Source of the DNA: Fodinibius salipaludis
GTDB taxonomy: Bacteria > Bacteroidota > Rhodothermia > Balneolales > Balneolaceae
Reading direction: 5' to 3'
Assembly (NCBI RefSeq): GCF_002287075.1
Contig: NZ_NSKE01000004.1
Location: 186,001-250,000, forward strand
Length of the DNA stretch: 64,000 nucleotides
Shown here: positions 1-64,000 of the stretch, piece by piece
How the letters are laid out: each line of letters opens with the position of its first letter
Position numbering within the stretch: the stretch's first letter is position 1
Notes under the pieces: generated by a model
Databases searched by the model: none
Told to the model about the DNA's origin: nothing
Seen by the model: the letters and a program-made list of their open reading frames with translations, nothing else
Made by a program: the position numbers and the translations under genes

Positions 1-77
1 AGATCGAGCGTAACTCTGCGGCACGTAGCGCAAAGATGCGCGTTGCCCAGAAAATAGAAGTTCCGGAGGTGAAGTGA
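1..77 (+). CDS. rsmH: RsmH (MraW) 16S rRNA methyltransferase, C-terminal end only
   Basis: Only the last 24 codons are inside the window. In the frame that begins at base 3 they include NSAARSAKMRVAQKI, which fits the conserved RSAKLRVAERI-like tail of RsmH, the enzyme that N4-methylates C1402 of 16S rRNA. Lying directly in front of ftsL and ftsI is also its usual place in the division and cell-wall (dcw) cluster. The stop codon is one base before the ftsL start, and the ftsL ribosome binding site (GGAGG at 65-69) lies inside this gene, so the two are very likely translated from one message. Confidence 0.75.
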   Translation, partial: IERNSAARSAKMRVAQKIEVPEVK

Positions 78-78
78 T

Positions 79-507
79 ATGCATATAAAATCTCCGATGA
101 AAAAGGATAAAGTTAAAAAGAACCGACGATCTAATAACAAAAAATCGTCTCGCTCATCCAACCGTATCCTTATTAATGGAAGTAACGGGAATAAACGAAC
201 TAATGGATCAACAAAAAAGAAAAAGGGAATATCGCTTCCCAAACTGAAACCCTGGAAAGTAATTGCAGGGGCTATAGTATTGGGCCTACTGGGTATCGTT
301 TACCTCAATCATGTTTTTGCGACACAAGAACTATTACGCGAGGTCAACCAGCTTGAGGCTGAATATAATCGTGTTCAGCGAATGCACACCGACTACAAAC
401 TTATTTACGATCGGATTATTGGTCCGGCAGAAATTTATGAAAATGCTCAAGAAGCTGGCTTCATTAATGGCGGACCGGCTGAAAAGGTAATTGAGGTGGA
501 AAAGTAG
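79..507 (+). CDS. ftsL: FtsL-like divisome protein (small bitopic membrane protein)
   Basis: A 142-residue protein with the FtsL/DivIC layout: a cytoplasmic N-terminus, one membrane segment (about residues 62-82) and a short periplasmic part that looks like a coiled coil (about 85-115). FtsL joins FtsQ and FtsB in the septal ring and activates FtsW/FtsI. The call rests on topology and on the slot between rsmH and ftsI, because FtsL is poorly conserved. The cytoplasmic tail is unusually long (about 60 residues) and very rich in Lys, Arg, Asn and Ser. The start is supported by GGAGG nine bases upstream. The next gene, ftsI, begins at the base after this stop codon, so coupling is expected. Confidence 0.75.
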   Translation: MHIKSPMKKDKVKKNRRSNNKKSSRSSNRILINGSNGNKRTNGSTKKKKGISLPKLKPWKVIAGAIVLGLLGIVYLNHVFATQELLREVNQLEAEYNRVQRMHTDYKLIYDRIIGPAEIYENAQEAGFINGGPAEKVIEVEK

Positions 508-2673
508 ATGGAAAATTCTCGTTCTGCCATATTAAACAGACTCTTTATGGTCTTTGGCCTGGTACTATTAGTACCTTTCGCGATAGGACTACAGCTTTTC
601 CGTGTTAACTTTGTGGAGGGAGATGAGCTACGAAACCTCTGGAACGAACAAGCTATCGACTACATCTCCATACCGGCCCAACGAGGAAATATATATGATC
701 AAAATGGGAGCCTGCTTGCGACAAACAACGTCGAATATAAAGCTGCCATTGATCCCAAGATCGAGGGACTTACAAATACACAAATCGGTCAAGTCTGTGA
801 CACGCTGGCCAAATATACCAAGAGGTCTTCAGCTTTTTATCAACAAAAAATAAAACAGGCACCAAACCGGTCGCGATATGTTGTCTTAAATAAAAGTATC
901 GATACCGAAGCCCATGAGGCCCTACGACAACTCAACATTCAGGGTGTCATTCTGGAAGAAGAATATAAGCGAAAGTACAATTTCGGAACATTAGCAGCCC
1001 ATACCCTTGGATTTGTAAATCACGACCTTAACGGCATGACGGGTCTTGAAAAAGAATATAACAATCAGCTTCGTGGTGAAGATGGCGTACAGCAAGTTCG
1101 CCGCGATCGCAATGGACGTATTTATGCTTATTTGGGCGCCCCTCGCAAACAACCACAGCAAGGACATTCACTGCACACCACCATTGACTCTCATATTCAG
1201 GCTATTTTAGAAGAAGAACTTAAAGCCGGGATCGACAAAACCAGATCCATCAGCGGTTCTGCTATTGTTATGGATCCCCAAACAGGAGCCATTAAAGCAA
1301 TGGCCAATTATCCCACATTCAATCCCAATAATCCTGCCTCCCTTAATAGTACGAACCGCAGGAACTTTGCGATCTCGGATATGATCGAGCCCGGCTCTAC
1401 CTTTAAACTTGTTACATCCATAGCTGCCGTCGAGCAAAAGAAGGTACAATTAAATGAACAGTTTAAAACCCCCGAAGACGGCAAAACACTAATACATGGT
1501 CAATGGATGCGTGACCACGAACCGATGGGAACTCTTTCGTTTCCCGAAGTGATCCAAAAATCCTCAAACGTGGCTACAGCACAAATAGCCATGCGGCTGT
1601 CAAAAGATGCATTCTACCAATATGCCCGTAATCTCGGATTTGGTACTCCCACAAACATTGATCTTCCCAACGAAGAAAGCGGACGTCTTCCCAAGCCGTA
1701 CGAATGGAGTCAAGTTACCTTGCCCTGGATGGCAATAGGATACGAAGTACAGGCTACTCCCATTCAGATTGCACAGGCCTACGCTGCCTTTGCTAACGAA
1801 GGAACAATGATGCGCCCCTATTTGGTAGAAAAGATTACAAACGGCCGAGATAAAGTTGTTCAGAAAAACAACCAAGTGCCCGTTCGAAAAATTGCCAAAG
1901 AATCTACCATCAAAAAGCTGTACCCCATTTTCAAGGAGGTCGTTTCTGATTCGGGAACTGCTGAATACGCACAGGTCGACGGACTCTCTATTGTGGGAAA
2001 AACCGGGACGGCTCAAAAATATATCGATGGCCAATATCGTAACGAATATCGCTCTTCATTTGTAGGTGTATTTCCGGCTGATGATCCTAAATATGTATGC
2101 CTTATTGTGCTCGATGATCCTGATACCTATCCCCCTTATGGTGGTGTTACGGCGGGACCTATTTTCAGAGAAACCGCCAACCGTATTGCCGGATTGGATA
2201 ATGAAATCGAAAAACACATTCTGGAAAAAGAGAAAAATGATGAAATATGGGCTTATGCTCCCAATATAAAAGGATTAACAAAGAAGGATGCTAAAGCACT
2301 GTTACAGAAACAGCAATTGCCCTACAAACTGCAGGGCAACGGTGATTGGATTACTGATCAAACTCCCGAAAGCGGAACTGAATTAACACCGGACGATAAA
2401 ATTGAATTAACGCTATCTGACACTATTACTGAAACAGAAGTGCAAGAATTGCCCAACGGATATTCTCGAATTCCTGATGTGGGCGGAATGAGCATGCGCA
2501 AAGCAATGGTATTGCTAAATAACCGCGGTTTTGAAACTGAAATAATTGGTTCGGGAACAATATACAGACAGTTCCCACGTCCCGGCGACATGATGAAACA
2601 GGGACGAACTGTTACCATTCGCGGTAAAGCAAAACCACTTGAGTCATTAACAACTAATAAATCAACCGAGTGA
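508..2673 (+). CDS. ftsI: FtsI/PBP3-type transpeptidase with two C-terminal PASTA domains
   Basis: Septal peptidoglycan transpeptidase, a class B penicillin-binding protein that works with FtsW. One N-terminal membrane segment (about 12-30) is followed by the dimerisation domain and the transpeptidase domain. The three active-site motifs are present: STFK with nucleophile S297 and K300, SSN at 352-354, and KTG at 498-500. After residue about 590 there are two PASTA repeats (about 592-650 and 663-712). At 721 residues it is longer than enterobacterial FtsI (about 590) because of the PASTA part, an arrangement known from SpoVD/PBP2x and from Bacteroidota-type FtsI. It starts at the base after the ftsL stop, with a GAGG-type ribosome binding site, and overlaps murE by four bases. 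Confidence 0.95.
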   Translation: MENSRSAILNRLFMVFGLVLLVPFAIGLQLFRVNFVEGDELRNLWNEQAIDYISIPAQRGNIYDQNGSLLATNNVEYKAAIDPKIEGLTNTQIGQVCDTLAKYTKRSSAFYQQKIKQAPNRSRYVVLNKSIDTEAHEALRQLNIQGVILEEEYKRKYNFGTLAAHTLGFVNHDLNGMTGLEKEYNNQLRGEDGVQQVRRDRNGRIYAYLGAPRKQPQQGHSLHTTIDSHIQAILEEELKAGIDKTRSISGSAIVMDPQTGAIKAMANYPTFNPNNPASLNSTNRRNFAISDMIEPGSTFKLVTSIAAVEQKKVQLNEQFKTPEDGKTLIHGQWMRDHEPMGTLSFPEVIQKSSNVATAQIAMRLSKDAFYQYARNLGFGTPTNIDLPNEESGRLPKPYEWSQVTLPWMAIGYEVQATPIQIAQAYAAFANEGTMMRPYLVEKITNGRDKVVQKNNQVPVRKIAKESTIKKLYPIFKEVVSDSGTAEYAQVDGLSIVGKTGTAQKYIDGQYRNEYRSSFVGVFPADDPKYVCLIVLDDPDTYPPYGGVTAGPIFRETANRIAGLDNEIEKHILEKEKNDEIWAYAPNIKGLTKKDAKALLQKQQLPYKLQGNGDWITDQTPESGTELTPDDKIELTLSDTITETEVQELPNGYSRIPDVGGMSMRKAMVLLNNRGFETEIIGSGTIYRQFPRPGDMMKQGRTVTIRGKAKPLESLTTNKSTE

Positions 2674-4151
2674 CATTCGATAAACTCATATCGCTTTGTA
2701 ACCCATCAAACGTCTCCGGACCGGAGCCGAATAGCATTGGTATGCTCCGACAGGATTCCCGCGAGGTAGAAACGGGCGATGTATTTATTGCGATTAAAGG
2801 ATTTCAGGTTGATGGGCACTCCTTTATTGATGATGCCATTGCCAATGGGGCCTCGGTCATTATCTGTGAAGATTCTTTTTATTCTGATGATGAGGTCTGC
2901 GTTGTTGAAGTTTCGGATACCCGATCGCTTATCGGTCCGTTGGCACAAGCATTTTTTAATAATCCTGCTCATAAATTAACGCTTATCGGCATAACCGGTA
3001 CCAACGGAAAAACAACAGTTGCAAATCTGGTTTATCAGACCCTGCAAAATTTGGGCGCCAAGCCTTCGCTGTTAGGCACGATTGCAAAACGCATCGGCGA
3101 CCAAGAGGTAGAAAGCAAACTTACAACTTCAGATCCTATTGAATTAGCCAGCGACATGGCTCAAATGGTTGAGGACGGATCAACCCACTTGGTGATGGAA
3201 GTTTCATCACACGCACTCGACCAACAGCGTGTTCATGGTATCAACTTTGAGATTGCCGCATTCACTAATCTAAGTCACGATCATCTGGATTATCATGATG
3301 ACCTGGATTCATATGCAAAATCAAAAAAGAAATTATTCGACAACCTTGATCCCGATGCAACGGCTGTTATTAATGGAGATGATGATTATGCCAGTTTTAT
3401 TGTAATGGACTGCCCTGCTCGAGTCATCGACTTCAGTTTCAACAAGGCTCTCGAAGTTGATTGCCAGGTACTTTCAAACACAATGGATGGACTGGTCGTC
3501 CGTATTGGAAAAGTTATAATCGAAAGTCCGTTAGTTGGCACCTTCAACGCCTACAATCTAAGCCAGGCTTTTTTGATTTGTCGCTCCATGGGATATGAAA
3601 ATGAAGAAGTGAAAAATGCTTTAGAAGCTTCCACCGGAGCAGCCGGCAGACTGGAACGCGTTGAAGGTTCGGGTGAAGACGAAAATCCCGTTGTACTGGT
3701 AGATTATGCGCACACTCCCGATGCCCTGGAAAATGTTGCTTCAACACTGGCTGACATCAAAACTAAGGGCCGAGCGTTGCACATTGTTTTCGGATGCGGT
3801 GGCAATCGTGATAAAACAAAGCGACCCAAAATGGCAGAAATTGCTGAAAAGTATGGGGATAAGGTTACTGTCACGTCTGATAACCCGCGCAACGAAGATC
3901 CCGATGCTATCATCGATGACATAATACACGGGTTTGATAACCCGGAATCCATCACACGAATTACTGATCGCAAAGAAGCTATCATACAAGCTATTAAGGA
4001 CGCAGACGCCAATACTATGATTTTAATAGCCGGCAAAGGGCACGAAACCTATCAAGAGGTTGCAGGTGAACGCCATGATTTTGACGACCGTGCCATTGCC
4101 CAGGCAGCATTAGGTAACAGAAATTTGAATCCTAAAAACGGGGATACCTAA
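2670..4151 (+). CDS. murE: UDP-MurNAc-L-Ala-D-Glu:meso-diaminopimelate ligase
   Basis: Cytoplasmic ATP-dependent ligase that adds the third amino acid to the peptidoglycan stem peptide. The ATP-binding P-loop GITGTNGKTT is at residues 107-116. The DNPR motif at 404-407 is the one that selects meso-diaminopimelate rather than lysine, so the wall is inferred to be of the mDAP type. Length (493) is normal. The start is GTG and shares GTGA with the ftsI stop, which implies translational coupling. murF, which follows murE in many proteobacteria, is absent here, and mraY comes next with a one-base overlap. Confidence 0.96.
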   Translation: MTFDKLISLCNPSNVSGPEPNSIGMLRQDSREVETGDVFIAIKGFQVDGHSFIDDAIANGASVIICEDSFYSDDEVCVVEVSDTRSLIGPLAQAFFNNPAHKLTLIGITGTNGKTTVANLVYQTLQNLGAKPSLLGTIAKRIGDQEVESKLTTSDPIELASDMAQMVEDGSTHLVMEVSSHALDQQRVHGINFEIAAFTNLSHDHLDYHDDLDSYAKSKKKLFDNLDPDATAVINGDDDYASFIVMDCPARVIDFSFNKALEVDCQVLSNTMDGLVVRIGKVIIESPLVGTFNAYNLSQAFLICRSMGYENEEVKNALEASTGAAGRLERVEGSGEDENPVVLVDYAHTPDALENVASTLADIKTKGRALHIVFGCGGNRDKTKRPKMAEIAEKYGDKVTVTSDNPRNEDPDAIIDDIIHGFDNPESITRITDRKEAIIQAIKDADANTMILIAGKGHETYQEVAGERHDFDDRAIAQAALGNRNLNPKNGDT

Positions 4152-5287
4152 TGCTGTACGAACTCTTACATTGGTTAGAAGTTACTTATCAGCCCCCTGG
4201 CTTTGGTGCATTTGAATTTATTACAACCCGGGCTGCCATTGCTGCGGCCATGGCCCTGTTTATCAGTGTAATGATTGGTCGACGTATTATCGAATGGCTT
4301 GAAAAGATGCAACTGCGCGAAGTAATCCGCGAAGATATTGGACTGGATACACATCTTGGCAAGGCACACACCCCCAGTATGGGTGGACTAATTATCCTTC
4401 TGGCTATTCTTATTCCGGCCGCTTTTTGGATGAAAATGGATAGTATCTATACGTGGATGATTATCCTCGTTACACTTATCCTGGGCGTGGTCGGCTTTGC
4501 TGATGACTATATCAAAGTGGTTAAAAAGGATAAGTCGGGTCTAAGCGGAAGGCTTAAAGTAGCCGGACAGGTTTCTGTGGGCTTATTACTCGGACTTACG
4601 CTATACTTTTGGCCGGAGTTTCAAGACTTTAATACGCTTTCTACGGTGCCATTCCTAAAAAATGTAAACATCGACTACGCCATATTGGGCGAAGCACTCG
4701 GCTGGGTTATTTATATCCCGATGGTCGTTTTTGTAATTACAGCTGTAAGTAACGCTGTGAACTTAACGGACGGCCTTGATGGTCTTGCAGCCGGCACATC
4801 AGCTATAGCAGGACTTATCCTCGGCATTTTTGCCTACGTATCGGGACGAACCGACTTCTCTGACTTCCTTGATATCATCTATCTGCCGGGAGCCGGAGAG
4901 TTGACCATATTCGCCGCATCACTGGTGGGTGCTTGTATGGGATTCCTGTGGTACAATGCCCATCCGGCTTCTGTTTTTATGGGTGATACCGGATCTCTGG
5001 CCTTGGGCGGATCTTTTGGAGCCTTGGCTCTTATGCTGCACAAAGAACTTTTGCTGCCCATTATATGCGGAATCTTTTTTGTTGAAACCGTTTCAGTAAT
5101 TATTCAGACAACCTATTTCAAATATACAAAGCGGAAATATGGTGAAGGAAAACGGGTCTTTTTGATGACCCCAATCCACCATCACTTTGAGAAAAAGGGA
5201 CTACCTGAATCTAAAATTGTAATTCGCTTTTGGATTATTGCGGTGCTCCTTGGAATCCTAAGTCTCTTAACCCTTAAGCTACGATGA
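4151..5287 (+). CDS. mraY: Phospho-N-acetylmuramoyl-pentapeptide transferase
   Basis: Integral membrane enzyme that transfers phospho-MurNAc-pentapeptide from UDP to undecaprenyl phosphate, giving lipid I. About ten membrane segments are visible. Family signatures are all present: DDYIK at 118-122, NAVNLTDGLDGL from 201, the catalytic aspartate region MGDTGS at 277-282, and the PIHHHFE histidine motif at 341-347. Length (378) is close to that of E. coli MraY. The start codon overlaps the murE stop (TAATG) and the stop overlaps murD by four bases (ATGA), so the gene sits in a tightly coupled run. Confidence 0.97.
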   Translation: MLYELLHWLEVTYQPPGFGAFEFITTRAAIAAAMALFISVMIGRRIIEWLEKMQLREVIREDIGLDTHLGKAHTPSMGGLIILLAILIPAAFWMKMDSIYTWMIILVTLILGVVGFADDYIKVVKKDKSGLSGRLKVAGQVSVGLLLGLTLYFWPEFQDFNTLSTVPFLKNVNIDYAILGEALGWVIYIPMVVFVITAVSNAVNLTDGLDGLAAGTSAIAGLILGIFAYVSGRTDFSDFLDIIYLPGAGELTIFAASLVGACMGFLWYNAHPASVFMGDTGSLALGGSFGALALMLHKELLLPIICGIFFVETVSVIIQTTYFKYTKRKYGEGKRVFLMTPIHHHFEKKGLPESKIVIRFWIIAVLLGILSLLTLKLR

Positions 5288-6651
5288 GAGAAGTTGCTAA
5301 CAAACATATCGTCGTTGTGGGAGCCGCCCGAAGTGGGCTTGCTGTGGCATCGCTATTGAAGCGAAAAGGAGCTGATGTATTTGTGACTGATCATGGCGCT
5401 ATTGCCCATTCTGTAAAGAAGAAATTAACCACACTGGATATCGATTTTGAAGAAAATGGACATACAACTAAAGCAGAAGGGGGCGCATTTTTGGCCATCA
5501 GTCCCGGGGTACCCACAGAAGCACCTCTGGTACAAAAATATCTAAACAGTGGAAAAGAAGTGTATTCGGAGATTGAAATAGCCAGCTGGTTTAATAAAAG
5601 CCCCATTGTGGCAGTAACAGGCAGCAATGGTAAAACAACGGTAACAAACTGGCTGGATCATACTTGGAAAAAAGCCAGCCGTGATCATATAACCGGTGGT
5701 AATATTGGATACGCATTCTCTGACAAAGTTGATCAAACATCAGAAAACAGCGAAGCCTTGTTAGAAGTCAGCAGTTTTCAGCTGGATCACATAGATAGCT
5801 TCCACCCACATATAAGTGTGTTACTAAATATTACGGCTGATCACCTTGATCGATACAACCATGATTTTTCAAGCTATGCAAAATCGAAATTTCGAATTAT
5901 TGAAAACCAAACGGGTAACGACTGGTTCATTTACAATTATGATGATCCAACAATTACCGAGTATGTATATTCACTTAAAAAAAAAGAAGAGGGACCCCGG
6001 CTTCTACCCTTTTCAACCGACGAAGATCTTTCAGAGGCCAATGGAGCTTTTATTCGAAATCAAAACATCATTTTAAAAATCAACAAACAAGAAGAGGTAC
6101 TCATGCCAACTCGTGATGTTAATCTTTCTGGTAAGCATAATTTAAGCAATGGACTTGCTACGGCTCTTGCCGCTCGTGCTTCCGAAATTAAAAGTGATGC
6201 CATCCGTGAAAGTCTGCGCACTTTTGAAGGCGTGGAACACCGTCTCGAACTGGTGCGCACGGTTAACGGAGTAAAATACATCAACGACAGTAAGGCAACC
6301 AATATCAATGCAGTGTGGTATGCCCTCGACAGTTTTGATGTTCCTATGACCATCATCTTGGGCGGACGTGATAAGGGAAATGATTACTCCGAGTTAGTCA
6401 ATCAAATCCAGGAAAAAGTCCACACAATTATTGCGATAGGCGAAGCTCAGCCAATGATTGAAGAGCAACTAAAATCGATAGTTCCCAATTTTAAAACTGC
6501 TAAGGATATGAATAACGCCGTACGATCGGCCAAGGAGGTAGCCAAGCGGGGTGAAGTTGTTTTGCTAAGCCCGGCATGCTCCTCTTTTGATATGTACGAC
6601 AATTATGAACACCGAGGCAATGAATTCAAAAAAGCAGTAAATCGACTTTAA
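5284..6651 (+). CDS. murD: UDP-MurNAc-L-Ala:D-glutamate ligase
   Basis: Cytoplasmic Mur ligase that adds D-glutamate to UDP-MurNAc-L-alanine. An N-terminal Rossmann-type start (VVVGAARSGLA) is followed by the ATP-binding loop VTGSNGKTT at residues 111-119 and the conserved SSFQL and NDSKATN stretches of the central domain. Length (455) is normal. The start overlaps the mraY stop (ATGA). After its stop the close packing of the cluster is interrupted by a 73-base gap with an inverted repeat before ftsW. Confidence 0.96.
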   Translation: MREVANKHIVVVGAARSGLAVASLLKRKGADVFVTDHGAIAHSVKKKLTTLDIDFEENGHTTKAEGGAFLAISPGVPTEAPLVQKYLNSGKEVYSEIEIASWFNKSPIVAVTGSNGKTTVTNWLDHTWKKASRDHITGGNIGYAFSDKVDQTSENSEALLEVSSFQLDHIDSFHPHISVLLNITADHLDRYNHDFSSYAKSKFRIIENQTGNDWFIYNYDDPTITEYVYSLKKKEEGPRLLPFSTDEDLSEANGAFIRNQNIILKINKQEEVLMPTRDVNLSGKHNLSNGLATALAARASEIKSDAIRESLRTFEGVEHRLELVRTVNGVKYINDSKATNINAVWYALDSFDVPMTIILGGRDKGNDYSELVNQIQEKVHTIIAIGEAQPMIEEQLKSIVPNFKTAKDMNNAVRSAKEVAKRGEVVLLSPACSSFDMYDNYEHRGNEFKKAVNRL

Positions 6652-6664
6652 CAACTCAGCCTTG

Positions 6665-6717
6665 AGTTTTCAGCTATCCACAGTTTGTCAGATAGCTGAA
6701 AGCTGAAGACTGAAAAC
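6665..6717. repeat. Short inverted repeat between murD and ftsW
   Basis: TTTCAGCTATC (6668-6678) and GATAGCTGAAA (6691-6701) form a perfect 11-base stem with a 12-base loop. The outer GTTTTCAG and CTGAAAAC extend the symmetry. No T-run follows, so it does not look like a normal terminator; it may be a degenerate dispersed repeat or an RNA processing element. Confidence 0.6.
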
Positions 6718-6724
6718 AAAAATT

Positions 6725-7915
6725 ATGCTATACACAACGCCAAATAAAAATATATCATCCATACTGGGTACCAGTCCGGATGACATTGATACGCCCAAGC
6801 AAGGGAGTGACCGTATCTTGCTGGTATCAGTAATTCTATTGATGATATTTGGTGTTCTGGCCGTGTATTCATCTATTGCCTTTTTTGCCGAGACCAAACA
6901 TACTACAGCCGGTAGCCTTGTAGTTGATCATACTGTAAAAGTGGGCATCGCTTTTCTGGCCATGCTCATTGTTTCGAAAATTGACTATCACATCTTGGCC
7001 AGATTCAGCCGTTTGGGCGTAGTCTTTAGCTGGATCCTGTTAATTGCCGTCATGGTATTTGGCAATGAGGTATTTGGTGCCAAACGATCACTAAGTATTG
7101 GCGGTGTTTCATTTCAGCCGACGTCATTTGCAATACCGGCATTGCTCATTCACATTTCCGTGTTATTGGAGCAGAAACAGGAATACATAAAAGATTTTAA
7201 ACGTGCGTTCCTACCCATCATGTTTTGGGTGGTCATCACTTGTGGCCTTATCGGAATCGAAGACTTTAGCAGCGCTACCTTGCTGTTTTTCCTGTCACTA
7301 TTGGTCATGTTTGTCGGACGTATTAGCATGATGCAGCTAAGTACGCTGATACTAATTGGCCTTATGGGGGGCGGAGTTTTAATATGGCAATCTCCTGAGC
7401 GGCAGAGTCGTATCGATCAATACGTGGACCAAGTTGTAGAAATAAATAGTACCAAATTTAACACCGAACAAGGATACCAGGCGCAACAGGCCCATATTGC
7501 CATTGCACAGGGCGAACTATTGGGCGTAGGTATTGGCAAAAGTACCCAGCGTAATTTCCTTCCGGCACCTTACAATGATTTCATCTTTGCTATCATCGCA
7601 GAAGAGTATGGACTATTAGGTTCAGGGCTGGTCATACTGATATTTACAGTCATCCTATTTCGCGGCATTGCAAAAATCGCTAAAAATGCGCCCGATATTA
7701 TGGGAATGCTTATTGCCGTTGGATGTACCCTTACGATTGTGCTTTACGGATTTATTAATGCCGGCGTAGCCAGCGGGTTACTTCCGGTTACAGGACTGCC
7801 CATGCCCTTTGTGAGTTATGGTGGGACCAATATTCTTTTTGCTGGAATTATGATTGGCATTCTTATGAATATTTCGAAATACGACAGCAGTAAAAAAGCA
7901 GTGTTTTATGCATAG
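6725..7915 (+). CDS. ftsW: FtsW septal peptidoglycan glycosyltransferase (SEDS family)
   Basis: Polytopic membrane protein that polymerises lipid II at the septum with FtsI. A soluble N-terminus of about 35 residues precedes roughly ten hydrophobic segments. The SEDS C-terminal signature is clear: PVTGLPMPFVSYGGTN, preceded by the NAGVASGLLPVTG stretch. Length (396) fits FtsW. No good Shine-Dalgarno sequence precedes the ATG. RodA is the alternative family member, but the place between murD and murG supports FtsW. The stop overlaps the first ATG of the murG frame by eight bases. Confidence 0.93.
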   Translation: MLYTTPNKNISSILGTSPDDIDTPKQGSDRILLVSVILLMIFGVLAVYSSIAFFAETKHTTAGSLVVDHTVKVGIAFLAMLIVSKIDYHILARFSRLGVVFSWILLIAVMVFGNEVFGAKRSLSIGGVSFQPTSFAIPALLIHISVLLEQKQEYIKDFKRAFLPIMFWVVITCGLIGIEDFSSATLLFFLSLLVMFVGRISMMQLSTLILIGLMGGGVLIWQSPERQSRIDQYVDQVVEINSTKFNTEQGYQAQQAHIAIAQGELLGVGIGKSTQRNFLPAPYNDFIFAIIAEEYGLLGSGLVILIFTVILFRGIAKIAKNAPDIMGMLIAVGCTLTIVLYGFINAGVASGLLPVTGLPMPFVSYGGTNILFAGIMIGILMNISKYDSSKKAVFYA

Positions 7916-9086
7916 TGCTGTAACAAAGAACATATCATCACAGGACAAACCAGACTCCGCTGCTATGGGCAAAACAAAAGTACTCATAGCAGCCGGAGGT
8001 ACTGGTGGTCATGTATACCCGGCCATCGCCATTGCAGATGCGTTGCGGGAGTCCTCTGCCGATACTGAAATTCTTTTTACCGGTACGAAAAATCATATGG
8101 AATGGGACACTGTATCCAAAGCCGGGTATAATATTACCAGCATCTGGATTAGTGGATTCCACCGTCGATTTACCCTTAAGAACCTGTTATTCCCTGTAAA
8201 ACTGGCAACAAGTATTGTTCAGAGCTTTGTTATTATCAAAAAATATAATCCTGATGTAGTCATTTCATGCGGAGGATACGTTGCCGGGCCCGTGGGTTGG
8301 GTGGCAACTAAAATGGGTATTCCACTTGTTATCCAGGAGCAAAACAGTTTCCCGGGAGTGACCAACCGTATACTGGGTAAAAGTGCAGCGCTTATTTTTA
8401 CCGCTTTTGATGATGCTGAAAAACATTTCCCGGAAGAGAAAACTCAATTGACGGGGAATCCCACCAGAAAATCGCTAAGTCAGGCCAACCGCAAAGAGGC
8501 AGTACAAGCATTTGACTTTAGCAGCGATAAAAAAACACTGTTGATACTCGGTGGAAGCGGTGGAGCAAAAAAGATTAACAAAGCCATGCAGAAACATATT
8601 GAAACGCTGCATAACGATTCCGGTCTTCAAATTATCTGGCAATGCGGAAAGCGCTACTATGACAAACTCCGCAAAGATGTAAAACCACAAAACTTTGAAA
8701 ACTTACGACTTAAAGATTTTATCCATGATATGCCAGCAGCTTATGCCGCATCAGATTTGGTAATAAGTCGAGCGGGAGCTCTCTCCTGCTCAGAACTTGC
8801 TTTAACCAGCAAGCCGAGCATTCTCGTACCATCGCCCAATGTTGCCGGTGATCATCAGACTAAAAATGCACGATCTATGGTTGATGAAGGAGCTGCGAAA
8901 TTGGTGGCTGATGACGATTTAGAAAGTAGCTTGGCAAATGTAGTTAAAGAAATTATTGATGATGAACAGCGACTTAAAGAAATGAGTAAAGCGGCTAAAA
9001 ACTTAGCACGGCCTAATGCCGCAGAAGAAATAGCAACCGAAATTTTAAAACTGGTTAAAAACAAAATAACTGCTGTGTCATGCTGA
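7908..9086 (+). CDS. murG: MurG, lipid II-forming GlcNAc transferase
   Basis: Peripheral inner-membrane glycosyltransferase (GT28) that adds GlcNAc to lipid I. The N-terminal donor-site loop AAGGTGGHVYPA and the C-terminal region with ISRAGALSCSEL and VPSPNVAGDHQTKNA are family hallmarks. The frame opens at 7908 inside ftsW, but the ATG at 7965 (MGKTKVLIAAGGTGG) gives an N-terminus closer to known MurG proteins; neither has a clear ribosome binding site. Oddly, the last codons and the TGA stop lie inside the left arm of a dispersed repeat (TGTCATGCTGAA), so the C-terminal residues after about KLVKNK are repeat-derived. Confidence 0.94.
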   Translation: MHSAVTKNISSQDKPDSAAMGKTKVLIAAGGTGGHVYPAIAIADALRESSADTEILFTGTKNHMEWDTVSKAGYNITSIWISGFHRRFTLKNLLFPVKLATSIVQSFVIIKKYNPDVVISCGGYVAGPVGWVATKMGIPLVIQEQNSFPGVTNRILGKSAALIFTAFDDAEKHFPEEKTQLTGNPTRKSLSQANRKEAVQAFDFSSDKKTLLILGGSGGAKKINKAMQKHIETLHNDSGLQIIWQCGKRYYDKLRKDVKPQNFENLRLKDFIHDMPAAYAASDLVISRAGALSCSELALTSKPSILVPSPNVAGDHQTKNARSMVDEGAAKLVADDDLESSLANVVKEIIDDEQRLKEMSKAAKNLARPNAAEEIATEILKLVKNKITAVSC

Positions 9087-9104
9087 ATTGGGTTCAGCAT
9101 GACA
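9076..9104. repeat. Minimal copy of the GTCATGCTGAA inverted repeat
   Basis: TGTCATGCTGAA (9076-9087) and TTCAGCATGACA (9093-9104) are perfect 12-base inverted arms around TTGGG. This is the smallest member of a family also seen near 10561, 11490, 19154, 34561, 40006, 44441 and 54108. The murG stop codon (9084-9086) is in its left arm. Confidence 0.85.
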
Positions 9105-9128
9105 TGTTCGAAATAGAATAAGTACAAA

Positions 9129-10556
9129 ATGAGTAAGCAAATACAAACACAACCTATTTTTGGCAGAACCCGCCATATCCACATGGTCGGGATTGGCGGC
9201 ATTGGCATGAGCGGCATGGCCGAGATATTGCTTCAAAAGGGATATCACATTACCGGTTCGGATGCCAATATGGGTGAAACCATTGAACGACTCCAAGAAC
9301 TGGGTGCCAAAATCTCCATTGGTCACGATGCTAAAAATATTGAAGGAGCCGATGTGGTTGTGTATACCAGCGCGGTTAAAGCTGAAGAAAATATTGAAAC
9401 CAGTACCGCCCTCGAACAGGGAATCCCGGTAATTAAACGCGCCGAAATGCTGGCCGAGCTCATGCGTATGAAATACGGCGTAGGTGTAGCCGGAACGCAT
9501 GGTAAAACAACCACTACAACCATGATTGGACATGTTATACAGGATGGGAGCTTTGATCCGACCATCATGGTAGGCGGCAAAGTACACAGTTTTTCTAAAA
9601 CCAATGCCGTAGTCGGAAAGGGCGATATCATTGTTGTTGAAGCGGATGAATTTGACCGAACGTTTTTACGACTTACTCCAAGTTTAAGCGTTATCACTAA
9701 CATCGAGGCCGAGCATCTGGATATTTATAATAACCTCGAAGATGTCAAAGGAGCATTTATCGAATTTGCCAACAAAGTTCCGTTTTACGGTGCTGTAATC
9801 CTTTGTCTGGATGATCCAAACGTACGCAGTATTATCCCGGAAATCGAACGAAGAACTATTACTTACGGACTTACGCCCCAAGCTAAAATTCGGGCTGTCG
9901 ATATTGAGGTTAATCACTTTAACAGCAGATTTACAGTTGTTAAAGAAGGAAAAGAACTCGGTGAGATTAATCTTCAGGCTCCCGGAGAACACAATGTGAA
10001 AAATGCATTAGCGGCCATAGCAGTTGGTCTTGAACTTGATATTTACTTCGAAGATATAAAATCCGGATTGGAACGATTTGAAGGAGTATTCCGACGTTTC
10101 CAACTGAAGACGGAACAAGATAGCGTAATGGTGATTGACGATTATGCCCATCATCCAACAGAAGTACAAGCTACGCTTGATGCTGCACGACAAGGATGGA
10201 AAGATCGTCGTATTGTAGCTGTTTTTCAGCCGCACCTGTATTCGAGGACACAAGAACTTTACAAGGAATTTGGACTCTCATTTTTCGATGCCGAAGTCTG
10301 TGTTATCACTGATGTATATCCATCCCGTGAAGAACCCATTGAAGGCGTCACCGGCAAACTCATTGCTGATGTAGCCAAGGAGTACGGGCATCAGAAAGTT
10401 CATTATGTGGCAGACAAAAACGACCTACCGGTAAAATTAAAGGATATCATAAAACCGGGTGATGTAGTTATCACCATGGGGGCCGGTGACATTTATAAAT
10501 ACGGCGAACAATTTGTAGAAGCATTGGAGGCAGGAATATCAAAACTGAATCAATAA
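9129..10556 (+). CDS. murC: UDP-MurNAc:L-alanine ligase
   Basis: Cytoplasmic Mur ligase that starts the stem peptide by adding L-alanine to UDP-MurNAc. The N-terminal UDP-binding Rossmann loop IHMVGIGGIGMSGMA is at about residues 17-31 and the ATP loop VAGTHGKTTTTT begins at 120. DDYAHHPTEV, typical of the MurC C-terminal domain, is also present. Length (475) is normal. It follows murG after a 42-base gap that holds a repeat hairpin. No murB lies next to it, although many lineages have one there. Confidence 0.96.
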   Translation: MSKQIQTQPIFGRTRHIHMVGIGGIGMSGMAEILLQKGYHITGSDANMGETIERLQELGAKISIGHDAKNIEGADVVVYTSAVKAEENIETSTALEQGIPVIKRAEMLAELMRMKYGVGVAGTHGKTTTTTMIGHVIQDGSFDPTIMVGGKVHSFSKTNAVVGKGDIIVVEADEFDRTFLRLTPSLSVITNIEAEHLDIYNNLEDVKGAFIEFANKVPFYGAVILCLDDPNVRSIIPEIERRTITYGLTPQAKIRAVDIEVNHFNSRFTVVKEGKELGEINLQAPGEHNVKNALAAIAVGLELDIYFEDIKSGLERFEGVFRRFQLKTEQDSVMVIDDYAHHPTEVQATLDAARQGWKDRRIVAVFQPHLYSRTQELYKEFGLSFFDAEVCVITDVYPSREEPIEGVTGKLIADVAKEYGHQKVHYVADKNDLPVKLKDIIKPGDVVITMGAGDIYKYGEQFVEALEAGISKLNQ

Positions 10557-10560
10557 TTAC

Positions 10561-10640
10561 GTGTTAAGCTAAACCTATTTCAGCATCCGCTATAACAAAC
10601 TAATTGAAAATAGATCCTGAAAGGATTTTAGGATGAGATA
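10561..10640. repeat. Degenerate copy of the GTCATGCTGAA repeat
   Basis: The left part reads GTGTTAAGCTAAACCTATTT then CAGCATC, a mutated form of the GTGTCATGCTGAACTTGTTTCAGCATC type seen at 11490. The right part is AGATCCTGAAAGG then TTTTAGGATGA, a mutated form of the other end. It fills most of the murC-ftsQ gap and looks like an old, decayed copy. Confidence 0.6.
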
Positions 10641-10651
10641 AAGTTTAATAA

Positions 10652-11401
10652 ATGACTGAAAACGAGCAACATAACGAATCCCAAAACAGCAAAAACGCCT
10701 GGCCTTGGATTGCCGGAGCAGTACTTGTTCTGGGTTTGGCAGTTATGGCCGGCCTGTACTGGAACTCGACGATGAAAGTGGAGCGTGTCCAGTTTGAAGG
10801 CAACCATTTTGTATCGGCAGATGACCTGCAACTGGTAGAAGTTCCGACAGGCATGAATCCAGACAGCATGAACTTTGGGGACATCAGAAATCGATTTGAG
10901 GAGTTGCCGTATGTCAAACAGGCTGACATCAGTGTAGAACCAAACGGTACCATGAATGTCATTATTACTGAACGCCAGCCGGTTGCTCTGTTAGTAGATA
11001 ACAAAAAGAAAATTTATGTCGACTCTGAAGGAATCAAACTACCTATTGCACCGGGAAAGACAGTTGATGTGCCAATCCTTTATGGATTTAGCGCTACACC
11101 AATGCAGGATACGCTGCAAAGCAAAGCTTTTAAAACCGTTTCTGATTTTCTAACGGCTGTTCGTAGCAATGATGTGGCTGATGCTACCATAAGTGAAATC
11201 GCCTGGTCTTCATCGGATGAGGGCATTGTAGCTCTGACGAATCAAAATGGTGTAAAACTTATTTTTGGGAAAGGAAATTTTAATAACCGACTTCGCAATT
11301 GGGAAGCATTTTACGGTGAAGTCATCAAACAAAAAGGAATTGAAAAAATGCGTTCTGTCGACCTGAGGTTTGAAGGGCAGGTCGTAACGCGTGAAAATTA
11401 A
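10652..11401 (+). CDS. ftsQ: FtsQ/DivIB-type cell division protein
   Basis: Bitopic membrane protein of the FtsQBL complex. A short cytoplasmic tail (1-17) is followed by one membrane segment (about 18-38) and a periplasmic POTRA-like region beginning KVERVQFEGNHFVSADDL, then the FtsQ beta domain with NVIITERQPVALL. The C-terminal VDLRFEGQVV matches the usual FtsQ ending. Length (249) is typical. Position between murC and ftsA agrees. Its gene is separated from both neighbours by copies of the dispersed GTCATGCTGAA repeat, which interrupts the dense packing seen earlier in the cluster. Confidence 0.88.
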   Translation: MTENEQHNESQNSKNAWPWIAGAVLVLGLAVMAGLYWNSTMKVERVQFEGNHFVSADDLQLVEVPTGMNPDSMNFGDIRNRFEELPYVKQADISVEPNGTMNVIITERQPVALLVDNKKKIYVDSEGIKLPIAPGKTVDVPILYGFSATPMQDTLQSKAFKTVSDFLTAVRSNDVADATISEIAWSSSDEGIVALTNQNGVKLIFGKGNFNNRLRNWEAFYGEVIKQKGIEKMRSVDLRFEGQVVTREN

Positions 11402-11489
11402 AACAAGAATAATCTCAGATTACTATCTACGCTGATATATGTTCCGAGCGTGGACGCTGAAAACAGCAACAGAATAAGCATAAAACCAA

Positions 11490-11568
11490 ATGTCATGCTG
11501 AACTTGTTTCAGCATCTAAAACAGAAAATTGAATGATTACAGATCCTGAAACAAGTTCAGGATGACAT
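11490..11568. repeat. GTCATGCTGAA-type element with long terminal inverted repeats
   Basis: A 79-base element. The left end is ATGTCATGCTGAACTTGTTT followed by CAGCATCT; the right end is AGATCCTGAAACAAGTT followed by CAGGATGACAT. The two ends are inverted repeats of about 28 bases, and the mismatches are mostly G/C changes. A 23-base A-rich spacer lies between them. Its shape is that of a very small non-autonomous mobile element or a REP-like hairpin. It lies between ftsQ and ftsA. Confidence 0.85.
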
Positions 11569-11610
11569 AGAAAAGAGATTAATAAATCACAATAGTACGT
11601 GGATAACATT

Positions 11611-12876
11611 ATGGAAGAACAAGAAGATAGAATTGTCGTTGGTCTGGATATTGGCACTACCAAGGTATGTGCAATTGTGGCCTCAATCGATCCGCAGGAT
11701 AGAATCCATATTCTGGGTGTGGGCAAAGCACCCAGCGATGGTCTGAATCGCGGCGTGGTAGTGAATATTGATAAAACCGTCAATGCCATACAAACAGCCG
11801 TAGAGCAAGCACAACTGGCTTCGGGCATTGAGGTCAACTCGGTAAATGTAGGTATTGCAGGCGACCATATCCGCAGTATGCGCAGCAAGGGCGTGATTAC
11901 CATTAACAACCGTGATAATGAAATTACGGTAGATGATGTTGAACGCCTGCTCGAAGATTGCCAGCGCATTATGCTGCCCACCGACCAACAAATCATCCAC
12001 GTAATACCACAAGAGTTCGTCGTTGACGGACAGGATGGCATCCAGGATCCTGTAGGCATGAGCGGCATGCGCATGGAGGCAGAAGTACACATTATTACCG
12101 GACTTGTCTCAGCCGCTAAAAACATTTACCGATGTGTTGAGCGCGCCGGTTACCAAGTGGCTGATATTATTTTGGAGCCGCTTGCCTCGTCCTATTCCGT
12201 ACTCGATGAAGAAGAAAAAGAAGCTGGTGTAGTGCTGGTAGATATCGGTGGCGGAACTACAGATGTCGCCATCTTCCAGGATAACACAATTCGTCATACG
12301 GCCGTGATCGCCATTGCCGGTAAGAAAGTAACCGATGATATCCGGGTAGGATTAAGCGTGCTCGATGATCAAGCTGAAAAACTAAAGCGTGAGCACGGCG
12401 AAGCGTATGTGGATATGATAGAGGAAGATGAAGCCATTACCGTGCCCGGAATAGCAGGACGTCCACCAAAGGAAATTACCAAAAGCATTCTTGGCAAAAT
12501 TATTCAGGCACGTATGGAAGAGATCCTAGAAATTGTTGCCATCGAAGTGAAACGTAGCGGTTATGCCGACAATCTAAGTGCCGGTGTGGTGCTCAGCGGC
12601 GGCGGCTCGCTAATCAACAATGTCTGTCCCCTGGCTAACGAGATACTCGGCATGGATGCCAAGATCGGCAAGCCAATTGGGCTCAGCGGCGGACTTATTG
12701 AAGAGGTCAATAACCCAATTTATGCAACTGGAGTAGGACTGGTTATGCACGCTATCAAAACCGGTTCCGGTCCTACAAACCAAGCTATCGTCCCGTCATC
12801 CACCAAAGGATCGAGCGTGGAGAAAGTAATGAATCGCATCGCCGAGCGGATGAAAAACTGGTTCAAAGAACTTTAA
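11611..12876 (+). CDS. ftsA: FtsA, actin-like divisome anchor
   Basis: Actin-fold ATPase that tethers FtsZ to the inner membrane and recruits later divisome proteins. The phosphate-binding loop GLDIGTTKVCAIV is near the N-terminus, VDIGGGTTDVAIF is the second phosphate loop and SGGGSLI the adenosine-loop region. The C-terminus RIAERMKNWFKEL is an amphipathic helix of the type that binds membrane. The frame opens at a GTG at 11599, but the ATG at 11611 was chosen because it gives a normal N-terminus (MEEQEDRIVVGLDIG). About 100 bases separate it from ftsZ. Confidence 0.95.
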   Translation: MEEQEDRIVVGLDIGTTKVCAIVASIDPQDRIHILGVGKAPSDGLNRGVVVNIDKTVNAIQTAVEQAQLASGIEVNSVNVGIAGDHIRSMRSKGVITINNRDNEITVDDVERLLEDCQRIMLPTDQQIIHVIPQEFVVDGQDGIQDPVGMSGMRMEAEVHIITGLVSAAKNIYRCVERAGYQVADIILEPLASSYSVLDEEEKEAGVVLVDIGGGTTDVAIFQDNTIRHTAVIAIAGKKVTDDIRVGLSVLDDQAEKLKREHGEAYVDMIEEDEAITVPGIAGRPPKEITKSILGKIIQARMEEILEIVAIEVKRSGYADNLSAGVVLSGGGSLINNVCPLANEILGMDAKIGKPIGLSGGLIEEVNNPIYATGVGLVMHAIKTGSGPTNQAIVPSSTKGSSVEKVMNRIAERMKNWFKEL

Positions 12877-12976
12877 AAAAAATGCCGGCAGCCATATCTG
12901 CTGTCACAAAGAGAAAATATATAGCAATCAAATAGCAATAAATAGTACACAGCAATCTAAAAAAGGAGTAAATATT

Positions 12977-14305
12977 ATGTCTAACCTAAACTCTCGTTTT
13001 AGTTTTGACATCGACGGTCAAGACAATGCGAAAATAAAAGTGATAGGTGTTGGAGGCGGCGGAGGCAATGCCGTTAACAACATGATCGAAAAAGGCCTGA
13101 CCAGTGTGGAGTATATCGCTCTTAACACTGATGCACAGGCGCTTAAAAACAGCATGGCTGATCTTACCATTCAAGTGGGGGCCAACCTTACCAACGGACT
13201 TGGTGCCGGAGCACGCCCCGAAATTGGCAGGGAAGCCGTGGAAGAGAATCGACACGAAATTGAAGAAGCCATCGAAGGCGCCGATATGATTTTTGTTACG
13301 GCCGGCATGGGTGGTGGAACCGGGACGGGTGGCGCGCCTGTAGTTTCTGGCATAGCCAAACGAAAGGGTATCCTAACAGTCGGTATTGTTACTACCCCCT
13401 TCGACTGTGAAGGTCCCAAACGGATGAAATATGCGCTTGAAGGAATTACCGAGCTCAAGAAAAACAGTGATACCGTAATTGTAATTCCCAATGAGCGACT
13501 GATGGATATCGCCGATGAGGATACTACGCTGCTCGAAGCATTTGAGCAAGCTAATCAGGTCCTCTATAATGCGACACGCGGTATTTCGGATCTCATTCTG
13601 ATGCCCGGCCTTATCAATCTTGATTTCGCCGATGTGCGTACAACCATGCTCGACGGTGGTGCCGCTATCATGGGGGCCGCCAACGCTACGGGCGAAGATC
13701 GCGCCGAAATTGCAGCCCGCGAAGCTATCAATTCGCCACTGCTTGATGGCGTAAGCATCAACGGTGCACGCAATGTATTGGTTAATATTTCATCCGGAGC
13801 AAACCTGGGAATGAAAGAAACGAATACAGCAACCAGCATCATCCAGCAAGAAGCGGGTGAAAACGCTGAGATTATTCTCGGTACGGTGCTCGACGAAAGC
13901 TTTGATGATGAACTACGGGTCACCGTTATTGCAACTGGATTTGATCTTGCCGAAAGCAATAAGGAAGCGCGCGTAGCTCCCAACGAGAAAAAGAAAGCAG
14001 CTCAAAAGAAGGCCGACGATGATAAACTGGATATGCCGAAAGCCAGTGATGTTACCGGACACAGCCGATACTCCGCAACGAACGAACCGTTCTATAAAGG
14101 AGAGAAGAATCTCAAGCAGATGGATCAGCCGGCATTCCACCGTCGCGGACTTAAAAATGTGCGTCCCCTCAACGACGATGAGAAAGAGGAAAAGGAAATG
14201 CAGGACGAGCAGGAAAAAAGCAATGAGCTGCTCAACAATCGCCGCGAACGAATCGACAAAACTGATTCCGATCAGCCGGCATTTCTGCGCAAAATAATGG
14301 ATTAG
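12977..14305 (+). CDS. ftsZ: FtsZ, tubulin-like division GTPase
   Basis: GTPase that polymerises into the Z-ring. The tubulin signature GGGTGTG is at residues 112-118, VGGGGGNAV near residue 24 is the T1 loop, and NLDFADV marks the T7 region. After the globular domain (about 320 residues) comes a charged linker of about 105 residues rich in Lys, Glu and Asp. The protein ends with QPAFLRKIMD, the conserved C-terminal peptide that binds FtsA. One of the clearest ribosome binding sites in the window (AAGGAG, ten bases before the ATG) fits the high level of FtsZ usually made. It is the last gene of the dcw cluster. Confidence 0.98.
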   Translation: MSNLNSRFSFDIDGQDNAKIKVIGVGGGGGNAVNNMIEKGLTSVEYIALNTDAQALKNSMADLTIQVGANLTNGLGAGARPEIGREAVEENRHEIEEAIEGADMIFVTAGMGGGTGTGGAPVVSGIAKRKGILTVGIVTTPFDCEGPKRMKYALEGITELKKNSDTVIVIPNERLMDIADEDTTLLEAFEQANQVLYNATRGISDLILMPGLINLDFADVRTTMLDGGAAIMGAANATGEDRAEIAAREAINSPLLDGVSINGARNVLVNISSGANLGMKETNTATSIIQQEAGENAEIILGTVLDESFDDELRVTVIATGFDLAESNKEARVAPNEKKKAAQKKADDDKLDMPKASDVTGHSRYSATNEPFYKGEKNLKQMDQPAFHRRGLKNVRPLNDDEKEEKEMQDEQEKSNELLNNRRERIDKTDSDQPAFLRKIMD

Positions 14306-14414
14306 CCGTTGATATGAATCCGATTTAGATTGCTATGTACATAACGGATGGCTGATAACTATCAGTTTCATTCTAATCCCTTTACTCTGGGATTATTGAT
14401 TGCTATAAACAATA

Positions 14415-14444
14415 AAGGAGTCCTTTGATCGGGACTCCTTTTTA
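14415..14444 (+). terminator. Rho-independent terminator after ftsZ
   Basis: AAGGAGTCC (14415-14423) pairs with GGACTCCTT (14432-14440), giving a 9-base stem followed by TTTTATTT. It lies 110 bases after the ftsZ stop and closes the dcw cluster. A weaker hairpin AATCCC/GGGATT lies just before it. Confidence 0.85.
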
Positions 14445-14571
14445 TTTGCCTTCTCTTTAAAACTTTATCTATATAACAAACTTGTAGTACAATCGTATGT
14501 AAGAACTGTTTTCCATAAAGAATCATTTTTTGTACTGTTAAAGCCTTAATACTCAACAAAAAGTCATCACA

Positions 14572-17310
14572 ATGCGGTTATCAAAACTTTTTCTTCTTTC
14601 GCTTTTAACCTTCCTCTTCTCTTTCCATTCCCTCGCAGCCCAAGATCAAAAGCAGAAACTTGAGCCTGAAGAGTATGATCAATGGCAACACATCTCTTCC
14701 ACTGAGCTTTCTGCCGATGGGAACTGGTTTTCGTATAACATAAGTCTTGAAGATGGCGACGGATGGTTAATTATCAAGGAGGTTGGAGCAGACTCTACTG
14801 AAGAACATAAGTTTATGCATGGCGAACAGGTAGACTTTTCCCAAAACAATAAATGGGCCGCTTTCCTGATTGGAGTCTCCGAGGATCAAAAAGAAAAACT
14901 CGAAGAACAAAAAAAGAAAGTTCGCTTCAAGCTGGGACTCATGAATTTGCAAACCGCCAAGGTAGATACTTTTCAAAATATACAGGAATACACCTTCTCT
15001 GATGACGGAAGCTATCTGGCTATGAAAAAATATAAGCCTGAAGAAGCCAAAACCGATGGCTCTGATCTGATCCTGCGCGATCTTACCGAGGGTACAAATC
15101 AGCTGGTTGGAAATGTCTCGGAATATACCTTTAACGATACCGGTTCACAACTGGCTGTTCTCCTTGATTCAAATGAAAAGCTTGGAAACGGCGTGCATCT
15201 TTATGACTTGCCATCCAACCGAGTTACCGTGCTGGACAGTGATACAACAACCTACAAAGAACTTAGCTGGCATGAGGATGAAAACGCATTAGCATTTCTA
15301 AAAGCAAAAGAACACAAGGATTTTGAGAATGTCACACACCGCATTTTAGCGTTCAAGAATCTCGGTGGAAATGCCAAAAAGTTTGAATTTTATCAGCAGA
15401 AAAATGACGCTTTTCCTGAGGATTTTCGGATCGTTGATTATCGCTCACTGGAATGGTCGGAAGACGGTAACACGCTGTTTTTTGGAATTAAAGAGTGGGA
15501 AAAGGCTACCAAGCCTGACACCACCAAAGAAAAATCCAAAGATGAACTAGATCCCACAAATGTAGAAGTATGGCACTGGCAGGATGCTGATATCCAACCT
15601 AAACAAGAGGTATTGGTCAATCAACTCAAAGAAGACAACCACCTATCGGCCTGGCATCTTGATGAGAAATCTTTTGTCCAGCTCGGCACCGAACAATTTG
15701 ATCAGCTTAATTTAACAGGTGACCAGCAACATGCCGTAGCATACGATCCGCATCCCTATGAGCCACAATTTGAGGAAGACTGGCGGGATGTCTATTTAGT
15801 AGACGTCACCACAGGTGAATCCCGGCAAATTCTGGAACGTCAAGAGCAAGTACGCACATCTCCCGATGGCAGATACCTGCTCTATTTCAAAGATCAGAAC
15901 TGGTGGACCTACGATATTGAAAACCGGAAACATCGTAATTTGACAAATGATATTGATACAAGATTTGAAAATCATACAAACGTAAATGGACGCGAACACC
16001 GTAGGCCATTCGGAACGGGAGAATGGTCAGAAGACGATTCCTGGATGCTGCTTTATGATCAGTATGACACCTATAAAGTTTGGGCGGACGGCAGCAATTA
16101 CCAAAAGATTACAGAAGGCAGCAACGACAAGATCCGTTACCGACAGGTTCGCTTTGAGTATGACACTGATGGGATAGCACCTGATGAAAATATTTACTTC
16201 TCGATGTACGGTGATAAAACCAAAGATCGCGGATATGCTCGTATCAAAGACAACCAAACTCTCGAGACACTGATTTATGATTCCAAGATGTTTAGCAGTC
16301 TTGGCAAAGCCGACTCAACAAAAAATTTCGTATATCAAAAACAGTCGGCTACCGATTCCCCCGATTATTTCTATGTTGATAATGACTTTAATGACCCGAT
16401 TGCACTTACGTACACCAATCCGCAGCAAGATAAATATTACTGGGCGGACGATGAACTGATTACCTTTACCAACGAAAATGGTAAAGAGCTCGAGGGACGT
16501 TTGCTTTATCCGGCGAATTATGATCCCGATAAATCCTACCCGATGATTACCTATATTTATGAAGAACGATCACAGACCATGCATAGCTACAGTCCACCGT
16601 CAAAGAAAAGTCCATATAACTTTCGCCGCTACTCTTCGGAAGGCTATTTCGTTTTTCAACCGGATATCAGCTATGAGCTGAGCGATCCGGGTGTATCAGC
16701 TGTTGAAAGTGTAGTTCCGGCGGTAGAGGAAGTTATTGACACCGGCATGATTAATGAGGAACAGATTGGTCTTACGGGACACTCTTGGGGAGCTTATCAA
16801 ACTACCTTTATTATCACCCAGACCAATCTGTTTAGTTCTGCTGTGGCAGGAGCTCCGCTTACCAATATGATCAGCATGTATAACTCGATCTATTGGAATA
16901 CGGGTACAACCGACGCTAAAATCTTTGAAACAAGCCAAGGACGTTTCCCCGATCCCTGGTGGAAAGAGTGGGATAAATTCGTAGAAAATTCTCCCATCTT
17001 TAATATGGAGGGCGTCCAAACTCCATTACTGGTTGAGTTCGGTACCGATGATGGTGCCGTCGATTTTAATCAGGGTGTAGAACTCTATAATACGATGCGG
17101 CGCATGCAAAATCCTTTTGTGATGTTAGTTTATGAGGGAGAAAATCATGGCTTGGCACGCGAAGAAAATCAAATTGACTACGCCACTCGCGCTTTTGAAT
17201 GGCACGAGTATTATCTACTTGCCAAAGAAGCTCCGGAATGGATTACTGACGGACTTCCGTACCTTGAAAGACCGGTGATGAAAGAAAAAGAAGAGCAGGA
17301 AACCAAGTAA
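14572..17310 (+). CDS. Secreted S9 family (prolyl oligopeptidase-type) serine peptidase
   Basis: A large exported alpha/beta-hydrolase peptidase. The N-terminus MRLSKLFLLSLLTFLF with following SLAAQ is a signal peptide, so it acts in the periplasm or outside. Residues about 40-600 have the repeating segments of a beta-propeller (WSEDG, SPDGRYL-like blades). The C-terminal catalytic domain carries GHSWG with nucleophile S738, the acid in GTDDG (D826 or D827) and H859 in GENHG. Length (912) is above the classic POP size (about 700), as in many Bacteroidota S9 proteins. It stands alone, with its own promoter region after the ftsZ terminator. The substrate is unknown; peptides from protein degradation are likely. 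Confidence 0.9.
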   Translation: MRLSKLFLLSLLTFLFSFHSLAAQDQKQKLEPEEYDQWQHISSTELSADGNWFSYNISLEDGDGWLIIKEVGADSTEEHKFMHGEQVDFSQNNKWAAFLIGVSEDQKEKLEEQKKKVRFKLGLMNLQTAKVDTFQNIQEYTFSDDGSYLAMKKYKPEEAKTDGSDLILRDLTEGTNQLVGNVSEYTFNDTGSQLAVLLDSNEKLGNGVHLYDLPSNRVTVLDSDTTTYKELSWHEDENALAFLKAKEHKDFENVTHRILAFKNLGGNAKKFEFYQQKNDAFPEDFRIVDYRSLEWSEDGNTLFFGIKEWEKATKPDTTKEKSKDELDPTNVEVWHWQDADIQPKQEVLVNQLKEDNHLSAWHLDEKSFVQLGTEQFDQLNLTGDQQHAVAYDPHPYEPQFEEDWRDVYLVDVTTGESRQILERQEQVRTSPDGRYLLYFKDQNWWTYDIENRKHRNLTNDIDTRFENHTNVNGREHRRPFGTGEWSEDDSWMLLYDQYDTYKVWADGSNYQKITEGSNDKIRYRQVRFEYDTDGIAPDENIYFSMYGDKTKDRGYARIKDNQTLETLIYDSKMFSSLGKADSTKNFVYQKQSATDSPDYFYVDNDFNDPIALTYTNPQQDKYYWADDELITFTNENGKELEGRLLYPANYDPDKSYPMITYIYEERSQTMHSYSPPSKKSPYNFRRYSSEGYFVFQPDISYELSDPGVSAVESVVPAVEEVIDTGMINEEQIGLTGHSWGAYQTTFIITQTNLFSSAVAGAPLTNMISMYNSIYWNTGTTDAKIFETSQGRFPDPWWKEWDKFVENSPIFNMEGVQTPLLVEFGTDDGAVDFNQGVELYNTMRRMQNPFVMLVYEGENHGLAREENQIDYATRAFEWHEYYLLAKEAPEWITDGLPYLERPVMKEKEEQETK

Positions 17311-17321
17311 TCTTATAATCT

Positions 17322-17350
17322 CGTCAGGCGGCAAATCATATCGTCTGACG
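17322..17350. repeat. Hairpin in the convergent gap after the S9 peptidase
   Basis: CGTCAG (17322-17327) and CTGACG (17345-17350) can pair around a 17-base loop. There is no T-run on either side, so termination is only a possibility. It sits between convergent genes. Confidence 0.35.
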
Positions 17351-17432
17351 AACATTCAAACGGGGTGCTTTACGCAATAGGAGTACGTTTCCTTGATTTA
17401 TTACAGAACATCAATCATGACTGCTTTTGTTA

Positions 17433-18245
17433 TCAAAAAACTTCGACTATTAATTTTATTGCCATAGCGATAGCCAATACCGAAAAGGCATATTGCAAAT
17501 AACGACGATTAATTTTCAGATTGAATAGTGCCCCTACAAATCCACCTAATAATCCACCCACTGCCAGTGGAAAGGCAGCCCCAAAATCTACATAGCCCCA
17601 CTGAAATTTCGTAAGCGTACCAATGCTATTGCCGGTAAAACCAAGCTGCAGCCAACCCGACAGAGAAATCAATACAATAGCCAAGGAAGATATACTTACT
17701 GATCGAGCAAAGCTTTTCTTAAAAACCAGATTCATCAGCGGTACCATTACACCACCCCCGCCAATTCCAGCCAGGGCTGCCACAAATCCGCCAAGCCCAC
17801 CGGTAACAAAAGACTGCAGCAATGTTACAGGTGTAGAATTTTGATCAATTCCATTTTTATTTCGCGCACCTCGACGATAAAACATGTAAGCCACATACAG
17901 CAGCAACACACTAAAAAAGATGACAAATTCCTGCTGGCTGTAGTATGGTGATGTAATGACAAGCTTGCCCAAATATATTCCACCCGCTCCCATCAAACCA
18001 ATGGTTATACCCTCTGACCAGTAGAAATTCTTCTGCTGAAATTGCCGAACGGAGCTTCCAAAGGCTGCAATAAAAGTACAAAACAAAGAACTACCGATAG
18101 TTAAGATGACGGGATTTTCAATACCGGCATCGCTAAACACAATAAACAAAATCGGGGTGAACAGAATACCACCGCCCAAGCCAAAAAGTCCGGCAACAAT
18201 GCCTGCCAAGACTCCCAATAGCAAGAGTATCAGTAATTCCATCAT
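17433..18245 (-). CDS. TauE/SafE family anion exporter (membrane protein)
   Basis: Integral membrane protein of 270 residues with about eight hydrophobic segments. The N-terminal GVLAGIVAGLFGLGGGILFTP and the internal GGLGGFVAALAGIGGGGVMVP are the paired glycine-rich motifs of the TauE/SafE (DUF81) family, whose members export sulfite, sulfoacetate or related organic anions. The two similar halves reflect the internal duplication of the family. The start overlaps the stop of the upstream PhzF-like gene by four bases, so both come from one message. No sulfur-metabolism gene is adjacent, so the substrate cannot be named. Confidence 0.85.
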   Translation of the reverse strand: MMELLILLLLGVLAGIVAGLFGLGGGILFTPILFIVFSDAGIENPVILTIGSSLFCTFIAAFGSSVRQFQQKNFYWSEGITIGLMGAGGIYLGKLVITSPYYSQQEFVIFFSVLLLYVAYMFYRRGARNKNGIDQNSTPVTLLQSFVTGGLGGFVAALAGIGGGGVMVPLMNLVFKKSFARSVSISSLAIVLISLSGWLQLGFTGNSIGTLTKFQWGYVDFGAAFPLAVGGLLGGFVGALFNLKINRRYLQYAFSVLAIAMAIKLIVEVF

Positions 18246-19048
18246 ATCTCCATCTGCCCTTGTATCACCGTACAGGCTTCACCTGCTATCTCAACACGAT
18301 CATCCTTATAGTTGCAATATACCGTACCACCGCGACGGGAAACCTGTCGCCCCACCAATTCTTTCTTATTTAATCGCTCACTCCAATACGGAGTCAACAT
18401 CGTATGGGCCGAGCCGGTCACCGGATCTTCATCAACACCGGCATTGGGAGCAAAAAACCGTGATACAAAATCATAATTATTGCCGGGTGCTGTAACAATA
18501 ATTCCACGCACATCCGCTTTAGCCATCGCTGGAATATCCGGATCCAGATTACGAACCTGCTCTTCGGTTTTCACTGCGTATAGATAATCCGTATCCCGAT
18601 AAAGTTCTTGAGCCGAAACACCCACAGCTTTCTCCAAAAAATCAGGAACTTCTGCCCTATTCAGCTTCGCACTTGGAAAGTTCATAACCAAATGGTTTCC
18701 TTCTTTTCGTACCATCAATTCGCCGCTGTTGGAATCAAACCGAATGCTTTGCTTACTGTAATCCAGATGTTCAAAAAGTACATGCGCCGAAGCCAGCGTT
18801 GCGTGACCACACAAATCCACCTCAGTAGTGGGTGTAAACCAGCGTAGGCGATAGCTCCCATCCTGCTCTACAAAAAAAGCCGTTTCGGAAAGATTATTTT
18901 CCATGGCAATATTCTGCATTAACTTGTCAGGCAGCCAGTCATCCAGCGGACATACCGCAGCGGGATTACCTTCAAAAGCTTCGGATGCAAATGCATCCAC
19001 TTGGTAAATAGGTAGCTTCATATCAATTTCGGTAGTTATTTTTTCCAA
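18242..19048 (-). CDS. PhzF family isomerase/epimerase-like protein
   Basis: Homologue of PhzF, with the diaminopimelate epimerase fold. YQVDAFASEAFEGNPAAVC and the conserved NLSETAFF stretch, whose glutamate is the general acid/base in PhzF, are present. DLCGHATLASAH and the C-terminal GVDEDPVTGSAHTML motif are also typical. Most such proteins outside phenazine clusters have unknown substrates, and no phenazine genes are nearby. The frame opens at a TTG that has GGGGAG seven bases upstream; the ATG nine codons later (19021) gives the more usual N-terminus MKLPIYQVDAF but lacks a ribosome binding site. It is coupled to the downstream TauE gene. Confidence 0.88.
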   Translation of the reverse strand: MEKITTEIDMKLPIYQVDAFASEAFEGNPAAVCPLDDWLPDKLMQNIAMENNLSETAFFVEQDGSYRLRWFTPTTEVDLCGHATLASAHVLFEHLDYSKQSIRFDSNSGELMVRKEGNHLVMNFPSAKLNRAEVPDFLEKAVGVSAQELYRDTDYLYAVKTEEQVRNLDPDIPAMAKADVRGIIVTAPGNNYDFVSRFFAPNAGVDEDPVTGSAHTMLTPYWSERLNKKELVGRQVSRRGGTVYCNYKDDRVEIAGEACTVIQGQMEI

Positions 19049-19153
19049 TTGAATCTCCCCGTGGAATTAAGAATAATTTTACTCTTTTCAAATTCATCAT
19101 TTCCGCACGAAGAAGCTTATATTACGGCGTATTTAAAACAATCACTTTTTTAT

Positions 19154-19181
19154 AGATCCTGAACCAAGTTCAGGATAACAC
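19154..19181. repeat. Half copy of the GTCATCCTGAA repeat before mutS2
   Basis: AGATCCTGAACCAAGTTCAG followed by GATAACAC matches the right half of the element at 11490. CTGAAC/GTTCAG makes it a small hairpin on its own. It ends 17 bases before the mutS2 start, so it would be in the 5' leader. Confidence 0.7.
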
Positions 19182-19197
19182 GAGACATAAACCATAA

Positions 19198-21600
19198 ATG
19201 CACTTATACCCGGAACATCTGAGCGAAAAAATTGGATTTGAATCGATTCGTGAGGCCACCGTTAAAAAAGCCCAATCGGGCATGGCACGCGAGCAGCTCA
19301 AATCCATGATGCCCTTTTCCGACCGACAGGTTATAGAACGGCGGTTGGCTCAAGTCAAAGAGATGATGGATCTGTTGCTCAATGACTCAGCTTTTCCGCT
19401 GCGAAATCTGCATGATGTTCGCAATTACCTCGAAAAAGCTCGACCAGAAAACAGTATTATTCCGCTGGAAGCTTTTGTTGAAATTCTGGAGCTCAGTATT
19501 ACTGCGCGCGTCGTCAAATCCTATATCGATCAGCGAAAGGAGCACTATCCCGCCCTCAAAAATATTTCAGTAGGTCTTATTCCTCTAAAGGATTTAGAAG
19601 AAACACTCCAAGATGTGCTCACCGAAAATGGAGAACTCCGAAGCGACGCCAGTCCCAAGCTGCAATCTATCCGGAAAAAAATAAATAAGCGAAAAAATGA
19701 TCTGCGCACTTCAATCAACCGGGTGATGGGGCGTCTCTCCAAAGAGGGAATGACATCCGATGAAGGAGCCACGATTCGCAACGGACGCATGGTAATTCCC
19801 GTGCAGGCCGAGTACAAACGCAAAGTACAGGGATTTGTCCACGACGTATCTTCATCGGGACAGACGGTCTACCTGGAACCGGTAGAAGCGCTGGACATCA
19901 ACAACGAAATTCGTCAGCTCGAATCCGAAGAAAAGCAAGAAATAGAGCGCATTCTTCGTGAGCTCACAAGTCATGTGCGGCAACATCGGGATTCCATCCG
20001 TCAAAACCTGAAAACACTAACTACGTTCGATATCATTTCGGCCAAAGCACAACTCAGTATCGATCTGGATGGTTTTGTTCCCGTAATTTCGGAAACGTCG
20101 CATCTGTATTTGAAAGAAACCTATAATCCATTATTACTTCTTAAAAACCTGCACCTTCCCAAAGAGAAACAGGAGAAAGTCGTTCCTCTGAATATGGAGT
20201 TAGCAAAAGATGAACGATGTCTTGTCATTACGGGACCCAATGCTGGCGGTAAATCGGTGGCACTCAAAACACTGGGCTTGTGTAGCATGATGATCCAATC
20301 CGGATTTGCCATTCCGGCCCGTGACAGCTCAGAGGTCCCCATTTTCAACAGCATTTTTGTAGATATGGGCGACGACCAATCCATCGAAAATGACTTGAGT
20401 ACGTTTTCATCGCGTCTTGAATGGATGAAGCACACCTTGGATAATACCAATGACCAAAGCCTGGTTCTTATTGACGAGGCCGCAGCAGGAACGGATCCTG
20501 AAGAAGGTGGTGCCCTGTTTCAGTCGCTTATCGAAATGCTGATGGAGCGCAAAGCCAAAACACTGGTAACGACCCACCACGGTACTCTAAAAATATTTGC
20601 TCACGATCATGAACACGCCGTCAACGGTTCGATGGAGTTTAATCAGGATACGCTTTCTCCTACTTATCGTTTTAAAAAGGGTGTGCCCGGTAGCAGTTAT
20701 GCGTTTGAAATTGCCGAGCGGATGGAACTTCAGAACGAGTTACTTAGTCGATCGCGTACGCTTCTCGGCGAAGCTAAAAGCGATATGGAAACGCTGATCA
20801 CTGAACTCGAAACCAAATCGCAGGAAGCTGAAGAAATCAAAAAGAAATACGATCAGCTTAAATCCAAAACAGAAAAGGAGCGAAATCGTTACCAAGAAAA
20901 GCGTTCGGCCATCGAAAAAGAAAAAGAGCAGATTCGAGAGAAAGCGCTCAAAGAAGCGAAAGAAATTATGGACTCTGCCAACCAGAAAATTGAGGAAGCG
21001 GTTCAGCGTATTGTCGAGCAGGGAGAAAAAGATGACGAAACGATTAAGGAAGCGCGTGACGAGGTAGAAAGCCATCGCAAAAAAGTAACTTCCGAACTTC
21101 AAGAGCTGGAAGAAGATCAGGAACAATATCAGGATTCATCCGAGAAGCCGGAAGTGGGGGACTTGGTTCGATTAAAAGACGCCAACACAACGGGAGAACT
21201 AAAAGATATAAATGGTAAAAAAGCAGTTATTTCGGCCGGGGGGCTACGAGTTAAAACCAAATACAACAAACTGATCAAGGTTGAGGATGCCTCGGATCGC
21301 AAACCAAAAAAACAGAAGGTGAAAGTCAATTTTGAGGACGGCAACCGATTCAAGATGGTAAAACCTCAACTCAGCATTCGGGGTATGCGTGGCGACGCTG
21401 CAATGAAAGAGGTACAACGCTATATTGATGATGCTGTGGCTGCCGGTAAAAGTGACGTGCAGATTATTCACGGCAAGGGCGAAGGTATCCTCAAAAAACT
21501 CGTCCATGAATACCTCAACAAGCGAAAAGAGGTTGAAGGATATGAGATGGCTCCTATTTCACAAGGCGGTGCAGGTTGTACAATTGTGAAGTTCCGGTAA
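19198..21600 (+). CDS. mutS2: MutS2 endonuclease/ribosome rescue ATPase
   Basis: MutS-family ATPase with a C-terminal Smr nuclease domain. It lacks the mismatch-binding domain of MutS1. MutS2 proteins suppress recombination in some bacteria and split collided ribosomes in Bacillus. The Walker A loop GPNAGGKS is at 346-353, followed by the STFSSRL signature region and Walker B LVLIDEAAAGTDP. Residues about 515-640 are a long charged coiled coil. The Smr domain (about 725-800) has LSIRGMRGDAAM and VQIIHGKGEGILK. Length (800) is typical. The stop abuts that of the convergent gene on the other strand with no space for a terminator. Confidence 0.95.
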   Translation: MHLYPEHLSEKIGFESIREATVKKAQSGMAREQLKSMMPFSDRQVIERRLAQVKEMMDLLLNDSAFPLRNLHDVRNYLEKARPENSIIPLEAFVEILELSITARVVKSYIDQRKEHYPALKNISVGLIPLKDLEETLQDVLTENGELRSDASPKLQSIRKKINKRKNDLRTSINRVMGRLSKEGMTSDEGATIRNGRMVIPVQAEYKRKVQGFVHDVSSSGQTVYLEPVEALDINNEIRQLESEEKQEIERILRELTSHVRQHRDSIRQNLKTLTTFDIISAKAQLSIDLDGFVPVISETSHLYLKETYNPLLLLKNLHLPKEKQEKVVPLNMELAKDERCLVITGPNAGGKSVALKTLGLCSMMIQSGFAIPARDSSEVPIFNSIFVDMGDDQSIENDLSTFSSRLEWMKHTLDNTNDQSLVLIDEAAAGTDPEEGGALFQSLIEMLMERKAKTLVTTHHGTLKIFAHDHEHAVNGSMEFNQDTLSPTYRFKKGVPGSSYAFEIAERMELQNELLSRSRTLLGEAKSDMETLITELETKSQEAEEIKKKYDQLKSKTEKERNRYQEKRSAIEKEKEQIREKALKEAKEIMDSANQKIEEAVQRIVEQGEKDDETIKEARDEVESHRKKVTSELQELEEDQEQYQDSSEKPEVGDLVRLKDANTTGELKDINGKKAVISAGGLRVKTKYNKLIKVEDASDRKPKKQKVKVNFEDGNRFKMVKPQLSIRGMRGDAAMKEVQRYIDDAVAAGKSDVQIIHGKGEGILKKLVHEYLNKRKEVEGYEMAPISQGGAGCTIVKFR

Positions 21601-22152
21601 TTACAATCCCTGAAATTTCCCAATCCTCACAGAAATTCCAATTCCACCAAAAGGCTGTTCGGTGTTAACATTTAAAAAACTATTAATTCCCAACGCAAAA
21701 AACCGCACAGGCTGCCACGAAATTTGTCCCCTCAATGGAAATCCAATAGTCGTTTCTATTGAGGTTTTCGTTCCCCTCCCAAATAAATCAGAATATCCAT
21801 TACCTCCTATTACCGCTACTCCTGTTCCTGCCGAGAGGTAAAAAGAACGATAGTTCATACTTTGTCCATAAATCAAGGCGATATCCCATATTTCGGTCCC
21901 GAAGTCAACATCTGTGCTTGTGGTGCTTATTGAAAAAAGGTGGTTGTTGTAATCAACCATTAACTCTGCCTGTAACCCTGTTCCCAGTGTTGTAACCGAG
22001 GGACCTCCCTGCACCCAGTAGTCAATATGGGAGTCAGTTTTTTGAACTCCCTGGCTATAGCTTTGCGAAAAGCTTGCAACAAGTATTAAGGGTAATCCCA
22101 AACAAATGAACAATAATTTTCTCAATCCCAGCCTGTTGAACCTCAAAATCAT
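21601..22152 (-). CDS. Exported protein, probable small beta-barrel, uncharacterised
   Basis: A 183-residue protein that I cannot assign to a named family. Residues 1-34 look like a signal peptide (RKLLFICLGLPLILVASF, then a SYSQG cleavage region). The mature part alternates hydrophobic and polar residues with many Gly, Ser, Thr and aromatic residues, as expected for a small outer-membrane barrel. It starts three bases after the stop of the upstream barrel gene, so both are probably made and used together. Its stop touches the stop of mutS2 on the other strand. Confidence 0.7.
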   Translation of the reverse strand: MILRFNRLGLRKLLFICLGLPLILVASFSQSYSQGVQKTDSHIDYWVQGGPSVTTLGTGLQAELMVDYNNHLFSISTTSTDVDFGTEIWDIALIYGQSMNYRSFYLSAGTGVAVIGGNGYSDLFGRGTKTSIETTIGFPLRGQISWQPVRFFALGINSFLNVNTEQPFGGIGISVRIGKFQGL

Positions 22153-22155
22153 ATG

Positions 22156-23409
22156 TTAAAACCTTGTATTCACTACATTCGCAAAATCGGAACCAAATGT
22201 ATATGACAGTGAAATAGATCCATAAACAGAAAAATCAGTAGCTAATTCTTTTTGTTGTAAAAGAACATCTTCTAACGATGTATCCCCTATGGGTAGGGAG
22301 AGCTGATCTTGAATCATCTCAAGCCGGGTATAAAAACTAAGTGAAAGCCCTTCCGTCAATCGAATAGAAATATCTCCAAACATTTCTGCCCGGCGCTGAG
22401 CAAAATCATGTAAATAATGAGAACCTTCTACTCCACCCTGTATTTCTCCCCACGGTTGCTTAATCCGTACGGAAGCAGATAACTCCTGATTAACTAAATT
22501 TTCATTATTTTTTTTAAATATTGTCTCTTCATAATAATCAGCATATGCATATCCCACCCTATAAGTAAAAGTAAATGATTTTCGGGTCGCCTCCTGATAG
22601 GGAAATATATTGTATTCAATTCCCGGAGTTAATCGAAACCGATGTCTATAATTACGGTCATTCCGAGTCAGATAATCCCCAAAGACCCCCAGCGACCAAT
22701 GATCATCAAGACTCTTGATAACATAGCTGTTGATTCCATGTCTGTGACGTTTGCTTGTTACCGGATCATCCTGTCCCTGCCGATCAATTTCAACAAACTC
22801 ATAGTTAAAGTAAGGTCGGAATCGAATTTTCCACTCTTCTGTAACATGATCAGCATAAAATCCCCATCTCGAATCAAACTCTTTTTGATTCGATTCTAAG
22901 TCCATTTGCAGACTTCCGGCATAAATTTCGAATACCCAATAATTCCAGGGATCTTTGACTTCCCGATCTAAACTTTGATCAGATTCGCTGCCAAGATATT
23001 CGAGTCGATATAATGAAGGATCAGAAACTTGTATCACATATCCCGCGAGCCCCGTCTTAATTATTTCGTTTAATCCTTCCCTCCTTTCATCATCAGAAGC
23101 TTCTCTGTCTACAATATGATTTAATGTATATTCGATATCTTTAAAGTCTCGTCGTCCAATAAATGTCAGCTCGTACTGTCGCCCCCCACTGCCCGTATTT
23201 TCATACGTTATAAAAAGATGAATATCTGCGGGTTGTGGATCCCTCACATAATTAACAAACGTAATTTCACGACGTATGTGATCATAATCACAGGATTGGC
23301 AATCTACATAAACACTAAGTTCAGACGATTCTCTGCTATCGGGTATATCTTCTGTGCCTTGGGCATGTATGGCCGGAGAAATGAGTATTACAAAAAGTAA
23401 TAGCTCCAT
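22156..23409 (-). CDS. Outer-membrane barrel protein with conserved N-terminal DCQxCDYDHIRRE domain
   Basis: An envelope protein of about 417 residues from the ATG at 23409. Its N-terminus (MELLLFVILISPAIHAQG) looks like a signal peptide. The open frame continues upstream to a TTG at 23571 and includes a GTG at 23499 with AGGG eight bases before it, so the start is uncertain. After the signal comes a domain with YVDCQSCDYDHIRREITFVN and YVRDPQPADIHLFITYENTG, which resembles a conserved but unnamed exported family of Bacteroidota and relatives. The remainder (about 180-417) is barrel-like and ends in an aromatic residue (NTRF), as outer-membrane barrels do. It forms a two-gene unit with the small barrel downstream. 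Function unknown. Confidence 0.75.
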   Translation of the reverse strand: MELLLFVILISPAIHAQGTEDIPDSRESSELSVYVDCQSCDYDHIRREITFVNYVRDPQPADIHLFITYENTGSGGRQYELTFIGRRDFKDIEYTLNHIVDREASDDERREGLNEIIKTGLAGYVIQVSDPSLYRLEYLGSESDQSLDREVKDPWNYWVFEIYAGSLQMDLESNQKEFDSRWGFYADHVTEEWKIRFRPYFNYEFVEIDRQGQDDPVTSKRHRHGINSYVIKSLDDHWSLGVFGDYLTRNDRNYRHRFRLTPGIEYNIFPYQEATRKSFTFTYRVGYAYADYYEETIFKKNNENLVNQELSASVRIKQPWGEIQGGVEGSHYLHDFAQRRAEMFGDISIRLTEGLSLSFYTRLEMIQDQLSLPIGDTSLEDVLLQQKELATDFSVYGSISLSYTFGSDFANVVNTRF

Positions 23410-23619
23410 CCAGAATTTACCGCCGTTTCTAAATAGATTAATAGCAGAAAAATACTCGGTAAACCCGTTATAGAAATTTTTAAATCTTTTTTTATCCACT
23501 GCAAATGCCCTAAAATTATCCGCCAGTTTTCCCGAAAAACCATTCTCAATCCTGGCTAATACTTGACTCAATGACTAATCAAAGTAAAAGGTAGGCTGAG
23601 GGTAACAAACAAATTAGGA

Positions 23620-23637
23620 TTAATCAGCATTGATTAA
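23620..23637. promoter_or_regulatory. AT-rich dyad upstream of the barrel-protein operon
   Basis: TTAATCA (23620-23626) and TGATTAA (23631-23637) are perfect 7-base arms with a 4-base spacer. A third TGATTAA lies at about 23730. The 215-base gap is AT-rich and would hold the promoter of the minus-strand barrel genes. An operator is possible, but no regulator is adjacent. Confidence 0.35.
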
Positions 23638-23786
23638 ATATTAATACAACTTTTGGCAGTTGTTTATATGTTTTTACATACGGCTTTTTCTTTTATTACA
23701 CTTGCGAGCAATTTTTTAATAAGCACAACTGATTAATCCCAACTATCTGGGCAAACATTCAAATATTATTAGTCAATAATGTTGCT

Positions 23787-24527
23787 CTAAAATTCTTCAT
23801 TTATATTCTCCAATATCGAATCCCAACTACCTTCGGCTTCGATATCTGTACTGATCTCTTCTTTTTCCAACTTTTCTGTTACGGCCTTATCACCGGTGAT
23901 AATTTTTGCATCATTGTAATTCGCATTGGGGAAAGCCGCCAACATTCGGTTCACTGATCGACGGGAGTGAAAAATTATAAACTCCGGTTGATGTGCTGAA
24001 AAGTCTTTTCGATACTCTTCTAATTTATTTTCTCCAGGCCCCTCCAGCGTAAACAATATCAATTCATTGACCTCAATATCCAGCTCACGAAGCAGAGCAG
24101 GCAGATCTTCGGCTGTTTTATCTCCACAGGGATACAGCGTTTTACCGATGCGCTTAATCCGCAGCATAAATTCCAGCAAGTTAATCGCCTTCCCCTCTGA
24201 ATGGGGATGCACCGCGGGAATGCCCTGCTCTTCGAGATAGTCCGCCGTATGCTGATTAAGTGCCAAATTCAGCTGATTTCGGGCTTCCTCCATCTTATCA
24301 AATTCTTGCAGCCACTCAATCCAAAACTGGGCGTTTCGCTTACTACCGTGAACAATATTCTCATATTCCTCAATATTCTCCAAAGCGTCCAGAATATCCG
24401 TATTGTCTTCCACTACTTCATAACGCTCCAGGGGGTAATGCAAGATGGACACGGGTTTCTGCTCCAATTTTGATCGAAAAACTTCGGTGTCTTCTTTTGC
24501 TGCTGTTAATAAAACTGATTGACTCAT
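23787..24527 (-). CDS. Divergent uroporphyrinogen-III synthase (HemD) family protein
   Basis: A 246-residue cytoplasmic protein with the two-domain HemD layout. It starts SVLLTAAKED, has NIVHGSKRNAQFWIEWL at the place where HemD has a FTSANGV-like stretch, then LYPCGDKTAEDLPALL and FIIFHSRRSVNRML, matching the second-domain FxSPSAV region. It is clearly more divergent than the HemD inside the heme cluster at 43680-44423. It could be a second synthase, a tetrapyrrole-binding relative or a degraded paralogue. Neighbours are an upstream Omp85 barrel on the same strand and the barrel operon downstream, not other heme genes. Confidence 0.65.
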   Translation of the reverse strand: MSQSVLLTAAKEDTEVFRSKLEQKPVSILHYPLERYEVVEDNTDILDALENIEEYENIVHGSKRNAQFWIEWLQEFDKMEEARNQLNLALNQHTADYLEEQGIPAVHPHSEGKAINLLEFMLRIKRIGKTLYPCGDKTAEDLPALLRELDIEVNELILFTLEGPGENKLEEYRKDFSAHQPEFIIFHSRRSVNRMLAAFPNANYNDAKIITGDKAVTEKLEKEEISTDIEAEGSWDSILENINEEF

Positions 24528-24651
24528 TATTAGTACGGTAGTTGAAGCTTAAAATTACTGTAACGTTTCAGAAAATAATTCGTTTCGAACGACAGATGAT
24601 AACAGAAGTCAAAACGAATTAAAGATGTCACATTTCTTTACATTTAAAATC

Positions 24652-25794
24652 CTAAAACATATATCCCACACCGATATAAATACGGTTCACATCCTCAGAA
24701 AAACCAATTTCTCCGCGCAAAATAAAATCAGGATTAAATACAGACATTGCGCCACCAAATCCTACAGTTTGATGATATCCCTCAAACAAATCATTTATAT
24801 CATCTGTTTCCGCAAAAACACGTCCAGCATCGGTAAAAAGTTGACCGCCAAACTTAAGTCCATAAATTTCGGGAAACTTCAGCAGCCACGTTCGTAATTC
24901 CAAAGTATAAGCCACTGAACTATTCCCCTTAAAACGATTAAGGGGATAACCGCGAAGTGTATTCTTATCACCGAGCGTAGACAGTTCCCAATAGGGAATA
25001 TCACCCTCAACATGACGAGCTTCCAACCGATTTGCTACTGTCAGCCAATTAAACAGACGAAAATATTGGTGCATTTCCAAGCGTGCCGTAGTCATACCAT
25101 AATTTCCAATCCACTTGGGAGCTGCACGAAGTTCCAGCTCAGCCCAGTTTCCTCGATGGGGATCAAATTCACTGTCCCGATTCTCCCAAATAAGTCCCGT
25201 ATTCAACTTGTTAACCCATCCTCCATCACTACCGTTAGGCGTTTGCAAAGCGAATGATGATTGTGCGTTATTTATATAGGGAATATGATACTCGACAGCA
25301 GCCCCCAGCTGTAGATCAAGCTGTTTTCGTCCCTGCTTATAAATTGGATTACGAATCCGATAATCAAAACTAAAGCCTATAGACCTGAAAAAATAGTACT
25401 CCTCATCCCACTGCTCATCAGAGAAAGTTGTTTCATTACCAATCCCAAAAAACTGATCCTGCGTATATCGGTAAAAATAGGCATCCGCTATCGACCTAAT
25501 TTCGCGACCAAAGGTTCGGGTCTGCTCATATCGCGCCTCTACCTCAAAAAAGCCTTTGGTAGTAGCTATAGCTGATGTCTCCAACAAATTTTTAAACGGC
25601 TGCTGGTTTCCCCGATAATCATACCGGCTAAAGATTAGCCCCCCCAACAATCCCTCATTCGAACTATAACCCGCAGCCGGCACCAGTGCCGTTGATACCG
25701 AATCGGGCCCTACCTGGGGAGCCATCATCTGGGCATTACCCGAAGAACCTATTAAGAACAATATGAGGAATAATAGCGATGTGTAGCGAATCAA
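24652..25794 (-). CDS. Omp85/BamA-type outer-membrane barrel protein without POTRA domains
   Basis: Exported outer-membrane protein of 380 residues. A signal peptide (MIRYTSLLFLILFLIGSSGN) is followed almost directly by the 16-strand barrel of the bacterial surface antigen (D15) family. The barrel loop motif appears as LRGYPLNRFKGNSSVAY, and the protein ends GVGYMF with the C-terminal phenylalanine. There is no room for POTRA repeats, so it is a short barrel-only member rather than BamA itself. The upstream AhpD-like gene ends 12 bases before, so both may be one operon. What it moves or inserts is unknown. Confidence 0.8.
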   Translation of the reverse strand: MIRYTSLLFLILFLIGSSGNAQMMAPQVGPDSVSTALVPAAGYSSNEGLLGGLIFSRYDYRGNQQPFKNLLETSAIATTKGFFEVEARYEQTRTFGREIRSIADAYFYRYTQDQFFGIGNETTFSDEQWDEEYYFFRSIGFSFDYRIRNPIYKQGRKQLDLQLGAAVEYHIPYINNAQSSFALQTPNGSDGGWVNKLNTGLIWENRDSEFDPHRGNWAELELRAAPKWIGNYGMTTARLEMHQYFRLFNWLTVANRLEARHVEGDIPYWELSTLGDKNTLRGYPLNRFKGNSSVAYTLELRTWLLKFPEIYGLKFGGQLFTDAGRVFAETDDINDLFEGYHQTVGFGGAMSVFNPDFILRGEIGFSEDVNRIYIGVGYMF

Positions 25795-25806
25795 AACGGC
25801 AATATT

Positions 25807-26178
25807 TTATGAATCAAGGTGACCTTCTTCTTCCAATATCTCGAGCGTATCCACAGCATGACGCAAATGTGGAATTACGATACTTCCTCCCACAACAAGC
25901 GCAACATTCAGGGCATCGATAATTTCATCCTTGGTATATCCGCTTTTAGCACTTTGTTCCAAATGATAATCTATGCAATCATTACAGCGCAGTACTGTTG
26001 AAGCCACTAATCCTAACAGCTCTTTGGTTTGGCCCGGGAGTGCTCCATCTTTATAGGTATTATTATCAATATTAAAAAAGCGCTTGATACCTAAATGATC
26101 GAGATCAAACACTTTTTCATTTGCTTCTTCGCGCTCTTTGCGAAATTGTTCCAGTCGGTTACTTTCTATTTTGCTCAT
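25807..26178 (-). CDS. Carboxymuconolactone decarboxylase family (AhpD-like) protein
   Basis: A 123-residue all-helical protein. STVLRCNDCIDYHLEQSAKS contains the CxxC redox pair and downstream histidine of AhpD-like peroxidase-reductase proteins, and DALNVALVVGGSIVIPHLRHA is the second conserved helix pair. Many members reduce peroxiredoxins or act on organic peroxides, but the physiological substrate of such short ones is rarely known. It is the first gene of a possible two-gene unit with the Omp85 barrel. Confidence 0.85.
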   Translation of the reverse strand: MSKIESNRLEQFRKEREEANEKVFDLDHLGIKRFFNIDNNTYKDGALPGQTKELLGLVASTVLRCNDCIDYHLEQSAKSGYTKDEIIDALNVALVVGGSIVIPHLRHAVDTLEILEEEGHLDS

Positions 26179-26282
26179 CCTTTTACTACATTCTGTTTGA
26201 AAAAAGACCTGTTAAGATACGACATATAATCAGGAAGTTTAACCATAATTCTAAGCCGGTTAGTTAAAACCCCATTTAATCT

Positions 26283-27782
26283 GTGAGCAACAAAAACACA
26301 CGCCCCAAACATAAACTTGTAGTTCTGGGTGATAGCGTCAGTCAGGGATTTCAAAACGGAGGTATTTATCGTACTGATCTCAATTTTCCCAATTTTTTAC
26401 GCCGGTGCTGGGAACCCAAACCCGATTTTGATCAGCCACTGTTTACTGCCCAGGCAGGTATCCCGCTCAATCTCGAAGTACTGGCTCGGGGGCTTTCGGA
26501 TGAGTTTGGCGACTCCATCGAATGGACCGAATATTTACCTGCCATTACTCATCTGTATTCAACCCTACGGCGTGTAAAACGCTATTGGGAGGGAAAAATA
26601 AAACCCCTAAAACAGGATCGTAACATCCCCTACCACAACCAGTCAACGTGGGGATTTGCGATGAACGATGCCTGGATGATTACAGAACAAAATAGCCGAG
26701 AACATATTAAAACCCAACCCGAGACCTATTCAGTGTTTGATATGCTTCCCGATCACGCTATGTATGTTACCGCGCGGCTGGTGCTCAATCCTTCCTTTAG
26801 CAAACAGTTTAGTCAGTTTACACAGATCGATAACGTCAGCTACTTGCAGAAGCACGGGGGTATTGAAAATCTGATTGTGACTATGGGACACAATAATATC
26901 ATTGGGGCCGTATCTGACTTAAAATTTGTACTGTCTGAAGAAGAGGATTTAGATAAATTTCCAACAGAACGTGACTATACAGTCTATCGTCCGGAACATT
27001 TTGAACAGGAGTATCGAAAGCTGGCCGAAAGGGTGAGCAAAATCGGGGCTGAACGTGTCATCACCCAAACGATTCCCTATGTCACTATTCCTCCTGTTTC
27101 ACGCGGTGTAAATTCCGACAAATCCCGAAAAGGACATACCGGCTACTTCGACTATTATACACGATTCTGGATTTGGGATGCGGATTTTGATCCCGACAAA
27201 CATCCTCACCTCACCAAAGAACAGGCTATTTCACTCGATCAACACGTAGATGAATACAACAATATTATTCGTGAAGTGGCTGATGAGTATGGATGGATTA
27301 CTGTTCCCCTCAATCGATATGTGAGCGGCATTGCACGACGCAGGCTCGGTCAAAAAATGCGGCTTCCTTATCCTAAGGAATTTTTCAAAGCAATAAAGCG
27401 TAATCCTGATACCAAACATCTTGTTGAAAACCCACAAAATCCCAAACTCAGTACCGACTATTTACGCATTGCCCGCGATTCAGGGCAAGTTTACAAAGGA
27501 GGTATTTTTAGCTTGGATGGCATTCACCCTACAACCATTGGCTACGGACTGATTGCCCATCTATACAAAGAAACAATGGAGAAACACGGTATTAAATTTC
27601 AACAACCGCTGGACTGGGATCATATTATAAAGAGTGATACCCTGGTTACCGATCCGCCATTCATCCTTGTAGAACTCCGTAAGTTCTTGCGTTTCTTATC
27701 GCTTGGAAGAAAGGAAAGGTTTTCAATTGTGGGAAATAGCTTGCTTAATGAATTGATGGATATTTTTTCAGACCGAGATTAA
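26283..27782 (+). CDS. SGNH/GDSL-like hydrolase
   Basis: A 499-residue cytoplasmic-looking protein (no signal peptide). KLVVLGDSVSQG gives the GDS block with nucleophile S18. VTMGHNNI is a likely block III with asparagine, and LDGIHPTTIGYG holds the catalytic pair D412 and H415. These are the blocks of SGNH esterases/lipases. The length is well above a typical single SGNH domain (about 200), with a large middle region of unknown role. The start is GTG. It stands alone between the AhpD gene and a convergent TonB receptor, with a shared terminator after it. Substrate unknown; esters of lipids or glycans are usual. Confidence 0.8.
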   Translation: MSNKNTRPKHKLVVLGDSVSQGFQNGGIYRTDLNFPNFLRRCWEPKPDFDQPLFTAQAGIPLNLEVLARGLSDEFGDSIEWTEYLPAITHLYSTLRRVKRYWEGKIKPLKQDRNIPYHNQSTWGFAMNDAWMITEQNSREHIKTQPETYSVFDMLPDHAMYVTARLVLNPSFSKQFSQFTQIDNVSYLQKHGGIENLIVTMGHNNIIGAVSDLKFVLSEEEDLDKFPTERDYTVYRPEHFEQEYRKLAERVSKIGAERVITQTIPYVTIPPVSRGVNSDKSRKGHTGYFDYYTRFWIWDADFDPDKHPHLTKEQAISLDQHVDEYNNIIREVADEYGWITVPLNRYVSGIARRRLGQKMRLPYPKEFFKAIKRNPDTKHLVENPQNPKLSTDYLRIARDSGQVYKGGIFSLDGIHPTTIGYGLIAHLYKETMEKHGIKFQQPLDWDHIIKSDTLVTDPPFILVELRKFLRFLSLGRKERFSIVGNSLLNELMDIFSDRD

Positions 27783-27791
27783 TCCCAATAA

Positions 27792-27818
27792 AAAAGCCCG
27801 GAGTCACCTCCGGGCTTA
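27792..27818 (-). terminator. Terminator between the SGNH hydrolase and the TonB receptor
   Basis: AAGCCCGGAG (27794-27803) and CTCCGGGCTT (27808-27817) form a perfect 10-base stem. The A-run just before it (27789-27795) is a T-run on the minus strand, so it best serves the TonB receptor gene, but the hairpin may also stop the plus-strand hydrolase message. Confidence 0.85.
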
Positions 27819-27838
27819 AACTACTCAAAAATAATACA

Positions 27839-30073
27839 TTAAATATCGATCTTAATACCCCCCATAACTGTTTGGGGTAACCCGGGGCGTAATCCGGCCG
27901 GACGTCTTGAAACGATATACGTGGCATCGGTAATATTACGCATGTTTACGAACACTGTAGCCATATCATTAATTTGATAAGTTGCCGAGCCATCAAATCG
28001 CAAGTAAGAATCAGTGCTTTTACTATCTTCAATATCTCCAGCCCCTGCTACAGTACGCATTGCACTTGTTGTATAGGCATCAATATTTAGCGTAACGCTT
28101 CCTTTTTCGACTCCAATATTTCCGTTTAACTGATGCTTCGGCAAATAAGGTAGTTCATCACCTTCTTCAACATTGCCCCAAGTATTACTTTCAAAAGTAT
28201 TTTGAAAATCGGTATCCGTAAACGTGTAACTTATAGAAATAGGAAGATCTAAATCATTATTTTCAGCCAGTAAATTATGCGTCAGTGAAAACTCAACTCC
28301 TTTAACATTAATTTCTCCGGCATTGAACTGTTCGGTTGTACCACTTCCACCGCCAGCTGCCAGATCATTCCCCAACAAATTGCTGTAGTCATTAAAGAAA
28401 CCAACCAACTCTAAATTAAATACCTCTGTAGCATAACGACCGCCCAGCTCGTAATTAATACTTTCTTCAGCATCCGTTTGGTCATCAGCTGAAGGTCCGG
28501 GAGGGGTAAATCCTTTGTGAATACCTCCAAATAGATTTAGTTGCTGAGAAACCGCATAATTAATCCCAATACCCGGAACTAATACATCCAGAGTAGTTTC
28601 ATTAGTCGACAAATCAGTGCCGGTGCGATCAGGGTCATTGCTACCAAAATTTTCGCGCTTCATCTCAATATGCTCAAAGCGCAATCCAGGTGTAACAATC
28701 CACCTGCCAAAACTTATTTCATCCTGAATGTACAGTGCCAACGCATTGGCTGATTCAATTCTGTTGCTTTCGGTACCAGGCTCTCCCTGCGAAGTTTGGA
28801 CCATCACCCCTTCCTGCATGCGATAGCCATTTACCCATTGGTAACGATCCATTTCATCCTGATGATATCGTGCCCCAATTTCCAATTGTGACTCAAACTG
28901 GCCTACACCAAAATGATAGTTGAGCGCTGATTGAATACCTTGTGAAAAATAAGCGCGATTATTGTTTTTAAGGCTGAGTGCATTATCGCTGCTTGTGGTA
29001 CCCGTTATAATATTATAGGCACTGTTGTACTGCTCCGGGTCGGCAAGCAAATCGCTAATTCCAACACCGTTTACATTATCGAGCTTATACCAGTTTCTAT
29101 TAAATTCATTATAGTATGCCGTTGTAGTCAGATCCAGCTTATTTGAGAACATAGCAAAGTGCCGTACCTGAAACTGAGTATGATCTGCATCCATTTCATC
29201 TACTTGCGAAGCCGCGTAGCGGCGGTACGGACTGCGCTCAAAATCATTTTCAGTTAATCCCAAATAGGTCTCATTTGAAATTTCATCATAATATCCAACC
29301 TTAAATTCTACCTTTTGGAATACATCAGCTTGTGGATTCGTGCGGAACATCATCTTTCCTAAAAAATCTTTAGTATCAAAACCTGTATTTCCACCTCCAT
29401 CCAGATTTTTAAATCCATTACTGGCCATCTGGTAGGTCTCAAACATATAGCCAAAGTTTTTATGGGTGTTACCTATAGTGGCATGAACTTTTCGCATACT
29501 TGTTTCTCCAAGTGTCAGATCCACATCGGCAGAAAGATCTGCAGGGATTGGCGTTGATCGATAGTTTATTGCCCCACCGTTTGTATTGGGACCATACTTT
29601 ATTTGAGATGACCCTTTACGAACCTCAAAACTGCTCATGCGTCCCGCCGTTGGAGTATAGTAAGCTGCCGGAGCTGCATAAGGAGCCGGCGCAATTAATA
29701 CCCCATCTTCCATTAATGTCACCTTCGAACTTCGTGACGTCCCTGTACCCCGCAAACCTATATTAGGACGTAATCCATAACCGTCTTCCTCCTGAATATA
29801 GATACCTGGGACTCGACGAAGTATCCGATTGATATCGCTGTACTCCTGTAGTTCAATATCTTTCATCTCTATATAACTTGCCGCACCGGGCAACTCTTTC
29901 ATCCAAGCGGGTTTGCCTACAACCGTGACCCGATCAAGCATAATATCATCATAGATGGCAAGACTATCTTTTGCTGACTCGGATGGGCTGAGTTGGGCAA
30001 ATACCGATGTACTAAATAGAGAGGCTATTAAAATCCCAAAAATCGCACTGACACATTTTGTACTACTATGCAT
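27839..30073 (-). CDS. TonB-dependent receptor, FecA-like
   Basis: Outer-membrane gated channel of 744 residues. After a signal peptide (residues 1-26) a TonB-box-like DRVTVVG leads into the plug domain (about 60-180: VPGIYIQEEDGYGLRPNIGL, then RGTG, typical of siderophore and ferric-citrate receptors). The barrel follows and ends DATYIVSRRPAGLRPGLP and IKIDI, with the FecA-type GxRPGLPQTV segment. Ferric dicitrate or a related iron chelate is the likely cargo, but this is inferred. It lies on the same strand as the iron-binding lipoprotein just upstream. A dyad TTAGA-N5-TCTAA lies 34-50 bases before its start, shared with two other iron/heme loci. Confidence 0.92.
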   Translation of the reverse strand: MHSSTKCVSAIFGILIASLFSTSVFAQLSPSESAKDSLAIYDDIMLDRVTVVGKPAWMKELPGAASYIEMKDIELQEYSDINRILRRVPGIYIQEEDGYGLRPNIGLRGTGTSRSSKVTLMEDGVLIAPAPYAAPAAYYTPTAGRMSSFEVRKGSSQIKYGPNTNGGAINYRSTPIPADLSADVDLTLGETSMRKVHATIGNTHKNFGYMFETYQMASNGFKNLDGGGNTGFDTKDFLGKMMFRTNPQADVFQKVEFKVGYYDEISNETYLGLTENDFERSPYRRYAASQVDEMDADHTQFQVRHFAMFSNKLDLTTTAYYNEFNRNWYKLDNVNGVGISDLLADPEQYNSAYNIITGTTSSDNALSLKNNNRAYFSQGIQSALNYHFGVGQFESQLEIGARYHQDEMDRYQWVNGYRMQEGVMVQTSQGEPGTESNRIESANALALYIQDEISFGRWIVTPGLRFEHIEMKRENFGSNDPDRTGTDLSTNETTLDVLVPGIGINYAVSQQLNLFGGIHKGFTPPGPSADDQTDAEESINYELGGRYATEVFNLELVGFFNDYSNLLGNDLAAGGGSGTTEQFNAGEINVKGVEFSLTHNLLAENNDLDLPISISYTFTDTDFQNTFESNTWGNVEEGDELPYLPKHQLNGNIGVEKGSVTLNIDAYTTSAMRTVAGAGDIEDSKSTDSYLRFDGSATYQINDMATVFVNMRNITDATYIVSRRPAGLRPGLPQTVMGGIKIDI

Positions 30074-30106
30074 TAAGCTGAGTAAAATTTTTATTTCTAA
30101 TTCTTA

Positions 30107-30123
30107 TTTAGACCGCCTCTAAA
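30107..30123. promoter_or_regulatory. Candidate iron operator TTTAGA-N5-TCTAAA before the TonB receptor
   Basis: TTTAGA (30107-30112), CCGCC, TCTAAA (30118-30123): perfect 6-base arms with a 5-base spacer, 34-50 bases upstream of the receptor ATG. The core TTAGA-N5-TCTAA recurs before hemY/iron-binding protein (31363-31379) and hemH (47975-47989). The pattern recalls DtxR/MntR-family sites (TTAGGTTAACCTAA-like); the regulator itself is not in the window. Confidence 0.7.
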
Positions 30124-30171
30124 CTACTCTAAAAGGGATAAGAGTTCAAGAATTATTTAGAATAATTTTAA

Positions 30172-30204
30172 ATAAAAAAGCCCTGCTAATATTGACAGGG
30201 CTTT
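30172..30204 (-). terminator. Terminator after the iron-binding lipoprotein gene
   Basis: AAAGCCCTG (30177-30185) pairs with CAGGGCTTT (30196-30204). On the minus strand the stem is followed by TTTTTTATT, a classical intrinsic terminator 26 bases after the gene's stop. It separates this gene from the TonB receptor, which therefore needs its own promoter. Confidence 0.9.
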
Positions 30205-30229
30205 AGGGTGTTCAATCTGAAAATAATTA

Positions 30230-31285
30230 TTAAATAAGTCCTACTTCGCGAAGCAGATTCAATGTCCCTTCCAACTGTTGTAGCTGCTCATAGTCATATT
30301 CCGGACTCAACTGCGATGCCTTTTTAGCATCCAGCATATAATCTGGTAACGTGACATTATCCATAACCGGATACTCATTTACAGTTTCAGCAGCATATTC
30401 TTGGGCCTGCTTAGAAAGCAGAAAGCTCAAAAACTGCTGAGCCAACTTGGCATTATCGGCTGTTTGAAGCTGCGTAGCTCCAGTAACAAGGGCAAGGTTT
30501 CCAATATCACCTTCCTCAAAGTGGTAGGTTTCAATACTTGCATCGGGATTGGGACCTTCATCTCCATAATGCTCGTGGTCCTCAAAATACCCTTCCTTAC
30601 CTCCATGCTTAGTTTGGATTACGTAGTAATGATTGGTCAGCCCCATATCTACCTCTCCGGCCAACACTGCCTGTACCATGGGAGTGTTTGAGCTATAAGC
30701 TTTTGGATTTAGATCCTGCATATTATTCAGCCAGTTTTTAGCAGTTTCATCTCCCTCTGTAAGCCGCAGTGCGGTAATAAAATCATAGAAGCTGGAATAG
30801 GTAGGGGTCCATCCAATTCGACCCTCAAACTCTTCCATTTCGGCCAAGTCAAGTATAGAATCAGGCAAATCCGCTGGATCTACTTCATTGGGGTTGTAGG
30901 CCAACACGCGAAAGCGAACTGTTACCGGAATCCATTTGCCAGACTTTGACTGATAGGCTGCCGACTTTGAAGTCAACGAATCAGGCAAGGTCGTTAACAT
31001 TCCTTTCTGTGATGCATTTGCCAATGCCCCCGTTGTGTTAGCCCAATAAACATCCGCAGGGCTTTGATCCCCCTCTTCACTCATTACAGCCAAGAGCTCA
31101 GCATCATTCCCGTAACGCACCTCAATATCGATGCCGGTTTGTTCTTTAAAATCCTCAACAATTGGACTTACTAATGCCTGACTTCGGCCAGAGTACACCA
31201 CTAACTGATCATCGGACGTCTGTCCGCATGAACTCAGAAAAAAAGCAGCAATACCCACTGCTAACATTTTTAATACATTCTTCAT
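30230..31285 (-). CDS. Iron(III) ABC transporter substrate-binding lipoprotein (FbpA/FutA-type)
   Basis: A 351-residue periplasmic binding protein. The N-terminus ends in a lipobox (AFFLSSCGQ), so it is lipid-anchored. LVVYSGRSQALVSPIVEDF is the characteristic first strand and loop of ferric-iron binding proteins, followed by VRYGNDAELLAVM. The LTNHYYVIQ region holds the adjacent tyrosines that bind iron in FbpA/FutA proteins. The gene is monocistronic here: a strong terminator follows it and no permease or ATPase gene is adjacent. The shared upstream region with hemY contains a 25-base perfect dyad, a likely iron operator. Confidence 0.9.
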   Translation of the reverse strand: MKNVLKMLAVGIAAFFLSSCGQTSDDQLVVYSGRSQALVSPIVEDFKEQTGIDIEVRYGNDAELLAVMSEEGDQSPADVYWANTTGALANASQKGMLTTLPDSLTSKSAAYQSKSGKWIPVTVRFRVLAYNPNEVDPADLPDSILDLAEMEEFEGRIGWTPTYSSFYDFITALRLTEGDETAKNWLNNMQDLNPKAYSSNTPMVQAVLAGEVDMGLTNHYYVIQTKHGGKEGYFEDHEHYGDEGPNPDASIETYHFEEGDIGNLALVTGATQLQTADNAKLAQQFLSFLLSKQAQEYAAETVNEYPVMDNVTLPDYMLDAKKASQLSPEYDYEQLQQLEGTLNLLREVGLI

Positions 31286-31359
31286 AATTGCAAATCCTCA
31301 ATCTTCACTTATCATTTATATTGGTTACCTATCATTTCTTGTATCCTACACACAAAGAC

Positions 31360-31384
31360 CTTAATTAGATTGAATCTAATTAAG
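31360..31384. promoter_or_regulatory. Perfect 25-base dyad between the iron-binding protein gene and hemY
   Basis: CTTAATTAGATT (31360-31371), central G, AATCTAATTAAG (31373-31384). The core TTAGA-TTGAA-TCTAA (31365-31379 region) has the same 5-5-5 layout as the sites before the TonB receptor and hemH. It is about 29 bases before the hemY ATG and 75 bases before the divergent iron-binding protein start, so it could control both promoters. Confidence 0.8.
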
Positions 31385-31412
31385 ATGCAGAATGTATTGA
31401 ATTTATGGTACA

Positions 31413-32771
31413 ATGACTAATAAAAAACGATCGGTTGGCATACTTGGGGCAGGCATTTCGGGATTATCAGCAGCATATAAATTATCCAAAAATAATATTG
31501 CTATCACCGTCTATGAGAAGGACGATCAAGTAGGCGGAGCCATCAAAACACATAACGAAAACGGTTGGTTGGTTGAGGAAGGACCCAATACGCTGATGGT
31601 AAAACACCAACAGGTTTGGGATTTTCTTAAAGAGCTTGATCTCATTAACAAAAGCATTGAAGCCGGGAAAACGGCTAAGAAGAGATTCATTGTCAAAGAT
31701 GGACAACCAACACCTCTCCCCATGTCGCCAAGTAACTTTCTGACAACCAACCTCTTTTCTGCCAAAGCAAAATTTCGACTGCTGAAAGAACCTTTTATTC
31801 CTCAATCAAATAAAGCGGATGAATCTATTGCTGATTTTATCACTCGTCGTTTGGGCAGGGAGCCATTGGACTACGCTGTAAATCCGTTTGTATCCGGAAT
31901 CTATGCAGGCGATCCCAAAAAATTATCGGTCAAACATACCTTTGAACCGCTCTGGGACATGGAACAGCAACACGGCAGCCTGCTCAAGGGCATGTTCAAA
32001 CGTGATCGAAACAGCAATCCCCCAAAACGAGCACTACTCTCTTTTGAAAAGGGGAACCAACAATTACCAATGACAATAGCAAATGCCCTGGGTAACACTG
32101 TACAGACTGAAACAAAAATACAATCTGTTTTAAAAAGTGGTGAAAGATGGACCGTCGAAGGCCAACAAAAAAACGGCACTTTTACTGATGAGCATGATAT
32201 CATTTTGTCAACACTGCCGGCCCATTCGCTCTCTGCTATTTTTGAGGATACTATTTTTGCCCCTCTTAATGACCTACCTTATGCCCCACTTTGTGTTGTA
32301 GCGCTGGGTTTCTCCGACAATCAAATTGGCCACCCGCTTGATGGATTTGGGATGCTCATTCCTGAAGTTGAAAACTGCAAGACATTGGGAGCACTTTTCT
32401 CCTCATCTTTGTTTCCCGGCCGTGCCCCTAAAAACCACCAACTCCTTACTTGCTTTATCGGCGGTGCAAGGAACCCAGAACTTGCGGAAAAATCAGAAAA
32501 TGAGTTAAGAACTATCGTATTAGACGAAATCAGCAAACTACTGAATATCACCGGGGAGCCGACATATTCCCATTTCCGCTTTTGGCCAAAGACGATTCCC
32601 CAATATGAGGTAGGATATGACAAGGTCCTCAACCAAATAGCAGAAATTGAAAATCAGAAAAATGGTCTATTTATTGTAGGTAACTTCCGGGGCGGAGTAT
32701 CCGTCCCCGACTGTATATTATCCGGATTTGAAACGGCAAAAAAAGTACAAACGTTTTTAAAAGGACGATAA
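31413..32771 (+). CDS. hemY: Oxygen-dependent protoporphyrinogen oxidase
   Basis: FAD enzyme that oxidises protoporphyrinogen IX to protoporphyrin IX, the step before ferrochelatase. The N-terminal dinucleotide loop GILGAGISGLSAAY and YEKDDQVGGAIKTH are the FAD-binding signature; GPNTLM matches the family substrate region. The C-terminal GLFIVGNFRGGVSVPDCILSG is the second FAD contact and conserved HemY ending. Length (452) is normal. It is the only heme-pathway gene outside the 38.7-47.8 kb block, and it is divergent from an iron-binding protein gene with a shared dyad operator, suggesting control by iron. Confidence 0.92.
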   Translation: MTNKKRSVGILGAGISGLSAAYKLSKNNIAITVYEKDDQVGGAIKTHNENGWLVEEGPNTLMVKHQQVWDFLKELDLINKSIEAGKTAKKRFIVKDGQPTPLPMSPSNFLTTNLFSAKAKFRLLKEPFIPQSNKADESIADFITRRLGREPLDYAVNPFVSGIYAGDPKKLSVKHTFEPLWDMEQQHGSLLKGMFKRDRNSNPPKRALLSFEKGNQQLPMTIANALGNTVQTETKIQSVLKSGERWTVEGQQKNGTFTDEHDIILSTLPAHSLSAIFEDTIFAPLNDLPYAPLCVVALGFSDNQIGHPLDGFGMLIPEVENCKTLGALFSSSLFPGRAPKNHQLLTCFIGGARNPELAEKSENELRTIVLDEISKLLNITGEPTYSHFRFWPKTIPQYEVGYDKVLNQIAEIENQKNGLFIVGNFRGGVSVPDCILSGFETAKKVQTFLKGR

Positions 32772-32880
32772 TTTTCTCGAAGGCTGAAAACTCCAATTCT
32801 GTTAAAAATTTAGTACCTTCATACATAAAATTAGTAAGTATTATTTTCTAAGAAAACCGAAATAAAAGTACCCTATTATT

Positions 32881-34512
32881 ATGGCTAATGCATTTTTTGA
32901 AATTCGGGAACCGGAAAATGAGTCGTACAACTCATACGCTCCCGGAACTCCCGAACGCGAAGAGTTACGAGAAGAATTAGATCGACTAAAAAGTCAAGAA
33001 ATTGAAATCCCAGCAATCATTGGCGGTAAAGAAGTAAAGACCGATCGCCAGCAAGATGTGGTCATGCCCCACAATCACAGCCACAAGCTTGGAACCGTTC
33101 ATCTTTGTGGTGAAGAAGAAGTGGAAATGGCCATTGAGTCGGCTCTCGAAGCTCGTAAACAATGGGCAGATATGCCATGGCAAGATCGGGCCGCAATCTA
33201 TCTAAAAGCTGCTGACCTTATTACTGGTCCCTATCGCTACACGATGAATGCTTCAACCATGCTGGGACAATCGAAAACTCCGCATCAATCCGAAATTGAA
33301 GCTGTGGGCGAATTTGCTGACTTCCTACGCTTTAACGCTTACTATCTACAAGAAATATACAAAGATCAGCCTTATTCCCCGGATGGTATGTGGAATCAAA
33401 TGGAATATCGTCCACTTGAAGGATTTGTCTTTGCGGTTACGCCCTTCAACTTTACCGCTATCGCAGGAAACTTGCCACTGGCTCCCGCACTATGTGGAAA
33501 TGTAGCGCTCTGGAAACCGGCAACTTCCTCTATTTATTCCAGCTACTTCATCATGAAAGTGCTCAAAGAAGCCGGCATGCCCGATGGGGTAATTAACTTC
33601 TTGCCGGGCAGTGGTGCAGATGTTGGAGATCCCGTACTTGAAAGCGAACACCTATCAGGATTACACTTTACAGGATCTACCGGCACTTTTCAGCACTTGT
33701 GGAAAAGTATTGCCAAAAATATTGAAGATTATAACACCTATCCCCGTATTGTAGGAGAAACAGGCGGTAAAGACTTCATTTTTGCTCACGAGTCGGCCGA
33801 TGTGGATGCCGTTGTTATTGCGGCTATCCGTGCTGCATATGAATACCAGGGACAGAAATGCTCTGCGGCATCACGTATGTATCTGCCGGAATCTATCTGG
33901 CCAGAGTTCCGCGAGAAATTTCTCGACGAAGTCAAGGATGTGAAGTATGGCGACGTAGAAGACTTTACCAACTTCATGGGGGCTGTGATCGATCAGAAAG
34001 CATTTGATAACATTACCTCATATATCGATTACGTCAAAGAGTCTGATGACGGTGAAATTCTTTACGGTGGTAATTACGATGATTCGGAAGGATACTTCAT
34101 CGAACCGACACTGGTTCAGGCACATGATCCTAAGTTCAAAACCATGGAAGAGGAGATCTTTGGTCCGGTGCTTACGGTTTATGTCTATGAAGATAACAAA
34201 TTTGACGAAACGCTTGAGCTGTGTGATAATACCTCACCATATGCACTGACGGGTGCTATATTTGCGCAGGAGCGTTATGCTCTCAACAAAATGGCAGATT
34301 ACCTACGTCAGGCAGCCGGAAACTTCTATATCAACGACAAGCCGACTGCAGCTATCGTCAACCAGCAACCGTTTGGGGGAGCACGTAAATCCGGAACTAA
34401 TGATAAGGCCGGAAGTGCTGCGAACTTGATGCGCTGGATTTCGGTCCGGTCCATTAAAGAAACGACCGTTCCGGCCAAAGACTGGACCTACCCTTATATG
34501 GAAGAAGAATAG
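32881..34512 (+). CDS. pruA: L-glutamate gamma-semialdehyde (1-pyrroline-5-carboxylate) dehydrogenase
   Basis: NAD-dependent aldehyde dehydrogenase that oxidises glutamate semialdehyde to glutamate in proline degradation. The start (ANAFFEIREPENE and SYAPGTPER) is typical of the stand-alone eukaryote-like P5C dehydrogenase group also found in Bacteroidota. The general base is E293 in VGETGGKDF and the nucleophile C327 in GQKCSAASR. FGGARKSGTNDKAGS near the C-terminus fits the family. Length (543) is right for the single-domain enzyme. No proline dehydrogenase gene is adjacent. Two hairpins, one a strong terminator, follow. Confidence 0.93.
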   Translation: MANAFFEIREPENESYNSYAPGTPEREELREELDRLKSQEIEIPAIIGGKEVKTDRQQDVVMPHNHSHKLGTVHLCGEEEVEMAIESALEARKQWADMPWQDRAAIYLKAADLITGPYRYTMNASTMLGQSKTPHQSEIEAVGEFADFLRFNAYYLQEIYKDQPYSPDGMWNQMEYRPLEGFVFAVTPFNFTAIAGNLPLAPALCGNVALWKPATSSIYSSYFIMKVLKEAGMPDGVINFLPGSGADVGDPVLESEHLSGLHFTGSTGTFQHLWKSIAKNIEDYNTYPRIVGETGGKDFIFAHESADVDAVVIAAIRAAYEYQGQKCSAASRMYLPESIWPEFREKFLDEVKDVKYGDVEDFTNFMGAVIDQKAFDNITSYIDYVKESDDGEILYGGNYDDSEGYFIEPTLVQAHDPKFKTMEEEIFGPVLTVYVYEDNKFDETLELCDNTSPYALTGAIFAQERYALNKMADYLRQAAGNFYINDKPTAAIVNQQPFGGARKSGTNDKAGSAANLMRWISVRSIKETTVPAKDWTYPYMEEE

Positions 34513-34525
34513 TCCAAATAAAGAA

Positions 34526-34550
34526 CGTTCCGCACGAGACGTACGGAACG
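34526..34550. repeat. Hairpin just after pruA
   Basis: CGTTCCG (34526-34532) and CGGAACG (34544-34550) pair, with inner ACG/CGT extending the stem around AGA. No T-run follows. It lies 13 bases after the pruA stop and may stabilise or process the 3' end. Confidence 0.5.
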
Positions 34551-34560
34551 AGCTAAAATT

Positions 34561-34591
34561 AGATCCTGAAACAATTTGCATTACAGGATCT
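34561..34591. repeat. Partial copy of the GATCCTGAA repeat after pruA
   Basis: AGATCCTGAAACAA matches the right half of the element at 11490; here AGATCCTG (34561-34568) is mirrored by CAGGATCT (34584-34591), making a new hairpin. Probably a rearranged or decayed family member. Confidence 0.6.
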
Positions 34592-34606
34592 CATTTAAGT
34601 TTTAAA

Positions 34607-34639
34607 GGCTCCCGACCAGTGGTCGGGAGCCTTTTTTTT
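34607..34639 (+). terminator. Strong rho-independent terminator downstream of pruA
   Basis: GGCTCCCGACC (34607-34617), loop AGT, GGTCGGGAGCC (34621-34631) and eight T residues: a perfect 11-base GC-rich stem with T-run on the plus strand, about 95 bases after pruA. Confidence 0.95.
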
Positions 34640-34755
34640 AATTAGCAAAATAAGAACTCATCCCGCAGTAGAGCCTACTTCACCAAATCTATGAAGGGCA
34701 GACTACGGAGCAAGCAGATAACAGCTTAAAAAGAGATCAAAAAAAATAAATCTGA

Positions 34756-35187
34756 CTAATTTATATCTAAATCAGATTTCAGATCATCAAATGAATCTTC
34801 AATACTGTCGAGCCGATCTTGAATATCTGCTTCTAGTTCTTCCCAATTATCATCGGTATTGGCTCGCAGTTCTTCCAGGTCATTTTCGAGTTCTTCTTTT
34901 TCATCCTTCAAGTTTTCCCATTTTTCTTGAAGCTCAGACTTTGTTTCCCCGGTAGCTTCATCAATTTTTTGTTTAACCTGATCCATCTCCTCTTCCATTT
35001 CTGAAAGCTCTTCATCAATGCTATTGACGAACTTTTCTTTCTCCACATTCATCTCTTTTTGAGCAGATTGTACCGTTTCCTCAACCTCTTCTTGTCCTTG
35101 CTGCATGTTATTATCCGATTTCTCGCTGCATCCAACAAGACCAACGCTAACAAATATTACCACTGAGTAAATTATTAATCGTTTCAT
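34756..35187 (-). CDS. Small coiled-coil lipoprotein, uncharacterised
   Basis: A 143-residue acidic lipoprotein. The signal peptide MKRLIIYSVVIFVSVGLVGC ends in a lipobox with the lipidated cysteine at residue 20. Nearly all the rest (about 30-140) is heptad-like, rich in Glu, Lys, Asp, Leu and Ile, and is predicted to form one long helical coiled coil. Comparable small coiled-coil lipoproteins act in envelope stress or as structural spacers, but no family can be named from the sequence. The gene is alone, convergent with the pruA terminator region and divergent from the next gene. Confidence 0.75.
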   Translation of the reverse strand: MKRLIIYSVVIFVSVGLVGCSEKSDNNMQQGQEEVEETVQSAQKEMNVEKEKFVNSIDEELSEMEEEMDQVKQKIDEATGETKSELQEKWENLKDEKEELENDLEELRANTDDNWEELEADIQDRLDSIEDSFDDLKSDLDIN

Positions 35188-35328
35188 ATTTAAATAGGTT
35201 ATTTTCTATTTCATTAAGTAGCTTTCGCTATTACTTAAATGCCACTAACCCATAATTTGTTCCAAGAATGATATTGGGACTTTCATTTTAGATATTAAAC
35301 CGAAATTATTTCATCCAATTTTATCATT

Positions 35329-36144
35329 ATGACAATAAGCATTTTAGGCTGCGGTTGGCTTGGACTGCCTTTAGCCGAACGGCTTCGCGATGAAGGACAT
35401 CAGATCAAAGGATCTACTACAAGCGAAGACAAACTACAGGTACTTAAAGGCAAAAATATTACTCCCTTTTTATTGAAACTCACTCCCAAACTACAATGCA
35501 ATGACTGCGATCATTTTTGGGATGCCGATGTGCTGGTCCTCAATATTCCACCCGGTCGAAGCAAAGATAATGTCAAAGAATTTCACCAGCAGCAGATACA
35601 AGCTGTTATTGACCGGCTTAAACATTCACCCATTGAATTTGTGGTATTCATCAGCTCAACATCTGTGTACCCCAAGAAAGGAGGTATTGTAAGCGAAGAG
35701 GATACCAAAAAAGGAAAGGCCTCCCGCGCATCGGGTAATGCACTTTTGGAAGCTGAAAAAATGCTTCGGAAGGAGTCAGAATTTAAGACTACGGTTATCC
35801 GATTTGGAGGATTATACGGTCATGATCGTCATCCTGTAAAATATATGTCCGGACGAAAAGATATATCCAATGGTAATGCCCCGGTAAATCTCATCCACCA
35901 AAAAGATTGCATTAATATTATCCAAAAGGTGATCGAAGATGATATAACCGACCAAACGTTCAATGGCGTATCCGATGGACATCCACCTAAAAAGATGTAC
36001 TACCCTGCAGTGGCCAAAGCGATGGACCTCGAACCCCCTACTTTTGAAGATGACGAAAGTAAAAAGTACAAAGTTGTTTCAAACAGAAAACTCAAGATGA
36101 TGCTGAATTATAAATTCAGCCATCCCAATCCTATGGATTTTTAG
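35329..36144 (+). CDS. NAD(P)-dependent epimerase/SDR-like oxidoreductase (YeeZ-like)
   Basis: A 271-residue extended-SDR-like protein. The N-terminal Rossmann loop is ISILGCGWLGLPLAERL, a GCGWLG form typical of the YeeZ-like group rather than classical GxxGxxG. VVFISSTSVYPKKGG contains the SSTSVY stretch, with a tyrosine near the usual catalytic place, and VIRFGGLYG follows. Substrate unknown. Its 3' end overlaps the remnant oxidoreductase on the opposite strand by 14 bases. Confidence 0.82.
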   Translation: MTISILGCGWLGLPLAERLRDEGHQIKGSTTSEDKLQVLKGKNITPFLLKLTPKLQCNDCDHFWDADVLVLNIPPGRSKDNVKEFHQQQIQAVIDRLKHSPIEFVVFISSTSVYPKKGGIVSEEDTKKGKASRASGNALLEAEKMLRKESEFKTTVIRFGGLYGHDRHPVKYMSGRKDISNGNAPVNLIHQKDCINIIQKVIEDDITDQTFNGVSDGHPPKKMYYPAVAKAMDLEPPTFEDDESKKYKVVSNRKLKMMLNYKFSHPNPMDF

Positions 36145-36334
36145 CGTTCGAACCCGGTGGGTTGTAATCCATCGCAACCCACTTTTTATTCTTGCCACTT
36201 TCTATTGCTTTATGGATAAAATGCACGCCACGAGCCCCATCCTCTACCGTAGGAAAATCCAGTGCTAACTTATTAGGCTCATCTCCCGGACCACCGCCCA
36301 CCATTCCGTACCGAACTTTTTTATGCTGATCCAT
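36131..36334 (-). pseudogene. Internally deleted remnant of a Gfo/Idh/MocA family oxidoreductase
   Basis: The 67-codon frame joins two pieces that normally lie far apart. Residues 5-16 (KVRYGMVGGGPG) are the NAD-binding N-terminus of a Gfo/Idh/MocA sugar dehydrogenase. Residues 24-50 (LALDFPTVEDGARGVHFIHK and following AIESGKNKKWV) match the C-terminal end of the same family. About 300 residues in between are missing, so catalysis is impossible. It still has an ATG and a clean stop. The frame is kept across the deletion, so a short peptide could be made. Its end overlaps the SDR gene on the plus strand. Confidence 0.75.
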
Positions 36335-36453
36335 TTACAATGAATTTGGGATTGAACTTTTCTAATCGCTGTAATATATAAATCTTTTGTCCGCTTGACG
36401 ATCTACTCAAATCATCTATTTTATATATAAAACGAATAAAGGATTTAAGTATC

Positions 36454-37104
36454 ATGGAAAAGAAGATACACAGTTACGAATCAGATGATATTACGGTAGA
36501 ATTTGATAGTAAGCGGTGCATCCATTCCGCGGAATGTGTCAAAAATTTGCCTTCGGTATTTAATCCGAATAACAAGCCCTGGATTACCCCCGGAGAGGCC
36601 TCTGCCGAAAAAATCAAAGAGGTTGTTCAACACTGTCCTACCGGAGCCCTACAGTATAAGAACGGTGAAGAAGAGCTTCCGGCACGGCAAAATACCATCA
36701 CTATTGTGCCCGACGGACCTCTGTATCTGCGGGGCGATATCGAGATTCAAAATGCGGAGGGAGAAACGCTACTCGAAGACACACGGGTTGCTGTTTGTCG
36801 CTGTGGCGCATCCGAAAACAAACCCCTTTGTGACGATACGCACGAAGACGTCGACTTTGAAGCACCGGCTTCATTCGAAAAAGCCAAGCTGCGTCCCACA
36901 AAAGACGGAGATCCATCCGAAAGTAAACTGATTCTAAAATTGATGGATGACGGACCGATTTTACTTGAGGGCACTTACCGTGTACACTCTATTGCAAACG
37001 AAGCAGTGAACAGCTCAAAAAATGTCGCTCTTTGCCGCTGCGGCCAATCGTCTGACAAACCGTTTTGCGACGGTACGCATAAAGATGTCGGCTTTGAGGG
37101 ATGA
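36454..37104 (+). CDS. Multi-cluster iron-sulfur protein: ferredoxin-like domain plus two CDGSH domains
   Basis: A 216-residue cytoplasmic protein. Residues about 8-66 resemble the divergent 4Fe-4S mono-cluster domain of YjdI (Fer4_19): KRCIHSAECVKNLPSVF and VVQHCPTGAL supply cysteines. Two CDGSH-type [2Fe-2S] sites follow: CRCGASENKPLCDDTH (about 111-126) and CRCGQSSDKPFCDGTH (about 191-206), each with the three-Cys, one-His ligand set. MitoNEET-type CDGSH proteins transfer clusters or sense redox or iron state. The exact role of this three-domain form is not known. It stands alone, with a terminator after it. Confidence 0.9.
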   Translation: MEKKIHSYESDDITVEFDSKRCIHSAECVKNLPSVFNPNNKPWITPGEASAEKIKEVVQHCPTGALQYKNGEEELPARQNTITIVPDGPLYLRGDIEIQNAEGETLLEDTRVAVCRCGASENKPLCDDTHEDVDFEAPASFEKAKLRPTKDGDPSESKLILKLMDDGPILLEGTYRVHSIANEAVNSSKNVALCRCGQSSDKPFCDGTHKDVGFEG

Positions 37105-37173
37105 GCTGATTTTCAGCCTATTTTCGGTGCCATCACACATTACCTGCACGACTCCATAAATCAACTTTGTCCT

Positions 37174-37203
37174 CTCCCTATAATTAGGGAGGTGGCCTTT
37201 TTT
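37174..37203 (+). terminator. Rho-independent terminator after the CDGSH gene
   Basis: CTCCCTA (37174-37180), loop TAAT, TAGGGAG (37185-37191), then GTGGCC and six T residues. It lies about 70 bases after the stop. Confidence 0.7.
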
Positions 37204-37370
37204 AATGGTATCTCAGCTTTATCAACGCCCTTTTCTCTATTGGGAGAATGGGAACCTTCATAATAGCTTCATCTGCCATTTTTATATACTGCCAGTCAAA
37301 AAAATATAATCAATATTCATTCTAATGAATGTTGATTGGGTCGACGCCAGATAAAAAGTTAAGACTACCT

Positions 37371-37745
37371 ATGCAGAAACTATTTTTGATTATTGGTTCA
37401 ATTGCTATGACTCTTGCAGTCGGATTAGGTGCCTTTGGTGCTCATGGCTTAAAAGAGATACTTACTGATGAAATGCTGGATATCTTTGAAACCGGCGTCA
37501 AATATCACTTTTATCACGCTATTGGATTATTAGCTGTTGGCCTTGTAGCACAACTGATGCCCAACTCATCACTTCTGCAGTGGTCTGGTTGGTTGATGCT
37601 TGCCGGAATTATCATATTTTCGGGAAGCCTCTATATTCTTTCGATAAGCGGTATTCGCTGGATGGGAGCCATTACGCCAATTGGTGGCTTATGTTTTATT
37701 GTAGCTTGGGTATTACTGGCTATTGCAAGCTGGCAAAATCTATAA
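37371..37745 (+). CDS. DUF423 family membrane protein
   Basis: A small integral membrane protein of about 124 residues with four hydrophobic segments. LAVGLGAFGAHGLKEIL near the N-terminus and KYHFYHAIGLLAVG are the DUF423 (YgdD-like) signature; GAITPIGGLCFIVAW closes it. Function is unknown throughout the family. The frame opens at 37329, but the ATG at 37371 (MQKLFLIIGSIAM) places the first membrane helix at the N-terminus as in relatives, and was preferred. No obvious operon partner. Confidence 0.85.
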   Translation: MQKLFLIIGSIAMTLAVGLGAFGAHGLKEILTDEMLDIFETGVKYHFYHAIGLLAVGLVAQLMPNSSLLQWSGWLMLAGIIIFSGSLYILSISGIRWMGAITPIGGLCFIVAWVLLAIASWQNL

Positions 37746-37981
37746 GAACTTCGAATCGACTCTCACACAAGCTCAAATAACACTTGCAGTTCCCAATCAT
37801 TATTATATTTTAAGACTAATTATTAAAAAACGTCTCATATTTCTTGAGACTATCATTTATCACAAATAGACGCACAGTTTTATCACATTAATCGACACAA
37901 ATTTTTTAGCTTTAAACTTACGTAACGTATAAACTGTAGGCGTTTTCTATAAAACAACTCTTTACCAAGCAATCATTTCAC

Positions 37982-38344
37982 ATGAATTTAGAAGACTTCA
38001 GAGAATTTTGCCTGTCATTCAATGGTGTAACCAAGGACTTTCCTTTTGATGATGATGAAACACTTGCCTTTAAAGTAATGGGCAAAATTTTTGCTATCAC
38101 AGATGTTGAGGATTTCGACAGTATAAATTTAAAATGTGATCCGGTAAAGGCTGCTATGCTTCGCGATCTCTACGAAGACGTACAGCCGGGCTATCACATG
38201 AATAAAAAGCATTGGAATACCATTAATCCACAAGGCAAACTTGATGATGAGATTATTAAAGAGTGGATTAAAGACTCGTATAATTTGGTGGTAGAAGGAT
38301 TACCGCGTAAAAAGCAGAAGAAACTTGAAAAGATGGAAGATTAG
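37982..38344 (+). CDS. MmcQ/YjbR family protein
   Basis: A 120-residue cytoplasmic protein. The order MNLEDFREFCLSFNGVTKDF, then AFKVMGKIFAI, LKCDPVKAAMLRD, VQPGYHMNKKHWNTI and EWIKDSYNLVV matches the MmcQ/YjbR fold (CyaY-like, sometimes described as DNA-binding) over its full length. The biological role is not established. It is preceded by a 236-base AT-rich gap in which I see no gene, and converges with the small membrane protein gene after 8 bases. Confidence 0.9.
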   Translation: MNLEDFREFCLSFNGVTKDFPFDDDETLAFKVMGKIFAITDVEDFDSINLKCDPVKAAMLRDLYEDVQPGYHMNKKHWNTINPQGKLDDEIIKEWIKDSYNLVVEGLPRKKQKKLEKMED

Positions 38345-38352
38345 GAATCTTT

Positions 38353-38679
38353 TCACTTATTGCTTGTAAAAAGATTCTTAATCCTGTTGAGGCTTTTCTT
38401 TTCAAAATTCCATACAAACTCAAACTGCCCTAATACAAAGCCGAACAGTAGAAACAAAAGCTGATAGGCCGGAAATACGATCAGCGCCCACGCTATAATC
38501 TCTAACCATAGCGGGGTAGCCGGTCCTATGCCAATCCAGTCAAAAGCCAATTTTCTCACATATAGGGTTGAGAATCCTGTTATCGAAAATATAAACAGGA
38601 TCAACAGCAGCCCACCGAATGTATCGACGCCCCACCTTTTTTTCATTTTCTCAATAAATTTACCCACAACGACCCTCAT
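38353..38679 (-). CDS. Small membrane protein, DUF6787-like
   Basis: A 108-residue protein with a basic N-terminus containing KKRWGVDTFGG and two or three hydrophobic segments (about 22-42 and 60-88), ending in a basic tail after FGQFEFVWNFEKKSLNR-like residues. The KRWGV start and QFEFxWxFEKK end resemble a small Bacteroidota membrane family (DUF6787). Function unknown. Its start lies one base from the hemL stop, so it may be the last gene of the heme transcription unit. Confidence 0.65.
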   Translation of the reverse strand: MRVVVGKFIEKMKKRWGVDTFGGLLLILFIFSITGFSTLYVRKLAFDWIGIGPATPLWLEIIAWALIVFPAYQLLFLLFGFVLGQFEFVWNFEKKSLNRIKNLFTSNK

Positions 38680-38680
38680 G

Positions 38681-39979
38681 TTATACGTTATCCAGGGCTA
38701 CTTTTATTGACTCATCAGCAGCTTCAATAGTTTTTCTAAGGTGATCTTCTGTAAGAGAATTAGCTAAGAAAAGAGCCTCGAACGGGGATGGAGGCAGGTA
38801 GATTCCATTTTCCAGCATCTGATGGAAATAGGCCTTAAAAAATGCCTGATCGGTTGTATTGGCTGTTTTGAAATCAATAACTTCTTCTTCCTCTGTGAAG
38901 AAAACACTCAACATTGAACCCACTTGGTTAAGCACAAAAGGCACTCCGTGTTCTTCCAAGACATCTTTCAGTCCCCTGGCCAGCTTAACAGTCTTTTCTT
39001 CCAATTCATCGTAATGCAGTGGATTTTCATATAACTCTGAAAGTAGCGCATAGCCCGCTGCCATCGCCAAGGGATTGCCCGAAAGGGTTCCAGCCTGATA
39101 AACATTACCCACCGGAGAAACAACATCCATAATTTCCTGTTTACCGCCAAAGGCCCCTACCGGCAATCCAGCCCCAATGATTTTTCCATAGGTTACAAGA
39201 TCTGCCGTAACACCGTAACGCTCTTGCGCTCCGCCCATTGCTACGCGAAAACCGGTCATCACTTCGTCAAAAATGAGAACTACATCGTGGGCATCACACA
39301 ACTCTCGAAGTCCGGACAAAAATCCTTTTTTCGGGGGAATACATCCCATATTCCCGGCAACAGGTTCCAGAATAATTGCGGCGACTTCTCCCTCATATTC
39401 ATTGAGCAGCTTCTTGACAGAATTCAAATCATTGAAATTAGCGGTCAACGTATCCTTAGCTGTTCCCTCTGTTACGCCGGGGCTACTCGGTTGACCTAAC
39501 GTCAGGGCACCACTACCGGCGTTAATCAGAAAAGAATCACCATGACCATGATAATTACCTTCAAATTTGATAACCTTATCCCGTCCGGTATACCCGCGAG
39601 CCACACGAATAGCACTCATGCACGCTTCTGTTCCGGAATTCACCATTCGAATTTTATCCACTCCCGGTACCATCTGTTTGACAAGCTCGGCCATCTTAAC
39701 TTCGATTTCAGTCGGTGCCCCAAAAGAGGTAGACTTAGCCGCGGTCTCTTTGACAGCTTCGATCACCGGCTCATAGGCGTGACCTAAAATCATCGGTCCC
39801 CACGACCCCACATAATCAATATATTCTTTACCGTCTACATCAGTAAGAATAGATCCCTTGGCTTTTTCCAAGAAAACGGGCGTACCGCCTACTGATTTAA
39901 ACGCCCGGGCGGGAGAATTTACACCACCTGGGATGAATTGCTGTGCTCGTTCAAATAATTTTTTACTCTTTTCTAACAT
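38681..39979 (-). CDS. hemL: Glutamate-1-semialdehyde 2,1-aminomutase
   Basis: PLP enzyme that converts glutamate-1-semialdehyde to 5-aminolevulinate, the second step of the C5 heme pathway. It opens [20 protein letters not shown] and the PLP-binding lysine is K266 in [28 protein letters not shown] with the cofactor-contacting aspartate is also present. Length (432) is standard. It lies downstream of hemB on the same strand, separated by about 130 bases that hold a 98-base inverted-repeat element, so co-transcription with hemB is not certain. Confidence 0.97.
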
Positions 39980-40005
39980 AATTCTGTCAACAAAATTTAA
40001 CTAAG

Positions 40006-40103
40006 ATGTCATCCTGAACTTGTCGTGTCCCGACTATTCGGGGTTTCAGAATCTGCAGTTCATCAAAAAAAACATAGATGCTGAAATAAATTCAGCATGA
40101 CAT
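40006..40103. repeat. 98-base MITE-like element between hemB and hemL
   Basis: Ends ATGTCATCCTGAA (left) and TTCAGCATGACAT (right) are 13-base terminal inverted repeats with one mismatch. Inside is a further hairpin CCCGA-CTAT-TCGGG. The element is nearly identical to the reverse complement of 44441-44534. It lies 10 bases after the hemB stop in the transcribed direction. Confidence 0.85.
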
Positions 40104-40113
40104 GAAACATTGT

Positions 40114-41109
40114 TTACATTTGATTCTTCAATATTTTTGATGCTGCCTTGGCGAAATACGTAGCAATCAGATCTGCACCGGCTCGCTTAAAGCCGACCAA
40201 TGCTTCCATCATCGCTTCTTCTTCGTTCAACCACCCTTTCTCAGCAGCAGCCTTTAACATAGCGTATTCTCCGGAAACATTATAGACCGAGACGGGCACC
40301 GAGACATTTTCTTTAACGGCTCTGATGACATCCATATAAGGCAACCCCGGCTTTACCATCACGATATCGGCCCCTTCCTGTTCGTCAAGCTTCGCTTCTT
40401 TGATTGCTTCCTGAACATTGGCGGGATCCATCTGGTACGTTTTCTTATCACCGAATCCAGGCGCCGAATCCAGCGCATCCCGAAAGGGCCCGTAGTAACT
40501 GGAGGCGTATTTTGCGCTGTACGCCATGATGCCGGTGTGCTCGTAACCTTCTTTATCCAACGCTTCACGCATGGCACCGATACGACCGTCCATCATATCC
40601 GACGGAGCCACCATATCAACACCGGCTTTGGCATGACTCACGGCCATCTCAGAGAGTATTTCCACGGATTCATCATTCAATATCTCACCGTCCTCTACGA
40701 TGCCGTCGTGACCATAGCTCGAATAGGGATCCATTGCGATGTCAGTCATCACCAGCATTTCGGGGAATTCTTCTTTAATAGCTCGAACTGCCCGCTGCAT
40801 CAATCCATCGGGATTAAGCGCTTCTGTACCTTTATTATCTTTGAGCTCATCAGGTACCTTCGCAAATACCAATACCGAACGAATCCCAACTTCTTTCAGC
40901 TCCCGGATTTCATCCATCAATAGATCCAACGTATAGCGATAATAGTCCGGCATGGATGGAATTTCGACCTTTTTATTTTCTCCATCCATCACAAAAACAG
41001 GAGCGATAAAATCAGCCGGTTTAAGATTATGTTCGGCCACCATATCGCGCATAGCTTCCGAAGTTCGCAATCGTCGTCCGCGTATGTATGGAAATTGTCC
41101 GTGTGTCAT
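40114..41109 (-). CDS. hemB: Porphobilinogen synthase (5-aminolevulinate dehydratase)
   Basis: Condenses two 5-aminolevulinate molecules to porphobilinogen. RGRRLRTSEAMRDMV at the N-terminus, SDMMDGRIGAMRE, and the Schiff-base lysine in MAYSAKYASSYYGPFRDA followed by VKPGLPYMDVI are family signatures. The open frame extends to an ATG at 41148, but its first ten codons are a dispersed repeat (GGGCGTATCGCAATACGCCC read in reverse); the ATG at 41109 (MTHGQFPYIRGRRLR) gives the usual N-terminus and was chosen. It follows hemF closely on the minus strand. Confidence 0.95.
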   Translation of the reverse strand: MTHGQFPYIRGRRLRTSEAMRDMVAEHNLKPADFIAPVFVMDGENKKVEIPSMPDYYRYTLDLLMDEIRELKEVGIRSVLVFAKVPDELKDNKGTEALNPDGLMQRAVRAIKEEFPEMLVMTDIAMDPYSSYGHDGIVEDGEILNDESVEILSEMAVSHAKAGVDMVAPSDMMDGRIGAMREALDKEGYEHTGIMAYSAKYASSYYGPFRDALDSAPGFGDKKTYQMDPANVQEAIKEAKLDEQEGADIVMVKPGLPYMDVIRAVKENVSVPVSVYNVSGEYAMLKAAAEKGWLNEEEAMMEALVGFKRAGADLIATYFAKAASKILKNQM

Positions 41110-41126
41110 ATCAATTAAAACTGTTG

Positions 41127-41146
41127 GGGCGTATCGCAATACGCCC
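41127..41146. repeat. GGCGTATCGCAATACGCC hairpin repeat at the hemB 5' end
   Basis: GGGCGTAT (41127-41134), loop CGCA, ATACGCCC (41139-41146): perfect 8-base stem. The same 18-base core recurs between carA and carB at 56066-56083. It lies in the 45-base hemF-hemB gap when hemB starts at 41109. Confidence 0.85.
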
Positions 41147-41154
41147 ATGCAAAT

Positions 41155-42507
41155 TTAGTTTCGATTTAAAATTCCTTCTTCTTCACCGTATTCAATCCAA
41201 TCAATAGGATTTTCAAGTCGATCTAAAAGATATGCCTCTCGGCTGTCTTCTTTGATTTCAAAATCATAATCCCACCGCACGCGTGGCGGTAGACTCATCA
41301 ATATCGACTCCGTCCGCCCGTTTGTTTTTAAGCCGAATAATGTACCGCGATCATGAATCAAATTAAACTCGACATAACGTCCGCGACGAATCTCCTGAAA
41401 GTATCGCTGTTGATCGGAGTATTTTTCGTCTTCTCGCCGTTTGATTATCGGCACATAGCTATCCAAAAAAGCATCCCCCACATCTGTTGTAAAGTTGTAC
41501 CAGTCCTCAGCAGTCCGTTCTTCATTAGAACGCAAGTAATCAAAAAACAGCCCCCCAATTCCGCGCCCCTCCGACCGGTGATCATTATAGAAGTATTCGT
41601 CACACTCCTTTTTAAACTTGGGATATAAATCTTTGCCATGATTATCACAAGCAGCTTTCAACACTTGGTGAAAATGCACCGCATCTTCATCCCACAAATA
41701 ATAGGGCGTTAAATCCGCGCCGCCGCCAAACCACTGATCACGCACTTCGTTCATCTCAGCATCATCGTAGAGCTCAAAATAGCGGTAGTTAGCATGTACG
41801 GTCGGAACCATTGGACTCTTGGGATGGATAACGAGCGAAAGTCCACCGGCCCAGAACCACCCCTCTTCTACTTCAAATCGCTTACGTATCAGCTCGGGAA
41901 GTTCTCCGTGCACGCTGGATATATTCACTCCCCCCTTTTCAAAAACGTCGCCTTTTTCGATCACCCGAGTATGACCGCCACCTCCGCCATCGCGTTCCCA
42001 ATCGTCATGGCGAAATCGTGCCCTTCCGTCAATTGCTTCCAGAGTATCACAAATCTCATCCTGTAACTTACGAATGTAGGCTTCAAATCGATTTTTGATC
42101 GAGGTCTCGTCAAAGTCCCCCTTCGAAGGGGGATGATCTTCTACCCATCCTTTAATAGATCGTTCTACATTTTTAAGATCATTCATGACTTCATCATCCG
42201 TAAATCGCAATATGGTAAAGCCTTTCTCTTCAAGCTCTTTTTGTCTATCTAAGTCCTCATACCACTGGCGTTCATCCTCATGTGAATACCCATCAACTTC
42301 AATGATCAGCTGTAGCTCTTTACACATAAAATCAGCGATATAATTCAATACCGGCCGCTGACGAAGGAAAGTATATCCTTTCATTTTACCCGCTCGCAAC
42401 ACTTCAGACCAAAGCCTTATTTCAGCTTTCGTTGAGTCTTTTCGGAGCTTACGAGCAAGCTCTTTCAAATCTTTGTTATAACCGTAATTATCGTATTCAG
42501 TTGACAT
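41155..42507 (-). CDS. hemF: DUF559 nuclease-like domain fused to coproporphyrinogen III oxidase (HemF)
   Basis: Residues about 138-450 are an intact oxygen-dependent HemF, which decarboxylates coproporphyrinogen III to protoporphyrinogen IX: KNRFEAYIRKLQDEICD, GGGGGHTRVIEKGDVFEKGG, MVPTVHANYRYFE, WFGGGADLTPYY and the C-terminal LPPRVRWDYDF are all conserved. Residues about 8-125 are instead a DUF559 (Vsr/PD-(D/E)XK-like) domain: RLWSEVLRAGKMKGYTFLRQ, RPVLNYIADFMCKELQLIIE, VDGYSH and ILRFTDDEV. The join (EDHPPSKGDFDE) is encoded by the palindrome at 42116-42133. No ATG, GTG or TTG in frame lies near the start of the HemF part, so HemF is probably made only as the fusion. Normal HemF has about 300 residues; this frame has 450. 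Confidence 0.92.
   Translation of the reverse strand: MSTEYDNYGYNKDLKELARKLRKDSTKAEIRLWSEVLRAGKMKGYTFLRQRPVLNYIADFMCKELQLIIEVDGYSHEDERQWYEDLDRQKELEEKGFTILRFTDDEVMNDLKNVERSIKGWVEDHPPSKGDFDETSIKNRFEAYIRKLQDEICDTLEAIDGRARFRHDDWERDGGGGGHTRVIEKGDVFEKGGVNISSVHGELPELIRKRFEVEEGWFWAGGLSLVIHPKSPMVPTVHANYRYFELYDDAEMNEVRDQWFGGGADLTPYYLWDEDAVHFHQVLKAACDNHGKDLYPKFKKECDEYFYNDHRSEGRGIGGLFFDYLRSNEERTAEDWYNFTTDVGDAFLDSYVPIIKRREDEKYSDQQRYFQEIRRGRYVEFNLIHDRGTLFGLKTNGRTESILMSLPPRVRWDYDFEIKEDSREAYLLDRLENPIDWIEYGEEEGILNRN
42116..42133. repeat. CCCCCTT/AAGGGGG palindrome at the DUF559-HemF junction
   Basis: TCCCCCTT-CG-AAGGGGGA is a perfect 18-base palindrome inside the fused gene. Read away from the DUF559 part it is TCATCCCCCTTCGAAGGGG followed by GACTT, the same outward-facing sequence as the copy at 42529-42561 on the other side of the DUF559 segment. 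Confidence 0.9.
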
Positions 42508-42525
42508 ATTTTGATAGTTACCTTA

Positions 42526-42561
42526 GGTCATCCCCCTTAATCCCCCTTCAAAGGGGGACTT
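42526..42561. repeat. CCCCCTT/AAGGGGG repeat upstream of the DUF559-hemF start
   Basis: GGTCATCCCCCTTAA precedes TCCCCCTT-CA-AAGGGGGA (42541-42558) and CTT. Compared with the copy at 42116 it has an extra CCCCCTTAAT unit. It lies between hemE and the fused hemF and, with the 42116 copy, brackets the DUF559 coding segment in inverted orientation. Confidence 0.85.
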
Positions 42562-42580
42562 AAATTTACTTCGAGCCGCG

Positions 42581-43630
42581 TTAATCTGTAGCTGTGTACT
42601 CCTTTACAGTATCAACGAAAACACGGGCATTATCTACGGGAATGTTCGGCAAAATTCCATGGCCCAGATTCGCAATATATTTCTGTGTCCCGAATCGGTC
42701 GATCATTCGCTTGGTCTGGCGGCGGATTTCATCTTGCGGCATCATCAGTTTTGAGGGATCAAAGTTGCCCTGCAAAACGACATCTCCGCGCGTAGCATCC
42801 CGTCCATATTCAGGAGTGATTGTCCAATCAAGTCCCAGTGCCTGCGCATTGCTCTTAAAACTGAGTCGCTCGAGCGCATACCAGCTACCTTTGGCAAACA
42901 GAATCACCGGCACCTCGTCGATGGCATCACAAATCTCCATAAGGTACGGCATCGCCCACTCGTTAAAATCTTCGGGGCTTAACAAACCTGACCAAGAATC
43001 AAAAAGCTGTACTACCTGCGCACCGGCCTTTATCTGCGCTTTCAGGTAATCAATCGTTGCCTTGGTTAGCTCTTTCATTACATGCTTGGCCGCATCAGGA
43101 TGCTGATACATAAAGGCTTTGGCCTTGGCAAAATTCTTGGAGCCTTCGCCCTGTACCATATAGCAGAAGAGCGTCCATGGTGCCCCGGCAAAACCGATCA
43201 GCGGCACGCGTCCGTTGAGCTCCTTACGCGTTAGTGTTATTGCCTCCATAACATGATTGAGCTTCCCGGGAATATCCTCAGCCAAAATCGAAAAGGCATC
43301 ATCCACACTGCTAATGGGGTTTTCCATCACCGGACCTTTGCCTTTAACCAGATCCACATCAATACCAAGTGCTTGCGGAATCGTTAGGATATCCGAAAAG
43401 ATAATAGCGGCGTCCGGTTCGAGTTCATCAATAGGCTGAATGGTAATTTCACAGGCCAGCTCAGGCGTTTCTACACGTTCAAAAAAAGTGTATTTCTTGC
43501 GTAGCTTCATATACTGCGGCAAATAACGGCCGGCCTGACGCATCATCCATACGGGCGGACGTTCAATTTCTTCGCCGCGTAGTGCTCGTAGCAGTAAATC
43601 ATTTTTTAGTTCCGGAAAATTGTTACTCAT
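42581..43630 (-). CDS. hemE: Uroporphyrinogen decarboxylase
   Basis: Removes four carboxyl groups from uroporphyrinogen III to form coproporphyrinogen III. RPPVWMMRQAGRYLPQYM is the N-terminal signature, FSDILTIPQALGIDV the second conserved block, and LIGFAGAPWTLFCYMVQG and NLGHGILPNIPVDNA are also diagnostic. Length (349) is normal. On the minus strand it follows hemD after a 49-base gap that includes a degenerate CCCCCTT repeat, and precedes the DUF559-hemF fusion. Confidence 0.97.
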   Translation of the reverse strand: MSNNFPELKNDLLLRALRGEEIERPPVWMMRQAGRYLPQYMKLRKKYTFFERVETPELACEITIQPIDELEPDAAIIFSDILTIPQALGIDVDLVKGKGPVMENPISSVDDAFSILAEDIPGKLNHVMEAITLTRKELNGRVPLIGFAGAPWTLFCYMVQGEGSKNFAKAKAFMYQHPDAAKHVMKELTKATIDYLKAQIKAGAQVVQLFDSWSGLLSPEDFNEWAMPYLMEICDAIDEVPVILFAKGSWYALERLSFKSNAQALGLDWTITPEYGRDATRGDVVLQGNFDPSKLMMPQDEIRRQTKRMIDRFGTQKYIANLGHGILPNIPVDNARVFVDTVKEYTATD

Positions 43631-43668
43631 AAAATATTTAGTAATTTAAAAAGTGTTGAATCCTTTGA

Positions 43669-43702
43669 GGTCATTCCCCTTAATCCCTCTCTGAAGGGGA
43701 CT
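43669..43702. repeat. Degenerate CCCCCTT repeat at the 3' end of hemD
   Basis: GGTCATTCCCCTTAATCCCT then CTCTGAAGGGGACTG is a mutated form of the copy at 42526. The hemD stop codon (TAA on the minus strand, 43680-43682) and its last seven or so codons (SPSERD) lie within it. Confidence 0.75.
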
Positions 43703-44423
43703 GTTCAACCTTATTAAAAATATAATCGGCAGTGGTACGCAAAAGTACTTCGGTATCGGGCTGCTTGGCAATTTCTACATGCTGATCTGTACGTTCTTTA
43801 AGTGCACCGGCTGTTGTAGGACCGATGGCAAAAAGCGGTGGTAATTCTTGGTCAAATCCGGTACCGCGAGCAAAACCTTCCACCGCACTTGGACTGTAAA
43901 ATAGGATGCCGCTCACCGGTTTATTTGGCATTTCCACCGGATTAATAATCGTTTCATACACTTCAAGCTCAATCACTTCAATACCATCATCTTGCAATCG
44001 ATCACTCATCTCATCCCGACTCAAATTTCCATGGAAATAGATGACCGAATTAATCTTTCCTTCTTCAATAATTAGCTCGGCCAAGTGCTTTCCATCCTGT
44101 TTTATTGGAATCTTAGCATCAAGTCCTAAATCCTGCAAGGCATCACGCGTTTTCGCTCCCACTGCAAATAGCTGCACTTCAGGTCGAACGCGTAAACCGG
44201 CATCCATCAATTCTTCCAGTGCTTTTACACCATTGGCACTGGTAAAAACCCAATCCGATTTAAGATGCTCATTAATCACTTTAAGCACACTATCCCAGTA
44301 ATCGGGAAAGTTGAACTGCAGCGCCGGTTCAATAATAGGCTCCAGTCCAAGAATACGAGCATATTCAAACTGCTGTGCAGATAAAGGTCGCGTTACTAAA
44401 ATATTTCGTTTGTCTTGTCTCAT
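43680..44423 (-). CDS. hemD: Uroporphyrinogen-III synthase
   Basis: Cyclises hydroxymethylbilane with inversion of ring D to uroporphyrinogen III. The protein begins ILVTRPLSAQQFEYA, has WVFTSANGVKALEEL, VGAKTRDALQDLG and the second-domain GILFYSPSAVEGFARG and AIGPTTAGALKE, the low-conservation pattern of HemD. Length (247) is normal. It lies between hemC and hemE in pathway order. Its last residues and stop codon are formed by a dispersed repeat. A much more divergent relative is at 23787-24527. Confidence 0.92.
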   Translation of the reverse strand: MRQDKRNILVTRPLSAQQFEYARILGLEPIIEPALQFNFPDYWDSVLKVINEHLKSDWVFTSANGVKALEELMDAGLRVRPEVQLFAVGAKTRDALQDLGLDAKIPIKQDGKHLAELIIEEGKINSVIYFHGNLSRDEMSDRLQDDGIEVIELEVYETIINPVEMPNKPVSGILFYSPSAVEGFARGTGFDQELPPLFAIGPTTAGALKERTDQHVEIAKQPDTEVLLRTTADYIFNKVEQSPSERD

Positions 44424-44440
44424 TGATAACCAATTATTAC

Positions 44441-44534
44441 GTCATGATAAATTTATTCCAGCATCTATGTTTTTTGATGAACTGCAGTTCCTGAAACCCC
44501 GAATAGTCGGGACACGGCAAGTTCAGGATGACAT
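44441..44534. repeat. 94-base MITE-like element between hemC and hemD
   Basis: Reverse-complement near-copy of the element at 40006-40103: on the minus strand it reads ATGTCATCCTGAACTTG, then CGTGTCCCGACTATTCGGGG, CTGCAGTTCATC and CATAGATGCTG. Differences are a few substitutions and a 2-base change in an A-run. It starts 5 bases after the hemC stop. Confidence 0.85.
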
Positions 44535-44539
44535 TGAAA

Positions 44540-45460
44540 CTACTCCGATTTCATCTCTTCAATTACCTTAATTGCCCCTTCGGCCAAGAGGGCTTGTGCG
44601 GCAGAATGCCCAAGATCACCGGCCTCACCTACCGAGACACGCTCTTCGTAATCGTATTGCTCGCGTCCGTCAAGCATAAGTGCCACAGCTTTAAAATGCA
44701 CTTCTTCATCCTCAATAAAAGCATAAGCACCAACAGGTGCACTGCAACCGGCTTCCATATCATGCAAAAAATCGCGTTCAATCGTCGTGCAAAGCGCCGT
44801 TTCATCGTGATTCAGCTGCGAAACGATCTCCTCCATCTCACTGTCATCTTCGCGAATCATCACTGCCATTGCTCCCTGCGCTGCTGCCGAAACCATCCAG
44901 TCCAAGTATTCACTTATATGATGACCGAGATCGATACGTTCCAACCCGGCTGCGGCAAAAATAGCCCCGTCCCAGTTGTTCTTCTCTACTTTTTCGAGGC
45001 GCGTATTTACATTTCCCCGGATATTTACAATCTCGTGATGCGGATAACGATGCAACCACTGTGCACGCCGCCGGTTGCTGCTTGTGGCAATAGTCGCTTT
45101 ATAATCAGGATCATCCAAAAAACCGGTTCCATCGGGCGCAACCAGCGAATCGCGCGCATCGGCACGCTCCATAATAGCCGCCACTTTGAGTGGAAGCGGA
45201 TTTTCGGTAGGCAGATCCTTGAATGAATGAACTGCGATATCAATTTCATCATTAAGCTGGGCATTATCGAGCGCCTTTGTAAATACGCCCTTACCGCCCA
45301 TCTCAGTTAGCGGTGTTGTCAGGTCAAGGTCCCCCTCCGACTTAACAAAAATAAGCTCGGTTTCATGGCCGAGCTTTTCTAACTTCTTAGCAACCTGTTT
45401 GGCCTGCCACGTAGCTAACTGACTATCACGGGTGCCAATACGAATTGTTTTCTTACTCAT
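44540..45460 (-). CDS. hemC: Hydroxymethylbilane synthase (porphobilinogen deaminase)
   Basis: Polymerises four porphobilinogens into hydroxymethylbilane. The start IRIGTRDSQLATWQA, the GVFTKALDNAQL and DIAVHSFKDLPTE blocks, ATSSNRRRAQWLH and the dipyrromethane cofactor cysteine C239 in EAGCSAPVGAY identify it. The open frame extends to 45493, but the ATG at 45460 (MSKKTIRIGTRDS) gives the family N-terminus and overlaps the hemA stop by eight bases, which suits coupling. Length (306 from this start) is normal. Confidence 0.96.
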   Translation of the reverse strand: MSKKTIRIGTRDSQLATWQAKQVAKKLEKLGHETELIFVKSEGDLDLTTPLTEMGGKGVFTKALDNAQLNDEIDIAVHSFKDLPTENPLPLKVAAIMERADARDSLVAPDGTGFLDDPDYKATIATSSNRRRAQWLHRYPHHEIVNIRGNVNTRLEKVEKNNWDGAIFAAAGLERIDLGHHISEYLDWMVSAAAQGAMAVMIREDDSEMEEIVSQLNHDETALCTTIERDFLHDMEAGCSAPVGAYAFIEDEEVHFKAVALMLDGREQYDYEERVSVGEAGDLGHSAAQALLAEGAIKVIEEMKSE

Positions 45461-46715
45461 CTCCGGGCTTCGTTTCGAGTTTAAACATATCATTAACCAC
45501 CTTGGTCACCTGCTCAGATTCGTGATGATCACGCAGATGCTCAATAGAATAGGCGGCAATTTTATTTACGATGCGACGAGTTAGGTTTTCTACTTTTTCT
45601 TTGTCGGTCTCTGAAATTTTATTTCTAAAAAACTCAAACTCATCTTCGCGGATATTATCAAATTTGTTCGTCAGTGCCTTAATCGTAGGCACCACTTTCT
45701 GCTTGCTAAGCCAGTTTTTATAATCGGTTAGCTCATCATCAATAATCTTCTTGACCAACGGGATATTTTCTTCGCGCTTGCGATAGGCCTCATCAGTTAC
45801 ATCCGTCAGAAAATCCATATTTGCCAGATCCACAAATTCCATTTCACCTATCTGGGGATCAATATTACGAGGAACCGACAGATCCACCATTACCTTAAAC
45901 TTCGGATCGAGCAGTGAAGGCTTCATATCATCCAGTGTAATAACCGGCTCTTTGGCTCCCGTTGCCACAATAACTAAATCGGCTTCGTCTATCTCTTCCG
46001 ACAACCGTTCCATACCGGCTACCTGTAAGTCATATTTATCCGCCACAAACTCGGCCCGTTCCCGTGTTCGGTTGATAAGCGTGAGCTTCCTGGCACCGAG
46101 ATTAATCAAATTCTTGCACGTTACCTTGCCGATCTTACCGGTTCCTACCAGCAGAATATTTTTGTCTTTCAAATTATCGAAGGTCTTTACCGCAAATTTT
46201 ACCGCAGCATAGGCCGTTGTGGCTGCCCCTTCGCCGAGTGACGTTTCATTTCGTGACCGTTTGTGTGCCCGAAAAACGTGCTGCATCAACCGGTGAAGCT
46301 CACCGTCCACGGCATCCATATCGCTGGCCAGCTCATACCCTTCTTTCACTTGCTTTACAACTTGCAGGTCACCCAATATTTGAGAGTCAAGTCCCACAGT
46401 AACTTGAAAAAGATGCTCAACGGCCTGCTGACCTTCTTTTTCAAATCCATAATTGTGGAATTCATCCAGTGATGCATTGGAGTATGTTACCAGAAGGCGA
46501 ATCAGCTCTTGGGGAGTAACATCCTGTGCAAAAATCTCTGTTCGATTACATGTCGAAACAACAAACAGGCTATTAATTCCTTCACGTTTGGCACCTTCAA
46601 TAAGCTCTTTCTTCTGAGCTTTTTTCAGGCTAAACCGCTCCCGCACATCAATGGTTGCCTCCCAGTGGTTGACACCAACAGCACAAAAATCAGTTATTTG
46701 AGGTTGCTCTGACAT
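45453..46715 (-). CDS. hemA: Glutamyl-tRNA reductase
   Basis: First committed enzyme of the C5 pathway: reduces glutamyl-tRNA to glutamate-1-semialdehyde with NADPH. The nucleophile is C56 in VVSTCNRTEIF. The NADPH domain shows LVGTGKIGKVTCKNL and the GAKEPVITLDDM region. The protein ends in the usual helical dimerisation domain. Length (420) is normal. It starts four bases after the hemH stop and overlaps hemC, so hemH-hemA-hemC form a tight operon. It implies heme from glutamate, not from glycine. Confidence 0.97.
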   Translation of the reverse strand: MSEQPQITDFCAVGVNHWEATIDVRERFSLKKAQKKELIEGAKREGINSLFVVSTCNRTEIFAQDVTPQELIRLLVTYSNASLDEFHNYGFEKEGQQAVEHLFQVTVGLDSQILGDLQVVKQVKEGYELASDMDAVDGELHRLMQHVFRAHKRSRNETSLGEGAATTAYAAVKFAVKTFDNLKDKNILLVGTGKIGKVTCKNLINLGARKLTLINRTRERAEFVADKYDLQVAGMERLSEEIDEADLVIVATGAKEPVITLDDMKPSLLDPKFKVMVDLSVPRNIDPQIGEMEFVDLANMDFLTDVTDEAYRKREENIPLVKKIIDDELTDYKNWLSKQKVVPTIKALTNKFDNIREDEFEFFRNKISETDKEKVENLTRRIVNKIAAYSIEHLRDHHESEQVTKVVNDMFKLETKPGDE

Positions 46716-46719
46716 CTAT

Positions 46720-47838
46720 TTAAGCAGAAACTTTTTTAGATTCTTTTTCTTCTTGCGCAACATCGACTTCGTGATCCAATTTGTCTAACACCTGATCGGC
46801 TAATGCTTCAATATATCTTGGATGGTCGTTAATACCTTCCATCACTTTCAGGTTTTCAAATTCATACCCATCCTCTTCCAAATCCTCAACCAGTTCAACG
46901 CCCAGCTCGAATAACGTTTCCACATGGTCGGTTACAAAAGCAATGGGAATCATGAGGAAATTCTTTATTCCATACTCAATATGACGCTCAACCAGCTCTG
47001 CGGTGTTAGGCTGTGTCCACTTTTGCGGGCCCACTTTTGACTGATACCCCAACCAATAATCATGATCGTAGCCGCGCATTTCCATAATAGCTTCCATCGT
47101 TTGGTTGATTTCTGTGGTATAAGGGTCACCGCTTCGTACCTCGAGCTTGGGTGTACCGTGTGCACTAAAGATGAAATGCGTTTTATTGCGCGTTTCTTCA
47201 TCCATCTCGGCCAGTGCTTCATCAATGCGATCATTCATAGCCGAGAGATATTTTTCATCGAGGTGATAATTTTTAACGTGAAATTCTTTCCACGGGGTAT
47301 CATGACCAAATTTCTCATCGCGCTTGGTCTCCCAATCACGATAACTACTCCCGGTAGTCGTCCACGAGAACTGTGGATAGAGCGGCACCATCACCGCATG
47401 AGTGATGTCATCTTCAACCATATCATCCATTGTCGTCTCGGCAAACGGCAGCCAATACCGCATGCAGGTATATACTTTCACAGTATGATCGGGCATTACC
47501 TTTCCAAGATGCTTCTCAAGACCGCGCCGTTGCTTTTCCGTCAGACTGTTAATGGGCGAACAACAGGTTGAGGTGATACTCTTTTTCCGATTGATGCAAT
47601 GCTTGTTACCCATACAGCCCTTGGGGCAGCCGTTGATCTCTTCATAATCTTCCTGCACGCTTGGCGCACGGAATTTTGAAATAATTCTTGCAAACAGATC
47701 CTGGATTTTACCGCCGCCCATTTTGATAATATCCTCATCCTTGAACAGGTTATACAAAAATGGTCGAACGGCATAGTCGGCAGTGGGGCCGCCGAGATTC
47801 ATCAATACTACACCAATTCGTTTCTCTTTATCTGCCAT
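46720..47838 (-). CDS. hemH: Ferrochelatase with a five-cysteine insertion
   Basis: Inserts ferrous iron into protoporphyrin IX, the last step to protoheme. GVVLMNLGGP at the N-terminus, the catalytic H227 in IFSAHGTP and E307 in FVTDHVETLFEL are conserved. Where other ferrochelatases have YEEIGGGSP, this one has YEEING, about 20 extra residues with C71, C75, C81, C92 and C93 (CPKGCMGNKHC, then TCC), then SPINSLTEKQ. The cysteine spacing suggests a metal or Fe-S site, which is inference; known ferrochelatase [2Fe-2S] ligands lie mainly in the C-terminal region. It is the first gene of the hemH-hemA-hemC run. A candidate iron operator lies about 140 bases upstream. Confidence 0.95.
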   Translation of the reverse strand: MADKEKRIGVVLMNLGGPTADYAVRPFLYNLFKDEDIIKMGGGKIQDLFARIISKFRAPSVQEDYEEINGCPKGCMGNKHCINRKKSITSTCCSPINSLTEKQRRGLEKHLGKVMPDHTVKVYTCMRYWLPFAETTMDDMVEDDITHAVMVPLYPQFSWTTTGSSYRDWETKRDEKFGHDTPWKEFHVKNYHLDEKYLSAMNDRIDEALAEMDEETRNKTHFIFSAHGTPKLEVRSGDPYTTEINQTMEAIMEMRGYDHDYWLGYQSKVGPQKWTQPNTAELVERHIEYGIKNFLMIPIAFVTDHVETLFELGVELVEDLEEDGYEFENLKVMEGINDHPRYIEALADQVLDKLDHEVDVAQEEKESKKVSA

Positions 47839-48176
47839 AAAACAAATTCCTTATTTCCAGCCTGTAGGGGCTTATTTTATATTTCGACATTCATCTGATT
47901 ACAGTCCTCTGTTATCAAGGTGAAGAAAGTCATTCTTTGTGAAGGAAATTTGAAGAAATGCTGGCGAATTCTATTTAGAATGAGTCTAATCGAGATCATC
48001 TGAAATAGATGCAAAAAGATGGCAAAATCACCACTCCTGCATTCAGGGTTAACTATGCCAAAGTAGCAAGACTATGTAGGCTTTACTTCGTAGCAAAAAT
48101 CCAGTAGGAGACATCTGCCCCCCATATTTCTTTAAGTATTTAACTTTTACAAGAAATCTATTTAAAAAATTTCAGG
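47839..48176. other. Non-coding gap upstream of hemH
   Basis: A 338-base stretch with no supported gene. It holds the TTAGA-N5-TCTAA site (47975-47989) and presumably the hemH promoter. The part at about 48010-48130 contains partly symmetrical segments (ACTATGCCAAAGTAGC and CTATGTAGGC) that may be a decayed dispersed repeat; I could not match it to a riboswitch. Confidence 0.5.
47974..47990. promoter_or_regulatory. Candidate iron operator TTTAGA-N5-TCTAAT upstream of hemH
   Basis: TTAGA (47975-47979), ATGAG, TCTAA (47985-47989): the same 5-5-5 dyad as at 30108-30122 and 31365-31379. It lies about 136 bases upstream of the hemH ATG in the hemH leader/promoter gap. Three occurrences, all at iron or heme loci, support a shared regulator. 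Confidence 0.7.
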
Positions 48177-49583
48177 CTAAGCCTTTCGCAACTCAAACCA
48201 AAAACGAGTACCTTCACCTACTTCGCTTTCTACCTCAATTTTTGAACCATGAGCATTGAGAATACTCTTAACCACAGCCAATCCTAATCCCGTACCTCCC
48301 TTATCGCGTGATCGTGCCTTATCTGTCCGGTAAAAGCGATCAAACAACCGATTCAGATGCTCCTCAGAAATACCGATCCCACGGTCTTCCACCATGATCG
48401 TAACTTTGTTTTCAGAATCTTGATACGATAGGTTAACGGTTCCCTCGTTCGTATATTTGATAGCATTTGATACCAAATTATCAAGCACTTGTTCAATTTT
48501 ACCGGGATCGCCAACGACCCTGCAGCTATGCTGATCAACATTTAGTTTTACATTCTTTTTTGCCGCTTTTTCCTCGTACCATGCCTGCATATGTTCGGTA
48601 ATATCAGAGAGATCAAACTCCTGCAGTTCAACAAAGTATTCATCGGAATCGTATCGTTGAAGGATCTTTAAATCTTTAAAGAGATGTGAAATCCGTTCGG
48701 TCTGTTTCTTTGCCGTAGTAATATATTTATCCTTCTTCTCTTCTGATAACTCATCCAGCTCCAACATATCAAGCGCGCCGGAAATTGTGTGTAGCGGATT
48801 GCGAATTTCGTGAGTGATATCTGCAAAAAACTGACGCTGTTTCTCGGCGAATTGTTTAATCTGTTCGGTGTCAGCCCGCAGTTTAGAGGCCATTTGATTA
48901 AGTGATGTAGCAAGCGTGCCGAACTCATCACTACGACTAATATCGATCTCCCGATCCACATCTCCGTCGGCGATATCCTGTGCAGCATCCTTAATCTGAG
49001 TAATGGGCTTAGTCACATAGCGGGCAATCCATATACTTACGACTACCACTAATCCGATTGAAATAAACATGCCATAATAAATAATCCAACGGATAGTTTT
49101 GATGGGTTCATAGATCTGATCCTTAAACTGCGAAGCCTGTAAAAATAAAGTGCCGGCCGTAGAATCAGGAAGCATAATATAGCTTTTCAGAACTTCTGAG
49201 TCAGAATCGCGGGGAAGCAGTGGCAGGTTTTCACGTGCCTTCAAACTTTCTATGATGCCTGCATCTAACTTTTGTATCGATGCGATGGTCGTATCGCTGC
49301 TCTGATAATGGTTAATTAATTTTCCGGTAGAATCGTAAACTGCCAGCTGATATCCCGAGGTACGCGCAGTCTCTAACAACCGATCATCAAAGTTTTCATC
49401 ATCTGACAAGTTTGCCGCCGTTACAGCCAACCACCGGGTATCGCGCTCCATTTCTGCACGTCCTTCTTCAAGCAGATAATCCCTGATAAAAACAATGGAA
49501 TAGCTGCTGATAGAAGTGATCCCAAAAATAAGCAGCAGAATAAATGTCCAAGCAAGCTTTGATCGAATCTTCATATAACTCAA
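48177..49583 (-). CDS. Sensor histidine kinase (HAMP, HisKA, HATPase)
   Basis: Membrane sensor kinase of 468 residues. Membrane segments at about 11-33 and 166-187 enclose a periplasmic sensing region of about 130 residues. A HAMP domain (about 188-240) is followed by the H-box FADITHEIRNPLH with phospho-acceptor H258. The ATPase domain has the N-box (NLVSNAIKYTN), G1 (EDRGIGI), F-box (DRFYR) and G2 (GGTGLGL). It is complete. The response regulator gene lies 75 bases upstream on the same strand, so the two form a cognate pair. The signal is not evident from the sequence. Confidence 0.95.
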   Translation of the reverse strand: MSYMKIRSKLAWTFILLLIFGITSISSYSIVFIRDYLLEEGRAEMERDTRWLAVTAANLSDDENFDDRLLETARTSGYQLAVYDSTGKLINHYQSSDTTIASIQKLDAGIIESLKARENLPLLPRDSDSEVLKSYIMLPDSTAGTLFLQASQFKDQIYEPIKTIRWIIYYGMFISIGLVVVVSIWIARYVTKPITQIKDAAQDIADGDVDREIDISRSDEFGTLATSLNQMASKLRADTEQIKQFAEKQRQFFADITHEIRNPLHTISGALDMLELDELSEEKKDKYITTAKKQTERISHLFKDLKILQRYDSDEYFVELQEFDLSDITEHMQAWYEEKAAKKNVKLNVDQHSCRVVGDPGKIEQVLDNLVSNAIKYTNEGTVNLSYQDSENKVTIMVEDRGIGISEEHLNRLFDRFYRTDKARSRDKGGTGLGLAVVKSILNAHGSKIEVESEVGEGTRFWFELRKA

Positions 49584-49658
49584 ATAACGCTAATTGAGCT
49601 GATAATCACTGATTCTATATTCATTATGATCTGTTTCAGCTTTAGAATCTATTTTCTG

Positions 49659-50360
49659 TTATACCTTTACAACTTCTCGGTTAAGCCCATACCCAATACC
49701 GCGGTAAGTTTTAATAACTTCACCGGCATCTCCCATCTTTAGGCGTAGATTTTTTACATGAACATCTACCGTGCGATCAAATACGTATCGGTCATCTTCG
49801 GTGATATGTTCTAAAATCTCTTGCCGGGTATACACGCGTTTGGGATTTTGATAAAAGAGCTTGATCAGCGTGTACTCTGTTGAGGTTAGATCAATTTTCT
49901 CATCATCCACATACAGTTCTTTAGCATCGGTATCCAGATAAGTATCGCCGTATTGCAGCCAGTTGGCTTTCTGGGGATTTTGGCGGCGAAGCAGCGACTC
50001 CACATGTGCCTTTACCAACGGCAGGCTGGCCGGTTTGGGGATGTAATCATCTGCCCCAAGCTCCAACCCCTCGATCTCATCCTCTTCTTCATCTTTGGCT
50101 GTTAAAAATATTACGGGAATATCGTTTAACACGGGATGGCTACGAATGTGCTTACAAATCTCCTTACCATCAACATTGGGAACCATAATATCAAGAATGG
50201 CCAAATGAATTTCTCCGGCATGTTGCTCAATAAGCTCCAGCGCTCGATTCCCTTCATGGGCTACAAGCACGTCGTAATCATTCATCTCCAGGAAATTAGC
50301 CAGCATCTCTGCCGGTTCCTCTTCATCTTCAACTAATAATATGCTATGCTTTGGTCTCAC
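49659..50360 (-). CDS. OmpR/PhoB family response regulator
   Basis: A 233-residue two-domain regulator. The receiver has E11-D12, the phospho-acceptor D57 in AILDIMVPNVDG and the T87/K89 switch region (FLTAKDE). The C-terminal winged helix (about 135-230) has LTSTEYTLIKLF, RVYTRQEILEHI and VDVHVKNLRLKMGD, then IKTYRGIGYGL, the OmpR/PhoB DNA-binding pattern. It is the first gene of a two-gene unit with the kinase downstream. Target genes cannot be deduced. Confidence 0.95.
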   Translation of the reverse strand: MRPKHSILLVEDEEEPAEMLANFLEMNDYDVLVAHEGNRALELIEQHAGEIHLAILDIMVPNVDGKEICKHIRSHPVLNDIPVIFLTAKDEEEDEIEGLELGADDYIPKPASLPLVKAHVESLLRRQNPQKANWLQYGDTYLDTDAKELYVDDEKIDLTSTEYTLIKLFYQNPKRVYTRQEILEHITEDDRYVFDRTVDVHVKNLRLKMGDAGEVIKTYRGIGYGLNREVVKV

Positions 50361-50564
50361 AATAATTATTTTTACTTACAATAATGAGTTGAAAACAGCT
50401 TTTACTAACAAATCGTTGATTGTAATAAAATAGCAAACTTTGCAGAGTTTCTGAACAGACCTTTGAAGAACGGTATGCCTACTTGCCAAACTTAACTCGT
50501 TTCTGCATTTTGAGCGATATTAAACTGCGCTTGGTTTTATTGATTTATAATTAGTTCTCTTCCG

Positions 50565-51356
50565 ATGTCATTTCAAGATAAAATTGTCTGGATTACCGGT
50601 GCTTCCTCAGGTATCGGCGAAGCCCTTGCCTACGAACTCAGCAACCGGGGTGCAAAACTTATTCTATCATCACGACGCAAAGAAGCACTAACGAAGGTCA
50701 AAGAAAATTGCCAAAACCCCTCTGACGTTCACATCATTACACTTGACCTTTCCAAAACAGATCAACTCCCAGTCAAAGCAAAAGAGGCTCTCGATATATT
50801 CGGACATATCGACTACCTATTTAATAACGGTGGCATAAGTCAGCGATCAGAAGCTATCAATACAAAGCTGGAAGTAATTCGCAGAGTAATGGAAATCAAT
50901 TTCTTTGGATCTGTAGCATTAACGAAGGCAGTACTCCCCTCAATGACAGAACATCAATCGGGTCATATTGTAATTACCAGCAGTGTAATGGGTAAGTTTG
51001 GCACCCGTTTGCGATCGAGCTATGCCGCCTCTAAGCATGCCTTACATGGTTATTTTGATTCCCTGCGTCAGGAGGTTTACGATGATGATATCAAGATATC
51101 GATAGTCTGTCCGGGATTCATCAAAACAAACGTCACCAAAAATGCTTTGGAAGCCGACGGCAGCAAACACAATAAAATGGGCAAAGGACAAAAAAACGGT
51201 ATGCCGGCGGATGAATTTGCTGATAAACTCATCCCAAAAATATTAAAAGAGAAGGAAGAAATTTATATAGGAGGGAAAGAAATATGGGGCGTTTACCTAA
51301 AACGCTTTTTCCCTCGTCTGTTCAATAAAATGCTGCGTAATACTGATGTTACATAA
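50565..51356 (+). CDS. Short-chain dehydrogenase/reductase
   Basis: Classical SDR of 263 residues. The cofactor loop is VWITGASSGIGEALA, NNGG the structural motif at about residue 87, and the catalytic Ser-Tyr-Lys set appears as ITSSVMGKFG and YAASKHALHGYF. RR downstream of the third strand (SSRRKEAL) suggests NADPH. Members of this DHRS7-like branch act on lipids, steroids or retinoid-type substrates, but the substrate here is unknown. It is monocistronic, divergent from the response regulator and convergent with the fasciclin gene. Confidence 0.9.
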   Translation: MSFQDKIVWITGASSGIGEALAYELSNRGAKLILSSRRKEALTKVKENCQNPSDVHIITLDLSKTDQLPVKAKEALDIFGHIDYLFNNGGISQRSEAINTKLEVIRRVMEINFFGSVALTKAVLPSMTEHQSGHIVITSSVMGKFGTRLRSSYAASKHALHGYFDSLRQEVYDDDIKISIVCPGFIKTNVTKNALEADGSKHNKMGKGQKNGMPADEFADKLIPKILKEKEEIYIGGKEIWGVYLKRFFPRLFNKMLRNTDVT

Positions 51357-51386
51357 AAAAGGCCCTTCTCACCGAAGGACCTTTTT
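51355..51386. terminator. Bidirectional terminator between the SDR and fasciclin genes
   Basis: AAAAAAGGCCCTTC, loop TCACC, GAAGGACCTTTTT: an imperfect stem of about 10 pairs flanked by A and T runs, so it can stop both converging transcripts. Confidence 0.85.
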
Positions 51387-51411
51387 AAATGATAATGGTT
51401 TATAAGCAATT

Positions 51412-51858
51412 CTATCGTTTTACGACTTGATCAACAATATAGACCGTTCCATTAGCAGCAGATTCATCTTTATCTTGAATTTTGACTCCCATTGAGGATT
51501 CCACCTTATCGGAAGAAATTTTTCCCTGATACAGATGGCTTTGCACAACTTTCTGAGCCTGATCTCTGTTTTCCTTAGCTGCATCCACATCTACTCCTCC
51601 ATTTTCAAGAGCTTTATTTGTTGGAGCAAGTACAGTGTAGGTTCCTTGCTGGGTCAGTACCTGGCCAAAACCAGACGCCTCAACAAGTACAGTGAAATCT
51701 GATAACTTTTCGTTGCTGTTCATCTTATCAACAACGGTTTCGCCATCCACCTGACCTTGTTGACCAGTATTTTGTGAAACAGCAAAGTTAGCACTAACTG
51801 CAAATACCAACATTAGTGCAAGCGAAGCTGAAACGAATCTTTTTATATTAGATCTCAT
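51412..51858 (-). CDS. Exported fasciclin (FAS1) domain protein
   Basis: A 148-residue secreted protein. The signal peptide covers about residues 1-29 (FVSASLALMLVFAVSANFA, VSQ). The mature part is one short FAS1 domain: LSDFTVLVEASGFGQVL, the H1 motif TYTVLAPTNKAL, the central SHLYQGKI and the H2 region GTVYIVDQVVKR. FAS1 proteins mediate adhesion at surfaces and matrices. The domain is shorter than the usual 130 residues or so. Monocistronic, with a terminator shared with the SDR gene. Confidence 0.88.
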   Translation of the reverse strand: MRSNIKRFVSASLALMLVFAVSANFAVSQNTGQQGQVDGETVVDKMNSNEKLSDFTVLVEASGFGQVLTQQGTYTVLAPTNKALENGGVDVDAAKENRDQAQKVVQSHLYQGKISSDKVESSMGVKIQDKDESAANGTVYIVDQVVKR

Positions 51859-51963
51859 ATGTAAAATAATTTAGTTGAAATTATTAAAGAGCTATCCACT
51901 CCTATTTTGAGATCTTATAAACATTTAGACTTTGTTGATATTCTATAATAATACTAAACTATT

Positions 51964-52890
51964 CTACCCCAACCGTTTACGCTTATTTAGGTAGGCCAGC
52001 AGTGCCATATCAAACTCGCTTTGCGTATCCAATTGTTCGAAGTCAATCTGGAACTCACTACACGCCATTTTAAATCGGTGAGTCAGCTCCTCAACTTTTT
52101 TCTGATAATCCTCGCGAATCTGCGACGGCACCACCTCCATTTGTGATCCCGTTTCCATATCCTGCATTACCAGTCGGCGATCCGGAAAATCAAGCTCACG
52201 TTCGCTTTTTTCCTCCAAGACGTTAAAAAGTAACACCTCATGTTTGGAGTGGCGCAGATGCTTTAAGGCTGAGATAAGCTGGTCGTGCTGCTCTACATTT
52301 TCAAACAGGTCGGTAAGCACAACTACAAGGCTTCGATGGTTTAGCCGCTCGGCCACTTCGTGCATCGCCTGTGCTGTAGCGGTTTGGCGTTTATTTTCAT
52401 CTGCATTCTTTTCCTGCTCCAGTAACTTCTCGAACTCCGTAAACAACATTCGGAGATGTGAATGTGACGACTTCGCAGGAATAAAATTATTAATACCTTC
52501 ATCAAATGTAATCAGTCCGCAAGCATCACGCTGCCGATTCATCAAATACATCAGCGAAGACCCAAAATGGATAGCATAGCGCAGCTTGCTCCATGGACTG
52601 AAATATTTATAAAACATCGAACTGCTGGTATCAAGCAATACATAGCAGCGAAGATTTGTCTCCTCCTCGTACTTTTTTACATAAAGCCGCTCGGTTTTGG
52701 CATACACTTTCCAGTCGATATGCTTGATTTCATCGCCAGGATTATACGGTCGGTGCTCGGCAAACTCCACGCTAAATCCGTGATGCGGGCTCTTGTGCAG
52801 CCCAGAGATAAACCCCTCTACAATTTTTCTGGCGCGCAATTCCAGCGGAGCCAATTGCGAAAGTAATTCGTGATCCAGCAGCATATTCAT
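51964..52890 (-). CDS. DUF58 domain protein with von Willebrand A-like fold
   Basis: A 308-residue cytoplasmic protein. HHGFSVEFAEHRPYNPGDE followed by IKHIDWKVYAKTERLYVKKY is the DUF58 core motif, and YVLLDTSSSMFYK gives the DxSxS MIDAS-type metal site of a vWA domain. DUF58 proteins usually work with a MoxR AAA+ ATPase and membrane vWA proteins in cofactor or complex assembly. None of those partners is adjacent: the gene stands alone between the fasciclin gene and the DDAH-like gene. A start two codons later (ATG in MNM) is equally possible. Confidence 0.9.
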   Translation of the reverse strand: MNMLLDHELLSQLAPLELRARKIVEGFISGLHKSPHHGFSVEFAEHRPYNPGDEIKHIDWKVYAKTERLYVKKYEEETNLRCYVLLDTSSSMFYKYFSPWSKLRYAIHFGSSLMYLMNRQRDACGLITFDEGINNFIPAKSSHSHLRMLFTEFEKLLEQEKNADENKRQTATAQAMHEVAERLNHRSLVVVLTDLFENVEQHDQLISALKHLRHSKHEVLLFNVLEEKSERELDFPDRRLVMQDMETGSQMEVVPSQIREDYQKKVEELTHRFKMACSEFQIDFEQLDTQSEFDMALLAYLNKRKRLG

Positions 52891-53061
52891 TGTTTCTTTT
52901 TAGTTGAAGCTTTAAACTAATGAATCTTTCTCTAAACCCGTACTTAATAACATCCTGAGATAAAAGCGGGTTTAAAGTTTATTCTTTTGTACAAATGGTT
53001 ATCTTAGGAGTCCAAATTATGGGAGAACCTTTCTGAAATACTGTAACTAAGCTTAATATTT

Positions 53062-53958
53062 ATGGCGCAAGTAATTACCTCCGCAGATCAAATCGATTTC
53101 ACCGTTGATGAACGTCCATCCATGCCCTTACCCACCGAGGTACTGATGGTACGGCCGCTGCACTTTTCTGTAGATTATGTTATCAATCCCCACATGGCGG
53201 ATCAAGTGGGTAAAGTGGATAAAATTGAAGCTAACAATGAGTGGGAACTCGTACGATCGCTGTTCGACCAGGTCGGTATGAACATCCACGTTATCGAAGA
53301 TCAGGAAGGACTGCCCGATATGGTTTTTTGTGCCAATCAGAGCTTACCCTATATCGACGAAGACGGTAATGAACATGTTTTTATGAGTATCATGCATGCC
53401 GATGAGCGCAAAGATGAAGTTCCCTATATTGAGCAGTGGTACCGCCAAAATGGTTATAAAATCCATTTCTTAGATGAAGATAACATCAGCGACTTCGAAG
53501 GATGCGGCGACGCCATATGGCATACGGGCAAACGCCTGCTGTGGGGCGGATATGGGTACCGATCGTCATTGGAGGCCTACGAAACTATTTCCGACACTTT
53601 TGATGTACCTATTTTAGCCCTTGAGCTTGTCGATGAATCGTTCTACCACCTCGATACCTGTTTTTGTGTGTTAGATGAAGATACAGCTCTTATATATCCC
53701 GAGGCCTTTACCAATGAGGGACTCGAAATGATTAACAAAATGTTTGATACCGTTATCCAAGCTTCTAAATACGAGGCCGAGGAACTTTTTGCGTGCAATG
53801 CCTCTTGTCCCGACGGACGCAATGTGATCATCCAACAGGGCTGCACCGACGTTAATAAGAACCTGCGTGATAATGGGTTTTCGGTCCACGAGGTAAGCAC
53901 CTATGAATTCCTCAAAAGCGGTGGCAGTGTCTTCTGCATGAAAATGTTGCTGTGGTAG
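53062..53958 (+). CDS. Arginine deiminase/dimethylargininase (DDAH)-like guanidino hydrolase
   Basis: A 298-residue enzyme of the amidinotransferase/deiminase superfamily. The five-bladed fold is suggested by PDMVFCANQSLPYI and the acid motif FEGCGDAIW (E146, D150), the catalytic histidine H196 in SFYHLDTCF, and the C-terminal nucleophile C292 in SGGSVFCMKM. These are the catalytic residues of DDAH and arginine deiminase. Which guanidino substrate it uses (arginine, dimethylarginine or succinylarginine-like) cannot be read from the sequence. Monocistronic, with a terminator about 100 bases after the stop. Confidence 0.88.
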   Translation: MAQVITSADQIDFTVDERPSMPLPTEVLMVRPLHFSVDYVINPHMADQVGKVDKIEANNEWELVRSLFDQVGMNIHVIEDQEGLPDMVFCANQSLPYIDEDGNEHVFMSIMHADERKDEVPYIEQWYRQNGYKIHFLDEDNISDFEGCGDAIWHTGKRLLWGGYGYRSSLEAYETISDTFDVPILALELVDESFYHLDTCFCVLDEDTALIYPEAFTNEGLEMINKMFDTVIQASKYEAEELFACNASCPDGRNVIIQQGCTDVNKNLRDNGFSVHEVSTYEFLKSGGSVFCMKMLLW

Positions 53959-54009
53959 GGAAGTATTGAGTGATGAATAGTGAGTATTGAGATAACCTTC
54001 AGTCACTTG

Positions 54010-54030
54010 TTCCGTACCTCCGGTGCGGAA
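54010..54030. repeat. Hairpin after the DDAH-like gene
   Basis: TTCCGTACC (54010-54018), TCC, GGTGCGGAA (54022-54030): a 9-base stem with one mismatch, without a T-run. It precedes the terminator at 54050. Confidence 0.5.
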
Positions 54031-54049
54031 TATTTCTTCTTCACATTCT

Positions 54050-54080
54050 GGCACCGTTGCTCTGCGGCGGTGCCTTTTTT
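54050..54080 (+). terminator. Rho-independent terminator after the DDAH-like gene
   Basis: GGCACCG (54050-54056) pairs with CGGTGCC (54068-54074), followed by six T residues. It is in the right place and orientation to end the DDAH-like transcript. Confidence 0.85.
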
Positions 54081-54107
54081 ATCTCTTAATGATGTAATCT
54101 AATCTCC

Positions 54108-54236
54108 GTGTCATGCTGAACTTGTGCTTCGAAGCCTTAGCGAAGTAGTACTTGTTTCAGCATCTATACTTCGAATAAAAAATTCCAGAACTAACAGCTT
54201 TTACTTCCAGACCCTAAAATAAATTCAGGGTGACAC
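54108..54236. repeat. 129-base composite GTCATGCTGAA element
   Basis: Ends GTGTCATGCTGAA and TTCAGGGTGACAC are terminal inverted repeats with mismatches. After ACTTGT the element contains an extra GCTTCGAAGCCTTAGCGAAG followed by TAGT and a second ACTTGT, as if a second small inverted repeat (CTTCG/CGAAG) had been inserted with a 6-base duplication. Confidence 0.75.
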
Positions 54237-54412
54237 GAAGCTTTTTATTGAATATACCATAATTTGTATCTACTGTTACCTCTTACGTTCCGTAGCTCTA
54301 CCTCGGTACTTTTTAAATTTTTTAACGGATTAAGGAAATTACAGGTAATTCAATTACTCACCACTCGTTACTCAATACGTAAGTGTAATTTCAACACTCA
54401 CAAACTTACAAC

Positions 54413-54619
54413 TTGATGAAACATAAAGGAAAATCCCAGGGAACTGAATTTCGTTGTGCGTATTGTGGAGAAGTTAACCACACTTTCGTCGATCCCTCCC
54501 AAGGTAAGACGCAAAAATATATTGAAGATTGCCAGGTTTGCTGTCGCCCGAATGAACTTTCTGTTTCCTATGATCAATGGAATGAAGAATTCATCATCCA
54601 AGGTCGGCAGGCTCAGTAA
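54413..54619 (+). CDS. CPXCG motif cysteine-rich protein
   Basis: A 68-residue protein with a CAYCGE pair and a DCQVCCRPNELSV stretch, which matches the CPXCG cysteine-rich family (Cys_rich_CPXG) along its whole length; the first motif is CAYCG instead of CPYCG. The spacing CxxC-N-CxxC suggests a zinc ribbon-like fold. Function is unknown. A second ATG follows immediately (MMKHKG), so the start may be one codon later. It is preceded by a repeat-rich gap and followed by a hairpin and the structured region before carA. Confidence 0.85.
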   Translation: MMKHKGKSQGTEFRCAYCGEVNHTFVDPSQGKTQKYIEDCQVCCRPNELSVSYDQWNEEFIIQGRQAQ

Positions 54620-54641
54620 GTAAACACCTCAAAACTTATAG

Positions 54642-54667
54642 AAAACTCCCGTTGAAAATAGAGTTTT
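54642..54667 (+). terminator. Hairpin after the CPXCG gene
   Basis: AAAACTC (54642-54648) pairs with GAGTTTT (54661-54667) around a 12-base loop, 22 bases after the stop. T-richness beyond the stem is modest, so it is a weak terminator. Confidence 0.5.
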
Positions 54668-54669
54668 GG

Positions 54670-54891
54670 ATTTGTATCTTTCCACAGTTTTGCGCTGAAG
54701 CTGAATAAAAGCGCACAAATTTTGAAATCTTGATGGTCTAAAAGTACACTTTTGATCTACCAATCTACGAAATTTGAAGTAGGGGGCAGGCTCAACTGCC
54801 TCAAAAAGTTTCCGAACGGCACTTCGATTCGGAAATCTCACATTCCATTCCCTTTTTTAAAATCCGACTTTTTGTTAGTCGGATTTTTTTT
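54670..54891 (+). ncRNA. Structured leader or small RNA upstream of carA (candidate)
   Basis: No gene is supported here, but four hairpins follow each other: TGCGCT/AGCGCA (54691-54715), AAAAGT/ACTTTT (54740-54753), GGGGCAG/CTGCCTC (54783-54802, one G-T pair) and the perfect TTTCCGAA/TTCGGAAA (54809-54835). An intrinsic terminator ends the stretch. Only about 41 bases then remain before the carA ATG, with no obvious promoter there. This fits either a cis-acting attenuator leader of carAB or an independent small RNA. It lacks the hallmarks of SRP RNA, tmRNA or a PyrR binding site that I can recognise. Confidence 0.5.
54859..54891 (+). terminator. Strong intrinsic terminator just before carA
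   Basis: AAATCCGACT (54860-54869) pairs with AGTCGGATTT (54877-54886), followed by a further run of T (eight T in all from 54884). It ends about 41 bases before the carA start codon, a position typical of attenuators. Confidence 0.85.
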
Positions 54892-54932
54892 ATGTCTAAA
54901 CTTTAATTCTACAAAACCAATACACCCTCACT

Positions 54933-56051
54933 ATGTCACTCTATCCCAGAGATAAAGCTATCATTGCTCTATCCGACGGCACCGTCGAACACGGCTTTGC
55001 TATCGGCAAAAAAGGCACCACCGGCGGTGAACTTTGCTTTAACACCAGCATGGTTGGCTACCAGGAAATTTTTACCGACCCCAGCTACTATGGTCAGCTT
55101 ATGATGATGACCTATCCCCATATCGGGAATTACGGCACCATGAGCCGCGACGACGAAGCGCGAAAAGTGATGATTGCCGGACTCATCGTCCGATCATTTT
55201 CGTGGGAACACAGCAATTCACAAGCCGACGGCAACCTACAGGAATATTTGGAACGCAACGAAGTGGTCGGTATCACCGGTATTGATACCCGAAAGCTGGT
55301 TCGCCACATCCGCAGCAAAGGAGTAATGAATGCCGTTATCTCATCCACTGAACTCGACGAAGACAAATTGGTGGAAAAAGCTAAAAACTGGGATGATATG
55401 GTCGGCCTTGAGCTGGCGACTGAAGTTACGCGCCCGGAACCCCAGACGGTTCACAGTGACGGCCCCTTTAAAGTGGCGGCCTTCGACTACGGCATAAAAC
55501 AAAGTATTATTGACAATTTAGTTGAACGGGGATGCACGCTCCGCGTTTTTCCCGCCAAAGGCGATTTCAAAGAGGAGCTCGACCAATGGAATCCCGACGG
55601 ATTTTTCTTTAGTAACGGTCCCGGTGACCCCGATGCTACAGCCGAATACGCTTTGGATGCAGTGAACTATGCCAAGGAAACCGGCAAACCTATATTCGGA
55701 ATTTGTCTTGGCCATCAGCTGATGGCACTATCGGAAGGTATCGAAACAACCAAAATGTATGTCGGTCACCGCGGTGCCAATCACCCGGTTAAAAATATAG
55801 ACACGGGATTAGTCGAAATCACCACTCAAAATCATGGCTTCGCTGTAGATGAAGAAGCCCTTGACGAATCAAAAGTGGAAGTAACACATAAAAACTTGAA
55901 TGACGGTACGATTGAGGGACTGCGATTCAAGAATTTTCCCGGCATGTCGGTGCAATATCATCCCGAGGCATCGCCCGGGCCGCATGATTCTCGCTACCTC
56001 TTTGACCAATTCCTGGATATGATCAAAGAAGGAAAAGGCGAACCCGTTTAA
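54933..56051 (+). CDS. carA: Carbamoyl-phosphate synthase, glutaminase (small) subunit
   Basis: Hydrolyses glutamine and passes ammonia to CarB for carbamoyl phosphate, the precursor of pyrimidines and arginine. The N-terminal CarA domain (LSDGTVEHGFAIGKKGTTGG, FTDPSYYGQLMMMTYPHIGN) is followed by the class I glutaminase domain: FFSNGPGDP, nucleophile C258 in FGICLGHQLM, and H343/E345 in YHPEASPGPHD. Length (372) is normal. It is preceded by a terminator-ended structured leader and followed after 80 bases by carB. Confidence 0.97.
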   Translation: MSLYPRDKAIIALSDGTVEHGFAIGKKGTTGGELCFNTSMVGYQEIFTDPSYYGQLMMMTYPHIGNYGTMSRDDEARKVMIAGLIVRSFSWEHSNSQADGNLQEYLERNEVVGITGIDTRKLVRHIRSKGVMNAVISSTELDEDKLVEKAKNWDDMVGLELATEVTRPEPQTVHSDGPFKVAAFDYGIKQSIIDNLVERGCTLRVFPAKGDFKEELDQWNPDGFFFSNGPGDPDATAEYALDAVNYAKETGKPIFGICLGHQLMALSEGIETTKMYVGHRGANHPVKNIDTGLVEITTQNHGFAVDEEALDESKVEVTHKNLNDGTIEGLRFKNFPGMSVQYHPEASPGPHDSRYLFDQFLDMIKEGKGEPV

Positions 56052-56064
56052 ATCTAATAGATAC

Positions 56065-56084
56065 AGGCGTATCGCAATACGCCT
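56065..56084. repeat. GGCGTATCGCAATACGCC hairpin between carA and carB
   Basis: AGGCGTAT (56065-56072), CGCA, ATACGCCT (56077-56084). The 18-base core is identical to the repeat at 41128-41145 beside hemB. Confidence 0.85.
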
Positions 56085-56131
56085 CAACGCTTCAAATTAT
56101 AATCTATCACGAATAGACCACCACAAGCCAA

Positions 56132-58969
56132 ATGCCACGACGCGACGACATCAACAAAATTCTTATCATCGGATCAGGACCAATTGTAATCGGCCAAGCA
56201 TGTGAATTTGACTACTCCGGATCACAGGCCTGCAAATCACTTCGCGAAGACGGTTACGAAGTAGTGCTCATAAATTCCAATCCGGCGACTATCATGACGG
56301 ACCCTATGATGGCCGATGAAATTTACCTGAAGCCGCTTACCGAAGAGTCCATCAAAGAAATTGTGGAAATCGAAAATCCCGATGCCGTACTACCCACCAT
56401 GGGCGGACAAACGGGACTTAACTTGACCCGAAATCTACAGCAGGAAAATTATTGGACGGAACATAATATTCAAGTGATTGGCGTGGATATTGATGCCGTT
56501 GATATCACCGAAGATCGACAACAATTTCGCGATCTAATGGATGAAATCGATATCCCGCAGTGCCGAAGTCGGGCTGCCGAATCGATGCTGGAAGCCAAAG
56601 AAATTACGGAAGAACTGGGGGGGCTGCCAATTGTAATTCGTCCCTCCTTTACCATGGGCGGAGCCGGCGGAGGTATCGTATGGAGTGAAGACGAATTTGA
56701 ACGCAAAGTTCGCCGCGGACTGGAAATGAGTCCGGTACACCGCGTGCTCATCGAAGAATCTATTTTCGGATGGAAAGAATACGAGCTCGAACTACTGCGT
56801 GATCCCAATGATAATGTCGTCATTATCTGTACGGTTGAGAATATCGATCCGATGGGCGTACACACTGGTGACTCGGTGACCGTAGCTCCATCCCAAACGC
56901 TAACCGACAAGCAGTTCCAGATGCTGCGCGATGCCGCTATTAAAATGATGCGCTCAATCGGAACCTTCGCCGGAGGATGTAACGTGCAGTTTGCCGTTGA
57001 GCCGGGCAGTGACCGATTTGTCGCTATTGAAATTAATCCGCGCGTGAGCCGATCTTCCGCTCTCGCGTCTAAAGCAACTGGGTACCCCATTGCTAAAATT
57101 GCAACCAAACTTGCGGTGGGATACAACCTCGACGAGCTGCCCAATCCCATTACCGGAAACACTTCAGCCTGCTTTGAGCCATCTATCGACTACGTCATTG
57201 TGAAGGCTCCGCGCTTCAACTTCGAGAAGTTCCCCAATGTGGATGAAGAACTTACCACACAAATGAAGGCGGTGGGCGAAGTGATGTCGATCGGACGAAA
57301 TTTCCCTGAAGCGCTGAATAAAGCCTATCAGTCACTGGAAATTGGTCGTGCCGGATTGGGTGCTGACGGATACAACGAGATTGATCGCAAGGAGGTCCGC
57401 GAACGACTCAAGAAGCCGTACTGGGATCGTATGCTGAATATACGCAATGCCTTTAAGTTTGGCGCTTCGGTTGAAGAAATTGCCGATATCACCAAAGTAG
57501 ACCCGTGGTTTCTGCAGCAAATTCGATACATGGTATCGCTCGAAAATCGCACCGAGGGACAATCGCTTGATACCATCAGCAAAGATGACCTGTTTGAGCT
57601 TAAGCAAGCCGGCTTTGGTGATGAACAGATTGCCTGGCTGCTGAGCCAGAGTAATGGCGAAGTCACCCAGAAGCAAGTGCGTAAAAAACGACATGAATTA
57701 AATCTAAAACCCTCATTCAAAGTCGTAGATACCTGCGCGGCAGAATTTCCCGCAGAAACTCCCTATTTCTACTCGGCTTACGAAGGTGAAAATGAAAGTG
57801 AAGTATCCGACAAGAGAAAAGTGATCATCCTGGGCAGCGGACCCAACCGTATCGGTCAGGGTATTGAGTTCGATTACTCCTGCGTGCATGCCGTGCAGGC
57901 CGCGCAGGAAATGGGCTACGAAGCCATTATGATCAACTGTAATCCCGAAACCGTTTCCACTGATTTCGATACTGCGGACAAACTCTACTTTGAGCCGGTA
58001 TTCTGGGAGCGCGTCATGGATATTTATGAGCACGAACAACCCGAGGGCGTCATCCTTCAGGTAGGTGGACAAACAGCGTTAAAATTGGGCAAAAAGTTTG
58101 TCGAAGAAGGGATCAAGATCTTTGGAACTGATTTCGAGATGATCAACTTTGCTGAAGACCGGGGATCGTTCTCCGAATTTCTACGAGATCTCGACATCCC
58201 CTTCCCCTCTTACGGAACAGCCGAAGACGTGGAAGGCGCACTCGAAATTGCAGATCGTATTGGCTACCCGGTGCTCATTCGTCCCAGTTACGTGCTCGGT
58301 GGACAGGGAATGCGTATTGCCGTTAAGCAAGAAGAGCTCGAATTCTATACCGAACGCGTCCTCGACACCCATCCCGAAAATGCCTTCCTCATCGACAAGT
58401 TTTTAGAAAATGCTGTTGAGGTAGATGTCGATGCCGTATACGACGGAGAGGACATGCATATCGCAGGTATCATGCAGCATATTGAACCGGCCGGAGTTCA
58501 CTCCGGGGATTCAACAGCCGTAATTCCGACCTATTCGCTGAGCGATACAGCCATTGACAAGATCAAAAAGTATCACGAGAAAATTGCCTCAAATATGAAC
58601 ATCAAAGGCTTCTTGAATGTACAGTATGCCGTTAAAGGCGACGATGTGTATGTACTGGAAGCCAATCCGCGATCTACACGGACGATTCCGTTCCTTGCTA
58701 AAGCAACAGAACGTCCCGAAGCACAAATTGCGGTAAAGGTTATGCTGGGGGCCAAACTCAAAGACTTTGATAAAGAAGATTTAACCTCCAAACTCCAGAA
58801 ATGGGCGATCAAAGAACCGGTATTCCCATTTGATAAGTTTCCGGAGGTCAAAAAAGAACTCGGTCCCGAGATGAAATCCACCGGAGAAACGATCTACTTT
58901 ATGGAGGATTTCAACGATGAACACTTCAAAAAACCATACGAGTTTAAAAACCTTTATCTAAGCAAGTAA
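56132..58969 (+). CDS. carB: Carbamoyl-phosphate synthase large subunit lacking the MGS allosteric domain
   Basis: Makes carbamoyl phosphate from bicarbonate, ammonia and two ATP. Both ATP-grasp halves are present: GSGPIVIGQACEFDYSG and IRPSFTMGGAGGGIVW in the first, GSGPNRIGQGIEFDYSC and IRPSYVLGGQGM in the second. The protein has 945 residues and stops soon after GPEMKSTGETIYFMEDF, whereas E. coli CarB (1073) continues with the C-terminal methylglyoxal-synthase-like domain that binds UMP, IMP and ornithine. The ending ...KNLYLSK looks natural and resembles Bacteroidota CarB proteins of similar length, so this is a lineage form, not a truncation. Direct nucleotide feedback on this enzyme is therefore not expected. 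Confidence 0.96.
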   Translation: MPRRDDINKILIIGSGPIVIGQACEFDYSGSQACKSLREDGYEVVLINSNPATIMTDPMMADEIYLKPLTEESIKEIVEIENPDAVLPTMGGQTGLNLTRNLQQENYWTEHNIQVIGVDIDAVDITEDRQQFRDLMDEIDIPQCRSRAAESMLEAKEITEELGGLPIVIRPSFTMGGAGGGIVWSEDEFERKVRRGLEMSPVHRVLIEESIFGWKEYELELLRDPNDNVVIICTVENIDPMGVHTGDSVTVAPSQTLTDKQFQMLRDAAIKMMRSIGTFAGGCNVQFAVEPGSDRFVAIEINPRVSRSSALASKATGYPIAKIATKLAVGYNLDELPNPITGNTSACFEPSIDYVIVKAPRFNFEKFPNVDEELTTQMKAVGEVMSIGRNFPEALNKAYQSLEIGRAGLGADGYNEIDRKEVRERLKKPYWDRMLNIRNAFKFGASVEEIADITKVDPWFLQQIRYMVSLENRTEGQSLDTISKDDLFELKQAGFGDEQIAWLLSQSNGEVTQKQVRKKRHELNLKPSFKVVDTCAAEFPAETPYFYSAYEGENESEVSDKRKVIILGSGPNRIGQGIEFDYSCVHAVQAAQEMGYEAIMINCNPETVSTDFDTADKLYFEPVFWERVMDIYEHEQPEGVILQVGGQTALKLGKKFVEEGIKIFGTDFEMINFAEDRGSFSEFLRDLDIPFPSYGTAEDVEGALEIADRIGYPVLIRPSYVLGGQGMRIAVKQEELEFYTERVLDTHPENAFLIDKFLENAVEVDVDAVYDGEDMHIAGIMQHIEPAGVHSGDSTAVIPTYSLSDTAIDKIKKYHEKIASNMNIKGFLNVQYAVKGDDVYVLEANPRSTRTIPFLAKATERPEAQIAVKVMLGAKLKDFDKEDLTSKLQKWAIKEPVFPFDKFPEVKKELGPEMKSTGETIYFMEDFNDEHFKKPYEFKNLYLSK

Positions 58970-58996
58970 TAACGTTATATTTACCTATCTTTTTAG

Positions 58997-59028
58997 CAGA
59001 TGCCATCGCTCAAATGCGATGGCATCTG
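58997..59028 (+). terminator. Long perfect hairpin after carB
   Basis: CAGATGCCATCGC (58997-59009) pairs with GCGATGGCATCTG (59016-59028), a perfect 13-base stem with a 6-base loop, 28 bases after the carB stop. No T-run follows, so it may end transcription only weakly or protect the carAB 3' end. Confidence 0.65.
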
Positions 59029-59096
59029 TATTCACAGCCTTTATTTTAAAACGGTTTAATAGTAGTAATTAATAACCCACTTTATCTGTATAATCA

Positions 59097-59113
59097 GATA
59101 AATCAGATTTATC
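59097..59113. promoter_or_regulatory. Dyad immediately upstream of recQ
   Basis: GATAAATC (59097-59104), A, GATTTATC (59106-59113) is a perfect 17-base dyad ending eight bases before the recQ ATG; AATCAGAT also repeats directly beside it. It could be an operator over the recQ start or an RNA hairpin that masks ribosome binding. Confidence 0.45.
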
Positions 59114-59121
59114 AGCGATAC

Positions 59122-61302
59122 ATGATCACAGAAGCGCGCAACAAACTTAACAACGTTTTTGGTTTTGAGGATTTTCGTCCCCTGCAGGAGGATATTATTT
59201 CAAACGTCATGGACGAGAAAGATACGCTCGTCATCATGCCCACGGGCGGAGGAAAATCGCTTTGCTACCAAATTCCGGCACTCCTTTTTGATGGGTTGAC
59301 CATCGTTGTATCACCACTTATTTCGCTGATGAAAGATCAGGTTGAGCAGCTCCAACAGTATGATATTCCGGCTATTTATCTCAACAGCTCGCTTACCGAA
59401 CAAGAATACGAGCACAACATACAGCGATTAAAAAACAAGGAGATAAAAATGCTGTATCTCGCGCCGGAAACGCTTCTAATGGACCGGACACGCAATCTGC
59501 TTTCCAATCAAAATATTGACCTGTTTACAATTGATGAAGCTCACTGTATTTCAGAATGGGGCCACGATTTCCGTCCCGACTACCGGGAACTCACCAAAGT
59601 TCGGGACGACTTTCCCAATGCTACATGTTTAGCGCTTACGGCCACAGCCACCCCGCGCGTGCGCCAAGACATTAAAGAGGTACTGGAATTTGAAGAGTCC
59701 GATACCTTTTTGGCCAGCTTTGATCGCAAAAACCTATTCTTGAAAGTAGCTGATAAAGATGATCCGGTGGAGCAAACACTCGACTTTCTCTATACGCGAA
59801 AAAAACAATCTGGTATTATCTACTGCTTTTCCCGTAAACAGGTCGAAGAACTTTTTGTAGAGCTCAAAAAGGCAGGACATTCCGTCAAGCCCTATCATGC
59901 GGGATTATCAAAAAAGCTTCGCAATCGTAACCAAGAGCTTTTTATTCGTGATGATATCTCTATTATCGTAGCCACTATTGCTTTTGGCATGGGTATCGAT
60001 AAATCCAATGTACGCTTCGTGATGCACTACGATATGCCCAAAAATATCGAATCGTATTATCAGCAAATCGGTCGGGCCGGACGTGACGGACTTCGATCGG
60101 ATTGCCTGCTTCTTTACAGTCGGTCAGATAAGCAAAAGATTCAGTACTTCATCAATCAAAAAGAAGGCAAAGAAAAAGAGGTGGCCGAAAAGCATCTCAA
60201 AGATCTTATGAAGTTTTTGGAAACCGATGAGTGCCGTCGTGTACCGCTGATGAAATACTTTGGCGAAACATATGAAAAAGATGAATGCGGAATGTGTGAC
60301 AACTGCTTGTCGGTGGATGCCGAAGTAGAAGATTTGACGGTCCAAGCACAAAAAATGCTCTCTTGTATTGCCCGTACCAACGAAGAATTTGACGCCTATT
60401 ATATTGCTGATATTCTGCGCGGATCCACCAAAGAAAAAGTATTAGAAAACGGCCACGATGAGCTCTCAACTTATGATATTGGCAACGAGTGGGCTAAGGA
60501 GCACTGGATTCTGCTGGCTCGGTTATTAGTTAAACAGGGATACCTGGGGCGTGAGGAACAACACGGAGCACTGAGTATCAGCGACCAAGGAAAAGCGGTA
60601 CTGGACGGCAAAGAAAATGTATTTGGAGTACTCGACCGCAGTGATACTGTTGTTGATGATGAGGCTATCGATCGAACCTCAGCCGATGTTGAAAACAATT
60701 ATGATAAAGACCTGTTTGAGCAACTGAGAAAGAAACGTAAAGAACTGGCCGATGAACAATCAGTACCTCCTCATGCTATTTTCCCGGATACAACACTGAT
60801 GGAAATGGCATACTACTATCCCCAGTCCAAAGATAATTTAACACCCATTTATGGTGTTGGATCGGTAAAACTAAAAAAATACGCCACTGATTTTCTAAAA
60901 ATCATCAACAAATATTGTCGTGCCAACGATATCGAAGAAAACACCGAATCGCTGCAGGAGAAAAAAGAGAAACAGCAGGAGTACGGTGAACCACATGAGC
61001 GAATCGGCAAAGAATTTAATGCCGGCAAATCAATTGATCATCTGGCCGAACAATTTGGCGTCAAGGATGTCACTATCATCAATCATCTAAAGAAATACCT
61101 CAAGGAAGGAAATACGCTTCGTCCGGAAGGCATTGTTAAAGCTTCTTCGCTTTCTACCCGTAAGCGTGATGAAGTACTGGAAGTTATGGATGAAGTTCCC
61201 ACCCATATGCTGCGAAAAGTTTATACGGAACTCGATAAAGACGTGAGCTATAGCGAACTCCGTATCATCCAGCTATATTACATGGCCAAAAACAACAAGT
61301 AA
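59122..61302 (+). CDS. recQ: RecQ family ATP-dependent DNA helicase
   Basis: 3'-5' DNA helicase used in recombination and replication-fork repair. Motif I is [15 protein letters not shown], motif [17 protein letters not shown], motif [11 protein letters not shown]. The zinc-binding cysteines follow ([22 protein letters not shown]), then a winged-helix RQC domain and an HRDC-like domain ([26 protein letters not shown]). Residues about 620-726 form an extra C-terminal helix-turn-helix domain (HTH_40 type, [19 protein letters not shown]), common in Bacteroidota RecQ. Length 726. No operon partner is closer than about 120 bases. Confidence 0.95.
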
Positions 61303-61422
61303 CATAACGCTCCGGGCGAAACTCGTTCGCAATTCTTTGGTCTTACCAACCATTTATATCACATCTGAGGTGATCTTTTCTTATCATTCGAGGTGTATTA
61401 ACCTAAATTTGAATACTGTTCT

Positions 61423-62634
61423 ATGAGTTCTCGCAATCTTGTTGTGGCATTTGGTGGTGTTTCACCGGAGCACGAAGTATCAGTGCTTACGGCTATGCAG
61501 GTCATCGCCTCTCTGAAGGAAACCAATTACAACATCATTCCGCTTTATATTTCAAAATCGGGACGGTGGCTGACGGGCGATCTACTTCTGGAAATGGAAA
61601 ACTACCAGGATCTCGACGAGCTTAAAGAGGAGGCTACCCACTGCACCTTTTCCCATGACAATTTAGGCCAACCCGTACTGTTAGAAACAGAGAAAAAAGG
61701 ATTATTCAGTTCTCCCGAGAGTTATACTATCCACGCTCTTATTCCGGCATTCCACGGATCGGAGGGAGAAAATGGAGCCTTCCAGGGCACTTGCGAAATG
61801 TACAATATTCCATATGCAGGAAGCAACGTTCTTGCTTCGAGCCTGGGAATGGACAAAATAAAAGCAAAAGATATTTGCCGGGCCCATGACCTCCCAATTG
61901 TAGAGGGATTCGATTTCTATGAATCAGAATGGGTTAAAGACCAACAATCGATTTTAAAATTTGCCGAACAACTTGGCTATCCCGTCATCTTGAAACCGGT
62001 AAATCTTGGCAGCAGTATTGGCGTTTCCAGAGCCGAACACAAAGATGAGCTTATTGAAGCCATAGAAACAGCTTTTAGATACGATGAAAACCTAATGGTA
62101 GAAAGGGCTATATCGCCCCTCCTTGAGATTAACTGCTCGGTGTTGGGTACGGCCCATGACCTTCAAACAAGCGTATGTGAGCGACCTCTGGGTGAGGATG
62201 AGACGCTTTCTTTTGAGGATAAGTATCAGTCTGACAACGGATCCCAAAAAGGAATGGCTTCGGCCGATCGTGAGATTCCCGCTGATATTTCAGATGAACT
62301 GACTCAAAAAATACAGTCGCTGTCAGAAAAGATATTTAAACTATTCAGAGCCTCGGGCATCGCCCGTCTTGATTTCCTGGTTAATGCGGATACCGAAGAA
62401 CTCTATTTTAATGAAATCAACACCATTCCGGGCTCGTTCTCGTTTTATCTTTGGGAGGAAAGCGGAATGAATATGCGCGAATTAATGCTAAAGTTAATCG
62501 ATATCGCTACCGAACAGCATAAGAAGAAAGTTGGACGTATTCGCTCTTATGATACAAACCTTCTGAATGAAAAAGCTGTAAAAGGCATTAAAGGCTTAAA
62601 AGGAACGCAACAACAAGGGGCTTCGGATAAATAA
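61423..62634 (+). CDS. ddl: D-alanine--D-alanine ligase
   Basis: Cytoplasmic ATP-grasp ligase making the D-Ala-D-Ala dipeptide used by MurF. The start VVAFGGVSPEHEVSVLTAMQ has the HEVS signature, then HGSEGENGAFQGTCEMYNIP and YAGSN, LKPVNLGSSIGVSRA, and the C-terminal FNEINTIPGSF with the Mg-binding Glu and Asn. These fit the VanA/DdlA branch with a serine/omega-loop region (SDNGSQKGMASADR). At 403 residues it is longer than most Ddl (300-370) because of a basic C-terminal tail. It lies well outside the dcw cluster. The binding-protein gene follows after 27 bases. Confidence 0.95.
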   Translation: MSSRNLVVAFGGVSPEHEVSVLTAMQVIASLKETNYNIIPLYISKSGRWLTGDLLLEMENYQDLDELKEEATHCTFSHDNLGQPVLLETEKKGLFSSPESYTIHALIPAFHGSEGENGAFQGTCEMYNIPYAGSNVLASSLGMDKIKAKDICRAHDLPIVEGFDFYESEWVKDQQSILKFAEQLGYPVILKPVNLGSSIGVSRAEHKDELIEAIETAFRYDENLMVERAISPLLEINCSVLGTAHDLQTSVCERPLGEDETLSFEDKYQSDNGSQKGMASADREIPADISDELTQKIQSLSEKIFKLFRASGIARLDFLVNADTEELYFNEINTIPGSFSFYLWEESGMNMRELMLKLIDIATEQHKKKVGRIRSYDTNLLNEKAVKGIKGLKGTQQQGASDK

Positions 62635-62661
62635 ATTGTTACAAACTACAATTTTCGAATT

Positions 62662-64000
62662 ATGAAATTACTTAGCTCACAGAATTATCTGCCTGTCTTT
62701 ATTTTATCGTTACTGCTGCTATGGGGATGCAAACAGCCCGAAACAATCGTTATAGAAGATGAACCCACTGTTTCGGCGCCTTCCGATACCACTGAAGAAT
62801 ATCCCACCGGCGATGATGATTCCGATTTCCGACAACTGGTTATCGGGGAATATCAATCCATCACAAGTTTTGATCCCCTGCTGGCAGATAATGGAGCGAC
62901 GATGCGAGCCCTGCAACTGATTTACGAAGGCCTCGTCCGCCTGGATGCCGATGGAAAAACCATTCCCGCCGTAGCAAAAGGTTGGGAAGTCAACAATGAC
63001 TCGCTAACCTATACTTTTACCCTCAAGCAAAATATTTACTATCACGACAGTGATGTATTTAACACCGGAACCGGCCGACGCCTTACCGCCCGTGATGTAA
63101 AATTTGTTTTTGAGCGAATGGCCAAACTCGGTAACCCTCCCACAGCTGCAAAGTTGTTTTGGGATATCAAAGGTTTTGAGCCCTTTTATCAGGAGCAACA
63201 CAAGGTTTATGAACTGGAAAAACGGACGCTCTCCGAGGTATCAGGCATTCAAACACCAAATGACAGTACCGTTGTTTTTGAACTCCATGAGCAAGATCCT
63301 CAGTTTTTAAAAAAGCTGGCTACTCCCTATGCCGTAATTTATCCGCGGGAGGCTGTGGCTTCCACATCAAATTCTTTTGCTCCCGTTGGCACGGGGCCGT
63401 TTACGCTTTCATCACAAACCGCTGATTCGGCCTATATTTTTGCTAAATCCCAGAAATATCATGCAGCCACAACTATTCGCCTAAACAGGGTTGATATTCT
63501 TACAAGCAGTTCCAAATCCAAACTAATGCGACAAATAGGGTCGGGTGATATCCAGTTACTCCCTGAACTCGGGCCCAACATGATACAGAATGTTGCCACA
63601 GATGAAGGAATGCTTAAAACGGGATTCAATGATCGATATACATTGACAAAACGGGACAACTTTAATGAAATCGTCATCCGCTCTAATCCAAGTGCAGGTA
63701 TCACTAATGAAGATGCAAACCGCATATCACACTTGGCTTATTCCAATACATCCTCCTACTTTGAACAACTGCCCGGTTCTATTATCACTGTTGATTCGAC
63801 TGCAAATCAGCAGCAATCAGGTACAACTCTTACTAAAGAGCGTTTATATGCGGCTTTTTCTGAGGATCCGTTTGCCCGAACTTATCTGGCGAACCTTGCA
63901 GAAACATTGGGACGCCAAAACGTGGAGCTGAACATGACTAAACTGCGTATCCCTACAAAAAATATTGATCTATGGGTCACACAGCATACTCCCCTCATTC
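62662..64000 (+). CDS. Peptide/nickel-type ABC transporter substrate-binding lipoprotein, N-terminal part
   Basis: The frame is open from the ATG at 62662 to the window edge (446 codons, no stop), so the gene is partial at its 3' end. The signal peptide MKLLSSQNYLPVFILSLLLL and WGCKQ ends in a lipobox cysteine. The mature part has the SBP_bac_5 pattern: YQSITSFDPLLADNGATMRA, LQLIYEGLVRLD, KGWEVNNDSLTYTFTLKQNI and YYHDSDVF, then LTARDVKFVFERM and APVGTGPFTLSS. Such proteins bind oligopeptides or similar solutes for an ABC importer. It starts 27 bases after ddl, so the two may be co-transcribed, perhaps for recycling of cell-wall peptides (speculative). Confidence 0.88.
   Translation, partial: MKLLSSQNYLPVFILSLLLLWGCKQPETIVIEDEPTVSAPSDTTEEYPTGDDDSDFRQLVIGEYQSITSFDPLLADNGATMRALQLIYEGLVRLDADGKTIPAVAKGWEVNNDSLTYTFTLKQNIYYHDSDVFNTGTGRRLTARDVKFVFERMAKLGNPPTAAKLFWDIKGFEPFYQEQHKVYELEKRTLSEVSGIQTPNDSTVVFELHEQDPQFLKKLATPYAVIYPREAVASTSNSFAPVGTGPFTLSSQTADSAYIFAKSQKYHAATTIRLNRVDILTSSSKSKLMRQIGSGDIQLLPELGPNMIQNVATDEGMLKTGFNDRYTLTKRDNFNEIVIRSNPSAGITNEDANRISHLAYSNTSSYFEQLPGSIITVDSTANQQQSGTTLTKERLYAAFSEDPFARTYLANLAETLGRQNVELNMTKLRIPTKNIDLWVTQHTPLI

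Follow-up and report, generated by a model that had tools for sequence, protein, structure and literature searches.

Knowledge of triplex-type repeats of the BoxC, PIT and TM kind dates back to the 1990s, and hundreds of genomes, including that of E. coli K-12, contain such repeats. They have been found in cyanobacteria, enterobacteria and Neisseria, and for the E. coli repeat TM-ECO triplex folding was shown in vitro (PMC4666352). Holder et al. (2015) never found a mobility function near these repeats and attributed the turnover of the motifs to instability (PMC4666352). DUF559, a protein family of unknown function, is here tied to such repeats, which were previously without a known mobiliser. 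A search of open-licence papers, which by this restriction gives no proof of absence, did not retrieve a link of DUF559 or its E. coli member ycjD to triplex repeats.

The window analyzed here, a stretch of 64 000 nucleotides from Fodinibius salipaludis, carries on its minus strand an open reading frame of 450 codons with an ATG start (41155..42507). As the original prediction had stated, and as ORF and Pfam analysis confirmed, this hemF frame opens with a complete DUF559 domain. The DUF559 nuclease domain comprises residues 13–119 (42151..42471, minus strand; supported by Pfam, conservation and dN/dS) and matches PF04480 with 103 bits against a cut-off of 20.6 (E 8e-30). It contains the conserved E..D..ExDG motif and keeps the invariant residues E29, W33, R49, Q50, D59, F60, E70, D72, G73 and D85 as well as the nearly invariant H76. 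The domain of HemF, the oxygen-dependent coproporphyrinogen III oxidase, follows at residues 141–437 (41197..42087, minus strand; Pfam E 8e-130), with PF01218 and NF003727 at 432 and 413 bits, both above cut-off. The fused frame is the only hemF found in its own genome and lies in the haem operon between hemE upstream (42581..43630, minus strand), which bounds the insertion site on the left, and hemB downstream (40114..41148, minus strand).

Both halves are connected by the linker HPPSKGD (42115..42135, minus strand), whose translation confirms that it is encoded by the inner repeat. The AlphaFold2 model of the fusion predicts two folded domains and a low-confidence linker, with pLDDT below 50 at residues 128–134. 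Since the first in-frame ATG, GTG or TTG past the inner repeat is a GTG located about 45 codons inside HemF, the HemF part has no start codon of its own, which had likewise been proposed. An annotation or assembly artefact, in which DUF559 and hemF would be separate genes and the hemF start unrecognised, is scarcely credible: it has the general frequency of such errors in its favor and nothing more, whereas the same open frame is present in the assemblies of four species, in none of which an ATG, GTG or TTG intervenes between repeat and conserved HemF domain.

The DUF559 segment is bracketed by C5/G5 palindromes at 42113–42134 and 42540–42561 with a mutual complementarity of 95%. The outer (left-hand) repeat (42525..42561) reads on the minus strand as a hairpin CCCCCTTTGAAGGGGG, a spacer ATTA and a box AGGGGGATGACCT, the palindrome thereby bearing an extra AGGGGGATGA box at 42525–42538, and it fits the intrastrand triplex pattern CCCCCTT..AAGGGGG ATTA AGGGGGATG. 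The inner (right-hand) repeat AAGTCCCCCTTCGAAGGGGGATGATCT (42113..42139) is 9 bp, or three codons, shorter than in three sister species, which have the longer form TCATCCCCCTGCGCCCCCTTCGAAGGGGGAC, and with these 9 bp the separate box, i.e. the second purine block, has gone; this loss may have reduced the mobility of the copy in the window. The two bracketing copies of the original prediction do exist, with these small corrections. Without mismatch, TCCCCCTTNRAAGGGGGA occurs in the window just at these two sites, and shuffled sequences gave a mean of 0.15 matches even when three mismatches were allowed. Genome-wide, where repeat counts rest on pattern searches, three exact cores were found compared to about 0.003 expected. 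An Rfam scan of the region gave nothing above noise. A solo CCCCCTT repeat of the same genome (L051, 1555–2010; G000:C2, about 104557) has a small second hairpin inserted between stem and box, and G007 and G003 possess this extended form as well.

Comparison with relatives revealed the fusion together with both palindromes in four of the 12 species of the genus (G000, G003, G006 and G007), whereas the other eight possess the uninterrupted hemF anticipated for close relatives, with its own ATG and lacking the palindromes. This split of the congeners into fused genes with palindromes and plain genes without them supports an insertion, and fused copies always carry the repeats. In a species of another genus (G021), the same unit is situated unfused between hemE and hemF; its DUF559 frame likewise crosses the right repeat (HPPAPPSKGD) and stops 10 codons later. 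The haem operon of G030 also holds a related unit, here fused to the end of HemD. A single insertion in one Fodinibius clade is ruled out by a tree of HemE, HemF and HemB (996 columns), which rejects a clade of the four fused species (AU test, p=2e-6); a grouping of the four fused DUF559 halves receives modest support. Since the fused species form no clade, repeated gain or loss, or transfer, re-insertion or movement with the locus, has to be assumed. The intergenic DNA between hemE and hemF has diverged, so that the exact insertion ends and any empty site at hemF are unreadable. The idea that a small unit of nuclease gene and terminal repeats landed 5′ of hemF and supplied its start is hence supported by presence and absence, from which we infer the movement itself, but its repeats are dispersed triplex-type REPs and not private terminal repeats. 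The dN/dS of the fused DUF559 ranges from 0.03 to 0.11, similar to HemF, at a near-saturated dS. These low values and the retention of all conserved catalytic-type residues are indicative of a domain that is maintained under strong purifying selection.

Fusion of DUF559 is not confined to haem synthesis. The DUF559 frame is still open at the start of the downstream repeat in 36 of 98 cases, and fusions to other proteins are found accordingly. DUF559 carries an enzyme at its C-terminus in the case of QueG (two taxa), a PALP-family dehydratase, IspG/GcpE, CutC and RNase H, and at its N-terminus in the case of N-formylglutamate amidohydrolase, a PurQ-like GATase and HemD (loci of these fusions other than HemD: L164, L112, L230, L173, L134, L229, L227 and L224), with linkers that are mostly repeat-coded and composed of Pro and Gly. 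It is also found as an in-frame insert midway along HsdM, the methyltransferase subunit of type I systems (G080 and G211; L233, L234), and, with repeat-like edges, inside an HsdR-like protein (G176:C74, L232) and an M23 peptidase (G089:C1, L228). The HsdM of G254 (L237) is 94% identical over its first 394 residues and has no DUF559, but we rejected it as a clean empty site because a repeat-like in-frame remnant persists at the same point; what it illustrates is therefore a DUF559 lost or gained between repeats and not a virgin site. A presumed glycosyltransferase–DUF559 fusion (L003) was discarded owing to a stop codon between the two. Separately, very long open frames of about 1100–1480 aa hold a distinct class of DUF559 domains (G182, G154, G107, G152 and others).

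These fusions bear on the question of whether the DUF559–HemF protein arose as an adaptive domain fusion for the control of haem synthesis, with palindromes that act as terminator- or attenuator-like signals and have nothing to do with mobility. Conservation of both halves and the second fusion in the same operon (HemD–DUF559 in G030) would agree with such an origin. We nevertheless regard it as most improbable, given that DUF559 is joined to the unrelated enzymes listed above, from QueG to HsdM, mostly via repeat-coded linkers, that the same repeats also occur outside genes and that the fusion is distributed patchily over close relatives.

To describe the surroundings of DUF559 genes in general, we aligned 300 bp upstream locally with 300 bp downstream, in direct or inverted orientation, and counted scores of at least 30. 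By this measure, 53 of 66 DUF559 genes in relatives were repeat-flanked, compared to four of 535 windows of the same geometry from the same loci. Across phyla (Bacteroidota, Planctomycetota, Cyanobacteria, Chloroflexota, Nitrospirota, Thermotogota, Patescibacteria, Alpha- and Betaproteobacteria and others), this applied to 65 of 82 further genes versus 15 of 877 windows, so that flank-to-flank repeats accompany 79–80% of the sampled DUF559 genes and 0.7–1.7% of control windows. None of 29 HNH nuclease genes from the same genomes was repeat-flanked in this test. The repeats share a common build of C-rich hairpin, short spacer and G-rich box, which was found in proper orientation within 300 bp of 128/148 DUF559 genes (42/1008 windows) and on both flanks of 72/148 (0/1008 windows). 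In intergenic DNA, the repeats are 8.4 times as dense close to DUF559 as at greater distance, and 14–20% of the DUF559 genes have no detectable repeat. Y1/RAYT-type transposase genes of the same group (L285–L311), which served as positive control, were repeat-flanked in 13 of 20 cases (65%); hence two REP systems coexist in this group.

The expectation that DUF559 genes elsewhere have flanking repeats was thus borne out in architecture, the sequence usually being a different one that follows the DUF559 subtype. Repeat similarity tracks DUF559 sequence similarity (Mantel r=0.34, p<0.0005), amounting to 0.79 for similar DUF559 proteins in different genomes versus 0.61 for different DUF559s within one genome. 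Judged by these similarities, repeat and nuclease co-diverge, the repeat type going with the DUF559 subtype and not with the host genome. Across 122 repeats, the box mirrors its own purine arm (z=8.4; 0 of 5000 permutations against mirrors of the arms of other repeats), G facing G at 90% and A facing A or T at 87% of the mirror positions. The repeats accordingly possess a pyrimidine arm, a complementary purine arm and a second purine block mirroring the first, by which we assign them to the purine-type intrastrand triplex motifs of the BoxC/PIT/TM-ECO class.

The same association is encountered in E. coli. The E. coli DUF559 gene ycjD has an exact copy of TM-ECO as its neighbour, and its final codons extend into such a triplex repeat, from which the C-terminus RRSPSP derives. 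In MG1655 (L316, 1347500–1352500), degenerate and intact BoxC/TM-ECO repeats follow the gene. Out of 5426 complete E. coli genomes, 3365 possess ycjD and about 38% do not. In 60 genomes sampled evenly, BLAST matches to the triplex repeat numbered 11–26 (median 17) with ycjD and 1–14 (median 3) without it (p=2e-10), a difference that is confounded by phylogroup. A clean empty site between sapF and fabI was not obtained, as the ycjD-less strains examined (L317, L318) have an RND/TetR gene pair beside fabI, so that no exact junction is readable.

One might argue that DUF559 is an ordinary resident nuclease of repair or defence, that the repeats are spread by something else or arise by replication slippage and gather near DUF559 genes at repair hot spots made by its cutting, and that the fusions are accidental. 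Such an explanation could draw on triplex repeats in genomes and loci devoid of DUF559, on the instability invoked by Holder et al. (2015; PMC4666352) and on the purifying selection of the fused copy, which could mean a host function. We consider it unlikely, because the repeat type tracks the DUF559 subtype across genomes and not the host genome, because whole units are present or absent at hemF and in HsdM and duplicated in G001, and because of the 8.4-fold repeat density near DUF559 genes.

The duplication in G001 consists of two DUF559 units of 540 bp that are 99.6% identical and 3.2 kb apart (L050, G001:C1:328800–336500; 1932–2471 and 5183–5722). Their identity starts exactly at the CAATCCTCCTG repeat on the left, and the right end falls inside a repeat, in what is a single case. 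At this degree of identity, the pair represents a recent duplication. The unit hence displays presence and absence at orthologous sites (hemF, HsdM) as well as a new copy (G001), the hallmarks of a mobile element. Solo CCCCCTT repeats number 1, 4, 0 and 15 in the fused species, while one was found in one of the eight other congeners (Mann–Whitney p=0.017). CCCCCTT palindromes also occur in G022 and G009, in which a close DUF559 of that subtype was not found; these may be relics or represent a transferred population. Another repeat type, TCAATCC...GGGAGATTGA, forms dispersed REPINs with fixed ends and unrelated flanks, up to about 38 per genome and, among 39 genomes searched, confined to this genus. 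A target duplication, as is characteristic of DDE transposons and classical MITEs, was not found, the dispersed REPIN sites being inspected by eye.

This latter result also concerns the possibility that the unit is a passenger, namely a MITE-like element that carries DUF559 as cargo and is mobilised by a different transposase (RAYT/Y1 or DDE) acting in trans. Candidate Y1 genes are at hand, with five weak matches in the own genome and representatives in 19 of 39 relatives, and these genes are repeat-flanked as well. However, the fused species G006 lacks a Y1 match, as do several congeners with g1-type REPINs (G001, G002, G006 and G008), the missing target duplication counts against a DDE enzyme, and the repeat co-diverges with DUF559, which together leave the passenger model quite improbable.

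We therefore favor, as the probable explanation, that DUF559 is a RAYT-like, REP-associated nuclease that moves with triplex repeats and probably spreads them. DUF559 genes lie amid the same kind of orphan repeats across phyla and may thus be the enzyme spreading these. Our confidence is limited because the ends are unfixed, some DUF559 genes have no repeats and some genomes with repeats have no close DUF559. An ancestor of the Fodinibius-like group would have received, between hemE and hemF, a mobile DUF559 gene with its cognate triplex-type repeats. Its frame, having no stop before the right repeat, would then have read through into hemF to give DUF559–linker–HemF; the native hemF start would have been lost, and selection would since have preserved the fusion in four species. 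Probably, the DUF559 protein recognises its cognate repeat by the hairpin–box fold, in DNA that is single-stranded during replication, and would nick it, whereupon repair or replication at the nick may copy or delete repeats and, less often, the whole unit. The copying step is left unexplained by this model, since a hydrolytic nuclease alone cannot rejoin DNA.

Going further, we tentatively suggest as a serious possibility that DUF559 proteins are the missing mobility enzymes of the triplex (BoxC/PIT) repeats and define a new class of element, whose Vsr-like nuclease recognises an intrastrand triplex and whose ends, left open by the ORF, land in frame at the start, at the end or inside of host proteins without splicing. 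The link between DUF559 and triplex repeats makes the question of repeat mobility testable in E. coli K-12. If true, it would represent a second, unrelated solution to the REP–RAYT problem and a way for selfish DNA to generate novel fusion proteins, with a resident nuclease domain on HemF, IspG and QueG or inside HsdM.

Homing endonucleases reside in introns or inteins. On the structural level, the DUF559 model (7 rows from plasmid records were left out of the structure and conservation inputs) resembles the Neisseria DUF559 crystal structure 3hrl (NGO0050; TM 0.83) and the catalytic domain of the homing endonuclease I-Bth0305I (PDB 3r3p; TM 0.81, profile E 0.0014), the latter, a representative of the EDxHD Vsr-like homing endonucleases, being the closest solved fold after 3hrl. 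The predicted fold is hence of the Vsr/homing-endonuclease type. Unlike homing endonucleases, DUF559 units are associated with neither spliced RNA nor inteins, and inspection revealed no intron or intein around the unit.

The repeats themselves match the BoxC/PIT/TM-ECO repeats in their C-rich arm, purine arm, short loop and second purine block and in their dispersal. The latter were described without an associated mobility gene (PMC4666352), whereas most DUF559 genes sampled here, in many phyla, sit among such repeats. Rickettsia palindromic elements are similarly palindromic repeats that lie in frame in host genes and are translated, but they are short (about 150 bp), and in the passages considered no nuclease gene is reported with them (reviewed in PMC10969869), whereas the DUF559 insert brings a whole nuclease domain. 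CGTC-tagged REPs resemble the repeats considered here as an orphan hairpin-repeat superfamily without dedicated transposase (Di Nocera 2013, PMC3733652). A pairing of DUF559 with them was rejected, as the alphaproteobacterial DUF559 genes examined and the Neisseria DUF559 loci carry C/G-run triplex-type repeats instead.

The most instructive comparison is that with REP/REPIN–RAYT systems (TnpA-REP, Y1 HUH). As in these, the DUF559 gene lies among its cognate dispersed hairpin repeats, which also occur as inverted pairs, show no target duplication and follow the enzyme in their type. Unlike RAYTs, DUF559 is a predicted PD-(D/E)XK/Vsr-like nuclease and not a HUH tyrosine enzyme: the Pfam matches of the fused frame include no Y1_Tnp domain with its HUH motif, and the model matches Vsr-like nucleases. 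Its repeats, moreover, are composed of a triplex-type hairpin and a G box and are not GTAG-tagged. Being repeat-flanked and devoid of Y1_Tnp, DUF559 would therefore work like a RAYT without being one.

Follow-up and report, generated by a model that had tools for sequence, protein, structure and literature searches.

A conserved five-cysteine loop beside the porphyrin mouth of Balneolales ferrochelatase, a candidate third placement for a metal site

What does a ferrochelatase gain from a short, cysteine-rich loop inserted near residue 70, and does this loop correspond to any of the cysteine motifs already known from the enzyme family? The question is raised by a gene of Fodinibius salipaludis (order Balneolales) lying within the window analysed here, the whole 64,000-nucleotide stretch of contig NZ_NSKE01000004.1 from position 186,001 to 250,000. 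We combined profile searches, alignments of relatives, a structural model, phylogeny and operon context to place the loop.

The ferrochelatase and its inserted loop

The hemH gene (46720-47838, minus strand; 372 aa) was identified from its open reading frame and by Pfam, NCBIfam and Foldseek. Its product is a full-length member of the class II chelatase family (PF00762, E=7.8e-91, over the curated cut-off) and scores 275 bits on the hemH equivalog TIGR00109, whose cut-off is 125. Both profile matches are split in two, the main, second stretch starting from residue 93, just past the insertion, and HemH residues 71-92 have no counterpart in either profile. The inserted loop, delimited by alignments and the AlphaFold model, runs from C71 to C93 (47560-47628, minus strand), reads CPKGCMGNKHCINRKKSITSTCC and has the pattern C-x3-C-x5-C-x10-CC. 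A sequence-only reading of this DNA had reported, in the interval 47545-47631 (G70 to S98), five cysteines on about 20 extra residues between YEEING and SPINSLTEKQ. The cysteines (C71, C75, C81, C92 and C93) are exactly as it had them, and the insertion, which lies between YEEI and SPI, counts 22 residues in the alignment, because relatives without it read EEYKLIGG-KSPINEWT. The catalytic residues are intact, as had also been claimed: H227 (47158-47160, minus strand) and E307 (46918-46920, minus strand) align with human H263 and E343 in structure 2qd3 and are invariant among the aligned relatives.

Ferrochelatases were gathered from relatives and from named genomes and then aligned. The five cysteines are invariant in 54/54 aligned sequences, and in a larger alignment they and their spacing are invariant in all 81 distinct proteins, a set that covers five families of Balneolales (Fodinibius and Rhodohalobacter being among its genera) plus one deeper lineage (L188) and reaches down to about 50% identity. 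All five codons (minus strand) vary synonymously across these 81 sequences: C71 (47626-47628) is TGC in 51 and TGT in 30, C75 (47614-47616) TGT in 48 and TGC in 33, C81 (47596-47598) TGC in 46 and TGT in 35, and both codons occur at each position of the vicinal pair C92-C93 (47560-47565). With 23-58 cases of each codon at every cysteine, the amino acid has stayed the same while its codon changed many times. A chance run of cysteines was rejected on account of this invariance and of the confinement of the motif to one order. G74, G77, S90 and the SPIN following the loop are likewise invariant (81/81) and N83 is kept in 80/81, a pattern as expected for a folded loop that would carry ligands. C125, the sole other recurrent cysteine of HemH, is kept in 32/54. 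Alignment with relatives had been proposed as the check on the earlier reading, and there the cysteines are strictly conserved rather than varying freely.

The AlphaFold2 model, built from 61 sequences as an apo, metal-free structure (mean pLDDT 88.4, pTM 0.87), was matched best in Foldseek by the human and yeast enzymes (TM about 0.83, 32% identity), and the Bacillus enzyme was also matched. The insertion occupies residues 69-94, between helices 43-68 and 95-114, and is modelled at moderate confidence (pLDDT block means 72-80). In human FECH, G129-S130-P131 form the loop that joins helix 3 to helix 4. The human enzyme binds propionate 7 of the porphyrin through R115 and propionate 6 through Y123 and S130, the last of which has also been proposed to help mouth closure (PMC9133952). 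The equivalents of S130, Y123 and R115 are S94 (47557-47559, minus strand; aligned to 2qd3), Y65 and R57, all invariant among the aligned relatives, and the CC pair of the loop ends directly before S94. Lying between helices 3 and 4 and ending at this invariant serine, the loop is thus tethered directly to the porphyrin mouth, which bears out the earlier placement near the porphyrin-entry side.

Downstream of hemH on the same strand follow hemA, hemC, hemD, hemE, hemF, hemB and hemL (38681-46715), in a gene order shared by relatives; hemF was called from its domains and hemB was tested, while the remaining names were assigned by eye from the sequences. Coproheme decarboxylase (PF06778) is absent from the genome in a search whose controls worked and hemF is present in the operon, so the substrate of HemH should be protoporphyrin. 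The genome therefore follows the protoporphyrin route and the enzyme is of the protoporphyrin type (PpfC); a HemJ-like match fell below the cut-off, and protoporphyrinogen oxidase was not firmly identified in the genome.

Several neighbouring features were also recorded. The hemF product (41155-42507, minus strand) begins with a DUF559 endonuclease-like domain (PF04480, E=8e-30, residues 13-119) that precedes the coproporphyrinogen oxidase. This fusion is found in 4/12 genomes of the genus, the rest having unfused HemF, and stand-alone DUF559 genes occur elsewhere in several of the genomes. Just upstream of hemH lie a sensor kinase and an OmpR-type response regulator (48177-50360, minus strand), which keep this position in relatives, Rhodohalobacter among them (L145, L147, L131, L187), and possibly regulate the hem operon. 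A 216-aa ORF (36454-37104, plus strand) appears by eye to have a ferredoxin-like N-terminus and two CDGSH-like iron-sulfur motifs (CRCGASENKPLCDDTH and CRCGQSSDKPFCDGTH).

Distribution and origin of the loop

The loop is carried by a group of salt-loving bacteria. Its holders known by name are Fodinibius halophilus, F. sediminis, F. salsisoli and F. roseus, and Rhodohalobacter halophilus and R. sulfatireducens, with which the window HemH groups in the order Balneolales. L188, a Bacteroidetes metagenome-assembled genome outside the main group (49% identity), spaces its cysteines identically. Scanned over the home phylum, a degenerate DNA pattern of the motif matched 27/395 genomes once each, all of them Balneolales, and the reversed pattern used as a control gave 0 matches; other phyla were reached by the relative search alone, which favours close sequences. 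With 81 distinct sequences from five families and L188, the loop is no peculiarity that arose locally or recently in a single genome.

Other ligand placements were found in the same phylum. A cysteine-bearing insertion after the catalytic histidine is present in 18/20 further loci outside the window class, for example HCKIDGSCCNTPSPAHDFC. Other genera of the window's own family, Balneolaceae, have such a Bacteroidia-type ferrochelatase (27% identical) instead. In all three operons read (L212, L214, L215) the Bacteroidia-type hemH sits in a divergent hem operon whose hemA has 38-39% identity, compared with 48-87% within the window's order, which suggests replacement of the whole operon, not a swap of hemH alone. 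One of these operons, L214, has an extra 436-aa ORF between hemH and hemA (4863-6173).

Some Balneolaceae genomes have no ferrochelatase. All 11 tested (G016, G034, G230, G020, G172, G023, G118, G214, G025, G026 and G031; 90-99% complete) also lack the ALA dehydratase HemB, and thus appear to have lost heme synthesis. This suggests repeated loss within the family; genus g17 contains both heme makers and non-makers. Among the Balneolaceae heme makers, every full-length ferrochelatase read has a cysteine motif of one kind or the other.

The three motif regions were removed before a ferrochelatase tree was built. On it, sequences of the window type, of the C-terminal type and of the post-His type each form one strongly supported group, with support of 100/100 for both the window-type and the post-His clades, and the enzymes with insertions do not form a single clade. 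Just three changes on the tree account for the four states (three placements and none). The outgroup closest to the window type has no insertion, with weak support (87/37). The tree favours a separate origin of the window-type loop, the root and the long post-His branch being uncertain.

What the loop may bind

The loop is most likely a metal or Fe-S site, as the sequence-only reading had suggested; whether in sensing iron or oxygen or in receiving iron, the roles named there, such a site may act only putatively. We propose, with a probability of about 0.6, that the HemH of Balneolales, as a protoporphyrin ferrochelatase, binds metal in the loop, in the likeliest case as a [2Fe-2S] cluster with four of the five cysteines as ligands, and that this site tunes the porphyrin mouth. 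The pattern described for ferrochelatase [2Fe-2S] motifs is CX(1,11)CX(1,11)C with a CC grouping (PMC8529089), and the loop agrees with that of the internal insertions in both pattern and size (22 residues, for a range of 22-34). The human-type ligand set, three C-terminal cysteines plus an equivalent of C196, is excluded: the position of the fourth human ligand, C196, is W159 in the window HemH, and the alignment has no conserved C-terminal cysteines, so the loop would be the only cluster site. The number of cysteines speaks against this reading, as the loop has five and a [2Fe-2S] cluster needs four.

Because the CC pair directly precedes the mouth serine (human S130), loading or loss of a cluster held by four of the loop cysteines would order or disorder the mouth, and could tune enzyme activity to the iron, redox or NO state. 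Characterised bacterial enzymes remain active after cluster removal, and their clusters are robust (PMC8529089). A structural or tuning role is therefore likelier than a catalytic one; by the same observation, not even the known clusters have an established regulatory role.

Another metal in the loop, be it a structural zinc, a mononuclear iron that is donated to the active site, or a [4Fe-4S] or [3Fe-4S] cluster, is conceivable but unlikely. The five invariant cysteines with their invariant glycines suit several kinds of metal site, the first two gaps (x3 and x5) are unlike those of a typical plant-type ferredoxin, and the loop adjoins the mouth; the ferrochelatase precedents with such cysteine motifs, however, are [2Fe-2S] (PMC8529089). 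A Pfam search with the loop alone returned no known zinc or Fe-S domain, the piece being too short for the search to be informative.

We consider it improbable that the loop is metal-free and serves as a thiol/disulfide redox switch, or as a structural disulfide pair that gives the mouth loop its order. Cytosolic switches of this kind exist, and with a vicinal CC and an odd fifth cysteine disulfides could exchange, but the invariance of five cysteines and their spacing across an order exceeds what is usual for a switch, and the cysteine loops or tails of other ferrochelatases belong to Fe-S proteins (PMC8529089). A heme-regulatory Cys-Pro motif at C71-P72, for feedback by the product, can be given hardly any weight: the C-P is present in 71/81 sequences, but the proline is replaced by threonine in 9 and alanine in 1 with the cysteine always kept, and the other four cysteines would be left unexplained.

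Comparison with known [2Fe-2S] ferrochelatases

Weerth et al. 2021 surveyed 482 ferrochelatases and found the cluster ligands in an internal insertion or at the C-terminus; 43/46 Bacteroidetes sequences had the internal insertion, Rhodothermus and Salinibacter had the C-terminal form, and 18 sequences with the motif elsewhere were put aside as non-motif (PMC8529089). Balneolota may or may not be among those 18. A literature search pairing ferrochelatase with Balneol- words found no paper, and the loop would be a third ligand placement in ferrochelatase, with no earlier report in the literature searched.

The loop resembles the insertion of the Myxococcus xanthus/Bacteroidetes type, which is likewise cysteine-rich, about 22 residues long and equipped with a CC pair (PMC8529089). 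The Bacteroidia insertion, however, follows the catalytic histidine, where nothing is inserted in the window HemH, whose own insertion lies near residue 70; for M. xanthus, the site is deduced from the Bacteroidia sequences, near-universal carriers that group with it. The order of cysteines also differs (C-x3-C-x5-C-x10-CC in the window HemH, compared with, for example, C-x5-CC-x9-C in the Bacteroidia type), and the two enzymes share 27% identity and fall in separate clades. The different position and clade exclude the known Bacteroidetes insertion as the identity of the loop. Post-His loops of Balneolaceae (L055-L076) themselves hold five cysteines (C-x2-C-x2-CC-x9-C), against four in some other Bacteroidota, a parallel to the five in the loop of the window HemH.

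Enzymes of Rhodothermota (Salinibacter and Rhodothermus) have C-terminal tails such as RPCCQVQNRDIRCHQC, which are absent in the window type. The Salinibacter-type tail reads CC-x9-C-x2-C and the post-His loop CC-x9-C; the loop of the window HemH reads C-x10-CC. In favour of a [2Fe-2S] cluster, both known placements in relatives thus likewise pair a CC with a cysteine about 9 residues off, and as [2Fe-2S] sites they have been confirmed experimentally in other organisms. Human FECH, the closest fold to the window HemH (TM 0.83), is nevertheless of the C-terminal ligand type. The closest core outside the insertion clade belongs to insertion-free ferrochelatases (Ignavibacteria-like and other lineages of the phylum, about 40-48% identity), which share the YxxIGG...SPI framework and run from IGG straight to SPI with no cysteines. 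The placement of the cysteines hence departs from that of known [2Fe-2S] ferrochelatases, as the sequence-only reading had stated, with neither a post-His insertion nor C-terminal cysteines.

The loop is best read as a third, separately evolved site that probably holds a [2Fe-2S] cluster. Ferrochelatase clusters were discovered in 1994, and what they are for has been an open question ever since (PMC8529089); a third placement, which apparently arose separately and is attached directly to the mouth serine, offers an independent natural experiment on it. The loop is short and self-contained, so it is cleanly removable for testing, and cultured hosts exist in Fodinibius and Rhodohalobacter. If a cluster is present, its repeated invention, after the catalytic histidine, at the C-terminus and before the mouth serine, would speak for one shared function close to the active site.
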